From positions 372,001 through 436,000 of the forward strand of contig NZ_PPSL01000001.1 of the NCBI RefSeq assembly GCF_002954265.1: a stretch of 64,000 nt of DNA, given 5' to 3'. The position numbers and the translations under genes are program-made. This DNA comes from Flavipsychrobacter stenotrophus (lineage in GTDB: Bacteria > Bacteroidota > Bacteroidia > Chitinophagales > Chitinophagaceae). Each line of letters starts with the position of its first letter. Positions within the stretch are counted from its first letter, which is position 1. Under the pieces are notes generated by a model. The model saw nothing but the letters and a program-made list of their open reading frames with translations. It did no database searches and was not told where the DNA came from. Below are positions 1 to 64,000 of this stretch, piece after piece.

Positions 1-118
1 TCCTCGGAACCAATGCTTGTCCGAGGCCTATAGTAAATGCACAAATAGCAAAGCCGATCAGTATTTTAACAAGTGCGGAGTGTAGTATTCGTTTGCCTAT
101 ACATTGTTTTTGTTGCAT
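1..118 (-). CDS. N-terminal fragment of an unknown membrane protein (partial)
   Basis: An open frame on the minus strand begins with an ATG whose complement is at 116-118 and runs off the left edge without a stop. The 39 visible residues start MQQKQCIGKRILHSALVKIL and continue as a hydrophobic stretch rich in I, L, G, A and F. This fits a signal anchor or first membrane helix after a short positively charged N-terminus. It lies downstream of the ilvE terminator and is read in the same direction, so it is probably its own transcription unit. No family can be assigned from this piece. Confidence 0.45.
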   Translation of the reverse strand, partial: MQQKQCIGKRILHSALVKILIGFAICAFTIGLGQALVPR

Positions 119-144
119 GGGAGGGGTAGTGTTGATCAAAACTA

Positions 145-176
145 AAAAGTCGTCTAATTTCAATTAGACGACTTTT
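145..176. terminator. Strong intrinsic terminator downstream of ilvE
   Basis: A perfect 15-bp stem (145-159 with 162-176), AAAAGTCGTCTAATT and its complement, is bounded by A and T runs. It lies 25 bases past the ilvE stop codon and can act in both directions. Confidence 0.85.
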
Positions 177-201
177 CTTAAAATATGATTACAAGGAATT
201 A

Positions 202-1272
202 TTATGCTTTTACAACCCAGTTGTGCGTATCTGCCACACGGCCATAACGAATGTTAGCAAGGGTCTTTTTCAGATAGTTTGCTGTCTCCCATGTTTCTAC
301 CGGTGGCAACTGCATAGTTACATCGTGGTAAGTAAGTGATGCTATTGGAGCAATAGATGCCGCTGTGCCGGTACCAAATGCTTCTTTCAGTTCACCTGCT
401 TTGTAGGCGTCTGCGATCTCGTCTATAGACAAAGTACGCTCCTCAACCTTCATCCCCTTTTCACGCAGCAATGCCAGTACGCTGTCGCGGGTTACCCCTG
501 CAAGTATGGTATCGTGCTTGATATCCGGGGTAATAACTGTATCGCCGATCACGAAGAATACGTTCATGGTGCCGATCTCCTGAACATACTTATGTTCAAA
601 ACCATCTGTCCACAGTATCTGATCGTAACCCATCTTCTTTATTTCCTGTGTAGGATACATGCTCATGCCATAGTTACCTGCAGCCTTGGTAAAACCAATA
701 CCACCCGGGAATGCACGTACATATTGATCCTGTACATAGATAGATACCGGCTTGCTGTAGTAAGGACCTGCAGGGCTGGTGATGATCATAAAGCTGAATT
801 TCTCAGCCGTCTTCACACCTATGAACTCATCTGTAGCCACCATGAACGGGCGGATGTATAGAGCAGTATCTTCTGTAGCAGGTATCCAGTTCTCATCTAG
901 CTTGATAAGGGCTTTCAGTCCTTCTATAAAAATGTCTTCAGGTATCTCAGGCATAGCCATACGTACTGCTGACTTATTAAAGCGTCTCCAGTTGTCACGC
1001 GGACGGAAGATCAATGGTTCGCCATCTGGTCCCTTGTATGCTTTGATGCCTTCAAATATGGCTTGGCCATAATGGAAGAAAGTAGTTGCCGGACTCAAAG
1101 TAAGGTTGTGGAAAGGCATTATTTCAGGCTGTTTCCACTGACCATCTTCATAATTACATATCAGCATGTGGTCAGAATAGATCTTACCAAACTGAATATT
1201 AGAAAAGTCTACCTGTGAAAGGCGGCTATTCTCTACTTTTTTAATGCTGATATCTGTTGCAGAAACACTCAT
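202..1272 (-). CDS. ilvE: Branched-chain amino acid aminotransferase (BCAT, class IV PLP enzyme)
   Basis: This 356-residue enzyme is predicted to transfer the amino group between Leu/Ile/Val and 2-oxoglutarate in the cytoplasm, the last step of branched-chain amino acid synthesis and the first of their breakdown. The length and motifs fit the type II BCAT subgroup. The PLP-binding lysine is K196 in GGIGFTKAAGNYG; FEGIKAY (residues 73-79) and the substrate/PLP segment EIGTMNVFF are both present. The ATG is followed by a short polar N-terminus with no signal peptide. The gene stands alone and is closed by a strong hairpin at 145-176. The 2-oxoacids it makes are substrates for dehydrogenases of the type encoded at 14461-16857, though the two genes are not linked. 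The family call is secure. Confidence 0.95.
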   Translation of the reverse strand: MSVSATDISIKKVENSRLSQVDFSNIQFGKIYSDHMLICNYEDGQWKQPEIMPFHNLTLSPATTFFHYGQAIFEGIKAYKGPDGEPLIFRPRDNWRRFNKSAVRMAMPEIPEDIFIEGLKALIKLDENWIPATEDTALYIRPFMVATDEFIGVKTAEKFSFMIITSPAGPYYSKPVSIYVQDQYVRAFPGGIGFTKAAGNYGMSMYPTQEIKKMGYDQILWTDGFEHKYVQEIGTMNVFFVIGDTVITPDIKHDTILAGVTRDSVLALLREKGMKVEERTLSIDEIADAYKAGELKEAFGTGTAASIAPIASLTYHDVTMQLPPVETWETANYLKKTLANIRYGRVADTHNWVVKA

Positions 1273-1455
1273 GAGTACCTCAATTACTTATTAAAATGAT
1301 TAATTTTGCGCAAAGAAACAACTTTTTCCTGACAGAAGGTAATACTGCAAAAGTGAGTAGGTATTCAAGTTATCTATTTGTTGATATGTAATATCGTTTG
1401 TTTAAATTGACCACACAAAAGTTGCGCAATATTTAACCGGTTATCAAGAGCAGAT

Positions 1456-1932
1456 ATGAACATACTCAATACAGATATAATTAAGAACGACCAGGATGTA
1501 TTTTGGGAGAATTCCCCCTTATTGACCGGTCTTGCTTATCACCCTGTATTGGTATTGACCACCCAATTTGAGCATGGCAGCCTTGAAGAGGAGCAACTGA
1601 TAGGAATATTAAAATCCGGATGCCGGTTAATGGAGGAGCAATATAATCTTATACAGTTTAAAGAAGATACTAAGGCTGCCTGGCACCAGATGAGGGAACT
1701 GGTGGAACCCCGGGTGGTGTTACTATTCAATATTTCTCCTGCTCAATTGGGTATTGCCGCACTGCTCCGTCTCAATGAGATCAATAGTTTTGATGATTGT
1801 TACTGGGTGCCATCCCTGTCGTTAGGCCAACTCGCCCAAGATAAGTCCCTTAAAGGCCAGCTATGGAGCAATGGACTAAAACCATTGTTTGTGGATAAGA
1901 TACGTGGTGAAGTTTTAGTGAAGAGGGGATAA
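1456..1932 (+). CDS. Hypothetical protein, 158 residues
   Basis: The gene is divergent from ilvE and encodes a soluble protein of 158 residues without a signal peptide or membrane segment. It has a predicted alpha/beta composition: an acidic N-terminal half (QFEHGSLEEEQLIGIL, QYNLIQFKEDTKAAWHQMRE), a hydrophobic beta strand (VVLLFNISP), then LGIAALLRLNEI and a conserved-looking tail with WSNGLKPLF. I do not recognise the family with confidence. The strand/helix order VVLLFNISP-LGIAALLRL and the following W..LKPLF slightly recall the psi (HolD-like) clamp-loader subunit, but this is a guess. A box TAATTTTG at 1301-1308 matches the Bacteroidetes -7 consensus and could start the transcript. The ATG follows an open upstream region, so the start is plausible. 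Confidence 0.7.
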   Translation: MNILNTDIIKNDQDVFWENSPLLTGLAYHPVLVLTTQFEHGSLEEEQLIGILKSGCRLMEEQYNLIQFKEDTKAAWHQMRELVEPRVVLLFNISPAQLGIAALLRLNEINSFDDCYWVPSLSLGQLAQDKSLKGQLWSNGLKPLFVDKIRGEVLVKRG

Positions 1933-1994
1933 TTCTGTTCTACTCTTGCAACAAATAAGCATGCCGGTTATCGTTTAATCATACTTTATCTGCC

Positions 1995-2037
1995 TTTTGA
2001 TTGTCATGGTGAGGTTCTCGAACCACGACAATCAAAA
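1995..2037. repeat. Palindromic intergenic element, degenerate REP-like repeat
   Basis: The outer arms TTTTGATTGTC (1995-2005) and GACAATCAAAA (2027-2037) pair perfectly. Inside them GGTTC (2013-2017) pairs with GAACC (2020-2024), giving a two-part cruciform. The core TCATGGTGAGGTTCTCGAAC resembles the dispersed GTCATGGTGAGC..GTCGAACCATGAC palindromes common in Bacteroidota intergenic regions. It lies between the gene ending at 1932 and the efflux adaptor, and could also end transcription. Confidence 0.6.
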
Positions 2038-2194
2038 TGGCACGTACCGTGCATGACCATTGCAATTTACCAATCTAATTAAACTCTTACAATCCTTCGC
2101 TGTCTAACACCACTAATACGATAACTGTCTTCCACGGCACGGTTTTGTATTAATATAACTTATCTTTATAGTGGGTATCCTTTTAACCTCAACC

Positions 2195-3256
2195 ATGACA
2201 TTTAACAACAGGAAGTATCTTATTCTGGTAGCCTATTCATTTATATCTATTGCCCTGTCCTCGTGCGGCGAAAAAAAACAAGAAGAGACGAAAGCCTCCG
2301 GCAAGGCAACAACACTCAATGCCGAAGGTTTTGTAGTTCATCCGCAGGTATTTGCCAGTCATTATGATGCCAGTGGTTCTTTATTGCCTAATGAAGAGAT
2401 ACAGATATTGCCGGAAACATCGGGTAGGGTAACGGCCATCTCGTTTAAAGAAGGGTCGCATGTGCGGAAGGGAGATGTGTTGATACGGCTCTACAACGAC
2501 GATATCCTCGCGCAGGTGCAAAAGTCGAAAGCGCAGCGCGAACTACAGGTAAAAATAAAAGAACGCCAGGCAAAGTTGCTGAGCATAGGTGGTATAAGTC
2601 AACAGGACTACGAGACCACTACTGCACAGATAGCCTCTATAGATGCAGATCTTGCCTATTCACAGGCACAACTCAACAAAACAATTATCAAAGCCCCTTT
2701 CGATGGCCGCATAGGTATCCGTAATGTAAGCCTTGGCGCTGTCATCACACCAACAACTGTCATTGCCACACTACAGCAAAGCAGGGTATTAAAGCTCGAT
2801 TTCACTTTGCCGGATCAGTACAAGGATGAAGTAATCGCCGGTAAGGAAGTAACCTTCACAGTAACAGGTAGTTTAGATACGTTCAGGGCTACAATCAGTG
2901 CCATTGAACCATCGGCCGATGTTGCTACCCGTACGCTGAAAGCAAGAGCATTGGTGAAAAATGACAATGAAAAGTTGATAGCCGGTTCATTCACGCACGT
3001 AAATGTTCCTTTCCGTAATGATAAGACCGCACTTATGGTCCCATCCCAGTCCATCATACCCACCACCCGCGATAAGCAGATAGCTGTAGTAAAGGGCGGT
3101 AAAGCTAAAATGCAGACAGTAGTTATTGGCACCCGCACCAGCGACCAGGTGGAAGTGCTTAGTGGTCTAAGCGAGGGTGACACCATCCTCACCACCGGCA
3201 TCATGCAGGTAAAGCAGGGTATGCCCGTTAAGGTGACGAAAGTAAATAAGAAGTAA
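2195..3256 (+). CDS. RND efflux periplasmic adaptor (membrane fusion protein), lipoprotein
   Basis: This 353-residue protein bridges an inner-membrane RND pump and a TolC-like channel. From the ATG at 2195 the N-terminus is MTFNNRKYLILVAYSFISIA followed by a lipobox (LSSC, Cys24), so it should be lipid-anchored. A GTG 24 bases upstream would only add residues before the signal and is rejected. The family order is visible: first half of the lipoyl domain (ILPETSGRVTAISFKEGSHVRKGD), a short coiled-coil hairpin (AQRELQVKIKERQAKLLS), second lipoyl half (IIKAPFDGRIGIRNVSLGAV), beta-barrel, and membrane-proximal domain (VLSGLSEGDTILTTG). The likely partners lie at 3489-4793 and 4996-8121 but on the opposite strand, convergent with this gene, which is unusual because these genes normally share an operon. 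The substrate is unknown; the short hairpin resembles MdtA/MexC-type adaptors. Confidence 0.92.
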   Translation: MTFNNRKYLILVAYSFISIALSSCGEKKQEETKASGKATTLNAEGFVVHPQVFASHYDASGSLLPNEEIQILPETSGRVTAISFKEGSHVRKGDVLIRLYNDDILAQVQKSKAQRELQVKIKERQAKLLSIGGISQQDYETTTAQIASIDADLAYSQAQLNKTIIKAPFDGRIGIRNVSLGAVITPTTVIATLQQSRVLKLDFTLPDQYKDEVIAGKEVTFTVTGSLDTFRATISAIEPSADVATRTLKARALVKNDNEKLIAGSFTHVNVPFRNDKTALMVPSQSIIPTTRDKQIAVVKGGKAKMQTVVIGTRTSDQVEVLSGLSEGDTILTTGIMQVKQGMPVKVTKVNKK

Positions 3257-3303
3257 AAGCACTTGTGTTGCTTCAATTTAACATTATTCTTAAAAAAATT
3301 GCC

Positions 3304-3395
3304 AGCCCTGAAAGGGCGACATAAATAGCGAGGGGTTTCCAACCCCTCGACCAATAAAACTACAAAACACAAGCCCTGTAAGGGCGACATAACTA
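3304..3395. repeat. Dispersed Bacteroidota repeat, two copies of AGCCCTGWWAGGGCGACATA
   Basis: Two copies of the motif (from 3304 and from 3372) each form a small GCCCT/AGGGC hairpin. Between them lies a 9-bp stem CGAGGGGTT/AACCCCTCG (3329-3337 with 3341-3349). The same three-part layout recurs at 16955-17045. The block separates the convergent adaptor and outer-membrane factor genes. Confidence 0.8.
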
Positions 3396-3488
3396 GACAA
3401 GCGAGCTGCAAGAGGTTTGCGGCAAGTTTGTACACAGTCCATCAACCCTCATCGAGCCATTAAGCAATTCAGCAATTGAGCCATTATT

Positions 3489-4793
3489 TTACTTCACCAA
3501 CTGGTTCTGCAACTCCAGCACCAGCGTCTCATTCACCTTAAGATTATACGCTGCCGTATACAACCTTTCCAATGCCGTTACATAATCAGTTTCCGCCTGC
3601 CTCGACTCAAGGGTAGTACCTACACCCACCCTGAAACGGGCCAGCTGCACATCCAGATTCTCCTTGGCGTATTTGATATTTTCCGTCTCCAGTTTATAAC
3701 TGGCTACTGCTACCCAGTAGTTGATCCATGCCGTGCGGTACTGCTTACCCAGCACAGTATTCTGGCGTTCAAATATCAGGTCGTCGCGCATAGCCTGTAG
3801 TGATGCAACCTTAGATACTCGCCTTATATTGCCACCTTCAAATAGCGGCATAGACAAAGTAAGCGACCCCGTTGGTCCATAGCTACGGGTGAATACCGAA
3901 AATCCCGTGGAATTGGTGTTACGGACATAATTATATCCTGTACCCAGCGTAAGGGTGGGGAGGAAGGCTGTATTGGCAATATCTGCATTAAGATGAGATA
4001 CATAGGCGTTGCGCTTAAACACATCCAGCGATAGGTTCACATCCTGTAGCTTGTCTTTGTCTATTGGTTCCAGACCGGTGTTTAGTTCCAGGCTATCATC
4101 TGTTATATAGTCTTTATCGTCTTGCTCACCCATTATCGATGCCAGCGAATCATTCGCCTGCATGAGCTGAGATATGAATGTCATAGAATCACTCTGACGC
4201 GCATTATAATCTACCCTTGCCTGCAGGTAATCTATCTTCGCTCCAGCGCCCGTTTCGTATTTCAGATTAGCAATATCCATCCTTACGCGTGCCAGCGCCA
4301 GGCCGGTGTCAACTGCTATCAACTGCTTTTGTTGCCACACTACTTTGGCATACATCTGTATGGTGCGCGATACCACCGTCTGCACCTGAAGCTTTAACTG
4401 AGATGCACTGATCGCTTCATATTCATTCAATTGTTTCTTTACAATGAACATTTTCCCACCATCAAAAATGGTCCAGTTGATCTGCAGGTAGGGGTTAATA
4501 CTTGTTGCCCTCGCACGTGGATTATTCTGTTCGCCACCGCTTGCCAGCTGGCTATGTACATCATTAAGGTTTTCAGAAACAGTGGCATTTAGAAATACGT
4601 AGGGGGAGAACCCGGCATTGCCCAATGTATTATTTCGTTGTGCCTGCTGCACGGCAAGGTCTGCTATTTTTATATCAAAATTATACTTCAGCGATCGCGC
4701 CACCGCATCCTGTAGGGTTAACCTTTCCTGTGCGCGTGTATTCATGGTGAAAAAAAGTAAGGTGAAGGACAGCAGTGAGTAAACCTTCCACAA
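3489..4793 (-). CDS. TolC-family outer membrane efflux protein
   Basis: This 434-residue protein should form the trimeric outer-membrane channel of an RND system. Two OEP domains are visible: LTLQDAVARSLKYNFDIKIA in the first, and the C-terminal helices TAWINYWVAVASYKLETENI, AKENLDVQLARFRVGVGTTLE and ALERLYTAAYNLKVNETLVL. I place the start at a TTG (4793-4791) because it gives a clean signal peptide, MWKVYSLLSFTLLFFTMNTR ending near AQ, with AAGGAGG just upstream. The frame stays open to 5108, but that extension crosses two palindromic repeats (4820-4918) and encodes low-complexity basic sequence. An ATG at 4745 would remove the signal peptide. The gene follows the permease on the same strand after a 200-base repeat-filled gap. 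Confidence 0.88.
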   Translation of the reverse strand: MWKVYSLLSFTLLFFTMNTRAQERLTLQDAVARSLKYNFDIKIADLAVQQAQRNNTLGNAGFSPYVFLNATVSENLNDVHSQLASGGEQNNPRARATSINPYLQINWTIFDGGKMFIVKKQLNEYEAISASQLKLQVQTVVSRTIQMYAKVVWQQKQLIAVDTGLALARVRMDIANLKYETGAGAKIDYLQARVDYNARQSDSMTFISQLMQANDSLASIMGEQDDKDYITDDSLELNTGLEPIDKDKLQDVNLSLDVFKRNAYVSHLNADIANTAFLPTLTLGTGYNYVRNTNSTGFSVFTRSYGPTGSLTLSMPLFEGGNIRRVSKVASLQAMRDDLIFERQNTVLGKQYRTAWINYWVAVASYKLETENIKYAKENLDVQLARFRVGVGTTLESRQAETDYVTALERLYTAAYNLKVNETLVLELQNQLVK

Positions 4794-4819
4794 CACCTCC
4801 TTCAAACCACCTGTTCGTA

Positions 4820-4918
4820 GAGACGCAAGATTTTGCGTCTCCACCCAACACAAGTACATCGGGGCGTATTCGTTTTGTTCACAAAACACCTCTCTCTCTC
4901 TTGGAGAGGGTTTGGGTG
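4820..4918. repeat. Two palindromic intergenic repeats between permease and OMF genes
   Basis: The first is GAGACGCAA (4820-4828), loop GATT, TTGCGTCTC (4833-4841), matching the GTAGAGACGCAA-type palindrome dispersed in many Bacteroidota and cyanobacteria. The second is CTCTC/GAGAG inside CACC/GGTG arms (4887-4918), resembling the CCCTCTCCAAGAGAGAGGG dispersed element. Both are read in frame upstream of the OMF gene, producing a spurious N-terminal extension. Confidence 0.65.
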
Positions 4919-4995
4919 ATGTTATATATCGCTTGTAGATAACCATGAATGGGCTACTTTTTTGTTTTGACTTTTGACTTTTCACTTCATATTTA

Positions 4996-7900
4996 TTATT
5001 CCATTGCTGCTCTCGCTTCTCTTTCATCTTCCTCCCGCTGCGCTGCTTCTTTCGCCGGATCTTCTTTCTTCTTCCGCGATAGATAAGAATAGATGACAGG
5101 GACCACAAACAGGGAGAGCACCAATGAGAACATAATACCGCCCACTATCACAATTCCCAGTGGTTTACGACTGGTAGATGCAGCACCCAAAGACAATGCA
5201 ATAGGCAGTGCGCCAAATGCCATAGCCAGGCTGGTCATCAATATGGGTCGCAACCTTAGTGTTGCCGCCTCTATGGCTGCATCCATTATTGGCGTACCCT
5301 TTTCCTTTATCTGGTTGGCAAACTCCACTATCAAAATACCATTCTTCGTCACCAACCCTATTAGCATAATCATTCCTATCTGCGAGAAGATGTTCAATGT
5401 TTGTCCGAACGCCCAGAGAGATATCAATGCTCCTGCCAGTGCCAGTGGAACTGTAAGCATAATAATGAAAGGATCTATAAAGCTCTCAAACTGCGCTGCA
5501 AGTATCAGGTAGATCAATCCTAATGCCAGTAAAAATGCAAAGGCGGTGTTAGACGAACTCTCTACATAATCCTGCGATGATCCGGCAAGAGATGAATTGA
5601 AACTTTCATCTATGATTTTCTGCTCCTTGAGTTTATCATAGATCACATTCATAGCAGCTATACCATCGCCAATAGTTTTGCCCGGTGCCAGGTTGGCCGA
5701 TATGGTTGCACTCTTGTACCTGTTGTAGTGAAATATCTGCGACGGACTGGTCGACTCCTGCATGGTAACCACATTATCAATAGAGATCAGTTGGCCGGTC
5801 TTGGTCTTTACAAAAAACTGTTTCAGGTCTACTGGTGCATCTCTGCTGGCTCTGTTTACCTGTCCTATCACCTGGTATTGTTTTCCGCTGATGGTGAAAT
5901 ACCCCAGATTACCTGCACTTAGTGCGAACTGCAACGACTGAGATATGTCCCCAACCGATATACCCAGGTCCGATGCCTTGGCGCGGTCTATGCTTACAGA
6001 TAGTTCAGGCTTATTGAATTTCAGGTTCACATCCACTCCCTGGAATGTCTTGTCGGCATTGGCCATATCCATAAATGCCGGTAGTGCTTTCTCCAGTTTA
6101 TCAAAATCTATATTCTCCAACACAAACACTACAGGGAACGCACTGCCTCCACGTTGCACCGAAATAGTCTGTTCCTGTATGGCCAGTGCTTTACCAAAGT
6201 TCAATTTTCTCAGGTTCTTCCCCAGAGATTCAACGATCTCTTTCTGGCTGCGGCTCCTCTCTCCGGGTTCACTTAGTCTTATATTCGCATTGCCCGAGTT
6301 CACCGTTCCGCTCGATCCCGGTGCTGTGTTAGAGAGTACAACCTGCCGCTCCGGAACGCTGTCTATTACCAGATCTACAATCTTATCCATATAGTTGCTC
6401 ATGGCGTCATACGATGTGCCCTCCGGGGCCGTTACCTGTAGCCTGAACCTGCTTCGGTCTTCCATTGGCGCAAGCTCACTTTGCAGGCTTTTGCCAATTA
6501 ACACTATCAATCCAAAACAAACAGCAATTCCCGCTAGTGCCATCCACCTGTGCTTCATTATCCAGTGCAGGCTATTGCGGTAATGCCTTTCCATTCCTTC
6601 AAAGAATGGTTCAGTCTTTACATAAAATTTTGATGGCTTGTGCACATCGCGGGTCATCAATACATTCAGCACTGGGGTAAGCGTAAGCGATACAAATGCC
6701 GATATCAAAACCGCACCCGCTACTACCACCCCAAACTCTCGGAACAACCTGCCGGTGAATCCCTGCAGGAAGATAATAGGAAGAAACACCACTGCCAGTG
6801 TGATGGAAGTAGAGATAACCGCGAAGTAAATTTCCTGGCTGCCCTCACGCGCCGCGCGATGCTTATCCAGTCCCTGCTCTATCTTTTTAAATATACTCTC
6901 TGTTACCACTATACCATCATCCACCACTAGGCCAGTCGCCAACACTATAGCCAACAAGCTCAGAATGTTGATAGTGAATCCCATAATGTACATAATGAAA
7001 AATGCACCTATAAGACTTACAGGTATGTCAATTAGCGGACGGAATGCGATCAGCAGATCTCTGAAAAACAGGTAGAAGATAATGATCACTAACCCAAGCG
7101 ATATCATCAATGTTTCCTCTACCTCAAAGATCGACTTCTTGATGAATGCGGTAGTATCAAGGGCTATATCCACTTTAAAATCGGCGGGGATATCTTTCTT
7201 CAGTTGAGCGAAACGCTTATAAAACTCATCGGCTATGGCTACATAATTACTGCCGGGCTGGGGTATTACCGCCAGCGCTACCATAGGTATGCCACTTTCT
7301 TTAAGCTGCGTTTCTTCGTTCTGCGGACCAAGTACCGCCTCGCCAATATCTTTCAGGTGAATGTCTACACCATTGGCATTGCCAACGATCATATTGTTGA
7401 AGTCGTCCTCGGTATACAATTTCCCTAAAGTTCTCACCGATAGTTCCGTGTTTCCACCGCTAACCTTACCTGCCGGTAACTCCACATTTTGTCCTTTTAG
7501 CGACGCCTGTACCTCCTGAAAGGTAATGCCATAGCCCGCCATCTTCAGCGGATCCAGCCACAGGCGCATAGAGTATAGCTTTCCTCCCCACACCGTTATG
7601 CTACTCACACCAGGAATGGTCTGCAGTTTCTCCACCAGCACATTCTCGGCATAGTCGGTAAGTTGCATGGGGTTTTTAGTATTGCTTTGCACCGTCATAG
7701 ATATGATGGGCTGAGCACTGGCATCGGCCTTTGTAACTACCGGTGGAGCGTCAATATCCTGCGGAAGACTTTTTATAGATTGGGCTACCTTATCCCGCAC
7801 ATCATTGGCTGCTGCTTCCAGATCTATTCCCAGTTCAAACTCTAGAGTTATATTACTGGATCCGTGCGAACTTGTTGATGATACATTTTTGATCCCCGCT

Positions 7901-8121
7901 ATACCATTTACAGCCTTTTCAATAGGCTCGGTAATCTGCGATTCTATCACATCAGGATTGGCTCCCGCGTAGCTGGTACGCACATTAATAATAGGCGGAT
8001 CGATAGAAGGGTAGTCGCGTATCCCCAGCGACTTAAAGCCTATCCCCCCAAAAACGATAATTATTATATTCAGTACTATAGCCAGTACCGGTCTTTTTAA
8101 TGAAAGTGATGATAGACTCAT
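4996..8121 (-). CDS. RND-family efflux transporter permease (AcrB/MdtB-like)
   Basis: This 1041-residue inner-membrane pump is of typical HAE1/AcrB length. The start MSLSSLSLKRPVLAIVLNII is the usual cytoplasmic N-terminus followed by TM1. Proton-relay residues are intact: the two aspartates of TM4 in LATGLVVDDGIVVTESIF and the TM10 lysine in GLVTKNGILIVEFANQ. The duplicated porter domains (NPDVIESQITEPIEKAVNGI, and the second half after TM6) and the second set of helices (LALGLIYLILAAQFESFIDP) are present. The C-terminus is a charged tail (KKKEDPAKEAAQREEDEREA). It energises export of unknown small molecules by proton influx. It should be transcribed ahead of the OMF gene at 3489-4793; the adaptor at 2195-3256 is inverted relative to it. 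Confidence 0.96.
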   Translation of the reverse strand: MSLSSLSLKRPVLAIVLNIIIIVFGGIGFKSLGIRDYPSIDPPIINVRTSYAGANPDVIESQITEPIEKAVNGIAGIKNVSSTSSHGSSNITLEFELGIDLEAAANDVRDKVAQSIKSLPQDIDAPPVVTKADASAQPIISMTVQSNTKNPMQLTDYAENVLVEKLQTIPGVSSITVWGGKLYSMRLWLDPLKMAGYGITFQEVQASLKGQNVELPAGKVSGGNTELSVRTLGKLYTEDDFNNMIVGNANGVDIHLKDIGEAVLGPQNEETQLKESGIPMVALAVIPQPGSNYVAIADEFYKRFAQLKKDIPADFKVDIALDTTAFIKKSIFEVEETLMISLGLVIIIFYLFFRDLLIAFRPLIDIPVSLIGAFFIMYIMGFTINILSLLAIVLATGLVVDDGIVVTESIFKKIEQGLDKHRAAREGSQEIYFAVISTSITLAVVFLPIIFLQGFTGRLFREFGVVVAGAVLISAFVSLTLTPVLNVLMTRDVHKPSKFYVKTEPFFEGMERHYRNSLHWIMKHRWMALAGIAVCFGLIVLIGKSLQSELAPMEDRSRFRLQVTAPEGTSYDAMSNYMDKIVDLVIDSVPERQVVLSNTAPGSSGTVNSGNANIRLSEPGERSRSQKEIVESLGKNLRKLNFGKALAIQEQTISVQRGGSAFPVVFVLENIDFDKLEKALPAFMDMANADKTFQGVDVNLKFNKPELSVSIDRAKASDLGISVGDISQSLQFALSAGNLGYFTISGKQYQVIGQVNRASRDAPVDLKQFFVKTKTGQLISIDNVVTMQESTSPSQIFHYNRYKSATISANLAPGKTIGDGIAAMNVIYDKLKEQKIIDESFNSSLAGSSQDYVESSSNTAFAFLLALGLIYLILAAQFESFIDPFIIMLTVPLALAGALISLWAFGQTLNIFSQIGMIMLIGLVTKNGILIVEFANQIKEKGTPIMDAAIEAATLRLRPILMTSLAMAFGALPIALSLGAASTSRKPLGIVIVGGIMFSLVLSLFVVPVIYSYLSRKKKEDPAKEAAQREEDEREARAAME

Positions 8122-8276
8122 GCGCGGTGTAGTAGCTCTAACTCAGAAATTTTAAACATATAAAAACCATACCAATAGTTTTCGGTGTCGTCGTCTGTCG
8201 AGGATTAGATGGGTAAATTAGAGAAAGGTTTAGCCTGTTATATTATTGTACGCGGGAAAAGGGGCTCTCTCCAGAT

Positions 8277-8304
8277 AAAAAGGGCGGTCATAGTTGCCCC
8301 CTTT
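8277..8304 (-). terminator. Intrinsic terminator after the NHL/Ig-like T9SS gene
   Basis: On the minus strand AAAGGGGG pairs with CC-G-CCCTTT (one bulged base), followed by a T run. It lies about 30 bases past the stop codon of the gene at 8333-13504. Confidence 0.6.
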
Positions 8305-8332
8305 AATTGAAATGTATGAAAATGAATGACTA

Positions 8333-11300
8333 TCAGCTTTTTATAATAAAATGGAGTATTTCCTGTGCGTTACTGACATTCACTTTTAGTATATAAGTGC
8401 CGTCTGCTAATTTGCCTCCGGGTTGAATCTGTTCGTTGATACTGCCATTAGTATTAGCAATGATATTTCTATAGACCACCTGTCCCAGCATATTCATGAT
8501 CTCAATGTTTAACTCGCTACCAATAGAAAGCAGTGAACCCGAGAGCGTAAATGTGCCGTTATTAGGGTTAGGGTATAGGGTAAGGTTGCTTGCAACTGAC
8601 CCTGAATTACCAATGCTGGCTTCGCATGATGAGAAAGGACGAACAAATAACTGATGGGTTGCTGTATCAGTTCCGCATGAGGTGATACTGGTATACACAA
8701 TAGTAACAATGCCACTGTTTACACCCGTCACAACACCAGTTGCTGAGATGGTCGCAATCCCTGCATTAGAGCTGCTCCAGCTACCCGTTGTTGTGTTGCT
8801 CAGGCTTATTGTCATCCCCTCACAAACACTATCCATTCCAGTTATAGTGCCAGCATCCGGCAGTGCATTAACGGTTATACTTGCCGTTGCAGTATCAGCT
8901 CCGCAGGTATTAGTAACAATGTAAGAGATTATTGTTGTGCCTGCTGCTATGCCAGACACTATACCCGATACATTTATAGTTGCAGTACTGCTCGTTGAAC
9001 TTATCCATGTACCGCCCGTAATGGCACTGGCAAGTGACGTTGCCGCACCTGCACATACAGATGAGGCTCCAGTTATGCTACCCGCATCTGCAAGCGGTAA
9101 AACGGTGATCGCCATTGTATCAATTGCTGTGCCGCAGGAGTTGGTTACAAAATAGTAAATATCAACGTTGTTTGCTGTTAATCCCGTCACCATACCGCTG
9201 ACAACAGTAGCGTCAAAGCTCCCCGCACTCCAGAACCCGCCGGTTACAATATCTGTTAGCGTAATAATGCCGCCAACACATACAGATGATAGACCGTTAA
9301 TTGTTCCCGCATTTGGCAGCGGATTTATTGTGACCGACATAGTGTCTACCGCTACATTACAGCTGTTACTTACAGAATAAGATATGATAGTAGTACCCGC
9401 ATTAACGCCATGCACAACACCTCCTGCTATGGTTGCAGAAGATGAACTACTTAACCATGTTCCTCCTGTTGCTGCATTACTTAGCGTGGTTGTTCCCAGT
9501 TCACATACAATCGGCGTGCCGGTTATTGTCCCTGCATTGGCTAATGGATAAACCGCTATCATCATAGTATCTACAGCAGTTCCGCAGCTATTGGTGACAG
9601 AGTAAGATATTATTGTATTACCTGCTAATACTCCTGTTACCAGGCCTCCGGCTACCGTAGCGTAAAATGTGCTACTAGCCCAGCTGCCCCCGGTGATGAG
9701 ATCGCTTAGTGTCATGGTAGCAGTTTCGCAGACAGCGGTGGCGCCTGTTATTGTGCCTGCATCAGGCAATGGATTTACTGTCACCATCATAGTGTCGGTA
9801 GTAGTACCGCAGCTATTGCTGACCGAGTAGGATATTATTGTGTTTCCTGCTGTTATACCGGTTACTGTTCCGCCAACTACTGTAGCAGTAGCGGCGCTGC
9901 TGGCCCATGTGCCACCTGTAACGGTATTGCCCAGCGTTGTTGCAGCCAGTGCGCAAATCACTGGTGTGCCGGTTATTGTTCCTGCATTTGGCAATGGGTT
10001 GATAGTGACCATCATTGTATCGGTTGCCGTTCCGCAGCTGTTGGTTACAGCGTAGGATATGATTGCATTACCTGCGCCCGCGCCCGTTACTACTCCGCTG
10101 GCTACCGTTGCTGCCGGAGAGTTGCTTGTCCAGGTTCCGCCTGATGTTATATTAGATAATGTTGTTGCTGCTAGCTGGCAAACAACAGGCGTACCTGTTA
10201 TAGTACCTGCGTCAGGCAAAGGATTTACAGTAACCATCATGGTATCTACAGCTGTGCCGCAGCTATTGGTCTTGGAATAAGAAATGATAGCACTGCCTAC
10301 CGTTGCACCTGTTACAACCCCGCCAACTATGGTTGCTGAAGATGAACTGCTAGACCATGCACCGCCTGTTACAACATTGCTTAGCGTTGTTGCCGCCAGT
10401 GCACAAACCACCGGTGTGCCGGTTATTGTTCCTGCATTTGGCAGAGGGTTGATGGTGACCATCATCGTGTCAGTTGCCGTTCCGCAGCTATTGGTAACAG
10501 CATAATATATGATTGCATTGCCTGCAGATATGCCGTTTACCACTCCGGCCACTATTGTTACATTTGATGTGCCACTAGTCCATGTGCCACCGGCTGTAGT
10601 ATCGGTAAGTGTTATCGATGATAATTCACATACTATTGGAGTTCCCGTTATTGTTCCTGCCTGCGGCAATGGTCTTACAGTTACCATCATTGTATCGATA
10701 GCAGTGCCACAAGTGTTAGTTACAGCGTAGGATACTATTGTTGTACCAGCTGTAAGACCGGTTAATGTTCCCGTAGCTATTGTTGCAGAGGCCGTGCTGC
10801 TCGTCCAGGTACCGCCGGTAGCTGTGTTGCTCAATGTTGTCGTTGCCAGTTCACAGACTGTCGATGTTCCGGTTATTGTTCCGGCGTCAGGCAAAGCAAG
10901 TGAGGACACAGTTAGGTTATTTGATATCGATAGTAATGAGTCGCCGGCGCTATCCCATAATTTGCAGTTGACGGTATTCCCGGCATTCACAGCGGCGCTT
11001 ATTAATTCTGATCTCCCGGAGCCTGTGGCTGCAGAGTTAACAAACCATTTGTAGTATGTGTTGACTATATCAGGCGATGTGGCAATGAAGTGTGCGGTAT
11101 CACCTGGGCACACTAAAGCAGTTTCCGCAATTGATATATATGGAATACGGATCACATTTTGAATAGTATTTGTCATTACAACAGGGTTATCGTCGAAGAA
11201 TATACCTGCATGATTTAATATACTTGTATTGTTGGGCAAACCTCTCTTGGCGTTTATATTATAGATCAGCATGCCTGTACATTGATTGTGGTGCGTACTA

Positions 11301-13504
11301 TCTAATAATTTGATGTTTGGAAAATCGAATTTTACTATAGTATGCCCACCGCTTTTATAAGTTGCAATATTCATGGGATTTGTTGCCATTACCATTTCAA
11401 ATGAAGACGGATCAACCTTATCAGACAATGTATCCATTACATAGATGTTCTGTGCGGTGTCGTTACCGTCATTTTCAAATTCTATCGTGTATTGGAGTTT
11501 GGTACCAGCTAGAATATTTCCCTGGGGAGAAACAGCGATATAGTTTGGGTCGAAAGATGATTTTACAGTATCAACAATGAAGATTGTATTATTTCCCGTA
11601 TCAAGGTCTCCCGGAGGTGGAATTACTTTGATGGTTGTTTGTGCCGTATCGCCTGGTAATAATAGAGCACCGGGCACTTCACATCTCAAATTAATTATTG
11701 TTGACGCATATGAAGATGACATTCCGCCAAGGTGCCATGTTAACGTATGTCCGGAAATAGAAGCAGGGACTGGGGACGCACTGTAATAGTCATATTTCGG
11801 ACTGATATTTATCACAAGGTCCGAGGCCGTTGGCGAACAGTAGGCATTATTAATGGCAACATCAAATTGCAGCGTATGTCTGCCGGCTTTATGCGCACTG
11901 TTTACACTAATATCAAATCCTGGTAAAGAGCTGCAGTTAAATCCCATTCTGATTGTTTTTGAGTTGTCTCCTGTTACACTAAATGTGTCTGAAATAATGC
12001 CTGATGCTGGACAGGACGGTGTCAGTCCGGGAGGGTGGCTGATCACTTTAAAAGAATAGATATCTCCGGCAGTGCCATTTGCGGTGTAATAAAGCCCACC
12101 GGTTATCGATATAGTATCATTTGGAATACCATTGGAATCTACTTCTATGGTTACTGGGAGATGTGCGGCCACATCAATTCCGCTATCAAAGACACAATTG
12201 CTGTTCAAATCTGAATAGGTCTGCAGATTAATAACACCACATGGTTGATGTACATATGAGGCTACAAATGAGTCAACGATCGCCGATCCGTTAATGATCA
12301 TATTTTTAATTGTGTAGGTGCCTGCCGATGCATAGGTATGATTTATGGACACATAGGAGCCTACCGCAAAAATTCCTTGTGAAAATCTACACGTATCATT
12401 CGTGCCATCATTAAAATAGGACACCACTCTTAATGTACTATCAAATACAGGACTGGAAATATTGAGTAGCGGGCCTCCACATGTATGATGGAGATTCAGG
12501 TTGAAAGAGGGCGTTGGGCTTGGCGTGAACTTTTTTATATAGCTGCCAACTTTAAAATAGAAATTGCCGGAATTGTCAATGGCCAGATCATTTAATCCGG
12601 AAATAAAGCTAGGGGAGCTGACAATGCCGGCACAGTCTATTTTTCTATGACAATTTCCGAAGCCAGAGCTAATATATAGATTTCCGAACGGGTCGAGATC
12701 GAGGCGTGCTGGGTTATCAAGACCGGCAAAGGTAGCTGGGAGTCCGTCACCTGCATGTGATGCTGCGCCATTTCCGGCTACGGTTGTAATAATACCATTT
12801 GCGTCTATTTTTCTTATTCTGTTATTTGATCCATCGGCAATATATATATTGCCGTTCCTGTCCATTGTAACATCTTGGGGGCCATGCAACATGGCGTTTG
12901 TTGCTGGCCCACCATCCCCACTAAATCCTTGGGTCCCTGTTCCGGCAATTATTGTAATTATTCCTGTAGGTGTTATTTTTTCAACTACGCTTGACCACCA
13001 ATCCGTGAAATACAAATTGTTGGCAGAGTCAACAAAAACTGATGATGGGCAGGGCATAAATCCCCCTATTGAAACGTTTGTTAAGAGTCCTGTTGTGTCA
13101 ATTTTCAGCACCATACGGTGGTTAAAATCAGCGATAAAAATGTTTCCTAGTCTGTCTATTGCTATTCCCTCGGCTTCCCGCATTGATGATGTAGTGGCTT
13201 GATATCCCAAGTGCCAGGGATTATCGTTTCCATCTCCAATTACTCTGGCTATGTTGCCACTGGTGTCTACTTTGCTTATTACGCGTTTAAAATTATCTCC
13301 GACGAAAATATTCCTATTTTGGTCTATGGCTATTTGGGTTCCTCCATATCCTATCCCCGATGCAGTGGCAGGGCCGCTGATATTTGGAATGTCGGTCGTA
13401 CCGTTACCCATAATTATTGTATAGGTGCCGGATTGCGCAATAGCTGGAGCCACCAAAAGGAATCCATTCAATATAACTCCAATAGTAATAAGAATATTCC
13501 TCAT
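8333..13504 (-). CDS. Secreted NHL-propeller and Ig-like repeat protein with T9SS type A sorting domain
   Basis: This 1723-residue predicted surface or secreted protein starts at the ATG at 13504, giving the signal peptide MRNILITIGVILNGFLLVAP ending AIAQ; the frame is open 48 bases further but the added residues spoil the signal. Domain order: about five NHL repeats (GPQDVTMDRNGNIYIADGSN, NRIRKIDANGIITTVAGNG) in residues 25-330; a PKD-like segment; a DUF11/DUF7619-like domain (FDPNYIAVSPQGNILAGTKL ... GIFFDDNPVVMTN) around 640-830; ten tandem Ig-like units of about 75 residues opening LPxAGTITGxxxVC; and a C-terminal T9SS sorting domain (LTLYPNPNNGTFTL ... GTYILKV). T9SS cargo of this type is exported across the outer membrane and the sorting domain removed. 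Ligand and role are unknown. It is monocistronic with a downstream terminator. Confidence 0.9.
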   Translation of the reverse strand: MRNILITIGVILNGFLLVAPAIAQSGTYTIIMGNGTTDIPNISGPATASGIGYGGTQIAIDQNRNIFVGDNFKRVISKVDTSGNIARVIGDGNDNPWHLGYQATTSSMREAEGIAIDRLGNIFIADFNHRMVLKIDTTGLLTNVSIGGFMPCPSSVFVDSANNLYFTDWWSSVVEKITPTGIITIIAGTGTQGFSGDGGPATNAMLHGPQDVTMDRNGNIYIADGSNNRIRKIDANGIITTVAGNGAASHAGDGLPATFAGLDNPARLDLDPFGNLYISSGFGNCHRKIDCAGIVSSPSFISGLNDLAIDNSGNFYFKVGSYIKKFTPSPTPSFNLNLHHTCGGPLLNISSPVFDSTLRVVSYFNDGTNDTCRFSQGIFAVGSYVSINHTYASAGTYTIKNMIINGSAIVDSFVASYVHQPCGVINLQTYSDLNSNCVFDSGIDVAAHLPVTIEVDSNGIPNDTISITGGLYYTANGTAGDIYSFKVISHPPGLTPSCPASGIISDTFSVTGDNSKTIRMGFNCSSLPGFDISVNSAHKAGRHTLQFDVAINNAYCSPTASDLVINISPKYDYYSASPVPASISGHTLTWHLGGMSSSYASTIINLRCEVPGALLLPGDTAQTTIKVIPPPGDLDTGNNTIFIVDTVKSSFDPNYIAVSPQGNILAGTKLQYTIEFENDGNDTAQNIYVMDTLSDKVDPSSFEMVMATNPMNIATYKSGGHTIVKFDFPNIKLLDSTHHNQCTGMLIYNINAKRGLPNNTSILNHAGIFFDDNPVVMTNTIQNVIRIPYISIAETALVCPGDTAHFIATSPDIVNTYYKWFVNSAATGSGRSELISAAVNAGNTVNCKLWDSAGDSLLSISNNLTVSSLALPDAGTITGTSTVCELATTTLSNTATGGTWTSSTASATIATGTLTGLTAGTTIVSYAVTNTCGTAIDTMMVTVRPLPQAGTITGTPIVCELSSITLTDTTAGGTWTSGTSNVTIVAGVVNGISAGNAIIYYAVTNSCGTATDTMMVTINPLPNAGTITGTPVVCALAATTLSNVVTGGAWSSSSSSATIVGGVVTGATVGSAIISYSKTNSCGTAVDTMMVTVNPLPDAGTITGTPVVCQLAATTLSNITSGGTWTSNSPAATVASGVVTGAGAGNAIISYAVTNSCGTATDTMMVTINPLPNAGTITGTPVICALAATTLGNTVTGGTWASSAATATVVGGTVTGITAGNTIISYSVSNSCGTTTDTMMVTVNPLPDAGTITGATAVCETATMTLSDLITGGSWASSTFYATVAGGLVTGVLAGNTIISYSVTNSCGTAVDTMMIAVYPLANAGTITGTPIVCELGTTTLSNAATGGTWLSSSSSATIAGGVVHGVNAGTTIISYSVSNSCNVAVDTMSVTINPLPNAGTINGLSSVCVGGIITLTDIVTGGFWSAGSFDATVVSGMVTGLTANNVDIYYFVTNSCGTAIDTMAITVLPLADAGSITGASSVCAGAATSLASAITGGTWISSTSSTATINVSGIVSGIAAGTTIISYIVTNTCGADTATASITVNALPDAGTITGMDSVCEGMTISLSNTTTGSWSSSNAGIATISATGVVTGVNSGIVTIVYTSITSCGTDTATHQLFVRPFSSCEASIGNSGSVASNLTLYPNPNNGTFTLSGSLLSIGSELNIEIMNMLGQVVYRNIIANTNGSINEQIQPGGKLADGTYILKVNVSNAQEILHFIIKS
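8640..10890 (-). repeat. Ten tandem 225-bp Ig-like coding repeats
   Basis: The coding sequence repeats with a period near 225 bp, each unit encoding LPxAGTITGxxxVC...TLSN..TGGTWxSSxxxATI.xGxVTGxxAGxTIISYxVTNSCGTAxDTMMVTV. The cysteine pair (VC and SCG) is conserved in nearly all units, suggesting one disulphide or paired thiols per domain. The same module is present in the gene at 38953-44933 and in the giant protein at 23445-37973. Confidence 0.85.
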
Positions 13505-13743
13505 GAGTGTCAGTTTAATAGTGTGTTGTATATTGTAAAAGTATACATTCAATATGTATATTACTGTAAGATCTCACCAACGGTCATTTTTGTTTATGAA
13601 CGGTAAATTATCTGGAATATTATTTAGTTTAACAACTTAGAATTTTGACATTGAAAAAACATATCCACATCAAATAACCACCCTAAAACCCTTACTGTGC
13701 CTGCCATACAGCCTGGTTCTACGCAAATTTTGTGAATATCTTC

Positions 13744-13761
13744 TTTTGGTACATACCAAAA
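13744..13761. promoter_or_regulatory. 18-bp perfect palindrome, operator-like
   Basis: TTTTGGTACATACCAAAA is an 8-bp inverted repeat around CA. It lies 41 bases upstream of the 22-codon ORF at 13803-13871, in AT-rich sequence. Its size and symmetry suit binding of a dimeric helix-turn-helix regulator. No regulator gene is adjacent. Confidence 0.4.
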
Positions 13762-13802
13762 CAAGCCCCAACTTTACACCGGAATTAGAAGATTACTATG
13801 AT

Positions 13803-13871
13803 ATGAATGATAAACCATCCGTCACATACCCCGATCATTCTGCGCCATACTTAGAAAAACTAAAGAAGTAG
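13803..13871 (+). CDS. Possible 22-residue small ORF or gene remnant
   Basis: ATG at 13803 to TAG at 13871 encodes MNDKPSVTYPDHSAPYLEKL followed by KK. The composition is that of a soluble protein terminus rather than random sequence, with a helix-forming YLEKLKK end. It may be a real small peptide or the surviving 5' end of a decayed gene, as the downstream 500 bases show no continuing frame. I do not recognise it. Confidence 0.25.
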   Translation: MNDKPSVTYPDHSAPYLEKLKK

Positions 13872-14401
13872 TTTAGCGGAAATTGGCGGAAAAACTGCGG
13901 AAAACTGCGGAAACTGGCGGTTTTCAAAAACCTCCGAAAACCCTACCCACTAAGCAATCTACAGGAAACGCACCAAAAAAAACTGCCGGAAACGCAAAAA
14001 ACCACCATTGGCGGAAAACCCCTCAAAAAACCCTGATAACCCTTAAACAATCTGATACAATACTGTAATTCATAGCCCATCAAACCGCTCTCCGCTCTTC
14101 CGCTCCCCGCCCTCCCATTCCTCGGGCACGATCGGGCATAACCCAAAATCACAACCACATGAATACCAAAACATTACACCAATCCCATGCCCGATTTAAT
14201 TTTCATTTCCATCGGGTATTCCCTCAAAAACCGCCCCGTTCGCCGCTGTTGTGTCTTCTGACCAACAGCCATCATGCCGGTCCTCTTTGAGAAAAACCGT
14301 ACTCATCATCAAGAAAATTCTTCAATCCTTTAAATTCTGGTTCAGACAAACAACACGGCATTAGCATCATATCAGCTAATAATCATTGCCAAATTGTCTA
14401 A

Positions 14402-14431
14402 TTGCCAAATTGCCGAATTGAATTATCTTTG
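14402..14431 (+). promoter_or_regulatory. Bacteroidetes-type promoter of the E1 alpha/beta gene
   Basis: TTG at 14402-14404, a 19-base spacer and TATCTTTG at 14424-14431 match the TTG-N19-TAnnTTTG consensus exactly. Transcription should start near 14436, leaving a leader of about 25 bases before the ATG at 14461. Confidence 0.8.
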
Positions 14432-14460
14432 TCATTCATTGAATACCCCCTTTTTTTTAT

Positions 14461-16857
14461 ATGCCGAAATTAGCTACTGTATCGAAGTCTGAAAGGTTGT
14501 CGTTTGAAGAGTTTAAAAAAGAAACATTAGCTGATTACCGCATGGCGGTAGCCAGTCGCGAGGCGAGCCTGATAGGTCGCCGCGAGGTGCTCACAGGTAA
14601 GGCTAAATTCGGGATATTTGGTGATGGTAAAGAGTTGGCGCAGATAGCTGCTGCCAAGTGTTTTTTACCCGGTGATATCCGCAGCGGTTACTACCGCGAT
14701 CAGACCCTCATGTTTGCTACAGGCATGAGCGATATACAGAAATTTTTCGCACAGTTATATGCCGATCCAAATGTAGAAAACGAACCATCAACGTCGGGCC
14801 GTATGATGAACGGGCACTATGGTACCCGTTGGTTGGATGAAAAAGGTGATTGGAAAGATCTCACCAAAGAACCACAGTCCAGCAGCGATATTTCGCCTAC
14901 GGCAGGTCAGATGGTACGTGCGCTAGGTTTGGCTCAGGCATCTAAGATGTACCGCAATGTAGATGAGTTGCAGCAGGGATTCGAAAAATTCACTAACAAG
15001 GGTAACGAGGTCATCTTCTGTACCATTGGCGATGCGTCTACCTCAGAAGGTTTATTCTGGGAGACCATCAACGCAGCCGGCGTATTGCAGGTGCCATTGG
15101 CAGTTTTCGTTTGGGACGATGGTTATGGTATATCAGTACCCCGCCACCACCAGACTACTAAAAACTCAATTTCAGAAGCCCTTGCAGGTATGCAATGGGA
15201 CGAAAATAAAGGCGGTATCAATATCTACACCGTTAAGGGTTGGGATTATGCAGGCCTTATGGAAACCGTGCAGAAGGGTATTGACCGTGTGCGCGAAACG
15301 CATATCCCGGCTATATTCCATGTACAGGAAGTTACTCAGCCACAGGGTCACTCTACATCCGGCTCTCATGAGCGCTACAAGAACAAAGAGCGCCTTGATT
15401 GGGAAAAGGAAATGGATTGTATCGTAAAGATGAAGCAATTCATGCTGGAGAATGGCATTGGTAATGAAGAAGAGCTGGCCGCTATTGAAGAAGATGCGAA
15501 GGGCGAAGCACGTGCTGCCAAACAAAGGGCATGGGATGCATTTCTGGCGCCTATAAAGGAACAGATACAAACGGCTACAACGCTTTGCAACCAGGTTGTG
15601 TATGATGGTGGCGATAGTGCGCAAGCAATTGCTAAGGCTGTGCAGGACTTAGGCGCAATTAAAGAGCCTATCCGCAAAGACATTATGCAGACCGTAGGTA
15701 AGGTGCTGGCACTCTGCACGCAAAATACCGATGCTAAGCGGGCGCTCAATAATTTTTACGAACAGATAAAGACCGATAATAAAGAAAAGTTCTCTTCACA
15801 CCTCTACAGTCAGTCTGATAAGAGCGCAATGAAGGTTACAGAAGTGCCGGCACAATACGAAGGCGAAGCTGTTTCATTGAATGGATACGAGATACTCAAC
15901 AAGTTCTTTGACCATACTTTCGCTACCAACCCGGCTGTTGTTGCTTTTGGTGAAGACCTGGGTAAGATAGGTGACGTTAACCAGGGCTTTGCCGGTCTGC
16001 AGGACAAATACGGTGCAATGCGCATATCAGATACCGGTATACGCGAGGCGACTATCATTGGTCAGGGTCTTGGAATGGCAATGCGTGGCCTTCGCCCAAT
16101 CGCCGAGATACAATATTTAGATTACCTGTTGTATGGTCTACAGCCACTCAGCGATGATGTGTCTACCATGCAGTACCGTACCCGTGGCGGACAGAAATGT
16201 CCGATCATAGTACGTACACGTGGCCACAGGCTGGAAGGCGTATGGCACAGCGGATCGCCAATGGGTATGATCATAAACTCCATCAGGGGTATGTACCTGT
16301 GTGTGCCACGAAATATGACACAGGCTGCCGGTATGTACAACACCTTGTTGCGCAGCGATGAGCCGGCAATAGTTGTAGAGTGCCTGAATGGTTACCGCCT
16401 TAAGGAGCGTGTGCCAAGCAATCTTACAGAGTTCTCAGTGCCATTTGGTATTCCTGAAGTTATCCGTGAGGGTAGTGATATTACCATTGTTTCTTATGGT
16501 TCTACATTGCGTGTTATAGAAGAAGCAATTGTCAACTACATGGAGCCAAAGGGCATCAGCTGCGAAGTGATCGATGTGCGTACATTATTGCCTTTCGATA
16601 TCAACCATATGATCGTTGAATCTTTGAAGAAGACCAACCGCATTGTATTTATTGACGAGGATGTACCGGGTGGTGCAAGTGCGTATATGTTCCAGCATGT
16701 TATGGAAAAACAAGGTGGCTTCCGTCATCTCGATGTATCGCCACGTACCATCACCGCACAGGCGCATCGCCCCGCATACGCTACCGACGGCGACTATTTC
16801 TCTAAGCCTAATGCCGAAGACATAGCAGCCGTACTGGAAGACATGATGAGAGAATAG
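14461..16857 (+). CDS. Fused alpha/beta 2-oxoacid dehydrogenase E1 (thiamine diphosphate-dependent)
   Basis: This 798-residue protein combines the E1 alpha subunit (about residues 1-380) with the E1 beta subunit (about 460-798). It should decarboxylate a branched-chain 2-oxoacid or pyruvate and transfer the acyl group to the lipoyl E2 of a large complex. The ThDP/Mg segment is GDASTSEGLFWETINAAGVL followed by PLAVFVWDDGYGISVP; the beta half shows VAFGEDLGKIGDVNQGFAGL, the SDTGIREATIIGQGLGMAMR stretch, GGQKCPIIVRTRGH and the transketolase C-terminal domain (DITIVSYGSTLRVIEEAI, VIDVRTLLPFD). The first motif residue is GDA rather than GDG, as is common in this fused subgroup. E2 and E3 genes are not in the window. 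A canonical promoter lies just upstream. Substrate choice cannot be decided from sequence alone. Confidence 0.92.
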   Translation: MPKLATVSKSERLSFEEFKKETLADYRMAVASREASLIGRREVLTGKAKFGIFGDGKELAQIAAAKCFLPGDIRSGYYRDQTLMFATGMSDIQKFFAQLYADPNVENEPSTSGRMMNGHYGTRWLDEKGDWKDLTKEPQSSSDISPTAGQMVRALGLAQASKMYRNVDELQQGFEKFTNKGNEVIFCTIGDASTSEGLFWETINAAGVLQVPLAVFVWDDGYGISVPRHHQTTKNSISEALAGMQWDENKGGINIYTVKGWDYAGLMETVQKGIDRVRETHIPAIFHVQEVTQPQGHSTSGSHERYKNKERLDWEKEMDCIVKMKQFMLENGIGNEEELAAIEEDAKGEARAAKQRAWDAFLAPIKEQIQTATTLCNQVVYDGGDSAQAIAKAVQDLGAIKEPIRKDIMQTVGKVLALCTQNTDAKRALNNFYEQIKTDNKEKFSSHLYSQSDKSAMKVTEVPAQYEGEAVSLNGYEILNKFFDHTFATNPAVVAFGEDLGKIGDVNQGFAGLQDKYGAMRISDTGIREATIIGQGLGMAMRGLRPIAEIQYLDYLLYGLQPLSDDVSTMQYRTRGGQKCPIIVRTRGHRLEGVWHSGSPMGMIINSIRGMYLCVPRNMTQAAGMYNTLLRSDEPAIVVECLNGYRLKERVPSNLTEFSVPFGIPEVIREGSDITIVSYGSTLRVIEEAIVNYMEPKGISCEVIDVRTLLPFDINHMIVESLKKTNRIVFIDEDVPGGASAYMFQHVMEKQGGFRHLDVSPRTITAQAHRPAYATDGDYFSKPNAEDIAAVLEDMMRE

Positions 16858-16906
16858 AAGAACTAAATCAAAAGTTAAAAGTGAAAACCAAAAAGTAATA
16901 CAATGT

Positions 16907-17045
16907 ATAACCCACGGCGAAGACCGTGGGTTATAAGATTAAAATGCAGCTTAGAAGCCTTGAAGGGGCTACATACATTAGCCCGGGGTTTCAACCCCGG
17001 TAACTCAAGGCAACCCGCCACGAGCCCTGTTAGGGCGACATAATT
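16907..17045. repeat. Compound intergenic repeat: hairpin plus AGCCCTGWWAGGGCGACATA copies
   Basis: An 11-bp perfect hairpin (16907-16917 with 16924-16934, ATAACCCACGG) sits 50 bases after the E1 stop. Next come a diverged motif copy at 16955 (AGCCTTGAAGGGGCTACATA), an 8-bp stem CCGGGGTT/AACCCCGG (16983-16990 with 16993-17000) and a good copy at 17023 (AGCCCTGTTAGGGCGACATA). The order motif, GGGGTT stem, motif is the same as at 3304-3395. Confidence 0.8.
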
Positions 17046-17093
17046 TCAGGTGGAATCATTACCTCACAAATAATTATCCCTGCCAGCCACAAT

Positions 17094-18155
17094 ATGATCC
17101 ACCACATAGACATCAGCGAATTCATAGAACTGGCGCAAACCACGCCCATCTTCGATGTGCGCAGCCCCGGGGAGTATGACCATGCACACATACCTAACGC
17201 CTATAGTCTGCCCCTATTCTCTAACGAAGAGCGCAAAGTGGTTGGCACTGCCTACAAGCAGCAAAGCCGCGAAGATGCTATAAAGATAGGTCTCGACTTC
17301 TATGGTGTAAAAATGCGTGGTATGGTGGAAGAAGTGGAAAGGATCATAGCTGAACGTAACCCCGATACCAATGACTACACCCGTCGTAAAGATCATAAAG
17401 TTCTGGTGCATTGCTGGCGGGGTGGTATGCGTAGTGCGGGCGTCTCCTGGCTGCTGGATCTTTACGGGTTTAACGTGTATATGCTGAAGGGCGGCTATAA
17501 GGCTTATCGCAACTGGGCATTACAGCAGTTCGATATAGAGTATCCCCTGAATGTGTTAGGTGGTTATACCGGATCCGGGAAGACGGAGATACTTGGCGAA
17601 TTGGAATGGAACGGCAATGCAGTAATAGACCTGGAGGCAATAGCCAAACATAAAGGCTCTGCTTTCGGTGGCTTTGATGCAGTACAACCATCGCAGGAAA
17701 TGTTTGAAAATGAGTTGGCGCTTGTGTTGTACAATACCAGTAAAACTATAACTGACGGCAAGCGTATCTGGGTAGAAGATGAGAGCCAGCGGGTTGGCTT
17801 GATCAATCTGCCGGGAGCATTTTACAAGACGATGGTTGCTGCTCCATTGTACTTTCTCGATGTGCCATTTGAGCAGCGCGTCAATTGGATAGTGGAAGGT
17901 TATGGGAAGTATACCACTGAAGAACTCATTAATGCCATTGTTCGGATAAAGAAAAGATTGGGCGGACAGGACACAAAAAATGCCATCAACGCATTAGTAG
18001 AAAGTGACCTTAAAACCTGCTTCGCCATATTGCTGAGGTACTATGATAAGTACTATGGCAAAGGACTTGCAGCTCGGGAGAAGGCCGGAGTAACTATTTA
18101 TAAAGTCAGCACAGATAAAGTTGATGCTGCTGCCAATAGCAAGCTCATCACATAA
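17094..18155 (+). CDS. mnmH: tRNA 2-selenouridine synthase (MnmH/SelU)
   Basis: This 353-residue enzyme replaces the sulphur of 2-thiouridine at the wobble position of Lys, Glu and Gln tRNAs with selenium, through a geranylated intermediate. The N-terminal rhodanese domain (PIFDVRSPGEYDHAHIPNAY) carries the catalytic cysteine C107 in HCWRGGMRS. The C-terminal P-loop domain has Walker A GGYTGSGKTE (K163, T164) and EDESQRVG. The length is typical. The start is the ATG at 17094; MIHHIDISEFIELAQTTPIF is the expected N-terminus. selD begins 34 bases after the stop, so the two form an operon in which SelD provides the selenophosphate. No selA, selB or tRNA-Sec is seen, so the visible use of selenium is tRNA modification only. 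Confidence 0.95.
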   Translation: MIHHIDISEFIELAQTTPIFDVRSPGEYDHAHIPNAYSLPLFSNEERKVVGTAYKQQSREDAIKIGLDFYGVKMRGMVEEVERIIAERNPDTNDYTRRKDHKVLVHCWRGGMRSAGVSWLLDLYGFNVYMLKGGYKAYRNWALQQFDIEYPLNVLGGYTGSGKTEILGELEWNGNAVIDLEAIAKHKGSAFGGFDAVQPSQEMFENELALVLYNTSKTITDGKRIWVEDESQRVGLINLPGAFYKTMVAAPLYFLDVPFEQRVNWIVEGYGKYTTEELINAIVRIKKRLGGQDTKNAINALVESDLKTCFAILLRYYDKYYGKGLAAREKAGVTIYKVSTDKVDAAANSKLIT

Positions 18156-18189
18156 CCCCATTACCTATCACCAACTAATATTTAATTTT

Positions 18190-19251
18190 ATGGAGTCAAT
18201 AGAAGAAATAAGACTTACCCAATATTCACGTGGAGCGGGTTGTGGCTGTAAGATAGCGCCCGCAGTACTACAGGAGATATTGAAGACAGAGACCAGCTAT
18301 GCAGCAAACGACAAACTGCTGGTAGGCAATACCACCAACGATGATGCCGCGGCTTATGATATGGGTAATGGAATGGCCCTTATTGCTACCAACGACTTCT
18401 TCACACCCATTGTTGATGATGCTTACGACTTCGGTCGCATAGCCGCCGCTAATGCCATAAGTGATGTGTATGCTATGGGTGGCAAGCCACTGATGGCTAC
18501 AGCTATATTGGGCTGGCCTGTAGAGAAGCTCCCCGTGGCACTGGCACAACAAGTGCTGGAAGGTGCACGAGCTATCTGCAATGAAGCAGGCATACCTCTT
18601 GCAGGTGGACATAGTATTGACGTCAGTGAGCCTATTTTCGGGCTGTCCGTTAATGGCGTATGTAACATAGCCAACCTTAAGCGGAACAATACTGCCAAAG
18701 AAGGTGATGTGCTTTTTCTTACGAAGTCTATAGGGGTAGGTATATTAGCTACTGCGCAAAAGAAAGGCTTGCTTAAAGAAGAGCACAAAACAATGCTCAT
18801 TGATCAACTCACTAAGCTTAACAAAATAGGGGAGCAGCTGGGATCCATTCCCGGCGTTACTGCAATGACCGATGTGACAGGTTTCGGGCTCGGTGGGCAT
18901 CTTATAGAAATGGCTGAGGGCGCTGGTTTGTCGGCCGAACTGTACTACAGTAAGATAGGTATTGTTGAAGGTGCCAAAGAGTACATTGCTCAACGTGCTA
19001 TCCCCGATGCCACTTACCGCAACTGGAATGGCTACGGCGCAAAGATCCATTTTGAGGGCGGAGTAGATGTAATGGAAGCTTTTAGCATTTTACCAGATCC
19101 CCAAACCAACGGCGGTTTGCTTATAGCTGTAAATGAAAGCAGTATTGAAGAGGTCATCGCATTGTTCGGGGCTAATGATTATTTGAAGTACGTTACTCCT
19201 GTTGGTAGATTTGTGGCTCGTCAGGAGAAAGCTGTTTTAGTGTTAGCATAA
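18190..19251 (+). CDS. selD: Selenide, water dikinase (selenophosphate synthetase)
   Basis: This 353-residue enzyme makes selenophosphate from selenide and ATP. The start is the ATG at 18190 (MESIEEIRLTQYSRGAGCGC); the frame is open further upstream into the end of mnmH but the extra residues do not belong to the family. The active-site cysteine is C18 in GAGCGCK, with the essential lysine K21; no in-frame UGA is used, so this is the Cys form. Other family signatures are NDDAAAYDMGNGMALIATND, TDVTGFGLGGHLIEMA and LPDPQTNGGLL. It follows mnmH closely, is closed by a strong hairpin at 19254-19280, and very likely serves MnmH. Confidence 0.97.
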   Translation: MESIEEIRLTQYSRGAGCGCKIAPAVLQEILKTETSYAANDKLLVGNTTNDDAAAYDMGNGMALIATNDFFTPIVDDAYDFGRIAAANAISDVYAMGGKPLMATAILGWPVEKLPVALAQQVLEGARAICNEAGIPLAGGHSIDVSEPIFGLSVNGVCNIANLKRNNTAKEGDVLFLTKSIGVGILATAQKKGLLKEEHKTMLIDQLTKLNKIGEQLGSIPGVTAMTDVTGFGLGGHLIEMAEGAGLSAELYYSKIGIVEGAKEYIAQRAIPDATYRNWNGYGAKIHFEGGVDVMEAFSILPDPQTNGGLLIAVNESSIEEVIALFGANDYLKYVTPVGRFVARQEKAVLVLA

Positions 19252-19253
19252 AA

Positions 19254-19280
19254 AAATGGCAACACTAAGCGTTGCCATTT
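19254..19280. terminator. Bidirectional intrinsic terminator between selD and the convergent NHL gene
   Basis: A 10-bp perfect stem, AAATGGCAAC (19254-19263) with GTTGCCATTT (19271-19280), is flanked by an A run at the start of the stem. It lies immediately after the selD stop and 35 bases from the stop of the minus-strand gene. Confidence 0.85.
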
Positions 19281-19315
19281 ATACAAGTAAATTTACTTAT
19301 GGAATTTTGTAATAG

Positions 19316-22300
19316 TTACAACTTTACGAATTTTTGAACAACGATACCACTATTGCCTCTTATCGTTATATAATATAGACCGGCAGCGAATGATTGTACA
19401 TTCACAGTAGTTTGGCCAGGCTGTAGTTGTTGTTGCGTCAACACCTGACCTATGTTGTTAGTAATTGTGTATGTACTATATCTGGTGCAATCAGCTGTGA
19501 TCGTCAGTTCTCCGGTTGTTGGATTGGGGTATATTTCAACCTTGCCGGAAGATGCTGTGTTATTTACAAACCCGGTATTGCAAAGACCCGCTGGAATTAC
19601 ATTGACTACCATTTGCGCTGAAGCTAAACCGCATGCGTTAGATACAGAATATACAATTGTGTCTAACCCAAGTGCAGCGCCTGTTACATTGCCGAAAGCC
19701 ACTGTAGCATTACTATTGGTTGCCGACCAGGTTCCGCCTGATGCGGTATTTGCAAGTACAATACCTGAGCCGATACAAACACTGGCCGGACCGTTAATAT
19801 TACCAGCCACAGGAGCTCCAACAACGTTTACAGTGGTGGTCATAGCAGGTGCGCCCGGTACAGAGTAGGACACAATAACCGTACCTGCCGAAATACCTGT
19901 AACCAATCCGCCGGTAATACTTGCATGGCTGTTACTTAACGACCATGTACCCCCCGGAGTTGTATTTGAGAGTGTTATGACCGAACCAATACATACGGTA
20001 TTAGATCCGGTTATCGTGGCTACATTGTTAATCGTATTGAGGGCTGTGTTGGTGATGACAGCAGGATTATAGTCAAAATATATGCCCACGATATTAGTTA
20101 TTTGCGTGCCTGGTGCCAAAGCGGGTTTTGGCATAATATTGAACGCTATGTAGCCATTGCTCCCCGCACGGTCGGCATTACTGTCTGGCAGATTAATATC
20201 ATTGAACCGGAATTTAACCCTGTTACCCGGCTCATGGAATACAAGCACAGGAGCGCTTGAACCAATAACCGTAAGCGTTGAAAGATCAAGATTAGTATTA
20301 ATGGTATCCGCTACAGTTATGTTGCGTGCTGCAGCTGTTCCCGTGTTCTGGAAGTGCACCAGATAGCTGAGCGGTGTTCCGTTAGGTATATAACCCTGAG
20401 TGCCCGAGCCCAATGGCGATACATACTTGTCATTAGGGTCCCAGGCAGATAAAACCGGTTGACACCATGGGTAGGTATTGTTAGTCAGATCAGGGTCGGT
20501 AAGTGATGTTGGCGAAACATAGATAGTGTTGCATACAGCTGCGCCCATAGTTGCTGTAGTGCTGGTTGAAACCTTGACATTGGCGCTAAAATCGAATAGA
20601 TCATTGACGGTTGAAAAGACCCATGTAAGGGTGCTGCCCGATACTGAAGTAGGCGCCGGCCCATTCCACATGCCAATGTAAGTTAGCAGCGGGTCAAGAG
20701 TCAGCGTAATGGTAGAGGTAAGTGTGTTACATGTATACCCCGTGTAGTTGCTTGACCATATGCCTACAATACCAGTATCTCCGGGCACAAAGCCCCATCC
20801 CCATCCCGATACGCTCATGTCTATTGCTGATGGTGGTGCACAACTGAATGCGAAATCTTGTATGTAACTGCTACCCGCAACCGATATAGTGGTGTACAGA
20901 CCGGTGACGGGGCAGGAAGTAGTAAGTGTTGTGCCCAATCCCCCGAAGTAGCCAGTTGGGTCGGCAACTATGGTGTATGAATAGCCATCAATAAGAGGTA
21001 ATGCGTATCGACCGCTATCATCGCACCAGCCATAAGTGGTATCGCCGAGTGTATTGTTGATGAGGGCGTATGGCCAGTAACCTAGCAATACCTCACCCGG
21101 TTGATAGATACAGTCGGCATTTGAATCTATATAAAATGTTCCTGTTAATGGGGAGCAACTTGTGCCCAATGTTATAACAGATGACCCGGATGTGTTCACA
21201 AAAGGCCCTGCAGTGTCGGTTACGGTAGCAGAATAAGTGCCCGGTATAAGGTACGTGTGCTGTAGATCGTATGACGATATTGTGCTTGTCCCCAAGTTGA
21301 AATATCCATGTCCATCGGTATAAACAGGGACCGAAAAGGTGGTGTCGCAACCATCGCCATAATTAACGTAAAGTTTTACCAGTGAGCAGGTATCTGCATA
21401 GCCGCTGAGGCTGCCGGATAGTGAAAAAGCATCTGAAAAAGGAAGCGAACAGTAAGTGCCCAAATAAGCAGTGTCAGTGAGAGATACATTTATGCCACTA
21501 GCGGTGCAATCGTCAATGTACAGATATTGGAAGGATGATGCACCCGTATTTTGATGACCTGAAGAGGTCACAGCGTATACCTCTGGAAAGTAATTCCCCG
21601 GGGCGTATGGATGTGTAAGCGTGTCTGAAAAATTATATGTTCCGCCAATAAGCGTGAACGGTACAATGTGTTTTTGAAATGTGGTGTCATTGTTATCATA
21701 ACGGTACGCAATGTATACAGAATCGCCAGCCGATGGCGTGCCTGCAATTGTACCCTTCACCACGAACTTAACCATTGCCGGGAATACACATGGGAGTGTA
21801 TAGATGGAATCTGTTTGAGATGATAAGTAAATACCAGAAATGGTACTGGCACAGTTGCTGCCTATTGTTACTGTGGGTGCATAAACCACATCGGTACAGT
21901 CATCTATAGCGGCAAAAGTGATTGAGGGTGTGTATGTGCCCGGGAGGGTGTAGGTAAACCCGCCCAATGAACTATATGCGCTACCAAACCCATAAGTTGC
22001 AGCCAGCCAATAAGGAAGCCTGTAAGTACGTGATGAGTTAGTGCCGTACTGGCCGTAGTCTACCGAAACGGTTACTGAATCAGTAGGTGCAGGTGTGCCA
22101 GTGAGAGTGCCTTTTATACCAACTCTTAATGTAGCGGGAAGGGTACAAGCCGTTGTGGATAAACTATCTGTAACAGAGAGTGTATTGATCACATTGCTAG
22201 TATTTATTATTTTATTGACGACTGTATTTGCGTCTGAGTAATATATGGTGCCATGTTGATCCATACACATCTGACTTGCATTGATACCGGCACTGTTTGC

Positions 22301-23296
22301 CGGGGTGCCAGTTGTCAGACCGGGGTCGCTACCGGAATATGAACCCGCTATATTGTTGATACGACCCGTTGTAACATTAATTTGCCGAATGACCATGTTC
22401 TGATCGTACACTGCCACATTACCGGCACTATCTACACCAATACCAATAAGCGATCCAAATGTAGCTGCTGTTGCCGGACCACCATTGCCTGAATAGCCAC
22501 TTCCACCATTGCCGGCAATAGTAGTGATTATGCCGGACGTATTAATTTTTCTTATCCTTCGGTTGCCATCATCACATATGTACAAGTTACCTGTTACATC
22601 ACCGGTAAGTGCAGTCGGTGCGCTCAAGCTAGCACTAACTGCAGCACCGCCATCGCCACTAAAACCGCCTGATGCCCCACCGCAGACGGTTGAAATAATG
22701 CTGGTTGCTGCATCTACTTTCCGAATTCTATTACCGGTTGAAAAGTATATATTTCCAGCTGCATCGACGTACAGATTACTCAGTTGCTGAAGACCGGCGG
22801 CTGTAGCCGGCCCGCCATCTCCTGAAAATCCACTAGAGCCATTTCCTGCAACTGTGGTAATTATACCTGATGTGTAATTAGTTTTTCTTATCCTGTTGTT
22901 GCCCTGATCGGCGAGGTAACAATTGCCGGCATAATCGGCCGCGAGGCCCATATAACCCCAACCGGGGTCAATCATAGCTAGTACTGCGGGACCGCCATCG
23001 CCGTAGAAACCCGCTGTGCCGTTTCCGGCGATGGTGGTTAATATACCTGTAGCATAGTTTACTTTCCTTATCCGGTAGTTGACCATGTCGCCGATAAAAA
23101 TATCTCCCATAGTATCTGTGGCAACACCTTTCGTTTGTTGGAAAGCAGCTGCCGACGCGGTTGCAGGTCCACCGTCGCCAGCAAAGCCCCAATCTCCCCC
23201 CGCCACTGTAATGATAGTACCGGATTGCGCAAGAGAATTAGTGGTGGCGAGTATGGTGACTAACAGGGTAGTGATCAATAATGCAATTTTTCTCAT
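19316..23296 (-). CDS. Secreted NHL-repeat protein with T9SS type A sorting domain
   Basis: This 1326-residue predicted extracellular protein has the signal peptide MRKIALLITTLLVTILATTN (cleaved after SLAQ). Residues about 25-370 hold six NHL repeats with the phrase GGPATAA / NRIRKVN / GNGSSGFSGDGG, forming a beta-propeller. The middle contains PKD-like and carboxypeptidase-like folds (GTFYIDSNADCIYQPGEVLL). A DUF7619-like segment (DPNDKYVSPLGSGTQGYIPN ... GIYFDYNPAVITNT) lies near 1000-1120, followed by two Ig-like units (ITGSNTVCIGSVITLSNTTP) and a C-terminal sorting domain (VEIYPNPTTGELTI ... GLYYITIRG). It shares the NHL-DUF7619-Ig-T9SS layout with the gene at 8333-13504, so the two look like distant paralogs. 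Function is unknown. Confidence 0.9.
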   Translation of the reverse strand: MRKIALLITTLLVTILATTNSLAQSGTIITVAGGDWGFAGDGGPATASAAAFQQTKGVATDTMGDIFIGDMVNYRIRKVNYATGILTTIAGNGTAGFYGDGGPAVLAMIDPGWGYMGLAADYAGNCYLADQGNNRIRKTNYTSGIITTVAGNGSSGFSGDGGPATAAGLQQLSNLYVDAAGNIYFSTGNRIRKVDAATSIISTVCGGASGGFSGDGGAAVSASLSAPTALTGDVTGNLYICDDGNRRIRKINTSGIITTIAGNGGSGYSGNGGPATAATFGSLIGIGVDSAGNVAVYDQNMVIRQINVTTGRINNIAGSYSGSDPGLTTGTPANSAGINASQMCMDQHGTIYYSDANTVVNKIINTSNVINTLSVTDSLSTTACTLPATLRVGIKGTLTGTPAPTDSVTVSVDYGQYGTNSSRTYRLPYWLAATYGFGSAYSSLGGFTYTLPGTYTPSITFAAIDDCTDVVYAPTVTIGSNCASTISGIYLSSQTDSIYTLPCVFPAMVKFVVKGTIAGTPSAGDSVYIAYRYDNNDTTFQKHIVPFTLIGGTYNFSDTLTHPYAPGNYFPEVYAVTSSGHQNTGASSFQYLYIDDCTASGINVSLTDTAYLGTYCSLPFSDAFSLSGSLSGYADTCSLVKLYVNYGDGCDTTFSVPVYTDGHGYFNLGTSTISSYDLQHTYLIPGTYSATVTDTAGPFVNTSGSSVITLGTSCSPLTGTFYIDSNADCIYQPGEVLLGYWPYALINNTLGDTTYGWCDDSGRYALPLIDGYSYTIVADPTGYFGGLGTTLTTSCPVTGLYTTISVAGSSYIQDFAFSCAPPSAIDMSVSGWGWGFVPGDTGIVGIWSSNYTGYTCNTLTSTITLTLDPLLTYIGMWNGPAPTSVSGSTLTWVFSTVNDLFDFSANVKVSTSTTATMGAAVCNTIYVSPTSLTDPDLTNNTYPWCQPVLSAWDPNDKYVSPLGSGTQGYIPNGTPLSYLVHFQNTGTAAARNITVADTINTNLDLSTLTVIGSSAPVLVFHEPGNRVKFRFNDINLPDSNADRAGSNGYIAFNIMPKPALAPGTQITNIVGIYFDYNPAVITNTALNTINNVATITGSNTVCIGSVITLSNTTPGGTWSLSNSHASITGGLVTGISAGTVIVSYSVPGAPAMTTTVNVVGAPVAGNINGPASVCIGSGIVLANTASGGTWSATNSNATVAFGNVTGAALGLDTIVYSVSNACGLASAQMVVNVIPAGLCNTGFVNNTASSGKVEIYPNPTTGELTITADCTRYSTYTITNNIGQVLTQQQLQPGQTTVNVQSFAAGLYYITIRGNSGIVVQKFVKL

Positions 23297-23391
23297 AGTG
23301 TTGTTTTGTGGCTATATTATATGACGAGCTGAAACGGAAGTTCGTTAGATATTTAAATAATTAAATTTAAGTAAAATTTAATTAAATGTAG

Positions 23392-23417
23392 ACAGCCACC
23401 TTAAGTAAGGTGGCTGT
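23392..23417. terminator. Perfect hairpin after the giant nuclease gene
   Basis: ACAGCCACCTTA (23392-23403) and TAAGGTGGCTGT (23406-23417) form a 12-bp stem 28 bases past the stop of the gene ending at 23445. There is no clear U run on that side, but the neighbouring 23340-23390 is extremely AT-rich. Confidence 0.55.
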
Positions 23418-23444
23418 TTACTATAGGATCGTTGTACAACTGTT

Positions 23445-26400
23445 TTATTCCTTTACCAATCTGTGAAGTACTTTCTTATCTCCCGATGTTAGTTCTACCA
23501 TATAGATACCTGCAGCAAGGTTGCTCAATGATACATTTACAGTGCCATTTTGCAGTACACCAAGGTCTTTGTTGTAGACATTTACACCTGATATATCCAT
23601 CACTCTTACACTTACATTTTCCTTCTGGGTAGTAGTGAAAGTAATGTGCACATCGTCAGATGCAGGGTTTGGCGTCATAGTTACATGCAAGCCATTGTCT
23701 GTAGCCGCAGTAGCTGCTTTAAGGCTTAATTCAAACCTTGCGTCACCCTGTGTTGCTTTATCCTTACTGATGGTGAAGGCATACTCAGTGCTCGGTTTCA
23801 GTTCGGTAAGCTTGTTCAGCAGTTTGTCATGCAGGAATACTGTGCTTCCCTTAGGTACCGCTACATTGTCGGCCCTTATTATGAAGCGCTGATCATATGC
23901 ACTGGTAATTCCCAACGGTACAACCTTTTCTGACTCAAACGGACGGGCATCTATTGCCAGTTTGCGTTTATCCGCTGAAAGGCTGTAGAAGGTGAAGTCT
24001 GCATTTAACTGCTTGACAGCGTCATACTTGCTGTCTTCAACGTCAGTTGCCTTATCGTTGAACTGTACATTAACCGCATCCCATATGTGGTAGTTGCTAT
24101 CATATACGTTCAGCGTCAGGTAATCAGAAGGCGCTTTGAACAGGTAGTTATCAAAGCTGCTTACCTTATCGCTTTCCACAAAGTTAAGTGAGTCACCATC
24201 ATGGCCTGCACGTACCTGGAAGCATGTGTTAGCACTTAAATTGTAATGAATAGGCGACGTTGTTCCGATAGGTATTGTAATGAAGTTACCACCGGCACTA
24301 TATGTTGGGTCCCACACATAGAATGCAGCCCCTTGTACATTGCCCGATTGGGCAGCACGCCAGATCACTTCTCCAATATCTATTGGAGAAGGATATGGAT
24401 TACCCATCATGTTGAATGACTGGTGTGTAGGGTCAAGTGATCCTTGCTGCATAAATGCTGTCTGAGGACCCTGGTTGATATTCCCCAGCATTTTAACTGT
24501 TGTAGCAGAAGGGTTGTACATGCCATAATAACCCAGATAGCCAAGACCCTCGCCCTTTTTACCTCTGAAGAACAGACGAATACCCTGATATCGTTGTACC
24601 TTATTACTATCGGCTGCTGCGGCATTGATCTTCGTAAATGGCTTCCAACCCGGATCGTAGCCAAGCGTGTCGTTTTCGGTATACGGGTCCAATCTGAATG
24701 CAGATGGTGCATTTGAACTAGTAGAACGGAAACCGTTTGCACTTCCTCCCGGACCGGTGATGTCAATGAAGCTCTGTACCTGGCTAAGAGATAATGCGGC
24801 ATCAAATGGATGGCTCCAGAAGCGGAACCTACGATAATGGCCCTGTACATATTGGTCTACTTTCACCTTGCCGGAAATTGAACCACCAAATGCAGGTAAT
24901 TCAGCTATTCTTGCTGTAGTTACAGAGTCGGTGGATGCGAGTTCAAGGCTGTCGCTGGTTGTTAATGTACCAGATGTGATATAAAGGGTGTTGCTGATCA
25001 CAAGACGTGCACCAGAGTCTACCGCTGCGCCTGAAACGTTATTCAGTTCCAGGTTGCTGATCGTTCCGCGGCCTTTTATTGTCTGTGCAGTCGTGTTGTT
25101 CATTATCACTCTACCATCGCCTGATACAGTACCATTGTTGTCGATCATTCCCTTTACATTCAGCACTGCGCCTGTGTTCAGGACGAGAGTTGCACCCTGT
25201 CCTAACTTAAGATCGAGGGCATTGACAGGAGTTGTGCCGGAAATAACAGGTACGTAGGTCCCTGAATCAACAGTGACATTATCGCTGATAGTAGGGATTG
25301 TGTTACAGCCCCAGTTGCCTGCATAGTTCCAATCTGTAAGATGGCCGGCAGAACCGCCTATCCACTGCATAGGTGTTGGATTGACGTACACAACAGTGTC
25401 TACATAAGTTGTACACACAGCATTGGCAACGCTGACTATTGAGTAATTATGAGGCGTTGAAATTACACCGGTTGAAATAGTGAAGCTACCACCTGCAGAT
25501 ATGGTGCTGTTAATAACAGAACCGCTATCTACCATGTATGATATAGTGTTAGCAGGAGTACCTGTTATATAAACAACACCAGAGTGACCTACGCATGGTA
25601 CATCAAGAGATGTTACAGTGGCAGTAGGGTATGCCAGGATAGTGGTTGTTACTGTGTAAGGTGCACTAGTACACATACCGTTGCTCACTGTAAGTGAACC
25701 GGTGAATGAGCCAACAGCGCCAGTTGCCGGCATTATGATAGGTAGAGAACTGCCAGTTAATATTGCACCCGTTACATCGGTAAAGCCGGCAGTATTAGCG
25801 GTTGCGTCCCAGTCAATATTGTAATTAGTTGGGCCGCCTGTAGAAGCACTAAACGAAACAGGTGCAGACGTTGTAGGCTGACAAACCGTTGGCATAGCGG
25901 CGCTTAGCGCGATTGTAGGCAGTGCGTTAATATTTACCGTGTTTACTGATGTGTTAGCCGATAAGCCAGAGTAGTTACACGTGGTTGTAGTAACATAATA
26001 GGCAGTATCTGTAAGCGTTGGTGTGGTGTACGTTGCGGACGTTGCACCTGCAATTGGTGTAAATGTGCCGGTAGCAGTGGTACTTTCGGTCCACTGGTAA
26101 GTAGTACCTAATGCATTTGCGCCAGGTGTAAATGTCAATGATGTAGACCCTGTTCCGCAGGCTGCAGCAGAGCCGGTGATAGCTGCTGTACCTGCTGCAG
26201 GTGTACCTGAACAGATATTAGGATTAGCTGTGAAATTGATATTCACGTCATCCATTCTCCAAACGATTGTGCCAGATGCAGATCCTGAACCGGAATGGCC
26301 ATATACTCTGATCGTAATTGAGGTAGAGGCTCCGCCGGTAATCGCTGATGTAAATGATGGAGTAATCGTCTGCCAGGTACTGTTTGTTAACGTAGTCCCA

Positions 26401-29400
26401 GTAGCTATTACCGATGAGAATCCATCAGCACTTGACCTTACTGAATAAGCCTGTGGTCCTGTGCCTGTGCAACGGTTACCGAATGACATGCCCGTTAGAT
26501 TGATGAAGTACCCAGAATTTGGCGTGATCGTAAACTGCATGTAAGCACTTGATGAACTTAAACCACCACCTGCTGCTGTGTTGCCGATGTTATTGCCTCC
26601 TGAATATCCAGATAATGTGGTACTTGGCGATGTGCTGCTAATAGCAGTAATTGTGCCAGTCACATTACCTACAGAAGCAATACAATTTGATGCAAGTACC
26701 TCAGTACTGGTTGAGGTGGCCGCAGGACTTGTTGCTCCTGAACCTGCTGTGAAATTCCACAGGACAGATGCAGCAGTAACAGGTGTTAATACAGAAATGG
26801 ATTTAGTAACTGTAGTAGATCCGCAACTGTTGGTGACAGTATAAGAGATAACCGTAGACCCAAGAGATACTCCCGTAACTACACCTGATGCACTAACTGT
26901 TGCCAAAGTGGTATTAGCACTTACCCATGTTCCACCAGAAGTAGTATTGCTTAGGGTGGTAGTAGCGCCGTTATAAACTGTTATGCTACCTGTTATTGCC
27001 GCAAGTACCGGAGTTGTAATAACTGCAACGCTTGTAGTAGTTATTGTAGTGCCACAAACATTTGTTACTGAATAGGAGATAACTGCTGATCCAACAGTAA
27101 GGCCTGATACAACACCTGTTGATGCATTGATGGTTGCTACAGCCGGGGTAGCGCTCGTCCACGTTCCACCTGCGGTAGTGTCACTTAGGGTGATCGATGA
27201 ACCGGAACAAACAGTAGCTGCGCCTGTGATAGCACCAACAACAGGTACTGAGTTAACAGTAAAAGGTGTTGTTGTGTAAGCCGAACCGCAAAGGTTAGTA
27301 ATTGTATATGTTATTGTAGCCGTTCCAGGTGCTACGCCTGTTACAACGCCTGCTCCACTAACAGTGGCAATAGAAGTATTACTGCTGCTCCATGCGCCGC
27401 CTGTTGTTGCGCTGGCGAGTGTAGTAGCATTGCCCGGACAAACCGGTATAATACCTGTTATTGCCGCAGGAGCAGAGAGAATAGGATTAACGGTTACTAC
27501 TGTTGTAGCGGTAGCGGTACCACAAGCGGTTGTTACTGTATACACAATGGTTACCGTGTCTGCCGCAACGCCAGTAACAACACCTGATCCATTCACTGTT
27601 GCAATGCTATTATTTAAGCTGCTCCATGTGCCGCCCGCAAGACCTGTAGTAAGGCTGGTTGTTGTGCCGGGACATATTGCAGTGCCGCCTGAAATGACAC
27701 CTGCAGAAGCAGATGTATTAACTGTAACTGCGGCTGTATCGTACGCTGTACCACAAATATTGGTGACAGTGTAAGTTATCAGCGGATTGCCAGCTGATAT
27801 GCCGTAAACATTACCTGAAGCATCAACGGAAGCTATCGAGGCATTGCTGGTTGTCCATGCGCCACCTGCTACGCCACTGGTAAACAGCGAACTTGTGGTA
27901 ATACAAACTGTTGCCGGACCTGCTATAGTTCCTGCTGATGGAGCCGGGTTGACAGTGAGCGTGGTGGTTGCTGCTGCCGACCCGCACGAAGGGGTAGACA
28001 TTGTATATGATATAGTAGTTGTGCCGGCAGCTATTGCTGTTACAACACCACTTGCATCTATTGTTGCTACTGAAGGATCGGTTGATGACCACGTGCCGCC
28101 AGCTGTTACATCTGACAAAGTTGTGTTGGTGCCAACACATATTGATGTTGTGCCTGCAATTGCAGCTGGTGTTACCGGCGAAGGATTAACTGTAACCGTA
28201 GCACTTGATGTACTAGCGGATAAACCTGAATAGTTACAAGTAGTAGCCACATTATAATAGGTAGTATCTGTCAATGTTGGCGTAGTATATGTGGTCGACG
28301 TTGCTCCTGAAACCGGTGCAAGTGAAGAAGATAAACTGTTGCCTGCATTCCATTGATATGTTACACCCGCATTTGTAGTAGCAGGAGTGAATGTCAATGA
28401 AGTACTGCCGCTACCACAGAAAGTTGAAGGGCCTGTTACAGCTACAGATCCTGCAGAAGGCGTTCCTGCGCATTGTAATGTACCACCTATAGCCAGACCA
28501 TACGCACCTACAGATGGCGATATAAAGCCCCATCCGCCGGTGGTAGTCTGACCGCTTGCATAGTAACGTATAGTTACCGTAGTACCGGCCGGTACATTCT
28601 GTAACGCAGATATGCCGGACAGGTTTATTTGTGACAGAGTTGAAGGTGTTCCTACAATTACCTGCGGAGAGCCGATAAGTGTAAATGTAGTTCCATCAAG
28701 GCTGTACGCAAACTGATTAGATACACCCGGAGAAGCGGCAAATGTTCCTGTACCTGCAAACCTTGCGTCGATTGTTGCGAGAGATAAATTGTTGCCGGAG
28801 GTCGCACCTAGTGTTACCTGAAAGTAATCTGTATTAGCTGTGCTGATACCGTTGTTCTGGAAACCAACAGTTCTGAAAGAACTACCTGCACCGCTTGCGG
28901 CGGCACCCGCGCCACGTGTTATATTGTTGGCAGATGATGCTGTAGATAAACCTGAGTTGAAGACAGCTGCGGCCATTGTAGCCAAAGGAGTACCTGTGAC
29001 AGCACTATTAAAATCCCATGCGGCCAGAGTTGTTGACGCTGCATTTACCGAAACAGAGTAGGTAGATGTAGTAGTTCCACAGCTGCCGGTAACAGCATAT
29101 GAAATCACAACCGTTCCGAGTGAACTCCCATGAACCATACCACTTGATGCGACAGTAGCGATTGAAGTGTTGCTGCTGCTCCAAGTTCCTGATGGTGTTG
29201 CATCTGTGAGCGTTATGTTATTGCCTATAACTACAGATGTAGCTCCTGCGATGGCAGCAACAGTTGGTGTGCCATTTATAGTTATTGATGTGGTGGTAAC
29301 GGTTGTACTACCGCAGCTGTTGGTTGCAGTCAACGTATATACACCGGCAGATGCGGTAGTGGTAGTTACGCTTGCAGGGTTAAGTGTAGATGAAAACGCA

Positions 29401-32400
29401 TTTGGTCCGCTCCACGAATACCCTGTTGCATCCGTAGCACCAGCAGTAAGTGTAAGTGTAGATCCTGTGCATACGGAAGTTGATGAAGGCGTTGCACTTA
29501 CACCTGTAGGTGCTGTATTAATTGTTAATGTTCCAGTTGTTGCAGTTGTTGTTCCGCAAGCATTGCTTGCCGCAAGTGTATAAGTGCCGGCTACACCTGT
29601 AAAGGTAGCAGGGTTAAGATCGGTTGATGTATACCCGCCCGGCCCACTCCATGAATAGGTAGTAGGACCTGATGTTGTTGCTGCGCCGGTTAGTGTAACG
29701 TTATCTCCGGGACAGATCGTCAATGAAGATAGGGTAGCACTTACACCTGTTGGTGCAGAAGTGCATGGCGGGCCAACAGTTACTGTGGCACTGGCGCCTG
29801 TTATGATTGCAAAACAACCTGCAGATGAGCGGGCGCTATCTATAGTATAAGTAGTAGTAAGCGTTGGTGATACGGAGACAGTTGCTGATCCTGTACCGCC
29901 AATTGTAGTATTTGTATTGCTGCCCCCTGTCCATGAGTAATAAACTAAATCTCCTGATACACCTGTGAAAGTGAGGGTGGTGGTAGCACCGTATGTAATG
30001 GATGCTGTACCTGATATGCTTGTTGATGGAAGCGGGAATACAGTTACGCTTGCTGTAGTTGCGGTAATAGTGCCGCAGGTGTTGGATGCGGTAAGCGTAT
30101 ACACACCCGATACCGATGCATTTGTTATGGCCGCAGGGTTAAGGTCTGTAGCTGTATAGCCACCAGGTCCGCTCCATGAATAAACTGTTGCGCCTGTTGC
30201 CGTGCCTGTTAGTGTTATTGTGCCACCATAGCATAATGACGTAGGTGTTACCGAAGCAGATACTGCTGTCGGAGCGTCATTTACAGATATTGCCGTTGTA
30301 GTTACAGTTGTGCTGCCGCAGCCATTTGTTGCTACAAGAGTGTAGACACCTGCGGTAGTTACGCTGGCAGTAAATGCAGGCGATTGTAGCGTTGAAGAGA
30401 ATGAAGCCGGCCCAGACCATGCATAACTATCTGCATTAGTAGCTGCACCTGTAAGTGTAACGGTTGATCCCGAACATACAGTAGTACCTGATGGGGTAGC
30501 CGTAACTGCAGTTGGTGCTACATAACAATTAGGTGCTACAACACCTGTAAAGAACAAGTCGTCGGCGGTGGTATTGGCAACATCAAAAATATACCATGCA
30601 CCTGTGGATGCGCTTGCTGCATAATTTACCAATCGGAAAGTAACTGTTGATGTGCTTGGTAAATTTTGTAGTGCAGAGACACCTGTCAGATCTACGGGTG
30701 AAAGTGTTGCACCACTACTACTTGAACTTGCGTAGGAAATTGCAGAACCTACATCGGTATACGATCCGCCGTTAATTGAGTATTGTAGTTGGCCGGCTGT
30801 TGCGCCTGTGCCCGGTCTCCTATAGTTTAAGGTGTATGAATTCAGACTCACAGTGTATCCTGTTGCTGAATGGAATCCGAATGTAATAAATGAATTCGCT
30901 GTAATAGCGTTTGCGGCCGTGGTATAGTTCCATACAGTTCCACCCCATGCGCGACCAGCTGCACCTGCAGGTGTAGATAGGCCCGAACCTCTTGTGAGGT
31001 TAGTTGTAACAACAAGATGACTTGCGGTAGTTGATGGCATTAATGGAGATGTTCCGTAGTTGGTCGATCCGCTCACATCCCAACCAACAAGTGTTGCCAC
31101 TCCCGGGGTTACAATAATTGTATATGATACAGCTGCGGTGCCGCAGCCATTAGTGACTGCATAGGTAATGGTATCTACGCCAGCACCCAGGCCGGTTACT
31201 ACACCAGAAGCATTCACCGTTGCTATAGTTACGTTGGTGCTCCCCCACGTGCCCGATGGTGTTGCATCGGTCAGGGTGATCTGGTTACCTGTACCCACGC
31301 TAGTGCTACCGGATATAGCTGCAACAGTTGGTGATCCGCTGGTAACTGTTACTGCTGTTGTAGTTGTGGTAGTGCTGCCGCATGAATTGGTAGCTACCAA
31401 GGTATATACACCTGCAGAGTTGGTATTAGTAGTTATTGCTGCCGGCGAAAGATTTGTAGATGTAAAGCCATCAGGACCGCTCCATGAATAAGAAGTAGCG
31501 CCTGTTGCTGCTCCTGTAAGTGTCAATGCAGACCCGCTACAAACTGCTGCAGGCGTAGGTGTGGCTGTAACGGCTGTAGGGTTTCCGTTGACTGTTATTG
31601 CTGCTGTAGTAGCTGCAGTGGTGCCGCAACTGCTGCTGGCTACTAACGTATAAACACCCGCTGATGCAGTGTTTACGGTAAATGGAGCAGTGTTTAAAGC
31701 GGTTGATGTAAAGCTGTTAGGTCCACTCCATGAATAAGATATTGCGCCTGTTGCCGCACCTGTCAGCGATAGTGTAGCACCTGAACATATACTTGTACTT
31801 GATGGTGTAGCAGTTACTGCCGTAGGGAAAGTAGAGCAGGTAGTCATGATGCCGCCTATTGCCAACCCGTATGCGCCTGCGGAAGGAGATGTAAAGCCCC
31901 ATCCGCCGGTAGAAGTCTGCCCTGTAGCGTAGTAGCGGATGGTTACTGTCGTACCCATTTGCAGATTCTGTAGTGGACTTATGCCTGATACATCGATCTG
32001 CGTTAAAGTGGCAGGGGTGCCGACGGTTATTTGAGGTGAACCTATAAGCGTGAATGTGGTTCCGTCTAAACTATATGCGAATTGATTGGATACACCAGGT
32101 GTAGCCGCATAGGTGGTTGTGCCCGCCAGGCGTGCATCTATCGTAGATAATGAAAGCACATTGCCCGATGTTGATCTTAGCGTTATCTGGAAATAGTCAT
32201 TATTGGAAGTAGAGATGCCGTCATCCATGAAACCTGTTGTTCTGAATGAATTACCTGCTCCATTTGTTACTGCATTTGATCCTCTTGTTATTGCACTGGC
32301 TCCGGAAGCCGAATTAAGCGCGGAATTGAACACAGTGGCTGTAAGCGTAGTAGGACTTGACGTTCCGAAGAAATCCCATGCTGCAATAGTTACAGGCGCG

Positions 32401-35400
32401 GGGGTAACTGTAATAGTTGACGTGGTGGTCGTAGATCCGCAACTATTAGTTACTGTATAAGATATAAGTGTAGTACCTGTTGTAAGACCATGTACCATAC
32501 CCGAGGCGCTAACTGTGGCCATTGATGTATTGCCGCTTACCCATACGCCCGATGGTGTTGTATTGGTTAGGGTGATATTATTACCCGCAACAACTGATGT
32601 GCTGCCTGATATGGCCGCAACGGTTGGAGAACCAACGGTGATTGTTACAGCCGCAGATGTGGCTGTAGTGCTACCGCAAGTATTAGTAGCCACAAGGGTA
32701 TAAACACCTGCTGAGTTGGTGTTGGTGGTAATAGCTGCCGGAGAAAGATCGGTCGAAGTAAACCCGCCCGGGCCGTTCCATGAGTAAGTAGTAGTGATCG
32801 CTGATGTTGCTGCGCCGGTAAGTGTAAGCGATGAACCGTTGCATACATCTGTTGCTGATGGTGTAGCAGTAACGGATGTTGGTGCTACATTTATTGTTAG
32901 TGCACCGGTAGTAGCTGCTGTGCTACCACAGCTGTTAGCTGCCACAAGTGTATACACACCTGCCGATGCGGTACTTGTTGTAAATGCCGCAGGCGAAAGG
33001 ACTGTAGAGGTAAATCCGTTAGGTCCGCTCCAGGTATAAACTGTTGCACCCAGCGATGTTACAGCACCTGTTAGCGAAATCGTATTACCAGAGCATACAG
33101 CTGAAGAAGATAATGTAGCCGTTACTGAAGTAGGCGCTGTTGTACAAGGTTCTAATTGGGTAGTTCCATCGATCGACAAACCATAGTTACCTACATATTG
33201 CGAGAAGAAACCCCAACCCCCACTTGTAGTCTGACCGCTTGCATAATAGCGCAGATATATAGGTGTGGTAGAAGATACATTCTGCAATGCGGCAACACCG
33301 GTGAGATTTACCGAAGCCATTACAGATGGCGTACCAATATTGATGGTTGGTGAGCCGATAAGGGTAAACGTAGTGCCATCAAGGCTGTAAGCAAATTGTG
33401 AACTTACACCCGGAGATGCGCAGAAAGACGATGTTCCCGCAAAGGTTGCGGCAATAGAAGAAAGTGAAAGCTGATAACCTGAAGTTGCTTTCAGCTTAGT
33501 TTCAAAATAATCTGTGTTAGTAGTAGAGATACCATTGTTCTGGAATCCGGTAGTACGGAATGAATTAGCACCTGTGCTTGCTGTAGCAGTTGCACCGCGT
33601 GACAACTTATTATATGTAACACTTGTATCGAGGTTGTTGCCAACTGATGCCGCGGTAGCCACTATCGTAGTATCGCTGTTAGCACCATTAAAATCCCATG
33701 CCAATATATTAGAAGGTCCATTGTCTATTCCTGCTTCTACTACTGCTTGAATTCCGGTTGGTACATTAGAAAGGAAGTCATAGCCTGTTGCGGCTTCAAT
33801 AGCATCAACACTTGTTCTGTAATAAGTCCAGGGTTGCGAGTTTACTGTTTGGTTGCTCGGCATGTCTACCGCTATAACACGGGTAGTATTTGCTACACGT
33901 GAAACGTCGTTTACCCCTACCGGTAATACTACAATTACCTTAAAGAAGCGTGCAGGTACGGTTATGTTTGTTCCTGCAATAGTAGTTGTAGTGCCGCCAA
34001 GACTGCCGCTGCCGCCTGCTCCGTATCCACCTGCTGTTACATATAGTTCATTACCTGCGTAAATCAGGGCACGACAATAGCTCTCCAGACTTCCCCATGT
34101 TATCTGGTTCATGTTCGGTGCCTGTGGCGTAATGTTGGTCATTACAAATGTTGCCGCATTGTCGGTATCACTACCGTCACGGTCGTCACTCGGACAAAGA
34201 TGACCTCGATCAAATCCGGTACCTGTATAGTTGGATGTTGTAGCGGTAAAATATCCTGATGGCAGGGTAGCGTCCGGGCTAAAACAATCGCATCTTACAG
34301 CACTGCCTTTCCAGGCGCGGCTCAGGTGCCAGCTTACCCAGTTTGGTTCACCTTTTGAATTATTATAAGATAATCCAAACTGAGATTTTACCATCAGGTA
34401 ATTGTTAGAGTCAGACATGCTGTAAGTAGCGCCACTTGGATTACCCATAGCCATGTTGTCGTCGCGAGTAGGAGTAGTGTCTGGTACAGAGGTAACAGTA
34501 ATGGTTATATTTACACCGCTGATAGATTGTGAGCAACCGAATGCACTTGTGGCGCTGGTTACCGAATAGACAGTAGTAACGGTAGGTGCAACGGAAACTG
34601 TACTTACTCCTGATCCTGATATTGTTGTATTGAGTGTTGATGCACCGTTCCAGTAATACACAACATCGCCTGATGTACCTGTAAATGTGAGTGTAGTAGA
34701 TGCTCCTGAACTTATGGTCGCAGTGCCAGTGAGCACCGGTGACGGTAATGGATTGATAGTTACAGTAGTGTATACAAAGCTTGAATCACCACCAAAAGTT
34801 GTATAATAAATGACAGTATCTACGCCTCCGTTAAGTCCGGTAAGCACACCAGTGGATGTGATGGTAGCATTTGTTGTATTAGATACTGCCCAGCCACCAC
34901 CTGTAACAGTGTTGCTGAAAGTAGTAGATGCGCCCATGCACAAAGATGATGCGCCAGAAGTAGTGCCAATTGGTGGTTTAGGGTAATTTTTAAGGATGGT
35001 AAATGTATTAGTTGTTGCCGCAGACGCGCCTCCTCTGTTTCCTGTTACAATATCGGGATAGCCATCACCATCAAGGTCGCCAATTGTTACGGTTACCGGT
35101 TTTTGGCCGGTAGCTATGTTTTGAGGGGTAGCAAGGGATAAAGTTACAGTAGAACCTGTAACCAGGTTTCTGAATACTGATACGGTATTGTCGTTATTAT
35201 TTGAAACTACAACATCCAATTTGCTATCACCGTTCATATCCGCAAGAGCTATACCTGTAGGAGTTGAGCCGGAGCCAGATCCTGAAGATATATTAACAGC
35301 TGATGCGAATGAACCTGCTGTTAACGTACCCGGCGTACTTGTGTTGATAAACACGCTGATGTTACCGCTGTTTGAATTGGTAACAACGAGATCGTTCTTG

Positions 35401-37973
35401 CCATCGTTATCAATATCGCCTGCAGCTATATCTAACGGACCGGAACCGGCGGTTAACGAAACCGAAGTACCAAAAGTAATAGAGCCGTATGTAGATGTAT
35501 TTTTTGCAATTGAGATAGTAGTTCCTGAATAAGTGCCACCGCTATATCCTGAGTTAACGCATGCTACGTCGGGAAGTCCGTCATGGTCCAGATCTGCTAT
35601 ACATACACTTGATGGCGTTGCACCGGCAAGGATGTAAATAGTTGAGCCAAAAGAAGCTGACCCGACTGTAGATGTATTTGGAAGGATGTTAATTGTACTG
35701 CTACCAAGAAATGCAGATAATGCGATATCCGGCTTGCCATCTCCATCAAAATCTCGGATCGCTGCTACTGATGTGAATTGGCCGGCCGCTATTGACACGG
35801 GTGCCGCAAAAGTTGGGTTGGAGCCGATGCCGGAAGTAGTGTTCAGGTAAACCAAAATGTAAGCAGCATCTGGTAATGGAACAATAATATCCAGTTGGCC
35901 ATTACCGTCAATGTCGGCCAGCTTTACATTATTAGGTGTGTTGGTGCCGATTATGCCGGTGAAGGATGACGTTAAAGAGAATGAAGAACCGGATATTACA
36001 CCGGTACCAGTCATGATATTCTTAAAGACAGAAATTGATGGTCCTCCACTTCCTGAAACTGTGCCAGAATTATTTACTACAAGGTCAGGCTTGTTGTCGC
36101 CATTCAAATCGCCGATGGCACCTGAATAAGGAGTGCCGCCCGCTGTAATTATCAAGGCTGGGTTAAAGTTCAGTGTATTGGGAATAAATCCTGAGTTGTT
36201 GAAACTAGGAGTAAATGAGGTATCTGAATAAGCGGTGTAGTTGGTTGGAGTAGTAACAGAAATAGGAGCGTATAAAGCGCCTGTCGGTACTGTTACTGAA
36301 AGGGTAGTTGTTGATCCTGAATTTACAGTTGCTTTTGTTGCTCCGAAGTAAACGATATTGTTACCAGGCGTGGCGTCAAAGTTTGTCCCGTAGATACTAA
36401 CTGCAGACCCTGGAATTCCTGATTTTGGTGTAATGGACCTGATGGTGGGTGCCGGGCCATTAATATAAATGGTTCTAGTTGTATAAACCGGACCGCATCC
36501 TGCTGCGCTGGTTATACCATAACTTATTGTTGCAGCGCCTAAGGATAGACCTGTGGCTACGCCACCTGATGTGATGGTAACACTACCGGTGCCATTTACT
36601 GTGCTCCATGCAGCAGTACCGGCAGAAGATGTTGGATTTGTTAAAGTGATCGAACCTCCCACCTGCACTCCTGGAGTAGCGGGCGTAATACTGCCAGACG
36701 TGGGCAGTGCGTTAACTGTGACTGATAGGGTAGTAGTAGCAGAGCCGCATGTAAATGGAGCTGTATAGGTGAATATTCTTGTTCCAGGTCCGACACCCCT
36801 TACCACTCCTGTGCTGCCGCTAATAGTAGCTACACCACTTGCAGAAGTTGGTGTCCATGTACCTCCAGGGTATCCTGTAGTCGCAAGAGTGAGGTTAGAA
36901 CCAACGCATACGGCTGAACCTCCCGTGATAGTACCTGAAGACGGATTAGGAACGACGGTAACCGATGGTGAATTGGTAGATGTTGCTGTCAGTGATGAGG
37001 TGGTGCAGGTGGTAATACACCTGTAGTATGTGCTTGATGTAAGGCTTGGAGTGGTGTAGGTAGTTGTTGTGAAACCCGACCCCGTGCTAACGTCAGACCA
37101 TGAAGAGGCATCAGGTGATTGTTGCCACTGGTAAGTTATACCGCTGGCTATAGTTGCACCACTGAGATTCAAGGTTGTAGTGGTGCCCGTGCAAATTGCA
37201 GATGATCCTGCTGCAACTGTTCCCTGGTTTGGAGTGCCTGAGCAAGCGGGTAATGCAGCAAATGTAGCGGTTACTGAAAAGTCGTCCATTGCCATTGCAT
37301 GGTCATTACCAGCGTCATTTACATCTACTGACCTGATCCAAATTTCGCTTCCGGGAGGTATATTAACTGTAATTGTGCCTGATAAAGCAGCTCTATTTGC
37401 TACAGCATTACCATCCGTTGCAGCAGCTGTGGTTGTATGTATAGGGCTGGCAAAACCTAAAGAAGATACATTCGTCCATGTACCAGTTATTAGGCTTGTA
37501 GCACTGGTTGAGTAATCTACCCTGTTGGTCTGAATAGTAGCGTTGCCATTATTTCTCCATTGCTCTCCGGTATAAGATACTGCCAGAGACGTAATAGTAG
37601 TTGTCCCTCCATTTACAATGCGAATGCCAATCTGAAATGAATCGGTAGCGTTGGAGGGCAAACTACCGAGTGCCCTATCTGCTGCAGCGGATGCGCCGAA
37701 GCTATAAATTCCAGCACCCGTGCCGCTTCCCGTGCCGGTAATATATGTAGATAATGTACCTACTCCTTGTGCAGCATACCAACCAACAATGGTGGTATTG
37801 TTACTCCATGCGGGTGTACCTGAACTTGCTAAAGTATTGAAATTTTGTGTATATGTTGCCGAGCCGTTTGTAAGGCTTACCTGAGCAAAACTGTTACCTG
37901 AAAATAATTGCAATAAAATAAAAAGCCCTGCCATTAAAATTGGCGCCACAAAACGATGTACATTTTTTCTCAT
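23445..37973 (-). CDS. Giant secreted DNA/RNA non-specific endonuclease with Ig-like stalk and T9SS sorting domain
   Basis: This 4842-residue protein starts at the ATG at 37973 (signal peptide MRKNVHRFVAPILMAGLFIL ... NSFAQ); a 22-residue upstream extension is rejected. Approximate order in residues: a beta-sandwich (25-230); Ig-like units; IPT/TIG domain (508-590, PTIRSITPKSGIPGSAVSIY); seven FG-GAP/VCBS repeats (620-980, DLDGDGYPDIV); a NUC1-type endonuclease (1168-1400) with the catalytic DRGH at 1255-1258 and the metal-ligand region NITPQAPNMNQ; then five beta-sandwich modules opening AWDF/WNF (near 1425, 1865, 2295, 2985, 3740) separated by more than twenty Ig-like units; a beta-helix-like passenger (4199 on, MQWIGGSAGHLTDWNYAGNW); and the sorting domain (4761-4842, VTMTPNPASDDVHITF). 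It should cut extracellular nucleic acid at or beyond the cell surface. No immunity gene is adjacent. Confidence 0.9.
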   Translation of the reverse strand: MRKNVHRFVAPILMAGLFILLQLFSGNSFAQVSLTNGSATYTQNFNTLASSGTPAWSNNTTIVGWYAAQGVGTLSTYITGTGSGTGAGIYSFGASAAADRALGSLPSNATDSFQIGIRIVNGGTTTITSLAVSYTGEQWRNNGNATIQTNRVDYSTSATSLITGTWTNVSSLGFASPIHTTTAAATDGNAVANRAALSGTITVNIPPGSEIWIRSVDVNDAGNDHAMAMDDFSVTATFAALPACSGTPNQGTVAAGSSAICTGTTTTLNLSGATIASGITYQWQQSPDASSWSDVSTGSGFTTTTYTTPSLTSSTYYRCITTCTTSSLTATSTNSPSVTVVPNPSSGTITGGSAVCVGSNLTLATTGYPGGTWTPTSASGVATISGSTGVVRGVGPGTRIFTYTAPFTCGSATTTLSVTVNALPTSGSITPATPGVQVGGSITLTNPTSSAGTAAWSTVNGTGSVTITSGGVATGLSLGAATISYGITSAAGCGPVYTTRTIYINGPAPTIRSITPKSGIPGSAVSIYGTNFDATPGNNIVYFGATKATVNSGSTTTLSVTVPTGALYAPISVTTPTNYTAYSDTSFTPSFNNSGFIPNTLNFNPALIITAGGTPYSGAIGDLNGDNKPDLVVNNSGTVSGSGGPSISVFKNIMTGTGVISGSSFSLTSSFTGIIGTNTPNNVKLADIDGNGQLDIIVPLPDAAYILVYLNTTSGIGSNPTFAAPVSIAAGQFTSVAAIRDFDGDGKPDIALSAFLGSSTINILPNTSTVGSASFGSTIYILAGATPSSVCIADLDHDGLPDVACVNSGYSGGTYSGTTISIAKNTSTYGSITFGTSVSLTAGSGPLDIAAGDIDNDGKNDLVVTNSNSGNISVFINTSTPGTLTAGSFASAVNISSGSGSGSTPTGIALADMNGDSKLDVVVSNNNDNTVSVFRNLVTGSTVTLSLATPQNIATGQKPVTVTIGDLDGDGYPDIVTGNRGGASAATTNTFTILKNYPKPPIGTTSGASSLCMGASTTFSNTVTGGGWAVSNTTNATITSTGVLTGLNGGVDTVIYYTTFGGDSSFVYTTVTINPLPSPVLTGTATISSGASTTLTFTGTSGDVVYYWNGASTLNTTISGSGVSTVSVAPTVTTVYSVTSATSAFGCSQSISGVNITITVTSVPDTTPTRDDNMAMGNPSGATYSMSDSNNYLMVKSQFGLSYNNSKGEPNWVSWHLSRAWKGSAVRCDCFSPDATLPSGYFTATTSNYTGTGFDRGHLCPSDDRDGSDTDNAATFVMTNITPQAPNMNQITWGSLESYCRALIYAGNELYVTAGGYGAGGSGSLGGTTTTIAGTNITVPARFFKVIVVLPVGVNDVSRVANTTRVIAVDMPSNQTVNSQPWTYYRTSVDAIEAATGYDFLSNVPTGIQAVVEAGIDNGPSNILAWDFNGANSDTTIVATAASVGNNLDTSVTYNKLSRGATATASTGANSFRTTGFQNNGISTTNTDYFETKLKATSGYQLSLSSIAATFAGTSSFCASPGVSSQFAYSLDGTTFTLIGSPTINIGTPSVMASVNLTGVAALQNVSSTTPIYLRYYASGQTTSGGWGFFSQYVGNYGLSIDGTTQLEPCTTAPTSVTATLSSSAVCSGNTISLTGAVTSLGATVYTWSGPNGFTSTVLSPAAFTTSTASAGVYTLVAANSCGSTAATTGALTINVAPTSVTATPSATDVCNGSSLTLTGAATSAITTTYSWNGPGGFTSTDLSPAAITTNTNSAGVYTLVATNTCGSTTATSAAVTITVGSPTVAAISGSTSVVAGNNITLTNTTPSGVWVSGNTSMATVSASGMVHGLTTGTTLISYTVTNSCGSTTTTSTITVTPAPVTIAAWDFFGTSSPTTLTATVFNSALNSASGASAITRGSNAVTNGAGNSFRTTGFMDDGISTSNNDYFQITLRSTSGNVLSLSTIDARLAGTTTYAATPGVSNQFAYSLDGTTFTLIGSPQITVGTPATLTQIDVSGISPLQNLQMGTTVTIRYYATGQTSTGGWGFTSPSAGAYGLAIGGIMTTCSTFPTAVTATPSSTSICSGATLSLTGAATGAISYSWSGPNSFTSTALNTAPFTVNTASAGVYTLVASSSCGTTAATTAAITVNGNPTAVTATPTPAAVCSGSALTLTGAATGATSYSWSGPDGFTSTNLSPAAITTNTNSAGVYTLVATNSCGSTTTTTTAVTVTSGSPTVAAISGSTSVGTGNQITLTDATPSGTWGSTNVTIATVNASGVVTGLGAGVDTITYAVTNGCGTAAVSYTIIVTPGVATLVGWDVSGSTNYGTSPLMPSTTASHLVVTTNLTRGSGLSTPAGAAGRAWGGTVWNYTTAANAITANSFITFGFHSATGYTVSLNSYTLNYRRPGTGATAGQLQYSINGGSYTDVGSAISYASSSSSGATLSPVDLTGVSALQNLPSTSTVTFRLVNYAASASTGAWYIFDVANTTADDLFFTGVVAPNCYVAPTAVTATPSGTTVCSGSTVTLTGAATNADSYAWSGPASFSSTLQSPAFTASVTTAGVYTLVATNGCGSTTVTTTAISVNDAPTAVSASVTPTSLCYGGTITLTGTATGATVYSWSGPGGYTATDLNPAAITNASVSGVYTLTASNTCGTITATTASVTVFPLPSTSISGTASITYGATTTLTFTGVSGDLVYYSWTGGSNTNTTIGGTGSATVSVSPTLTTTYTIDSARSSAGCFAIITGASATVTVGPPCTSAPTGVSATLSSLTICPGDNVTLTGAATTSGPTTYSWSGPGGYTSTDLNPATFTGVAGTYTLAASNACGTTTATTGTLTINTAPTGVSATPSSTSVCTGSTLTLTAGATDATGYSWSGPNAFSSTLNPASVTTTTASAGVYTLTATNSCGSTTVTTTSITINGTPTVAAIAGATSVVIGNNITLTDATPSGTWSSSNTSIATVASSGMVHGSSLGTVVISYAVTGSCGTTTSTYSVSVNAASTTLAAWDFNSAVTGTPLATMAAAVFNSGLSTASSANNITRGAGAAASGAGSSFRTVGFQNNGISTANTDYFQVTLGATSGNNLSLATIDARFAGTGTFAASPGVSNQFAYSLDGTTFTLIGSPQVIVGTPSTLSQINLSGISALQNVPAGTTVTIRYYASGQTTTGGWGFISPSVGAYGLAIGGTLQCAGTPSAGSVAVTGPSTFCGSGSTSLTFTPATTNAGVTYQWNAGNSLSSSLAPVSGATSTTYTTPTLTDTTYYNVATTCNYSGLSASTSSATVTVNPSPVTPAAIAGTTSICVGTNTTLSDVTAGGTWSSTDPSVATIDASGVVTAIAAGTTTISYTMSTPSCGSAAATTTLTVNPAPSAGTIAGPATVCITTSSLFTSGVAGGAWTTSNASIASVDASGNVYGISAGNPLITYTVTNICGTAYDTAAVTVNTSASAGVISGGTAICPGTTTSLTTGLAGGTWSSLNNSIATVNGSGVVTGVAADTVTIVYTVTTACGTATATTVVTVNPILSAPAAITGIIPVCPGNATTLASATTGGAWSSSNTSIATVSGAGVVTGVAPGTATITYTITNLCGSAYTTTPFTVNSVPVVGAITGAATVCSGSSITLSDTTAGGTWTSATPAVATINASTGVVSGLTVGSAVISYSVTNVCGTTITTTSVAVITTPVLAAITGSITVYNGATTTLSNTTSGGTWVSANTTLATVSASGVVTGVSLGSTVISYTVTNSCGSTTVTKSISVLTPVTAASVLWNFTAGSGATSPAATSTSTEVLASNCIASVGNVTGTITAISSTSPSTTLSGYSGGNNIGNTAAGGGLSSSSAYMQFTITPNSGYFINLTGMSFGNRCTGTGPQAYSVRSSADGFSSVIATGTTLTNSTWQTITPSFTSAITGGASTSITIRVYGHSGSGSASGTIVWRMDDVNINFTANPNICSGTPAAGTAAITGSAAACGTGSTSLTFTPGANALGTTYQWTESTTATGTFTPIAGATSATYTTPTLTDTAYYVTTTTCNYSGLSANTSVNTVNINALPTIALSAAMPTVCQPTTSAPVSFSASTGGPTNYNIDWDATANTAGFTDVTGAILTGSSLPIIMPATGAVGSFTGSLTVSNGMCTSAPYTVTTTILAYPTATVTSLDVPCVGHSGVVYITGTPANTISYMVDSGSVINSTISAGGSFTISTGVISTPHNYSIVSVANAVCTTYVDTVVYVNPTPMQWIGGSAGHLTDWNYAGNWGCNTIPTISDNVTVDSGTYVPVISGTTPVNALDLKLGQGATLVLNTGAVLNVKGMIDNNGTVSGDGRVIMNNTTAQTIKGRGTISNLELNNVSGAAVDSGARLVISNTLYITSGTLTTSDSLELASTDSVTTARIAELPAFGGSISGKVKVDQYVQGHYRRFRFWSHPFDAALSLSQVQSFIDITGPGGSANGFRSTSSNAPSAFRLDPYTENDTLGYDPGWKPFTKINAAAADSNKVQRYQGIRLFFRGKKGEGLGYLGYYGMYNPSATTVKMLGNINQGPQTAFMQQGSLDPTHQSFNMMGNPYPSPIDIGEVIWRAAQSGNVQGAAFYVWDPTYSAGGNFITIPIGTTSPIHYNLSANTCFQVRAGHDGDSLNFVESDKVSSFDNYLFKAPSDYLTLNVYDSNYHIWDAVNVQFNDKATDVEDSKYDAVKQLNADFTFYSLSADKRKLAIDARPFESEKVVPLGITSAYDQRFIIRADNVAVPKGSTVFLHDKLLNKLTELKPSTEYAFTISKDKATQGDARFELSLKAATAATDNGLHVTMTPNPASDDVHITFTTTQKENVSVRVMDISGVNVYNKDLGVLQNGTVNVSLSNLAAGIYMVELTSGDKKVLHRLVKE
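33760..34475 (-). other. Endonuclease_NS (DNA/RNA non-specific) domain inside the giant protein
   Basis: The segment contains RDDNMAMGNPSGA, a region SYNNSKGEPNWVSWHLSRAW typical of the family, the catalytic motif TGFDRGHLCPSDDR (Asp codon at 34209-34211), MTNITPQAPNMNQITWGSLE and a C-terminal core ARFFKVIVV. All residues expected for metal-dependent hydrolysis (R, G, H of DRGH and the downstream Asn) are present, so activity is likely. Confidence 0.88.
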
Positions 37974-38139
37974 AACACTTGCTTTATCTATAATAGTTGA
38001 AAAGGGTATATTTATTAATTTGGGTATATTATTTTTCATTATAATAATTTAACGGGTGTGCAAAACTCGGAAAAGAGTTGTGAATATGGTGTAATGCCTG
38101 TGTTAAGCCTAGGTTATTTAACTGAAATAGGTAAACGCT

Positions 38140-38147
38140 TAAATTTG
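38140..38147 (+). promoter_or_regulatory. Possible -7 box of the YdeI-like gene
   Basis: TAAATTTG fits TAnnTTTG and lies about 100 bases before the ATG at 38247. No TTG is found at the proper upstream spacing, so this is only a candidate. Confidence 0.35.
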
Positions 38148-38246
38148 GTATAGTAGATTGATATAGAATGGTTTCTGTTTCATGGTATTGTTATAGATTT
38201 AATTCGACAAGATTTAATATGCAAATGTATTTAAAATTTACCATGT

Positions 38247-38864
38247 ATGGCGCAGTACAGCATTAAGATCGACGAGTATGTGGATAACTCGGGGGATTTC
38301 GCAAAGCCCATTTTGAATCATTTAAGAGAGTTGGTTCATGAAACCTGCCCTGAGGTGGAGGAAGCGTGGAAGTGGAGTTTTCCTAACTTCATGTATAGGG
38401 GAGCTATACTTTGCAGTATGGCCGCATTTAAACACCACTGTTCTTTTGGTTTCTGGAAAGCCGCGATCATGGAAAATGAAGAAGGTGTATTATCCGTTCA
38501 GGACAAGGTGAGCATGGGGCATCTTGGCAAGATCACCAGTTTGAAAGATCTTCCCAAAGACGCAGTGATAAAAAAGTATATAAAAGCAGCCATGAAGCTG
38601 AATGAAGATGGAATAAAGGTGCCGCCCAAACCCAAAACAGCTGAAAAGAAGGAAATTAAAACCCCGGAATATTTTGAAAAAGCCCTAAAGAAGAACAAAG
38701 AGGCAAAGAAGGTATTCGATTCATTTAGCTACTCAAACCGGAAGGATTATTTAGAATGGTTTGCCGAAGCAAAAACTGAAGTTACCCGCGATAAGCGGAT
38801 ATTGCAGGCATTAGAATGGCTGGAGGAAGGTAAAACCAGGCACTGGAAGTATAAGAACTGCTGA
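38247..38864 (+). CDS. YdeI/OmpD-associated family protein with DUF1801 domain
   Basis: The 205-residue cytoplasmic protein has an N-terminal DUF1801-like domain (ILNHLRELVHETCPEVEEAW, then KWSFPNFMYRGAILCSMAAF and HHCSFGFWKA) and a C-terminal OmdA-type helical segment (EYFEKALKKNKEAKKVFDSF, then YSNRKDYLEWFAEAKTEVTRD and RILQALEWLEEGKTRHWKYK). Proteins with this pair of domains are common in Bacteroidota; the E. coli homologue YdeI is linked to peptide-antibiotic resistance but its biochemistry is unclear. The gene is divergent from the giant nuclease gene. The ATG start is supported by MAQYSIKIDEYV matching the usual family beginning. Confidence 0.85.
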   Translation: MAQYSIKIDEYVDNSGDFAKPILNHLRELVHETCPEVEEAWKWSFPNFMYRGAILCSMAAFKHHCSFGFWKAAIMENEEGVLSVQDKVSMGHLGKITSLKDLPKDAVIKKYIKAAMKLNEDGIKVPPKPKTAEKKEIKTPEYFEKALKKNKEAKKVFDSFSYSNRKDYLEWFAEAKTEVTRDKRILQALEWLEEGKTRHWKYKNC

Positions 38865-38952
38865 TTCTCTCCTTGAAATTTTTAATTTACAGACGTGATT
38901 TGATTAAATAGTGGTATTTTTACGTATACCCAATTTAGATTATAACCATCTT

Positions 38953-41694
38953 ATGAAAAATCAGCTCCTATTTAAGTTGCTGGTATGTGTTATATGCATG
39001 TGCCAGTCATTCGCGCCCGCATTTGCCAGACCCGGTAACGACAGTCATTTAATAAATCAGTGTAGTTCCCACCAGTCCACATTATTGTTTACGGAAAACA
39101 AAGGACAGGTTGCAGATAAGGAAGGTCATCCTCGTCCGGACATTTTTTTTACTGCCCATAGTGGCAGTACTCAACTTTTCATTACTTCTACGGGAATCAA
39201 TTACCAGTTTTCAAGAACAACTTACCCGGAAGGTTATGAACTAAACAACAAAGAAGTAAAAGATCCCGAACTGCAGCTTGAGCTGGAAAAGAAGATCAAA
39301 ACCGAAACATACCGATTCTCATTAGAGTTGGCAGGTGCTAACCAAAACCCTGTGGTACGCAAAGAGAAGAAAAATCTGCTTACAGAAAATTTCTATCTCG
39401 GTCATTGCCCCGATGGTATCACTCATGTTGGCACATATGAGCAGGTAGTTTACGAAAATGTTTACCCTCATATAGACTGGGTGATATATAGTAGGGATGG
39501 CCACCTGAAATATGGTTTTGTAGTAAGGCCGGGCGGAGACCCTAACAACATAAGGTTAAAGATCAAAGATGCACAAGCGGTAACTATCACCCAAAATGGC
39601 GAGCTGTTGATGAAGACATCACTTGGCGAGGTAATTGAGCATGCCCCCGTTAGCTTTATTAATAAACAACAGGTGCCAACTCATTTTAAGAAAAAGGGCG
39701 ACGGTACTATTGGTTTTGTAACAAGTAATATACCGGAGGGTGCTACATTGGTTATTGACCCTTCTGTTACCTGGAGTACTTATTTTGGGGGAACTGCACA
39801 GGAAATTGCATATGGAACTGCTATTGATGGTGCTGATAATGTTTACAATTGTGGAAAAACACAGTCTACATCCAGCATTTCAACTTCAGGTGGGTTTCAA
39901 GTTTCTAATGGTGGAACATTGGATTGTTTTCTTGCTAAGTATAATGCTAACGGAAGCCTGATATGGGCAACTTATTATGGAGGTTTTGGAGATGATGTAT
40001 TTAACAGTTGTGCTGTAGACGGAAACAACAATGTATATGCTGTTGGAGTATGCGCATCAAATGGTTTTGCAACTTCAGGATCGTTTCAGGCGGCTTCCGG
40101 AGGTGGTGAAGATGCTGTAATTATTAAGTTTGATGGGTTGGGGAATCGTATATGGGCCTCATATTATGGAGGCAGCAGCATAGATAATGGAAGTAGTATA
40201 GCAATCGACAATAGTAACAATGTGTATTTGTCGGGAACAACTTACTCCTCCAATAATATAGCCTCTGTAGGTGCATATCAAACGGTGTTTGGAGGCAACC
40301 GAGATATGTTTCTTGCAAAGTTTAGTTCATCAGGTTCTCGTTTTTGGGGGACGTATTATGGTGGATCAAACAATGATCTGGGGTATTCATGTGCTACTGA
40401 CGTAAGCGGCAATATTTATTTATCCGGAGCAAGCTGGACAGTGGCAGGGCTTTCTTCCCCCGGTGCTTTTCAAACAGTATATGGAGGAGGAGTTACTGAT
40501 GCAATACTTATAAAGTTTGATGCATCGGGGTCGAGGTTATGGGCTACTTATTATGGAGGAACCGATCAAGAGATAGGATACTCGTGCACTACGGACAGCG
40601 GGGGTAACGTATATATGGTCGGCTTTACATTGTCTGCCAACGGCATTGCTTCTCCCGGGGCATTACATACAACGCGCGCCGGAGTTGCTGATGCTTATGT
40701 TGTAAAGTTTGATCCCGCGGGAAGCAGGCTATGGGCTACTTACTATGGTGGGTCAGCCAATGAATACGCGAATGGTTGTGCAACTGACGGTGCCGGCAAT
40801 ATTTATCTGGTGGGCAATTCGACGTCCTCTACAAGCATTACCACTGGTGGGTTTCAAAGTACCTATGCCGGTGGTTTTTATGACGGATTGTTAATGGCAT
40901 TAGATCCTGCAGGGGCATTGCTTTGGGATTCTTATTTTGGTGGCTCCGGGCAAGACATAGTCTTTAGTGCTGCAATTAACCTTGGTAATATGTCCGTTTC
41001 CGGATGTACGTTTTCCAGTAGTGGAATAGCTACAACCGGAGCCGCCCAGCCAGCTTTCGGGGGCGGGAGCCCTTCCGATGCTTTTTTGGCAAAAATAAAA
41101 CTATACGATCTTACCACAAGCACTCTTTCAAGCACCATCTTCTGTGCCGGTGACACTATAAAAATTCCGTTTTATGCAGATGGGCCATATGCATCATCCA
41201 ACATATTCACGGCGCAGTTATCAAATGCGTCGGGCTCATTTACATCTCCAATTTCTATTGGTAGCATTGCAGGTACAACTTCAGACACTATTGTTGCCGT
41301 AATACCGGCAAGCACGTTGCCTGGCTCAGGATACAGGATAAGGGTAGTGGGTAGCTTACCCGGAATCATTGGTACCGATAATGTCGTTAACCTTACAATT
41401 AATATTGCTCCAACGGTAGCTGCTATTACAGGGGCTGCAACAGTTTGCCCCGGTGCATACACCACTTTAAGCGACAGTACATCAGGAGGTGTCTGGAGTA
41501 GTAGTGCATCCGGTGTGGCTGCTGTATCGGTCATTGGTGTGGTATCTGGAGTTGCTTCCGGATCTGCAACTATATCTTATACGGTGGCGAATGCTTGTGG
41601 CTCCGATACTGCTACCTTACCTATAACTGTTCTTTCTTTGCCCACTGTAGGGATAATTACGGGCGGCGCCCCTATATGTATTGGCGCTCACTAA
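38953..41694 (+). pseudogene. SBBP-propeller/Ig-like T9SS cargo, N-terminal part (frameshifted at about 41688)
   Basis: The ATG at 38953 gives the signal peptide MKNQLLFKLLVCVICMCQSF (ending AFAR); an upstream in-frame extension is rejected. Residues 40-270 form a DUF7948-like domain (LLFTENKGQVADK ... VIDPSVTWSTYFGG). About seven SBBP repeats follow (WATYYGGSxxD...CATDxxGNIYLxGxT), predicted to fold as a beta-propeller. Then come a short beta-sandwich and the first Ig-like units (VAAITGAATVCPGAYTTLSD). In the unit LPTVGIITGGAPICIGA the frame hits a stop (41692-41694), while the expected continuation LTLSDTSTGGTW is found one frame away. One missing T in GCTTCACTA at 41687-41689 explains it. 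The intact protein would have 1993 residues. A sequencing error and a true lesion cannot be told apart here. Confidence 0.85.
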
Positions 41695-44600
41695 CGCTAT
41701 CTGACACCAGCACCGGTGGAACCTGGAGTATCACAGATACAACTATAGCTACTATCAGCTCGACCGGAGTAGTTACAGGTATCTCAACTGGTAGTGTTTT
41801 TGCGCGCTACTCAATATTCAATAGTTGTGGCGGAGTTACAATTGGCACGCCTATAACAGTAAATCCGCTCCCGGTTGCAGGAACCATTTCAGGTGCGGCT
41901 ACATTATGTGCCGGTTCTGCGGTGTCATTAAGTGAAACTGTTTCAGGCGGGGTATGGAGCGTTTCTGCTACAGGAGCATCGTCGGTTAACACCGCAGGTG
42001 TGGTAACCGGTATTGTTGCGGGAGCCGACACAATATATTATACCGTCAATACCTCTTGTGGCACGGCTGTTGCATCATTCCCCTTTACTGTCAATCCATT
42101 GCCCGTTGCGGGCGCTATAAGCGGTGCATCATCAGCGTGTGTTGGCACTTCTGTGTCTCTATCAGGAAGTGTTATGGGTGGTAGCTGGTCTTGCAATCTG
42201 CCTGGTATAGCCACAATAACTTCTTCAGGCGTTGTAACAGCTCTTGCTGCAGGCGCTGCAATAATCAGTTATACAGTGACAAACAGTTGCGGTACAGCTT
42301 ATGATACAGCAATTTTTACAGTGAATCCACTGCCCGTTGCCGGTGCTATTTCAGGGCCAGGGGTTGTATGTGAGGGATCAAATATTTCACTCACTACAAC
42401 CGCAACAGGGGGTACAGGTGCATGGAGTAGTGGTGTAGTGAGCATAGCCACTGTGAGTGGTTCAGGTACAGTATATGGTGTCCTGGCTGGCACAGTATCG
42501 ATTTCTTATACAGTTACCGGTATTTGCGGTGTCAACTCTTCTTCAACAGCCATCACTGTCAACCCACTCCCGATTGCCGGATCAATTTCAGGGTTGTCGA
42601 CAGTCTGTGCCGGGAATCTGATCTCGTTAACTGATGCCGCATCGGGAGGTGTGTGGAGCAGTACAAATACTTTAGTTGCAACTATTGGGAGTACAGGGGT
42701 AGTTACAGGCGTTAATATTGGTACTACAACTATATCCTACACTGTAACAAATAGCTGTGGTACTATAGCCGCAACGATGCCGTTAATAGTAATAACAATT
42801 CCCTCGCCAGGTACAATAACAGGTGGTACCGTTGTTTGCGAGGGTGCAAATATAACATTGTCAACTACGGCTACGGGTGGAACATGGATAAGCACTGCAA
42901 CAGGTATCGCTACCATCGGATCTTCCGGAATGATAACCGGAGTGGCTGCGGGATCAACCATTATTTCTTACACGGTCTCCAATGCATGTGGCTCAGCTGC
43001 TGATACTGCTATGGTAACTGTTAATCCATTGCCCATGGCTGGAAGTATTTCAGGCCCATCAGCAGTTTGCATTGGCGGCACTATCTCTTTTTTGGCAACA
43101 GGAACAGGAGGTGTATGGAGCAGCAGCAATACAAGCATTGCCACTGTAAATAGCACAGGGGTTGTATTTGCAATGGCTGTCGGGGCTATTAATATTTCTT
43201 ACACGGTAACGAATAGCTGTGGCGTAGCCGCAGTAGGAATGCCCGTTACAGTGAATTCGTTACCCGCTGCTGGCACCATTACGGGGCCTATTACCGTATG
43301 TGTAGGCGCATCGATCTCCCTTGCCGATGCCGTTCCGGGTGGCGTATGGAGTAGCTCTGTTCCTGGCGTGGCATCAATAAGCCCATCAGGATTGGTAACC
43401 GGTATAGCTACTGGTAATGCAATAATCTCTTATACGGTAGCTACTTCATGTGGCGTCGCTGCGGCAACAAAACTCATTACAGTTATTACTACTTTGCCGG
43501 TTGGCCCTATTACCGGCAGTGTTTCAGTTTGCCAGGGGAGTACAATAACTCTGGCAGATACTTCTGCAGGAGGTTTGTGGTCCAGCACGTCGGCAGGAAT
43601 AGCAATTGTCAATTCATCGGGTGTCGTGTCCGGCATTGCGGGCGGTTCGGCAACAATATCATATACACTTTCAAATGTGTGCGGATCTTCGGCGTCAACG
43701 ATTCTTGTTACTATTACTCCATTGCCTGTTGGCGGTATTCTATCTGGTAGTGGAAGTGTGTGTACAGGGTCGCTTATTACATTAACGCCGTCGGTCTCAG
43801 GTGGTGTATGGTGCAGTTCTGTTCCTTCTGTGGGTAGTGTAAATAGTTCAGGGGTAGTAAGTAACCTCACAGCAGGTACTACTATTATAACTTATACAGT
43901 AACTAATAGTTGCGGTACAGCTACTGCAACGAGAACCATAACAGTCAACGCTCCGCCCACCGTTAGTCCCATAACAGGTGGTTCAACTGTTTGTGTAGGT
44001 TCTTTACTCACGCTTAGTGATGCCATACCTGGTGGCGTCTGGAGTAGTTATGCGCCTCTCGTAGCTACGGTAAACGCCAGTGGAGTAGTCACAGCGATAA
44101 CTACCGGGTCAACAATTATTTTTTATGTGCTAAGCAATAGCTGCGGTTCAACAAGTGCGTCAATGATTGTTACAGTTACTGCATTACCAGCACCAGGTAC
44201 TATATCCGGCAATTCAACAGTATGTACCGGAACTATGGCTACGTTGACTAACAGTGTAACTGGTGGGTCTTGGAGCGTTTCGCCATCAACAACAGCGGTA
44301 ATAAGTAGTGGCGGCATTGTTGCCGGCATCACATCAGGTTCAGCTATCGTATCTTATACCGTCAGCAATGTTTGCGGGAGTATATCCGACACAATGATGT
44401 TAACCGTAGCTGAACCACCGGTGGCTGATACTTTGGGCTCGTCCTCTGCTCTATGTTTGGGTGCTAGTTTGACCATACCAGTAACTACTTCGGGAACATG
44501 GTTTTCTGCTAATGGCTTTACTACTATTACTTCAACGGGAGTTGTTACAGGTATCGCTCCCGGAATGGATACAATAATATATGTCGTCTCCAATATGTGC

Positions 44601-44933
44601 GGGTCAGATACTTCAAGCACCGAAATGCATATATACACATCAGTGGAGTGCGACTCTGTCCTAGCTGTTGGCGGTTCACTCCCGTTTAGTGGCGAATTGA
44701 CCATTTATCCAAATCCAAATAATGGAAGATTTGTGTTATCCCTTCCTTCTATAAATAGTCCTGCAAAAATTATTGTAAGTGATGTTTACGGAAGGGTTGT
44801 AAGCCGCAAATATGTAGCCCCCGGGTTCAATAAAGATGTATTATTCGAACCATGTGATTTAGCGCCCGGCATTTATCTGGTTCGAACGTTTGTAGGTAAA
44901 AGTATTTATGAAAATAAGATTACAATCTGGTAA
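41688..44933 (+). pseudogene. SBBP-propeller/Ig-like T9SS cargo, C-terminal part (after frameshift)
   Basis: From about 41688 this frame continues the protein begun at 38953: SLTLSDTSTGGTWSITDTTI completes the broken Ig-like unit, followed by twelve further units of about 75 residues opening LPVAGxISGxxxxCxG and ending SYTVTNSCG. The chain ends in a T9SS type A domain (LTIYPNPNNGRFVLSLPSIN ... LAPGIYLVRTFVGKSIYENK). No ribosome-binding site or start codon with a signal peptide exists at the break, so this half could not be secreted alone. If the frameshift is real, the truncated N-terminal product would lack the sorting domain and be trapped in the periplasm. A terminator follows at 44935-44972. 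Confidence 0.82.
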
Positions 44934-44934
44934 T

Positions 44935-44972
44935 AAAGGGGCCAAACTGCAGTAATACAGTTTGGCTCCTTT
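44935..44972. terminator. Bidirectional intrinsic terminator between two convergent genes
   Basis: AAAGGGGCCAAACTG (44935-44949) pairs with CAGTTTGGCTCCTTT (44958-44972): 15 bp with a single G-U, with an A run and a T run at the ends. Confidence 0.9.
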
Positions 44973-44993
44973 AATTTTTACTTCTTAATATTA

Positions 44994-45881
44994 CTATATA
45001 CCGGCAATTATTTCAAGGGATTTTCTGATCATATTATCTACCGCGGCATTACCATCACTACAGAAAGTTTTGGTAACACGGTTGGCAACAGCCGTACTTA
45101 TTGACAGGCTTTTATGTCCCAACACTTTGCCAAGGCCATAAATTGCGGATGTTTCCATTTCAAAATTTGTGATGCGGTTGTCGCCCGACTTAAATGTTGT
45201 TAATGCATCTATGAGGTGAGGGAAGGCGAGAGGGCCACGAAGCACGCGGCCTTGTGGTCCGTAGAAACCCGGACAGGTAACAGTAATGCCATGTACATAA
45301 CCCGCGCCAAAGTGCTTGCGGAGATTAATTGATCCTTCGGCTATATATGGGCGGATGTTCTTATTATCGAGACCGGTGTGGCGGTTAAATTCATTGATAA
45401 TATAGTTCTCGTCGGGATTGTTGTCCATTTTGTAGTAGTGCATCAGGTTGTCCATACCGATTGCATGAGACGATACTATCAGACTTTCTACGGGCACTTC
45501 TGCCTGCAAGCAACCACATGTACCCAACCTTATAAGAGAAAGCGACGTGTGCTGGTCTTTTACTGTGCGGGTGGCAAAGTCAATATTTACCAGTGCATCC
45601 AGTTCATTATATACTATATCTATATTATCCGGGCCAATACCTGTGCTAACGCAACTGATGTGCTTATTACCAATGTAACCTGTATGCGTTACAAATTCGC
45701 GATGCTGCGCTTTGTGGGTAATACGGTCGAAATATTTAGAAACTTCTTTTACACGGTCGGGGTCACCAACGGTAATTACAGTTGGTGCAATATGTTCCGG
45801 TGCGAGGTCTAAATGGTATATAGTTCCACGCGGAGTAATGATCAGTTCTGAGCTGCCAAGAGGGTTGATGCTATGATTCAT
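44994..45881 (-). CDS. Nucleoside phosphorylase (uridine phosphorylase-like, PNP_UDP_1 family)
   Basis: The 295-residue cytosolic enzyme should cleave a nucleoside with phosphate into base and ribose-1-phosphate (salvage). Visible features are the strand-loop ITVGDPDRVKEVSKYFD that binds phosphate, THTGYIGNKHISCVSTGIGP, the ribose/base site region LIRLGTCGCLQAEVPVESLI, and NFEMETSAIYGLGKVLGHKS, the usual methionine-glutamate ribose clamp. The N-terminal extension of some 25 residues is typical for Bacteroidota members annotated as uridine phosphorylase-like; the exact base specificity is not readable. It is convergent with the frameshifted T9SS gene and divergent from tRNA-Cys. Confidence 0.92.
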   Translation of the reverse strand: MNHSINPLGSSELIITPRGTIYHLDLAPEHIAPTVITVGDPDRVKEVSKYFDRITHKAQHREFVTHTGYIGNKHISCVSTGIGPDNIDIVYNELDALVNIDFATRTVKDQHTSLSLIRLGTCGCLQAEVPVESLIVSSHAIGMDNLMHYYKMDNNPDENYIINEFNRHTGLDNKNIRPYIAEGSINLRKHFGAGYVHGITVTCPGFYGPQGRVLRGPLAFPHLIDALTTFKSGDNRITNFEMETSAIYGLGKVLGHKSLSISTAVANRVTKTFCSDGNAAVDNMIRKSLEIIAGI

Positions 45882-45901
45882 TTTTTTATACTTGAAATGT
45901 T

Positions 45902-45932
45902 TTGTAAAGAAACGAAATAGTTATTAGATTTG
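45902..45932 (+). promoter_or_regulatory. Promoter of tRNA-Cys
   Basis: TTG at 45902-45904, a 20-base spacer and TAGATTTG at 45925-45932 match the Bacteroidetes housekeeping consensus. The predicted start lies a few bases before the mature tRNA 5' end (45943). Confidence 0.8.
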
Positions 45933-45942
45933 CACTCCCAAT

Positions 45943-46013
45943 GGTCGGATGGCCGAGTGGTTAGGCACAGCTCTGCAAAAGCTGCTACAGCGGTTCGAAC
46001 CCGCTTTCGACCT
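45943..46013 (+). tRNA. tRNA-Cys (anticodon GCA)
   Basis: The 71-base cloverleaf has acceptor arms GGTCGGA and TTCGACC, D-arm GGCCGAGTGGTTAGGC, anticodon stem CAGCT/AGCTG enclosing CTGCAAA (anticodon GCA), T-arm CGGTTCGAACCCG and discriminator U73, the cysteine identity base. The CCA end is not encoded. A terminator follows directly, so the tRNA is a single-gene transcript. Confidence 0.96.
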
Positions 46014-46014
46014 C

Positions 46015-46049
46015 AAAAGCCCAGCAAGAACTTCTTGCAGGGCTTTTTT
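46015..46049 (+). terminator. Intrinsic terminator of tRNA-Cys
   Basis: AAAAGCCC-A-GCAAGAA pairs with TTCTTGC-A-GGGCTTTT, one A/A mismatch, followed by a six-T run, starting two bases after the tRNA. Confidence 0.9.
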
Positions 46050-46170
46050 GCTTTTAGCTGCTGCTAATATCATGTCCCCAATTACACTTATCAAACTAAT
46101 CTGCACGCTTGTATGGTTTACTGAAACAAGCGGAAAACGAATCCTACATTCGCGCAAAAACAGAAAGTAC

Positions 46171-47265
46171 ATGAAGAAAGTATTGAGTATATGCCTTTTG
46201 GCGCTGGTAGCAACCTATGCCGATGCGCAAACGGTGAAAGGTATACTGAGAAGAGGAGCAGGCCGAGCTGCCGATAAAGCTATTGATGTAGCTGTAGATA
46301 AAGGGATTGATAAGCTAAGTGGTAACGACGATCAGGGAGCTAGTACTCAAAAGCGTGCCGGACAAATAGTGTTCTCAGGCAGTTTGGATAATCTTAAGAA
46401 GGATGCTGAGATAGAAAGCGGCTTTTCGGAGAGTTTTGCGTTAGATGCGCCGATATACTTCCGCGCATATTATGCATACCCGCTGACAAGTGCTGTACGC
46501 AAGGTGTCAAATACAGGTAAATCAGTAGCTACAGAACATGGTCGTTTTAAGGTGAGGTTTCTTGTTGATGCAGGTGAACAATATGTAGGATTGATGCAGC
46601 AGGATGCTATGGACGAAGATCAGAAACAAACCTGGACAACATTTAAGGGCGCGTTGCAGCCTGCAGCTGCCGGAAATTATCTTTTGCAGGATGTATACAA
46701 AGGTTTCTTAGCCGAGTACAGTGGAAAGCTGGCCAATGGTAATCATACAATAACTATGCAATTGATACCGTATACAGACTACCCATCGCAGAAAGAGGGT
46801 GGTGTAGTGGCAAGTGGCACATTTACCCTTGTAGGAAAGAAAATTGAAAAAGCAGTATCAGCATCGAAGGCTACTGCTAAATCGGCTCCCGCTGCTCAGC
46901 AGCAATCAAGCGTAGATCCAAGGGAAGCTTTCCTAAACGTGAGCTATAAACTGGATGGACGTAAGATGACCGTACTGGTTGATGAGAACGGCACTGCAAA
47001 ACCTCTGTTTATGGAGACGACAAGCTCTACGTTTACTTCAGACGAGTATAAGATATTTGCATTAGATGGCAAGAAGCACATAGCAACCTATAAGGTAGGT
47101 CGCGACGTTAATAAGATCACCATGATCATTAACGTAGACAAGAATAAGAAGCAGGAGTTTGATCTGACAACCTATCTTGACAGGTGCAGCAGCAGCCTGG
47201 AGAAAGACGCTGTAAAGCGAAAGAACCCGGTTTACTGGTTGTATAAGAATGGTTACGCCAAATAG
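46171..47265 (+). CDS. Secreted hypothetical protein, 364 residues
   Basis: The ATG at 46171 gives the signal peptide MKKVLSICLLALVATYADAQ. The frame is open upstream to 45949, but that extension would cross tRNA-Cys and its terminator, so it is rejected. After the signal comes a basic, helical, repeat-like stretch (RRGAGRAADKAIDVAVDKGI), then a beta-rich domain (GQIVFSGSLDNLKK ... APIYFRAYYAYPL) and a Lys/Ala linker around residues 245-265. The last third (FLNVSYKLDGRKMTVLVDEN ... EFDLTTYLDRC) looks like a small beta-sandwich. I do not recognise a family. It is probably periplasmic or outer-membrane associated; no lipobox is present. Confidence 0.75.
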   Translation: MKKVLSICLLALVATYADAQTVKGILRRGAGRAADKAIDVAVDKGIDKLSGNDDQGASTQKRAGQIVFSGSLDNLKKDAEIESGFSESFALDAPIYFRAYYAYPLTSAVRKVSNTGKSVATEHGRFKVRFLVDAGEQYVGLMQQDAMDEDQKQTWTTFKGALQPAAAGNYLLQDVYKGFLAEYSGKLANGNHTITMQLIPYTDYPSQKEGGVVASGTFTLVGKKIEKAVSASKATAKSAPAAQQQSSVDPREAFLNVSYKLDGRKMTVLVDENGTAKPLFMETTSSTFTSDEYKIFALDGKKHIATYKVGRDVNKITMIINVDKNKKQEFDLTTYLDRCSSSLEKDAVKRKNPVYWLYKNGYAK

Positions 47266-47291
47266 TAGAACAGGTATATCAATTATATTGC

Positions 47292-47342
47292 AAGGGCTTT
47301 TCTCTCTCGCTGTCTTAGGACAACGATAGGTAAAGGCCCTTT
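47292..47342 (+). terminator. Probable terminator with long loop after the 46171-47265 gene
   Basis: AAGGGC-TTTT at 47292 pairs with AAAG-GCCCTT ending at 47341, with a pyrimidine-rich loop, and is followed by TCTCCTTTT. Confidence 0.45.
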
Positions 47343-47430
47343 CTCCTTTTAAATTCTACTTACGCAAATAATTGCAAATTGGTCACAATGCCAAAATAAC
47401 TCCGCATTTTTGCACCTGCGAAGTGATACC

Positions 47431-48327
47431 ATGAACAACAAACCAGTTTCCGATAAATTAATGCTTATTGCCATTGTTGTAAGTATGTTCTTATGGGGAT
47501 TGGGTTGGCCATCTGCCAAAGTGCTTACCCACTATGCATCGGTTGTTAACCTTGGTGTTTACCGGTATATTATTGTTGTCGCTTCTCTTTTCCTTTTACT
47601 CATCTTTTCCCGCCAGCGGCTTACCATAAAGAAAGCGGGTATTCCGTTCGTTGTTGCTGCGGGTGTGTTGCTGGCAGCATATAGTTACCTTTTCTTCATG
47701 GGCCTTAAAAATGGATCCCCCGGTGCGGGAGGTGTATTAGTGACAACGCTTAACCCTATAATGGCGTATGTGCTTGGTGCTTTGATAGACAGGAAATTGC
47801 CATCGAGGAATGAGGCAATAGGGTTAGCACTTGGCAGCCTTGCCGGTGTTATTTTATTAAGACTGTGGAGCAGTACCTCCATCCTGGACAGTGGTAATAT
47901 TTATTTCCTTCTTTCAGCAGTATTGTGGGCAGCCATGAGCAAGTTTACATCAAAAGGAACGCGTTATGGAACCTCAACAGGGTTTAGCTTGTGGCAGTAT
48001 GTGATAACATTGGCCTGTCTGTTGCCATTGGTAGATTTTAATGAGTTTAGCGTAGTGCTAAGTATAAGGGACCATGCCTTCTGGTTCAATCTTTTCTTTG
48101 GTGCAATAATGGTTACAACTGTAGCCACTACCATGTATTTTTATGCTACAACCCGCCTTGGCGCGGAGAAGGCAAGTAGTTTCATTTTCCTTGTGCCCTT
48201 GGCTGCGGCTGTTTCTTCCTGGCTGTTCCTTGGTGAGCACATCTTGATTCATACAATTATCGGCGGCGTACTAGGCATGGCTGCTGTGTACATGATCAAC
48301 AGAAAACCGAAAATCGTTGGCCGATAG
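47431..48327 (+). CDS. EamA-family (DMT superfamily) transporter
   Basis: The 298-residue protein has ten hydrophobic helices arranged as two EamA repeats, the first opening LMLIAIVVSMFLWGLGWPSA and the second GNIYFLLSAVLWAAMSKFTS. The proline/glycine rich ends (KNGSPGAGGVLVTTLNPIMA; GAEKASSFIFLVPLAAAVSS followed by WLFLGE) are characteristic of drug/metabolite exporters. It sits in the inner membrane, with the substrate unknown (amino acids or other metabolites in characterised relatives). The ATG at 47431 is preferred to a TTG seven codons upstream. The gene stands alone. Confidence 0.9.
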   Translation: MNNKPVSDKLMLIAIVVSMFLWGLGWPSAKVLTHYASVVNLGVYRYIIVVASLFLLLIFSRQRLTIKKAGIPFVVAAGVLLAAYSYLFFMGLKNGSPGAGGVLVTTLNPIMAYVLGALIDRKLPSRNEAIGLALGSLAGVILLRLWSSTSILDSGNIYFLLSAVLWAAMSKFTSKGTRYGTSTGFSLWQYVITLACLLPLVDFNEFSVVLSIRDHAFWFNLFFGAIMVTTVATTMYFYATTRLGAEKASSFIFLVPLAAAVSSWLFLGEHILIHTIIGGVLGMAAVYMINRKPKIVGR

Positions 48328-48453
48328 TGTCCGATGTTAAATTTTTAGTTAGCATCACATTTATGATTTTGGTCATCTATTTGCGTGGAAGTACATTCTA
48401 ATTTCGTTTAAGAAATAGAATGCTTTCTGATCACTTATAAATGACCACCGATA

Positions 48454-49275
48454 ATGAAAACAATTGTAGTTCCTGTAGATTTTTCCACCGCATCTGAGAA
48501 TGCTGCTTTGTATGCCACTGATCTGGCTCAGACTCTAAACGCCAAAATTGTACTGATGCATTGTGTTGCTCTTCCGGTAACATTATCGGAGGTGCCATTG
48601 CCCAATGGCATGTTGCAGGAGATGACTGAAGAAGCAGAGCAGAATATGATAGCACTTCGCAATCGTCTTATTGTTCGTTGCGACTATAAGTTGTTTATAT
48701 CCACCAGCGTTATTATGGGGTATGTAATGAGCGAACTGAAAGATATTGTTGCCGAAATGGACGTATTTGCAGTGGTGATGGGTAGTCATGGATTAGGGAA
48801 TAGTGACGTATTTATGTTTGGTAGTACTGCCATATCTGCTATGCACGATCTTCCCTGCAAAGTTCTTTTGATTCCCGAACATGCTTCGTTCAGACCTGTG
48901 AATAGAATTGGCTTGTGCTCGGATATGATTGACGTGAACCGGCAGTTGCCATTTGAAGGGATAAAAGATATTGTTGGTCTGTTTTGTGCTCACCTGGACA
49001 TACTCTATGTAAATATAAAGGGGGCAGATATGCCGGGTAGTGTTTTATCGGAATCAAAGTCGCTACAGGACCAGCTTATGGACATTCATCCTGATTTTCA
49101 TTTTATTGATAACAACAGTATTGACATGGCTGTTACCACTTTTGTGAAAGACAATAATATTGACATGTTGATGGTCATACCAAAGAAGCATGGTTTCATC
49201 GGATCCATATTTCATAAGAGCATTTCTAAAAATATTGCACAACACTTGCAACTACCAATACTGATTCTTCATTGA
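48454..49275 (+). CDS. Universal stress protein, tandem UspA domains
   Basis: The 273-residue cytosolic protein has two UspA folds. The first starts MKTIVVPVDFSTASENAALY and contains the ATP-binding G-x2-G-x9-G-S motif in VVMGSHGLGNSDVFMFGSTA. The second (about 145-273) ends with DMLMVIPKKHGFIGSIFHKS and LPILIL, where the motif is degenerate, so only the first domain is likely to bind nucleotide. Such tandem Usp proteins are frequent in Bacteroidota and respond to starvation or stress. It lies upstream of the CHAD protein in the same direction, with a 51-base gap. Confidence 0.9.
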   Translation: MKTIVVPVDFSTASENAALYATDLAQTLNAKIVLMHCVALPVTLSEVPLPNGMLQEMTEEAEQNMIALRNRLIVRCDYKLFISTSVIMGYVMSELKDIVAEMDVFAVVMGSHGLGNSDVFMFGSTAISAMHDLPCKVLLIPEHASFRPVNRIGLCSDMIDVNRQLPFEGIKDIVGLFCAHLDILYVNIKGADMPGSVLSESKSLQDQLMDIHPDFHFIDNNSIDMAVTTFVKDNNIDMLMVIPKKHGFIGSIFHKSISKNIAQHLQLPILILH

Positions 49276-49326
49276 TCACCGGTATTTGTTTTATACCCAT
49301 CTATTGCATTTTTGACTTAAAACTAC

Positions 49327-50103
49327 ATGAGCATGCCAGATGGAAAGCAAATCAGGAACGTTCGGAAGCTGCTATCAACAATTGAAGAAAGCCTGGACCG
49401 GATAAAAGCGATGCCCGATGGCGAAGCAATTCACACAATGAGGGTTTCATTTAAGCAGTTGCGTGCGTTATTGAGGGTTAGTGGGCACTACATCGTATTG
49501 AAAAAGAAGCGCGTATTTAAGCAGTTTAAGAAACTGTATTGTGCCGCCGGAGCTGTACGCGATATGGATATTTACACTTTAGCAGTTGAGCAATATTTCA
49601 CACCAATCACAATTCACAGTTGGAAAGAAAAGCAATCCGGATATACAACACATTTGCAAAATGAGTTACTGCTGGCTATTGCAGCGTTTGATATTGGTAA
49701 ATTAACCGGGGTAATTACCCATACTATGAAGCACGACGTAGGACAGTCTGAACTGCGTGAATTTATATGGCAGGAGATAAACTCTGTAGCTCAAGAGCTT
49801 AGTAAGCCTATGTCTGATGCTGCTGTTCACGAAATCAGAAAGCACTATAAGGACATTTTGTACGCACTGCCATATCTTAGGAGGAACGGGCATAACAAGG
49901 AGTTACGATGCAAAAAGAAAAAAGTAACTGCAATGGCCGACCGGTTAGGGGAGTATGTAGATACCTGCACGAAGCTGAACCAACTGAAAAGAGAACTTGC
50001 AGAAGACCTGCCTGCAGAAGCAATATTTATACTGGAAAAAGCACAGATAGATTGGTTGCTGCTCAAACACCGACAGAAGGATAAACTAACAAAAAAATAT
50101 TGA
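49327..50103 (+). CDS. CHAD domain protein (predicted polyphosphate-binding)
   Basis: The 258-residue protein is all-helical and rich in Lys, Arg and His. The two CHAD half-motifs are visible: AIHTMRVSFKQLRALLRVSG near residue 35 and AAVHEIRKHYKDILYALPYL near 165, each giving the conserved His and basic residues that form the polyphosphate-binding face. CHAD proteins bind inorganic polyphosphate granules; no CYTH domain is fused here. It may be co-transcribed with the Usp gene upstream. It is convergent with ispD, leaving a 16-base gap. Confidence 0.9.
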   Translation: MSMPDGKQIRNVRKLLSTIEESLDRIKAMPDGEAIHTMRVSFKQLRALLRVSGHYIVLKKKRVFKQFKKLYCAAGAVRDMDIYTLAVEQYFTPITIHSWKEKQSGYTTHLQNELLLAIAAFDIGKLTGVITHTMKHDVGQSELREFIWQEINSVAQELSKPMSDAAVHEIRKHYKDILYALPYLRRNGHNKELRCKKKKVTAMADRLGEYVDTCTKLNQLKRELAEDLPAEAIFILEKAQIDWLLLKHRQKDKLTKKY

Positions 50104-50119
50104 AAGCGCACAATTTGGA

Positions 50120-50806
50120 TTAGTCTTTCGCTAAGGCGGTCATCAATGCCTCTGCAATTATCATGTCTTCTTGTGTCGTTACTTTAAGATTGCCTTTTTC
50201 TCCATCAACCAGGTAAATTTCTTTTCCCCAGGCTTCAACTACAGTTGCCTCATCGGTAAAATCTGCCGAATACGGTTGTTGAAATGCGGGCGTGATCACT
50301 TCAGTTTTGAAAGTTTGTGGTGTTTGAATAATACGCATATGGTCGCGGTTTACCGGACTGGAATCTTCCCCGTCAATTATTCTCATGCTGTCGGCCACCG
50401 GTATGGCAGGTATAGCACTCCCTTTTATAAGCGCCTGTTCGTAGCATCTTTTAATAAGTTTAGGCGTTACCATTGGCCTTGCGCCATCATGCACAAAAAC
50501 TATTCCTTCTCCGTCTACTGCTTTTAGCCCGTTCTGCACACTATGGAAACGAGTTTCTCCACCGCTTACTATTATAGCATCGATAGGGTCGGGTAGTGCG
50601 CTCAATATCATTTGTGCATAACTGAGCTGGTCGGCAGGCAATACAATAATGATCTGAATGTCGGCAAAGGCATTAATAAACGCTATAACAGAATGAGCCA
50701 GCACCGGCTTGCCATTCAGCGGAAGGAATTGTTTAGGTAGTGCGCTACCCATTCTCATACCTTTTCCGCCTGCCACCAATACCGCAAATTTCTTTATCTC
50801 ATTCAT
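50120..50806 (-). CDS. ispD: 2-C-methyl-D-erythritol 4-phosphate cytidylyltransferase
   Basis: This 228-residue enzyme attaches CMP to methylerythritol 4-phosphate in the non-mevalonate isoprenoid pathway. The nucleotide loop is VLVAGGKGMRMGSALPKQFL; ETRFHSVQNGLKAV, VFVHDGARPMVTP, IPVADSMRII and IQTPQTFKTEVI are the expected family motifs, followed by TDEATVVEAWGKEIYLVDGE and KGNLKVTTQEDM. The length is typical. The ATG start gives the usual short lead MNEIKKFAV. No other MEP-pathway gene is adjacent. Confidence 0.96.
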   Translation of the reverse strand: MNEIKKFAVLVAGGKGMRMGSALPKQFLPLNGKPVLAHSVIAFINAFADIQIIIVLPADQLSYAQMILSALPDPIDAIIVSGGETRFHSVQNGLKAVDGEGIVFVHDGARPMVTPKLIKRCYEQALIKGSAIPAIPVADSMRIIDGEDSSPVNRDHMRIIQTPQTFKTEVITPAFQQPYSADFTDEATVVEAWGKEIYLVDGEKGNLKVTTQEDMIIAEALMTALAKD

Positions 50807-50874
50807 ACTTACTATTTTAACAGCCGGATTCGTCTATTCGTTCCACTAATCGAACACAAAAAAACGGTTTTCTT

Positions 50875-51228
50875 ATGTCAATTCAAAAGTATGTACTGGC
50901 TTTGGCTACATGCGTCGCTGCATTATCAGCATCTATTAAGGCTGAAGGGCAAATAGTAACTACTACTGATTATGTAAAACAAGCGAATGTAAAGGTGTTT
51001 GTGACCCAATATAAACAGGATGCTGACGTGGTAGTATTCAAAACGCCATTCCTTCAAAATTCTGTAGGCAATAAGGGTGTATGGTATTTCACCAAATCAG
51101 CGGGCGAAGCCAATAAGAAGATCTTCTACATTAAGCACAAGGAAGAAGCCGATGTGATCGTTTATTTCACTAACAAGAGTGCTGAAGCCGGTTGGACCAA
51201 CAAGAAGAAGCGATATTTGTTTAACTAG
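50875..51228 (+). CDS. Small secreted protein, DUF6150-like
   Basis: The 117-residue protein has a signal peptide (MSIQKYVLALATCVAALSAS, then IKAEGQ). The mature part repeats the pattern VKVFVTQYKQDADVVVFKT / KIFYIKHKEEADVIVYFTNK, a beta-hairpin unit typical of DUF6150 proteins in Bacteroidota, and ends AEAGWTNKKKRYLFN. Aromatic and Lys-rich strands suggest a small extracytoplasmic beta fold. Function is unknown. It is divergent from ispD and followed by a 35-residue membrane peptide gene. Confidence 0.8.
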   Translation: MSIQKYVLALATCVAALSASIKAEGQIVTTTDYVKQANVKVFVTQYKQDADVVVFKTPFLQNSVGNKGVWYFTKSAGEANKKIFYIKHKEEADVIVYFTNKSAEAGWTNKKKRYLFN

Positions 51229-51258
51229 TTCCCAAGACCAAATTAAATAACTGTCCCA

Positions 51259-51366
51259 ATGGATCTCATTGTAGCCGAAATAGGTTCAGAGTATTACCTC
51301 GCTGCTGGCATATTGATTGGTATTCTTATTGGCTTTTTCATAGCAAGAAATAAGTACAAACGATAG
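51259..51366 (+). CDS. Single-span membrane peptide, 35 residues
   Basis: ATG at 51259 to TAG at 51366 encodes MDLIVAEIGSEYYLAAGILI followed by GILIGFFIARNKYKR. It has an acidic N-terminus, one hydrophobic helix with a GxxxG-like spacing and a basic C-terminus, so it should insert with the C-terminus in the cytoplasm. It starts 30 bases after the DUF6150-like gene and may be co-transcribed. No family is recognised. Confidence 0.5.
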   Translation: MDLIVAEIGSEYYLAAGILIGILIGFFIARNKYKR

Positions 51367-51507
51367 TAGGGCTGGTTGTTTCAATAGTCTCAATCTATAC
51401 CGTGTCAAGCATTAACTATAATTAATGTTAGTAGTCCATTATGTTAATAGTTTTAGCATTTCCTGTTTGGTTTTTGAGGTAATTTTACTTTCTAAAAATA
51501 ACCACAC

Positions 51508-52881
51508 ATGGCCGATAAACTTATTTCCGTAGATCCCTCTACCGGGAAGAAGATAGCAGGATATGCAATAGATAACGAAAAGAAAGTAACCGCTGCACTT
51601 ATTACTGCCACAGAGGCATTTGCCAAATGGAGAAAACAACCATACAGTAAGCGGGCAAAGGTGCTGAATAACATAGCCAAAGAACTACGCAAACAAAAAG
51701 AACGATTAGCTATATTGGCTACACAGGAAATGGGTAAACCCATTCAGCAGGGTAGGGAGGAAGTGGAAAAGTGTGCTGTTACCCTCGAATATTATGCCAA
51801 TGAAGGCGAAGGTTTCCTTAAAGACATTCATGTAAAAACTGACGCGACAAAGAGCTACGTTACCTATCAACCACTAGGTGTCATTTTGGCCATCATGCCA
51901 TGGAATTTCCCCTATTGGCAGGTGTTTCGTGCATTCGCACCAACTATCATGGCGGGTAATGTAATGGTACTCAAACATGCATCCAATGTTAGTGGTTGTG
52001 CGGTGGCCATTGAAGAACTGATCATAAAGGCCGGTGCACCCAAAGGATTACTGCAGACATTTCTACTGCCATCATCGCGAATAGAAAAAATCATAGAACA
52101 TCCGGCTGTTGCCGCAGTAACGCTTACAGGCAGTACCGCTGCCGGTAGAAAGGTGGCAGAGGCGGCAGGACGTAGTTTAAAGAAGCAGGTACTGGAGCTA
52201 GGTGGAAGCGATGCCTATATAATTCTTGATGATGCCGACATAGAAGCTGCCGCGCAAATTTGTGTGGATGGCCGGTTGAAGAACAGCGGACAAAGTTGCG
52301 TAGCCGCAAAGCGCTTCATTGTTACTAAGAATACCAAGAAGGCATTTGAAGAAGCAATGACCCGCAGGATGGAAGCTGCAACATGGGGCGATCCTATGAA
52401 CGATGCGAATAAGGTAGGCCCAATGGCCCGGCACGACCTTCGTGATCAGCTGCATGAACAGGTAATAAAGAGTATTGAGATGGGTGCTAAATTGCTTTGT
52501 GGTGGTTATATACCTAAAGACAAGGGTGCGTATTATCCTACCACTGTGCTTACCGATGTGGTGAAGGGTATGCCCGCACATGATGAAGAATTATTTGGGC
52601 CAGTTGCTGCCATTATTGTTGCTAAAAATGAAGCTGATGCTATGCGCATTGCCAATGACAATGAGTATGGATTGGGTGGAGCAATAATTGGCAAGAACAT
52701 TGCAAAAGCAGAAAAGATGGCCGTTGAAGAAATGGAGGCCGGAAGTATATTTATTAATGATTTTGTCCATTCAGATCAGCGGTTGCCATTTGGAGGCGTA
52801 AAGCATAGCGGTTATGGCAGGGAGATAGGGGAGTTTGGCATAAAGGAGTTTGTGAACATTAAAACCATTTACATAAAATAG
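51508..52881 (+). CDS. NAD(P)-dependent aldehyde dehydrogenase, succinate-semialdehyde dehydrogenase type
   Basis: This 457-residue enzyme should oxidise an aldehyde (succinate semialdehyde in the closest characterised group, YneI/GabD-like) to the acid. The catalytic cysteine is C264 in NSGQSCVAAKRF and the general base E230 in LELGGSDAYI. The cofactor region LGVILAIMPWNFPYWQVFRA and VTLTGSTAAGRKVAEAA are standard. The chain is short, beginning directly in the NAD domain (MADKLISVDPSTGKKIAGYA), as in the YneI subgroup. The following SGNH hydrolase and YjbR genes are close and in the same direction and may form a loose operon. Confidence 0.93.
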   Translation: MADKLISVDPSTGKKIAGYAIDNEKKVTAALITATEAFAKWRKQPYSKRAKVLNNIAKELRKQKERLAILATQEMGKPIQQGREEVEKCAVTLEYYANEGEGFLKDIHVKTDATKSYVTYQPLGVILAIMPWNFPYWQVFRAFAPTIMAGNVMVLKHASNVSGCAVAIEELIIKAGAPKGLLQTFLLPSSRIEKIIEHPAVAAVTLTGSTAAGRKVAEAAGRSLKKQVLELGGSDAYIILDDADIEAAAQICVDGRLKNSGQSCVAAKRFIVTKNTKKAFEEAMTRRMEAATWGDPMNDANKVGPMARHDLRDQLHEQVIKSIEMGAKLLCGGYIPKDKGAYYPTTVLTDVVKGMPAHDEELFGPVAAIIVAKNEADAMRIANDNEYGLGGAIIGKNIAKAEKMAVEEMEAGSIFINDFVHSDQRLPFGGVKHSGYGREIGEFGIKEFVNIKTIYIK

Positions 52882-52928
52882 TCGTTAATTTAGGTGTGCA
52901 CAGGCGCACCTTTTTTAATGCTTTTTAT

Positions 52929-53648
52929 ATGAACAGGATAAAATTATTACTTTCGGGTGCGGTTCTGTTGGCTGTTGGTATCATTGTATTACAGTCATTC
53001 ACGAAACGATCAATTTTCGTTCCCGTTATTAAAAAAGACAAACACATGTACTCATATCTTGCCCTCGGCGACTCTTATACTATTGGTGAGCAGGTTTCAT
53101 CGCAAGACAATTTTCCGCACCAGGCTGTAAGTCTGTTGCAAAAGAAGCACGTAGATGTTGGTGAGCCGGTGATCATAGCGACTACCGGCTGGACAACAGA
53201 CGAATTGGCCGCCTCGATCCGCGAACACAACCTTGTTGAGAAATTCTCTATAGTCTCTCTGCTGATCGGTGTAAATAATCAGTACCGCGGCCGCAGCGTA
53301 GAAAACTACCGTGAGGAACTGGAGCAGTTGGTCAACCAGGCAGTAGGTTTCGCCAACGGCAAGCCCGAAAATGTTTTTGTCTTGTCTATTCCCGATTGGG
53401 GAGTAACGCCTTTTGCGGAAGGTAGGGACCGTCAGAAAATAGCAATGGAGATCGATGCCTATAATGCAGCTAAAAAGGAAATAACCCTGGCACACAAATG
53501 TCATTACATAGAGATCACTGAAAGTACACGTAAGAATGGCACCGATCCCGCTTATCTGGCAGGAGATGGATTGCACCCTTCGGAAAAGGAATACGCCATA
53601 TGGGCAGAGCGACTGGCCGATGAGATCGAAAAGCAGCTAAAAAAGTAA
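52929..53648 (+). CDS. SGNH/GDSL-family hydrolase, membrane-anchored
   Basis: The 239-residue protein from the ATG at 52929 has an N-terminal hydrophobic anchor (MNRIKLLLSGAVLLAVGIIV) followed by the catalytic domain. Block I is YLALGDSYTIGE with the nucleophile serine; block III is SLLIGVNNQYRG, with Asn of the oxyanion hole; block V is GDGLHPSEKEY with the Asp-His pair. It should act on ester or acetyl groups outside the inner membrane; the true substrate is unknown. Several family members begin at MYSYLALGDSY (Met at 53047), so a cytosolic form from that start is possible. Confidence 0.88.
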   Translation: MNRIKLLLSGAVLLAVGIIVLQSFTKRSIFVPVIKKDKHMYSYLALGDSYTIGEQVSSQDNFPHQAVSLLQKKHVDVGEPVIIATTGWTTDELAASIREHNLVEKFSIVSLLIGVNNQYRGRSVENYREELEQLVNQAVGFANGKPENVFVLSIPDWGVTPFAEGRDRQKIAMEIDAYNAAKKEITLAHKCHYIEITESTRKNGTDPAYLAGDGLHPSEKEYAIWAERLADEIEKQLKK

Positions 53649-53652
53649 ATGT

Positions 53653-53991
53653 ATGACACTCGACGGATTACGTGAATTATGCATGAGTATGCCTGGTGCT
53701 ACAGAGGGTATTAAGTGGGAAGACCACATATGCTTTATGGTAGGCGAGAAAATGTTTTGCATAACCGGCGAACACGGCGGAGCATCGCTAAAGGTGAGTG
53801 CTGAGGAATTTGACGAATTGATTGAACGGGGAAACATATCGCCACAGGCATATATGGCGCATAATAAATGGGTGAGAATTGAAACCTTTGGTACCCTGAG
53901 ACAAAAAGAATGGGAACATTATGTAAAGCATTCTTATACCCTGATAGCAGCTAAACTATCAAAAAAGCTGCGCGATTCCTTTAGTAAGTAA
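53653..53991 (+). CDS. MmcQ/YjbR-family DNA-binding-like protein
   Basis: The 112-residue protein has the cyaY-like alpha/beta fold signature: LRELCMSMPGATEGIKWEDH, ICFMVGEKMFCITGEHGG, LKVSAEEFDELIERGNISPQ, KWVRIETFGTLRQKEWEHYV and SYTLIAAKLSKKLR. YjbR was annotated as DNA-binding from structure, but a cellular function is not established. It starts four bases after the SGNH hydrolase stop, so the two are almost certainly co-transcribed. Confidence 0.9.
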   Translation: MTLDGLRELCMSMPGATEGIKWEDHICFMVGEKMFCITGEHGGASLKVSAEEFDELIERGNISPQAYMAHNKWVRIETFGTLRQKEWEHYVKHSYTLIAAKLSKKLRDSFSK

Positions 53992-54078
53992 TATAGTTGT
54001 ATGATTTATTTGTTCTTGCAGCCTTTAAGGGCTTTTGAAATATACCCTTATTACATTACATTTGGGCAAAGATTGCTT

Positions 54079-55425
54079 ATGAAACGCATTTTTTCACTTT
54101 TTTTCTTTACCCTTTCTATTTGTTCCTTTAGTGCGGAAGCGCAGTACAGGAAAATAACTACTATAGCAGGTACCGGTGGTATTGGTGGCTATGGCGGCGA
54201 CGGATTTGTAGCTACCGCAGGCGTCCTTAACGGTCCGCACAATGTGGCTGTAAGTAACAAAGGCGAGGTTTATATCGTTGACTTTTACAACTTCCGTGTA
54301 CGTAAGATAAAGACCAATGGTAGCATCGTAACCTTTGCAGGTAACGGTATTACCGGTTATACCGGTGATAATACAGCTGCTACCAACGCCCGCATGAATC
54401 CTAAGGGAGTTGCGGTGGATTTTCACGGCAATGTGTACATCTCTGATCCGGTACATAGTGTTATCCGTAAGGTAAATACATTGAATATCATTACTACCTA
54501 TGTAGGAACTGGTATATATGGTTATACACCAACAAATACCAATGCAAAAACTACAAGAATTGGCGCTCCATGGGGTTTGGCTTGTGACAAAATGGGCAAC
54601 CTTTACTTTGCCGACGCGGGTAACCATGTAGTTTGTATGGTTGATACTTTTGGTGTTATTACAACGCTGGCTGGTGATGGTACTGCAGGATTTCTTGGAG
54701 ACGGATTTGGCGCATTAACAGCCCGTCTCGATTCTCCCTATGCTGTTGCTGTAGATCGTACAGGTAATGTGTTCGTTGCGGATCATAACAATAGCACCAT
54801 AAGAATGATAGATGTTGCCGGTAATATCAATAAAGTTGCCGGTACTATCGGATCATTTGGCAATGCCGGAGATCTTGGCCTGGCTATTAACGCACAACTT
54901 AATTACCCTACAGGCGTAGCTGTAGATACAGCAGGTAATGTATACATTTCAGATTCTCACAATAACGTTATCCGCATGGTAGATGCCAGCGGTGTTATTT
55001 CTACCATAGTAGCTAATGGCTTCCCCGGTTTTGGCGGTGATCTGGGAGATGCAATTGGTGCTAACCTTTGGGCGCCATATGGTATTTGTGTCGACTCTAT
55101 AGGTGCTATTTTCATAGCAGATGCTAACAACCAGCGCGTGCGCAGGGTATACAATGCAACTGTAGGGGTTAATAATGTAGATCCAAACAGCGGCCTCAAC
55201 ATCTATCCTAATCCATTCAACAATAACATTACCGTAGCAGGTTTGCATAAGAATGATGTAGTATGCCTCTACGATCTTATGGGCCGCCCGGTAATGCCAC
55301 AGGTAACTGTAGATGCAGAAGGTGTCAAGTCATTCGAGATTGGTGACATTGCACAGGGCATTTACCTGCTGCAGGTAAACAATGCTAAAGGTGATAACCG
55401 TGTTACTGCCAAGATGATCAAGTAA
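54079..55425 (+). CDS. Secreted NHL-repeat protein with T9SS type A sorting domain
   Basis: From the ATG at 54079 the signal peptide is MKRIFSLFFFTLSICSFSAE, cleaved after AQ; the open frame starts 78 bases earlier but the extra residues lie before the signal. The 448-residue chain is nearly all NHL repeats, six copies with GPHNVAVSNKGEVYIVDFYN / NYPTGVAVDTAGNVYISDSH, predicted as one six-bladed propeller over residues 25-370. The C-terminal T9SS domain is LNIYPNPFNNNITVAGLHKN ... GIYLLQVNNAKG. The simple layout, a propeller plus sorting domain, is a small version of the genes at 8333-13504 and 19316-23296. A terminator follows at 55456. Confidence 0.92.
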   Translation: MKRIFSLFFFTLSICSFSAEAQYRKITTIAGTGGIGGYGGDGFVATAGVLNGPHNVAVSNKGEVYIVDFYNFRVRKIKTNGSIVTFAGNGITGYTGDNTAATNARMNPKGVAVDFHGNVYISDPVHSVIRKVNTLNIITTYVGTGIYGYTPTNTNAKTTRIGAPWGLACDKMGNLYFADAGNHVVCMVDTFGVITTLAGDGTAGFLGDGFGALTARLDSPYAVAVDRTGNVFVADHNNSTIRMIDVAGNINKVAGTIGSFGNAGDLGLAINAQLNYPTGVAVDTAGNVYISDSHNNVIRMVDASGVISTIVANGFPGFGGDLGDAIGANLWAPYGICVDSIGAIFIADANNQRVRRVYNATVGVNNVDPNSGLNIYPNPFNNNITVAGLHKNDVVCLYDLMGRPVMPQVTVDAEGVKSFEIGDIAQGIYLLQVNNAKGDNRVTAKMIK

Positions 55426-55455
55426 CAATAGCGATCTGACATAGATAAAATAGAT

Positions 55456-55479
55456 AAAGGTTCCCACTTGGGAACCTTT
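55456..55479 (+). terminator. Intrinsic terminator after the NHL/T9SS gene
   Basis: AAAGGTTCCC (55456-55465), loop ACTT, GGGAACCTTT (55470-55479), then ATTGTTTT. Confidence 0.9.
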
Positions 55480-55651
55480 ATTGTTTTCAGGAGGTAGTCG
55501 ATAATGAACCAATATCAATAATCGTGCTCTGGTAAGTTCTTTGTTCGTGCAGACCAGTTTCTATAATGCTCTAAAATTGTGAATCCTTTGAAGAGCAACA
55601 AAGAAGGCGGTTCATTATAAATATAAACTTTGATGAGGGTCTTCAGGGGCT

Positions 55652-56569
55652 TTATTTAATAAACCGTGCTATATAGTTGCCTGTTGCTATAGTCTCCGAG
55701 ATAACATAGGTGCCTGCTGAAAGACTTTCTACATTCACGGGTGTAGCCATGCCTGCTGCAAATTCTAAATTTTCAGTACGCAGTGTTCTGCCGCTGATAT
55801 CCATGATCTTCATAGCTGCGTTTGTGTTATGGGTCAATCCATCTATGCCTACGTTTAGCTGACTTCCTGCAACAGTAGGGTAGCAGATGAGCTTATGATC
55901 TGCATTACTTATGTCTGCTACTCCGGTGGTTGATGCACCTACATCATCTATCAGCAACCGGGTGCCAAATGTGGCCGGGTGCCCAAATGTAGATGTGCTG
56001 AAGGCAACACTTATAAAGCCTACATTGCCGGCTGCGGTCATTACAACGGGTGTTGACGCCAATGTGTAAGTGGAGTGAGTGTCTGACAAAAATATTTCAG
56101 CCATTCCTAATGCTGTCATAAAGCTATCATATACTACCAGGCGGGCTACGCCGGTATCGTTATTGAGCGGTAAATATTTGTAATAGAAGCTGAATGTCGC
56201 AGGGGCTACTGTAGCCGGAATGAAGTCAAAACCGCCGTAAGCCATAAACACCGAATCGGTATCGGCACCCACTGCACCTACTATACACTGGCCTGTTGTG
56301 TAGTTATAGCCATTGCCAATTTCGAGCGCCCGGGTGCCACTATGGGCATCACTGGTAGGGGTGTAGAAGTACGTGTTGGTGTATACTACCGAGTCCATGT
56401 GGAAGTTGCCATAGGTATCTGCAACACCTGAAAACAGGTAAATGTTCCCCCAGTTGCGTGTAGTGCCATCAATGTTTAGTTGCTCAAAGCCGGGATTGGG
56501 GACCTGTGCCCAAAGGCTGGTTGAAATGGTCAGTACCAGGGCGAGTAAATTTAAGCGGATTATATACAA
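55652..56569 (-). CDS. T9SS cargo with beta-sandwich domain, 5' end replaced by transposon TIR
   Basis: As it stands the frame opens with a TTG at 56569-56567 inside the left TIR of the transposon and reads MYIIRLNLLALVLTISTSLW then AQVPNPGFEQLN. After removal of the element (56555-59171) and one target copy, the frame joins an ATG at 59191 and reads MKRTLNLLALVLTISTSLWA, a normal signal peptide. The body (FEQLNIDGTTRNWGNIYLFS ... GFISVAFSTSTFGHPATFGT) resembles a carbohydrate-binding-type PCMD/jelly-roll fold, with a final sorting domain (LICYPTVAGSQLNVGIDGLT ... GTYVISET). The original -7 box now lies beyond the transposon. Expression would need a promoter within the element and TTG initiation, so the gene may be silent or altered. 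Ligand unknown. Confidence 0.85.
   Translation of the reverse strand: MYIIRLNLLALVLTISTSLWAQVPNPGFEQLNIDGTTRNWGNIYLFSGVADTYGNFHMDSVVYTNTYFYTPTSDAHSGTRALEIGNGYNYTTGQCIVGAVGADTDSVFMAYGGFDFIPATVAPATFSFYYKYLPLNNDTGVARLVVYDSFMTALGMAEIFLSDTHSTYTLASTPVVMTAAGNVGFISVAFSTSTFGHPATFGTRLLIDDVGASTTGVADISNADHKLICYPTVAGSQLNVGIDGLTHNTNAAMKIMDISGRTLRTENLEFAAGMATPVNVESLSAGTYVISETIATGNYIARFIK
56547..56554. repeat. Left target-site duplication of the transposon
   Basis: AAATTTAA directly precedes the left TIR and is repeated exactly after the right TIR (59172-59179). Eight bases is the usual duplication length in the IS1595 family. Confidence 0.92.
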
Positions 56570-56577
56570 CTTGGGAC
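56555..56577 (+). repeat. Left terminal inverted repeat
   Basis: This 23-bp end is identical to the complement of 59149-59171. It supplies the TTG (complement of 56567-56569) now opening the interrupted T9SS gene. Confidence 0.92.
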
Positions 56578-56594
56578 TAAGTAAAATTAGTCCC
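56573..56594 (+). terminator. Hairpin overlapping the left TIR, read-in terminator
   Basis: GGGACTAA (56573-56580) pairs with TTAGTCCC (56587-56594), followed by TTTTCTTTC. It could shield the transposase from transcription entering from outside. Confidence 0.6.
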
Positions 56595-56663
56595 TTTTCT
56601 TTCTATTTATCCTAACACATTAAATAAAGTTCTTTGACTTCTTTTTGCGGATTACCCCATAAG

Positions 56664-56755
56664 TAATGTATCAACCTCTGCGAAACCCTAACGGCATCTC
56701 TATAGAAACCTTAACGGTATTTATCGAGTGACCGCAGAGCAGCTATGATACATTA
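56664..56755 (+). promoter_or_regulatory. Nested inverted and direct repeats in the transposase leader
   Basis: Outer arms TAATGTATCA (56664-56673) and TGATACATTA (56746-56755) pair over 10 bp; inner arms CTCTGCG (56676-56682) and CGCAGAG (56733-56739) pair over 7 bp. Between them a 15-base unit AAACCYTAACGGYAT occurs twice (56683-56697 and 56706-56720). This may be a transposase-binding or translational control region upstream of the ATG at 56775. Confidence 0.55.
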
Positions 56756-56774
56756 GCGATGTAAACAATAGGAA

Positions 56775-57704
56775 ATGAAGCTGACAGGTTTTAAGAGTTT
56801 GAAGGAGGTAATACAATATTTCAAGACGGAAGAAATAGCACGAGAGTTCTTAGAAGCACATCGTTGGGAAGGAATACCTACTTGCCCACATTGCAACTCT
56901 CAAAAATGGTACAAGATTACAGCTCCTCGTTATAAGTGTGGCGACTGCAAAAAGAAGTACTCTGTTACTGTAGGTACTGTAATGGAAAATTCAAATATTC
57001 CTCTCTCTTCCTGGTTTATGGCAATGTACGTTCTTGCTGGTCATAAAGCTGGTATCTCTTCCATCCAGCTTGGTAAAGATATTGGAGTAACACAAAAATC
57101 TGCTTGGTTCCTCGGGCATCGCATTCGTAAAATGTTCGAGGAAAAACATCCATTATTTACAGGAATGGTAGAAGTTGACGAAGTGTACCACGGTGGACAA
57201 GACAGACACAAGAAGGATGACGATAAATTGAAGTCTGGTAGAGGAGCAGTTAATAAAACACCAGTCTTTGGATTGCTTGAAAGAGGTGGCAATGTTATTT
57301 ATAAGGTAGTAGAAAATACGGAAGCTGCCACACTAAAGCCTATCATCCGTGAATTAGTAGATGCAAAAGCGGTTATCAATACCGATGGACACAAATCTTA
57401 TTCAGGTCTTGACAAAGAATTTGCACAGCACGAAGTAGTAAAGCATAGCGAAGGTGAATATGTTCGGGGTATTTATCATACTAACGGTATCGAAGGTGCG
57501 TTTTCCCAATTACGCCGAGGTATGTATGGTATTTACATCAGAATGAGCCCAAAGCACTTGCAGAGATACGCACACGAGTTTAGCTATCGGTATAACACTC
57601 GGGCGAAAAAGGATTACGATAGGTTCGAAGGACTGCTAACCCAATTAAAAGGCAGGTTAACGTACAAGGATCTAATAGGTAAAAATGATACTATGCCTCG
57701 TTAA
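56775..57704 (+). CDS. IS1595-family (ISXO2-like) transposase
   Basis: The 309-residue protein has an N-terminal zinc ribbon (C37, C40, C55, C58 in TCPHCNSQKWYKI and YKCGDCKKKYSV) followed by a helix-turn-helix-like segment (ISSIQLGKDIGVTQKSAWFL) and an ISXO2-type DDE/N domain. Catalytic candidates are D135 (MVEVDEVYHGG), D204 (VINTDGHKSYSG) and N237/E240 (HTNGIEGAFSQLRRG). The C-terminal part (HLQRYAHEFSYRYNTR) is the usual family ending. No stop codons or frameshifts are present, so it should be active. The 3' end overlaps the minus-strand passenger gene by 14 bases. Confidence 0.93.
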   Translation: MKLTGFKSLKEVIQYFKTEEIAREFLEAHRWEGIPTCPHCNSQKWYKITAPRYKCGDCKKKYSVTVGTVMENSNIPLSSWFMAMYVLAGHKAGISSIQLGKDIGVTQKSAWFLGHRIRKMFEEKHPLFTGMVEVDEVYHGGQDRHKKDDDKLKSGRGAVNKTPVFGLLERGGNVIYKVVENTEAATLKPIIRELVDAKAVINTDGHKSYSGLDKEFAQHEVVKHSEGEYVRGIYHTNGIEGAFSQLRRGMYGIYIRMSPKHLQRYAHEFSYRYNTRAKKDYDRFEGLLTQLKGRLTYKDLIGKNDTMPR

Positions 57705-58155
57705 ATCTTTTTTTCTCCATTTCTGTAATGTATCCTGTAAACTTCTCCGCATATCTTTTACCTAAATGGTCGCTATTAAATTGTTCTTCCTTACCAAAAG
57801 ACCCCTGTACTGTGAATTTTCCCTGTAAGTTAATATTATCTATTGCCCAAAGCTTTACGGTTAGCTCGTTTATAATTTCATCTGTTCTATCCGCTGGTTG
57901 AGGACCGAAAGTAGCTTTATGAGTGGTAAGCAACATCGCCTTTTGCGTAGCTAAAATTTCTGCATGGATATAATATTCATCGTCTCCATATTTAAAACTA
58001 TGCGTGCGTCCTCTAATACTTTGGTTTATTAATTCATATAAACCTGTAAAAAAATCTGATGGGGCATTAAAATGCTCTTCAATGTCTTTATAGAATATGG
58101 GGATGTCTTCTATAAATTGTTCCTTTATTTGGTTAAATGTCGCTATAGTGCTCAT
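57691..58155 (-). CDS. Transposon passenger protein of unknown function, 154 residues
   Basis: From the ATG at 58155 the protein is MSTIATFNQIKEQFIEDIPI and continues as an acidic, mixed alpha/beta chain (HFNAPSDFFTGLYELINQSI, YYIHAEILATQKAMLLTTHK, NELTVKLWAIDNINLQGKFT, FNSDHLGKRYAEKFTGYITE). There is no signal peptide or membrane helix. A longer open frame to 58248 exists, but a -7 box match (complement of 58181-58188, TATTTTTG) places transcription just before 58155, which supports the shorter form. I do not recognise a family. Its convergent overlap with the transposase and position inside the TIRs show it travels with the element. Confidence 0.7.
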   Translation of the reverse strand: MSTIATFNQIKEQFIEDIPIFYKDIEEHFNAPSDFFTGLYELINQSIRGRTHSFKYGDDEYYIHAEILATQKAMLLTTHKATFGPQPADRTDEIINELTVKLWAIDNINLQGKFTVQGSFGKEEQFNSDHLGKRYAEKFTGYITEMEKKRFNEA

Positions 58156-58362
58156 TCTAAGTTTTAGCTTTACTAATAACCAAAAATAAGCATTCCTTAG
58201 TTGCTTTATAACGCAGTAAAAATTCTTTTTCATTTCCATCGAAGCCAAATGAATTACATTGTATATTTTAGCGGAGAAAGAAAAATTGTTTCAATGAAAT
58301 AGAGCAAAAACGAGTAAAACATATCATTACATATTAAAGAGTAGCGTTAGCTAACTTTCTTC

Positions 58363-58480
58363 GTCTGGAAAACCGCGAATTTTCAAATAGACAACCGAGA
58401 AAGATGCAAAGCGCACCCTCAAAGGGGTGTGGCTTCATCTATTTATTCAAGGTTGTCAGGGCTTCGCGGTTCCTCCAGAC
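58363..58480 (+). ncRNA. Candidate structured RNA: 118-nt rod-like hairpin inside the transposon
   Basis: Pairing from outside inwards: GTCTGGA (58363-58369) with TCCAGAC (58474-58480); AACCGCGAA (58371-58379) with TTCGCGGTT (58463-58471); an asymmetric internal loop (10 and 5 nt); GACAACC (58390-58396) with GGTTGTC (58451-58457); AGATG (58402-58406) with CATCT (58436-58440); AAGC (58409-58412) with GCTT (58432-58435); CACCC (58414-58418) with GGGTG (58425-58429). A -7-like box TAACTTTC (58352-58359) lies just upstream on the plus strand. A second stem GAGGTTC/GAACCTC (58497-58503 with 58533-58539) follows. The long rod with a central bulge recalls 6S RNA, but no consensus was checked, and a DNA-level role in transposition is also possible. 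Confidence 0.45.
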
Positions 58481-58637
58481 CTGAATGCGTAGCTCTGAGG
58501 TTCACGCCTCTCTTATTTTACCCACGTCATTGGAACCTCTGGCACTTTCACCTCGCCTCAATGTCAAATAAATCACCACCGGTAAGAATGTGATACTAAA
58601 AGTTAATCAACTAATTCATCATTCAACCAAAAAATCA

Positions 58638-59093
58638 ATGAGAACATTAATAACGGTATTATTTACCTGCATATCATTTATAGCAGTAGGTCAAAAGCAA
58701 GGAAGTAGCAAGATTGATTATACAACCAATTATAAAACAGTAACAAAACGTTGTCATTATTGTGGAAAGTCCTTTAGCCTTAGTACTCCTGCTAAAATTG
58801 CTATAAAAAGCGGTAGTCAAGAGGATATACAATCAATGGAAATCAATAGACTATTCCAAGCTAAGATGAGAAATGATTTAAACGAAAATGAAAGTTGTAC
58901 CTCTTCCCAAAATAGAACAAGAAAGCACGTATTTTACGAAGAGGATAATAAAAACTCTACTACGAGTAAAACATATAGCATGACAAAGGACGAAGCGGAT
59001 ATTTATATTTCTGGGCTAGAACCTTATATGAACCGCTATGCTTCTACAATAAAGAAAATTAGCTTTATGGTATTCTCCGCAGATATTAAGTGA
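58638..59093 (+). CDS. Secreted transposon passenger protein with CxxC motif, 151 residues
   Basis: From the ATG at 58638 the signal peptide is MRTLITVLFTCISFIAVGQK. The mature part has a CHYCGKSF motif and a later ESCTSSQNRTRKHVFY, which together could give a C2-C-H metal site, then a Lys/Ser/Thr-rich region and a helical end (TKDEADIYISGLEPYMNRYA). No family is recognised. It lies inside the right TIR and ends 9 bases before a 12-bp terminator. A secreted passenger on an IS element is unusual. Confidence 0.72.
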   Translation: MRTLITVLFTCISFIAVGQKQGSSKIDYTTNYKTVTKRCHYCGKSFSLSTPAKIAIKSGSQEDIQSMEINRLFQAKMRNDLNENESCTSSQNRTRKHVFYEEDNKNSTTSKTYSMTKDEADIYISGLEPYMNRYASTIKKISFMVFSADIK

Positions 59094-59101
59094 TATATAA
59101 G

Positions 59102-59134
59102 AAATAAGCCCTGCTAATAAAACAGGGCTTATTT
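59102..59134 (+). terminator. Intrinsic terminator at the right end of the transposon
   Basis: AAATAAGCCCTG (59102-59113) pairs with CAGGGCTTATTT (59123-59134), 12 bp, and is followed by CTTATATTTGG. Confidence 0.88.
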
Positions 59135-59148
59135 CTTATATTTGGTTT

Positions 59149-59171
59149 GTCCCAAGTTGTATATAATCCGC
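59149..59171 (-). repeat. Right terminal inverted repeat
   Basis: This is the exact 23-bp complement of 56555-56577, followed directly by the AAATTTAA duplication. Confidence 0.92.
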
Positions 59172-59179
59172 AAATTTAA
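59172..59179. repeat. Right target-site duplication of the transposon
   Basis: AAATTTAA, identical to 56547-56554. Confidence 0.92.
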
Positions 59180-59249
59180 TGTCCTTTTCATGATAGAAAA
59201 TTAAAATGTGAAATGATGAATTTATACTGATATTTATACAGCAAAGTTA
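59180..59249 (-). promoter_or_regulatory. Orphaned start codon and promoter of the interrupted T9SS gene
   Basis: The complement of 59189-59191 is the ATG that, joined across the transposon, gives M-K-R-T-L-N and the signal peptide of the gene now starting at 56569. The complement of 59242-59249 is TAACTTTG, a full TAnnTTTG match, about 50 bases upstream of that ATG. No clear TTG is seen at the -33 position. Confidence 0.8.
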
Positions 59250-59343
59250 CATCAGCACCATAGCGACATCCTAATTAAACAGGTAGACATGAGGTGTACA
59301 AGGCTTGTAAATAAGGGCTTCATAGGGTAGACAAAGGCACTTT

Positions 59344-60966
59344 TTAGAGGGATAGGATAAATTCTGTAAGATTATCCTCGGTCTCCAGCTGTAATTTTTT
59401 ACGCAGGCGGTAACGGGCAGTTTTTACGCTATCGGGAGATATATTCAATATACCCGCCATTTCTTTAATGGACATATTTAATTTTATGAGCGCACAGATC
59501 TTCAGGTCATTCGGACTGATATCGGGATATTCTGTCTTTAACTTCGTAAAGAAGTTTTTATTAATACTTTCAAAATAGGTATTAAAGTCACTCCACTCCC
59601 TGTCGTGGTTGATGCCTTTGTTGATGATCTTATTTAACGAATTGTCATTAGCCGTTTTTCTGTCCTTTTCTATTCGCTCTTTCAGTTCCTGCATCAACTC
59701 GTTTTTCTGCTGCATTTGTAATATCAGGGCGCTCAACTGGCTTTCCTTGTATTCAATTTCATTTTGCATCAATTGCTCCTGCTGTCTCCTTTGCTCCTCT
59801 ATTACCTCTATGAGGGTTTCTTTAGTTTGCAGTAGTTGCTTGTCTCTATCGTTGATACGCCTCAGCAGGTATATAGCAATACCCGATATGACGAGGATAA
59901 AGCCTATCGTCCCCCACAAAATATAGTTAGCCAGTGTGGTTATCTTTCTTTCCTTTTGTGCCAGGCTCAGTTCCCTGTCTTTTTCCTGCACCCTGAACTG
60001 AACTTCCAGGCTTTTGATCACCCTGTCTTTTTCCCACGTATTGACGGTGTCTTTTATCGACATCAGCTCCTGCTCATACTCCATGGCCTGTTTGTACTCG
60101 CCCTGTTGTTCCCGGTAATCTATAAGGCTGGTCAGGACTTTCTGATAAAAGAGTTTGTCTGAAAGCCCCTTTGCTATATCATAGGCTTTAAGATAACACG
60201 CCAGCGTGGCAGCGCGATCTTTGTCAAACACAAAGTGCCACTTACCCAGACCCAGGTAGGCGGGCACCTGCACCTGCCTGTTTTCCATACTATCGCCTAT
60301 GCGCAGCGCATGCTGGTACAGATCAAGGCTTGCGGCTTTGTTACCTGTCTGCATTTCAATGTCAGCAATATTAAAGTATGCTGCGGGCAGGTACACATAG
60401 TTATTGGTCCGCTGCCATTCGCTGAGTGCCTTTTGGTGGTAGTATAGTGCAGAGTCTGTTTTGCCCATTCGGCCATAGGCCGCACCTAGGCTGCTGTATG
60501 CCAGGCCGGTGTATCCGCCTGTGTCATTAAGCTTGCTGAAGCCATATATTACCTCTCGGCTCAGTGCTATGGCATCTTTGTTTTTACCTTGCCTTCCATA
60601 TATAGTGCTTATCAGTTGCAGGCAGCGCAGTCGGCCTTCCAATGCTACTTGCGGTTTCAGCGTTTCCAGTTTTTTGTATTGCGCTAAAGCTGCTGTAGCA
60701 TATTCCAGCCCATTGCTATAGCTGGTGCCATAGGTGCAGATACCCATATCCAGCAGAGAGAGTGCCATGTGTTCCACATTGTTTTGTTCTCTGGCATCTT
60801 CATAAGCTATACGGAAGAATTTTAATGCCTGTGTGTCGTTATCCTTTATCAACTCCTGCCAACCTTTAGCGAAGTAATTGTCCCCTTGTTTTGAATAACA
60901 TTTATTGCACACCAATATGGCTGGCAGAAAAAGAATGAATAGTAATATTTTAAAGAAGTGTTTCAA
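59344..60966 (-). CDS. Membrane-tethered TPR protein with C-terminal LuxR-type helix-turn-helix
   Basis: The 540-residue protein has a signal peptide (MKHFFKILLFILFLPAILVC), seven or so TPR units over residues 30-320 (GLAYSSLGAAYGRMGKTDSA, LPAAYFNIADIEMQTGNKAA), one membrane helix (YILWGTIGFILVISGIAIYL) near 345-365, a long coiled coil (DRDKQLLQTKETLIEVIEEQ, then RRQQEQLMQNEIEYKESQLS) and a final HTH (DLKICALIKLNMSIKEMAGI, then LNISPDSVKTARYRLRKKL). The layout is that of Bacteroidota one-component sensors with a periplasmic TPR input and a cytoplasmic DNA-binding output. The regulated genes are not evident from position. Confidence 0.88.
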   Translation of the reverse strand: MKHFFKILLFILFLPAILVCNKCYSKQGDNYFAKGWQELIKDNDTQALKFFRIAYEDAREQNNVEHMALSLLDMGICTYGTSYSNGLEYATAALAQYKKLETLKPQVALEGRLRCLQLISTIYGRQGKNKDAIALSREVIYGFSKLNDTGGYTGLAYSSLGAAYGRMGKTDSALYYHQKALSEWQRTNNYVYLPAAYFNIADIEMQTGNKAASLDLYQHALRIGDSMENRQVQVPAYLGLGKWHFVFDKDRAATLACYLKAYDIAKGLSDKLFYQKVLTSLIDYREQQGEYKQAMEYEQELMSIKDTVNTWEKDRVIKSLEVQFRVQEKDRELSLAQKERKITTLANYILWGTIGFILVISGIAIYLLRRINDRDKQLLQTKETLIEVIEEQRRQQEQLMQNEIEYKESQLSALILQMQQKNELMQELKERIEKDRKTANDNSLNKIINKGINHDREWSDFNTYFESINKNFFTKLKTEYPDISPNDLKICALIKLNMSIKEMAGILNISPDSVKTARYRLRKKLQLETEDNLTEFILSL

Positions 60967-61085
60967 CAGGCGCCAAGGTTTGGATAATGAAGATACATTT
61001 TATCTAATTATTATTTTGTTTAGCACCATGTAAATGATCTGTTACTAATACTCAAAGTGTAGTACATTTAATTGCTATTTTTACT

Positions 61086-61952
61086 ATGAATACACACCAC
61101 ATCTTATTACTGCTGCTTTTCTTGCTAAGTTCTTGTGAACCCAAACCCAAGGGAACACCAAAACTAAGTATGGCTGATCTCAAATTTCCCCACCCCGAAA
61201 GAGATGGTGCCATGAGAAAAAATGTACACACGATCACGGGACTGGACCTGGATAAATTACAAAAGGAATATGGTGAATGTTATAATGTAGACAGTATTTA
61301 TGATGTGATCTCAGCAAGGCCTTATTTTGCTTTTTTAGTAGATTTCGAAGAATATGATATAGAAGGCCACTTGCATACCTCGCTGGATAATGTTTCTGGA
61401 GCAAAAGATGGTTTTTTCATTTTATGGTTCAGGAGTACTTACGACTCCCTTGGCAACACAGTTGGCATTGAAGGGCATCGAACAAACGATAGTATAACTA
61501 ATACATATGTTTTAGAAGAGAATAAATTGATTACTCACAGTGTGGATTTCAATCTGGGTAGGGATCCTTTATGTATGGGCGGAAGGTCAGTTAAATACTT
61601 TGACTCAAACGGTTATTTGCTTAAGGACGTACAAGAGGGATGTTTGATTGAGTATAGCTATAATCAAAATAAACAACTTAGGTCGAAGAACTGGCACTAC
61701 TCATACAATGACGTTCAGCGAAACTCGCAGTACTATTATAATAAAATTGGGGTACTTGATTCGGTAGTTGTAAAGGAAACTGAAAAAGGTAGGCCTTCAT
61801 ATTTTGAAAGATCAATTTATGATAATAACGGAATTATTTCATGTCGTTGGGTATGTTATAGGGAAACCCAACATGCCTTAAATTCACCAGTACGGTTGAG
61901 TGACACCGTTAAAATAATCTATCGTTACAAGTCTTATTCGGTATCTTCTTAA
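61086..61952 (+). CDS. Lipoprotein of unknown function, 288 residues
   Basis: The signal peptide MNTHHILLLLLFLLSSCEPK has the lipobox LSSC (Cys17), so the protein should be lipid-anchored. The mature part has a GLDLDKLQKEYGECYNVDSI segment and, from about residue 170, beta-strand pairs similar in spacing to RHS/YD-type repeats (VKYFDSNGYLLKDVQEGCLI, YSYNQNKQLRSKNWHYSYND, SQYYYNKIGVLDSVVVKETE, RSIYDNNGIISCRW). Four cysteines may form disulphides. No family can be named. It is divergent from the TPR-HTH regulator, 119 bases away, and might be linked to it. Confidence 0.75.
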   Translation: MNTHHILLLLLFLLSSCEPKPKGTPKLSMADLKFPHPERDGAMRKNVHTITGLDLDKLQKEYGECYNVDSIYDVISARPYFAFLVDFEEYDIEGHLHTSLDNVSGAKDGFFILWFRSTYDSLGNTVGIEGHRTNDSITNTYVLEENKLITHSVDFNLGRDPLCMGGRSVKYFDSNGYLLKDVQEGCLIEYSYNQNKQLRSKNWHYSYNDVQRNSQYYYNKIGVLDSVVVKETEKGRPSYFERSIYDNNGIISCRWVCYRETQHALNSPVRLSDTVKIIYRYKSYSVSS

Positions 61953-62331
61953 TTGTGGTTACCGTAGGACGGTTATATGTCCAATGCCATTATTCATTGT
62001 TTGTGTGCCAAGTAACTTCTATGACTTACTTATTTTGTGCAGTTTTTTTTTAGTTCACGGTAAATGCCAAAAGAAAATTATGTTCCATCGTTGATAAAAA
62101 CTCCAAAGCAAATTTCCATTATAAATCTCAGCGTTTAGCAAATAGATGGATTTGGAACTATGTGCGGAAGACCACCACATGCTCCTCTTGATATAGCAGG
62201 TGGTCTCTATTTCCTAAAAATAACTACTCCTGTAGGCACTGAAACTAAGCAGATAATCATCAATCATTGATCTATTAGATTTCCTTATGTCTTACCATTG
62301 ATTTTTAGCTCCTTGTCTGTACTTTCGGCCT
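61953..62331. other. Intergenic region of about 380 bases with one strong hairpin
   Basis: No ORF with coding character is seen. AGACCACC (62169-62176) with GGTGGTCT (62199-62206) and an inner TGCT/AGCA (62180-62183 with 62195-62198) form a 12-bp interrupted stem. It is not followed by a U run, so a regulatory role is as likely as termination. Confidence 0.45.
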
Positions 62332-62856
62332 ATCAAAAAGCCTGATACGCTGAAATCTACTATACATATCTTACTGGTTGCACTCCTGCTTTTGCAGGCA
62401 GGTGGTGCGTTAGTGTGGTGTCAGGCAGAGCAGTGGCATCGACGGTGGCAACAAATGGAGCTGGCTGCAACGGCCAATTCGCCTCAGGTCAGCTTTCATC
62501 TATCCAAACAGGAATATCTTAAAGTGAAGAAGGGGAGCGATGAGTTGCTGATGAACGGAAAGATGTATGATCTAAGGTCGGTAGTGCATAATAGCGACAC
62601 TATAGATATTGTGGCTATATGCGATGTGGAAGAAGATGATATTATCAGCAAAATGGAAAAACTCTTAAAGCAGGGTAGCGGCGACAAGAGATCATCAGAC
62701 CAGCTTATCGAATTACTCTCCCTGTTTTATGTAGGGTCTTCGTGCCACATTAGTTATTTCTGTTACCAACAACAGCCGCTGCTATTTGGCTGCATGCATA
62801 GTAATGTCCTGGATGCTTTTTTTGCTGTCAGTGCTCCTCCTCCACGGGTTATATAA
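62332..62856 (+). CDS. Membrane-anchored protein upstream of TonB receptor; start codon unclear
   Basis: The frame is open from a TGA at 62299-62301, and reads IKKPDTLKSTIHILLVALLL followed by LQAGGALVWCQAEQW, a typical basic start plus hydrophobic anchor, but position 62332 is ATC rather than ATG and no ATG precedes the anchor. The first TTG (62392) would remove the anchor; CTG at 62350 is another possibility. The body has SKQEYLKVKKGSDELLMNGK then MYDLRSVVHNSDTIDIVAIC and ends with AVSAPPPRVI, resembling small conserved Bacteroidota proteins with a Pro-rich end found ahead of TonB receptors (from memory). It either uses a rare start or has lost its ATG. It precedes the receptor by 77 bases. 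Confidence 0.6.
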   Translation: MKKPDTLKSTIHILLVALLLLQAGGALVWCQAEQWHRRWQQMELAATANSPQVSFHLSKQEYLKVKKGSDELLMNGKMYDLRSVVHNSDTIDIVAICDVEEDDIISKMEKLLKQGSGDKRSSDQLIELLSLFYVGSSCHISYFCYQQQPLLFGCMHSNVLDAFFAVSAPPPRVI

Positions 62857-62933
62857 ATGTGCTTATTGTTTTATCACTTATTCCCAATGCGGAATGAGTG
62901 GTCACATTTATTTTTCTAACTCAATTCCATTCA

Positions 62934-63464
62934 ATGAAATTATTAAAGTATTCTTTTGCCGCACTGGTGGCTATGCAGGGCTATGCTGCTTATGCACAGG
63001 ATAAAAAGGCCGATACCGCAACAATAGATCTATTATTGACCGATAAGCAGGTACTGGACGATGTAACGATATCTGCAAATAAGGTTGCCGAACCCCGCCG
63101 CAACGTAGCCCAGCAGGTAGTGGTGTTATCTCAAAAAGCCATTGCTGCCAGCCAGTCGCAGACCACTGCCGACCTAATGTCTGCTGCCAATATATTTGTA
63201 CAGAAAAGCCAGATGGGTGGTGGCAGCCCGGTGCTCAGGGGCTTTGAAGCCAACCGTGTATTGATGGTAGTAGACGGCGTGCGAATGAACAATATCATAT
63301 ACCGCGCCGGTCACCTGCAAAATATTGTAACACTCGATAATGCCTCGCTTGAAAGGGTAGAGGTACTCTACGGACCGTCATCCAATGTTTATGGCAGTGA
63401 TGCGTTGGGTGGTGTGATCAGTTTTACACTAAGCGCCCTGTATTTTCATCTACGGGTAAATTGA
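62934..63464 (+). pseudogene. TonB-dependent receptor, N-terminal part (frameshift at about 63425)
   Basis: From the ATG at 62934 the signal peptide is MKLLKYSFAALVAMQGYAAY (AQ cleavage). The plug domain follows: DDVTISANKVAEPRRNVAQQ, TTADLMSAANIFVQKSQMGG, GSPVLRGFEANRVLMVVDGV, RMNNIIYRAGHLQNIVTLDN and YGPSSNVYGSDALGGVISF. The RGFEANRVLMVVDGVRMN pattern is close to heme/siderophore-type receptors (HmuR-like). After VISF the frame runs into noncoding-like residues and stops at 63464, while the expected YTKRPVFSSTGKLN lies in another frame. One missing T in the run at 63422-63425 accounts for this. Confidence 0.85.
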
Positions 63465-64000
63465 ACACCGGCGTAAATGCTTTTGTAAGATATGGTAGTG
63501 TTAACAATGAAATGACCGGTCATGCCGATGTGAATCTGGGTGGCAAGAAGTTCGCATCTATGACGTCGCTTACCTATTCGTCTTTTGGAGATCTCAAAGG
63601 CGGTTCATCTCAGAATCCGTTTTATGATACTGCTTATGGTAACCGCCTATACTATGTGGACCGCATAAACGGCAAAGACTCACTGGTGAAGAATGATGAT
63701 AAGTATAAGCAGGTGCAGAGTGCATATACGCAATATGATATTGTTCAGAAATTTGCCTACAAACAGAACGAACATATAATACATGGCCTTAACCTGCAGT
63801 ACTCCGGCTCTACCGATATACCCCGCTATAACAGACTTACAGATCCTACATCTGCAGGACTGAAATATGCGCAATGGTATTACGGACCACAACAAAGATT
63901 GATGGCGGCCTATGATGTCAACGTCAATAATGACGCTTCTTTCTTTCAGCAGATACATGGCGGTGTCAACTACCAGGCTATAGGAGAAAGCAGGCACACC
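63428..64000 (+). pseudogene. TonB-dependent receptor, beta-barrel part (continues past window)
   Basis: The frame that begins with ACT AAG CGC at 63428 continues the receptor: TKRPVFSSTGKLNTGVNAFV, RYGSVNNEMTGHADVNLGGK, SLTYSSFGDLKGGSSQNPFY and FAYKQNEHIIHGLNLQYSGS. It remains open to the right edge. These alternating amphipathic strands are those of the outer-membrane barrel. It has no start codon of its own. The complete gene would be about 2 kb or more. Confidence 0.82.

What the first reader, a model, noticed from the sequence alone, without database searches (positions are those of the whole stretch)
56547..59191. A 2.6-kb IS1595 transposon inserted in a signal peptide, with the original gene start reconstructable
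Perfect 23-bp inverted repeats (56555-56577, 59149-59171) and an 8-bp duplication AAATTTAA (56547-56554, 59172-59179) bound the element. Deleting it plus one duplication joins 56546 and upstream coding sequence to an ATG at 59191 and a TAACTTTG -7 box (complement of 59242-59249), restoring MKRTLNLLALVLTISTSLWA. The gene now opens at a TTG inside the TIR. So one sees donor, target and outcome in a single locus, and the interrupted T9SS gene has probably lost its promoter.
Basis: seen in the sequence. Interest (0 to 1): 0.82.

Follow-up and report, generated by a model that had tools for sequence, protein, structure and literature searches.

The report
Transposon carrying RNA-led exported-protein cassette
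A jumping gene has landed in the start of a probable secreted-protein gene, and inside it travels an undescribed, strongly structured RNA that sits in front of an exported-protein gene, an arrangement that recurs on many related jumping genes.

Summary
A 2617-bp IS1595-family element (56555-59171; 23-bp perfect inverted repeats, 8-bp AAATTTAA duplication) sits in codons 5-7 of an exported-protein gene. Two orthologues beside the same regulator, without insert, begin MKK, with a -7 box 44 and 49 nt upstream. The "T9SS" label is marginal: both domain scores fall just under cut-off.

The larger result is the cargo. At 58336-58544 (+) lies a structured RNA of about 210 nt, ahead of a signal-peptide/CxxC ORF. 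It has no Rfam match and strong covariation (29 of 29 modelled pairs change on both sides among 55 members). In 50 of 55 loci the next gene downstream is co-directional.

It recurs within 3 kb of 22 of 84 IS1595 transposase places examined in the host's family. In 17 of the 22, inverted repeats (at least 18 of 22 matching) plus an exact 8-bp duplication enclose both. The RNA's place relative to the transposase varies, but an ORF follows it in 21 of 22, mostly with a hydrophobic N-terminus.

Best reading: a transporter IS whose cargo is a leader-RNA plus exported-protein cassette. Cis-regulation by the RNA is inferred; no RNA data were available.

The parts
56547..56554 (.). target-site duplication, left copy AAATTTAA
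56555..56577 (+). left terminal inverted repeat
   Evidence: 23/23 to the right arm
56573..56594 (+). terminator-like hairpin plus T run just inside the left end, facing inwards
   Evidence: 2 such sites found in the region, 2.0 expected in shuffles; a hairpin plus T run at the same place in the sister element, by eye
56775..57704 (+). IS1595-family DDE transposase, 309 aa
   Evidence: NF033547 200 bits, PF12762, PF12760
57691..58248 (-). passenger ORF, 185 aa from TTG, no family; 39% identical to the ORF at the same place in the G176 element
58336..58362 (+). 5' hairpin of the structured RNA
58363..58544 (+). structured RNA, modelled core: nested stems P1-P5, 3' segment plus T run, hairpin P7 with pseudoknot P6
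   Evidence: R2 164 bits, R3 150 bits; covariation
58497..58520 (+). 3' segment GAGGTTCACGCCTC followed by a T-rich run; complementary to the 3' strand of P5
58638..59093 (+). cargo ORF, 151 aa from ATG, 93 nt after the RNA; N-terminal signal peptide-like stretch and CxxC motif (by eye), no family
59095..59141 (.). perfect 19-bp hairpin inside the right end; terminator-like by eye, not called by the consensus scan
59149..59171 (-). right terminal inverted repeat
59172..59179 (.). target-site duplication, right copy AAATTTAA
55652..56569 (-). interrupted exported-protein gene, present frame opening at TTG in the TIR
   Evidence: C-terminal T9SS domain just under cut-off
59180..59191 (-). severed original 5' end of that gene (ATG at 59191)
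   Evidence: orthologues L006, L007
59242..59249 (-). severed -7 box TAACTTTG
   Evidence: comparable place in two orthologues

Best explanation
The element is an IS1595-family transporter IS. Its transposase acts on the 23-bp ends and makes 8-bp duplications (inferred from anatomy and family). It inserted into codons 5-7 of an exported-protein gene and cut it from its promoter. Its cargo includes a cassette: a structured leader RNA of about 210 nt followed by an exported-protein ORF. The RNA is not part of the transposition machinery. It belongs to the cargo gene and most likely controls it in cis as the 5' part of its mRNA. A long rod (P1-P5) competes with, or is topped by, a 3' segment that repeats the P5 5' strand and ends in a U run. 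The readout is then either early termination or access to the start codon. Shown: anatomy, conservation, linkage and orientation. Inferred: transcription, switching, function.
For: Element and insertion. Covariation: 25 of 31 pairs change on both sides in 17 close members and 29 of 29 in 55 members, 527 cells against a shuffled mean of 166, score 0.760 against at most 0.134 when the partner strand is slid. Orientation: the next gene downstream is co-directional in 50 of 55, opposite in 3, none within 900 nt in 2. Promoter motif TAnnTTTG 10-110 nt upstream of the modelled core in 35 of 55 against about 3.9 in shuffles; between RNA and gene in 1 of 31 gaps of 40 nt or more (3.2 in shuffles). The 3' segment pairs with P5's 3' strand better than permuted partners (0 of 20,000), and a T run follows in 53 of 55 against 19.3 in shuffles. 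Linkage: RNA at E<=1e-4 in 22 of 84 IS1595 places (21 of 83 sources, plus the window), 15 of them not used to build the model. Inverted repeats of at least 18 of 22 plus an exact 8-bp duplication enclose RNA and transposase in 17 of those 22; with right-hand parts swapped between loci such a pair appears in 2 of 420. The RNA's side and strand relative to the transposase vary. In 20 of the 22 loci the following ORF was scored: it starts -5 to 25 nt after the RNA in 15, and has a hydrophobic N-terminus in 17, against 49 of 179 ORFs around RNA loci. Control for the model: no hit at E<=0.1 outside known RNA places and their antisense strands in 393 kb.
Against: No transcript or expression data. 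The window's own RNA lacks a clean TAnnTTTG (only TATATTTTA). Among the 17 closest members the 3'-segment pairing is nearly invariant and shows no covariation of its own (20.0 against 19.99 permuted), and in the wider set related subgroups share both strands, so the permutation test overstates independence. That alternative pairing crosses P1-P3, so it needs a pseudoknot or refolding. G-U pairs are almost absent from P2 (1 of 364 standard pairs), odd for a plain RNA helix. The link to exported proteins weakens away from IS1595: hydrophobic N-termini in 13 of 18 strong members but only 12 of 30 distant ones, near the 49 of 179 control; some distant members precede DNA methylases. In 5 of 20 scored IS1595-linked loci the ORF lies 95-319 nt away, in the window 93 nt, and L230 has no ORF in range. 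The lack of a promoter motif between RNA and gene is only mildly below chance. 62 of the 84 IS1595 places show no RNA at E<=1e-4 within 3 kb, and 9 of 17 wider RNA loci show no IS1595 transposase in the stretch fetched.
Confidence: 0.68

Rival explanations
1. The RNA is an independent small RNA, ended at the U run, that acts in trans; downstream genes are incidental neighbours.
For: Own promoter motif upstream in 35 of 55 and a U run in 53 of 55.
Against: 50 of 55 downstream genes are co-directional, and a promoter motif lies between RNA and gene in only 1 of 31 gaps, though 3.2 were expected by chance. The ORF begins within 25 nt in 15 of 20 IS1595-linked cases.
Confidence: 0.17
2. The structure works as DNA or RNA in transposition or recombination (a folded site, or an RNA partner of the transposase) rather than in gene control.
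For: Strong link to IS1595 (22 of 84); scarcity of G-U pairs in P1-P3 (22 of 908 standard pairs) would fit a DNA hairpin.
Against: Position and strand relative to the transposase are not fixed. 9 of 17 wider RNA loci have no IS1595 transposase in the stretch fetched. P5 carries 36 G-U of 161 standard pairs. The tie is to the following ORF.
Confidence: 0.1
3. Ordinary IS1595 insertion; the RNA is inert luggage shared by descent among related elements.
For: The window, G009 and G176 elements are related (transposase 90% and 66%).
Against: Compensatory change throughout shows selection for the fold, and transposases of the other 19 RNA-linked places are only 38-48% identical to the window's.
Confidence: 0.05

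Closest known systems
IS1595 family / transporter IS (tIS), e.g. tISCpe8, MTnSag1
   Same: IS1595 DDE transposase with zinc ribbon, terminal inverted repeats, short target duplication, passenger genes (PMC5704250 and PMC3129680, passages read)
   Different: Cargo is a structured leader RNA plus exported-protein ORF; its two passenger ORFs match no family in Pfam or NCBIfam above cut-off.
Attenuator and riboswitch-type leader RNAs
   Same: Promoter motif, structured RNA, gene on the same strand; a GC-rich segment plus U run near the 3' end
   Different: No Rfam match; the genes that follow share no obvious pathway; ligand unknown.
Flavo-1 motif and structured 5' regions of Flavobacterium psychrophilum (PMC9723704, passages read)
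   Same: Structured 5' elements in Bacteroidota without known function
   Different: Flavo-1 is in Rfam (recalled) and did not match; that paper reports Flavo-1 hits in sense or antisense alike, whereas here 50 of 55 are co-directional. Overlap with the 64 structured 5' regions listed in that paper was not tested.
DonS-type antisense RNAs of susC genes (PMC7366714, passages read)
   Same: RNA near susC-type genes in Bacteroidota
   Different: DonS is divergent and antisense; this RNA is co-directional and upstream.

Membership tests
IS1595 family | IS1595-type DDE transposase with N-terminal zinc ribbon | tested here: met
   NF033547 200 bits (cut-off 75), PF12762 143 bits (27), PF12760 42.9 bits (25.4)
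IS1595 family | terminal inverted repeats | tested here: met
   23/23; sister element 24/24
IS1595 family | 8-bp target duplication (length recalled for the family) | tested here: met
   AAATTTAA; TATTTTTT and AAAAATTA in two sister elements
IS1595 family | active transposition | not testable with these tools
   different insertion sites in sister species imply past mobility only
transporter IS (tIS) | passenger genes between the ends, unrelated to transposition | tested here: met
   two ORFs and the RNA lie inside the TIRs; that they are unrelated to transposition rests on the absence of any family match
any Rfam family | match to a covariance model | tested here: not met
   no match to the RNA core at E<=1 in the window or at E<=0.1 in four further members
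cis-regulatory leader RNA | lies 5' of and co-directional with a gene | tested here: met
   50 of 55; 3 opposite, 2 none
cis-regulatory leader RNA | mutually exclusive folds governing termination or translation | tested here: inconclusive
   complementarity and U run found, but no covariation of that pairing in the 17 closest members
cis-regulatory leader RNA | expression responds to a signal through the RNA | not testable with these tools
   no RNA data
T9SS cargo (type A sorting domain) | C-terminal Por_Secre_tail domain above cut-off | tested here: inconclusive
   25.7 against 27, and 21.5 against 23 bits

The most novel reading that the evidence does not exclude
IS1595-family transposons of Bacteroidota are vehicles for a mobile class of cassettes, each with its own promoter, one and the same ancient regulatory RNA fold, and an interchangeable exported-protein gene. 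The RNA would be an undescribed leader class found across the phylum, placing whatever gene it precedes under a common control.
Probability: 0.55. Interest if true: 0.82.

Novelty: new variant of a known kind. Interest (0 to 1): 0.7.

Why it matters
If right, insertion elements in this phylum spread surface or secreted proteins already wired to a regulatory RNA, so a newly acquired protein arrives under control. It also offers a strongly conserved RNA fold with no assigned function, whose test (reporter plus compensatory mutants) is simple. The original claim, an IS splitting a gene from its promoter, is well documented here but ordinary.

Tried and rejected
Rfam: only sub-threshold hits over the right-end hairpin, none over the RNA core. 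ARAGORN: no tRNA or tmRNA in 56000-60000. The RNA had no match in the plasmid and phage collections (blastn), and a strict 3'-end pattern had none in viral contigs. Passenger ORFs: no hit in Pfam, NCBIfam, PADLOC or PHROGs at usable scores; the 185-aa ORF matched 1 of 99 genomes drawn from the order, its own, though the G176 element holds a relative. RNAalifold on the first MAFFT alignment gave a poor fold because stems were misaligned; a hand-segmented alignment fixed it. Outward promoter from the left end into the interrupted gene: no TAnnTTTG in about 750 bp, only a TATAAT 10 nt from the edge, which is not the phylum's usual box (the TAnnTTTG consensus is named in PMC9723704, passages read). 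No TIR/duplication pair was found for four of the 22 RNA-linked IS1595 places: L140, L156, L223, L215. A fifth, L203, reaches only 15 of 22 and is not counted, because swapped loci reach 15 in 15 of 420. L208 (RNA at E 2.9e-4, repeats 21 of 22) falls outside the E cut-off and is not counted. Alignment A4 held two antisense matches and was not used for modelling. Three weak hits (L121, L125, L126) were left out of the orientation and promoter counts, and hits for which no locus was returned were not examined. The control stretches overlap one another and were mostly fetched as RNA loci. I first took L094 for a restriction gene by eye; Pfam gave no family. Literature: searches, 98 of the held open library listed no paper that I could recognise as tying a structured RNA to IS1595; this is not a search of all print.
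Full report
Observation. The element runs from 56555 to 59171 (2617 bp). Its ends are perfect 23-bp inverted repeats and AAATTTAA lies on both sides. It is the only copy found in its 5.43-Mb genome. The genome is of the same genus as G009, and the record holding the G009 element is titled a Chitinophagaceae MAG. Joining the flanks restores MKRTLNLLALVLTISTSLWAQVPNPGFEQ, with TAACTTTG beginning 58 nt upstream of the ATG. In two other species of the genus the orthologue stands beside the same TPR-LuxR regulator without an insert. Both have an ATG opening MKK, with a TAnnTTTG box beginning 49 and 44 nt upstream. By eye, all three share an upstream repeat of the type CTTGTCTACCTCATGTCTACCTG. The effect on expression is not shown, and the T9SS label is marginal.

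The transposon. The transposase is IS1595 family. A sister element in G009 (2458 bp, transposase 90% identical, same TIR, duplication TATTTTTT) interrupts a LytTR-type response regulator (named by eye); joining its flanks gives one continuous frame. A third, in G176 (2803 bp, transposase 66%), has its own TIR (24/24) and duplication AAAAATTA. Transcription into the element may be shielded: a terminator-like hairpin lies just inside the left TIR (where the number of such sites is no more than chance) and a perfect 19-bp hairpin inside the right one.

The RNA. Between the transposase and the right end is a region that folds better than all 100 shuffles (z = -4.3) and is conserved between the elements. 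Nine homologues gave a manual model of five nested stems, P1-P5, plus a 3' hairpin, P7, whose loop pairs with an upstream GAGGUUC, a pseudoknot called P6 (95.6% of cells paired, 2 of 7 pairs changed on both sides). Model R1 found it in 46 of 394 genomes of the family and 21 of 345 of the phylum at E<=1e-3, under strict filters. In 17 close members 25 of 31 pairs change on both sides; in 55 members, 29 of 29. In 415 kb searched with R2 and 393 kb with R3, stretches that overlap one another, nothing was found at E<=1e-4 outside known RNA places. No Rfam family matches.

Arrangement. Of 55 members (18 strong, 37 weaker), 50 have a co-directional gene next downstream, 3 an opposite one and 2 none in range. 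Upstream neighbours are mixed: 18 same, 35 opposite, 2 none. A TAnnTTTG promoter motif lies upstream in 35 of 55 (shuffled expectation about 3.9) but between RNA and gene in only 1 of 31 (3.2 expected). This is what a leader would look like; many of the loci are related, so the counts are not independent. The genes differ. Among distant members, three tested ORFs are TonB-receptor proteins with a CarboxypepD_reg-like domain, as in SusC (L104, L105, L108), two are DNA methylases (L088, and L102 of type III) and one has no family (L094); further ones look alike by eye.

A possible switch. The strand on the 3' side of P5 (GGGYGUGG) is also complementary to a downstream segment (CCACGCC) that runs into a U tract. 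Over 55 members the match beats every one of 20,000 permutations of partners, but inside the 17 closest members it is simply invariant. I take this as an attenuator-like or translational switch, not proven.

Link to IS1595. I examined all 84 IS1595 transposase places listed at E<=1e-60 (294 genomes of the family drawn, 59 with a match), with up to 3 kb or more on each side where the contig allows. Model R3 finds the RNA at E<=1e-4 in 21 of 83 and in the window: 22 of 84. Fifteen of the 22 were not in the model's training set. Inverted repeats matching at least 18 of 22, with an exact 8-bp duplication, enclose both transposase and RNA in 17 of the 22, in elements of 2.2 to 12.7 kb. The same search on swapped halves reaches 18 in 2 of 420. 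The own genome holds six RNA candidates at E<=0.01 in 5.43 Mb, so an even spread would put about 0.6 in the 0.55 Mb searched. The RNA lies upstream or downstream of the transposase and on either strand, so it belongs to the cargo. In 20 of the 22 an ORF of at least 60 aa was scored: it starts -5 to 25 nt after the RNA in 15 and has a hydrophobic N-terminus in 17, against 49 of 179 ORFs around RNA loci (the control includes some cargo ORFs). The window's ORF starts 93 nt after the RNA; L230 has none in range. Away from IS1595 the export link is weaker: 13 of 18 strong members, 12 of 30 distant ones.

Known or new. Insertion sequences with passenger genes ("transporter IS") are known in this family (PMC3129680 and PMC5704250, passages read; Siguier 2009 is cited there and was not read). 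A structured RNA as recurrent cargo was not found in the searches listed under Tried and rejected. I file the element as a member of IS1595 and the cassette as a new variant. The RNA may be a new leader class.

Open points. G-U pairs are nearly absent from P2 (1 of 364 standard pairs) but common in P5 (36 of 161). I cannot explain this. The signal sensed, if any, is unknown.

Noticed in passing
window 59280-59302 (-), L006, L007: By eye, a repeat of the type CTTGTCTACCTCATGTCTACCTG lies upstream of the interrupted gene and of both orthologues, possibly an operator of the adjacent TPR-LuxR regulator; it too is now cut off from the gene.
   Followed up: partly
A3, stems P1-P3: G-U pairs are almost absent (P2: 1 of 364 standard pairs) although all 29 modelled pairs vary on both sides.
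   Followed up: partly
G064:C1 (L151): A 12.7-kb stretch bounded by 22/22 inverted repeats and an 8-bp duplication holds an IS1595 transposase and the RNA, large beside the others found here.
   Followed up: no
L224, L195, L234: Cargo ORFs with an EGF-like CxNGG...CxCP pattern (by eye) recur behind the RNA, one of them in the window's own genome; for L224 Pfam gives EGF_TEN well below cut-off.
   Followed up: partly
L104, L105, L107, L108, L111-L113, L115, L120, L124: Distant members of the RNA sit 200-658 nt upstream of susC-like genes (3 of 10 tested, all TonB-receptor plug proteins; the rest by eye), 9 of 10 in one genus of another family of the class.
   Followed up: partly
L088, L089, L091, L092, L100, L102: Distant members lie 0-16 nt before DNA-methylase-like genes (L088 and L102 tested; the others by eye).
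   Followed up: partly
L129 and L132: In two species of one genus the RNA stands beside the same HAD-hydrolase-like gene (and, by eye, a tRNA in the G075 locus) but with different genes downstream, as if the cassette gene had been exchanged.
   Followed up: no
window 56573-56594: A terminator-like hairpin touches the left TIR and seems kept with changed letters in the G009 element.
   Followed up: partly
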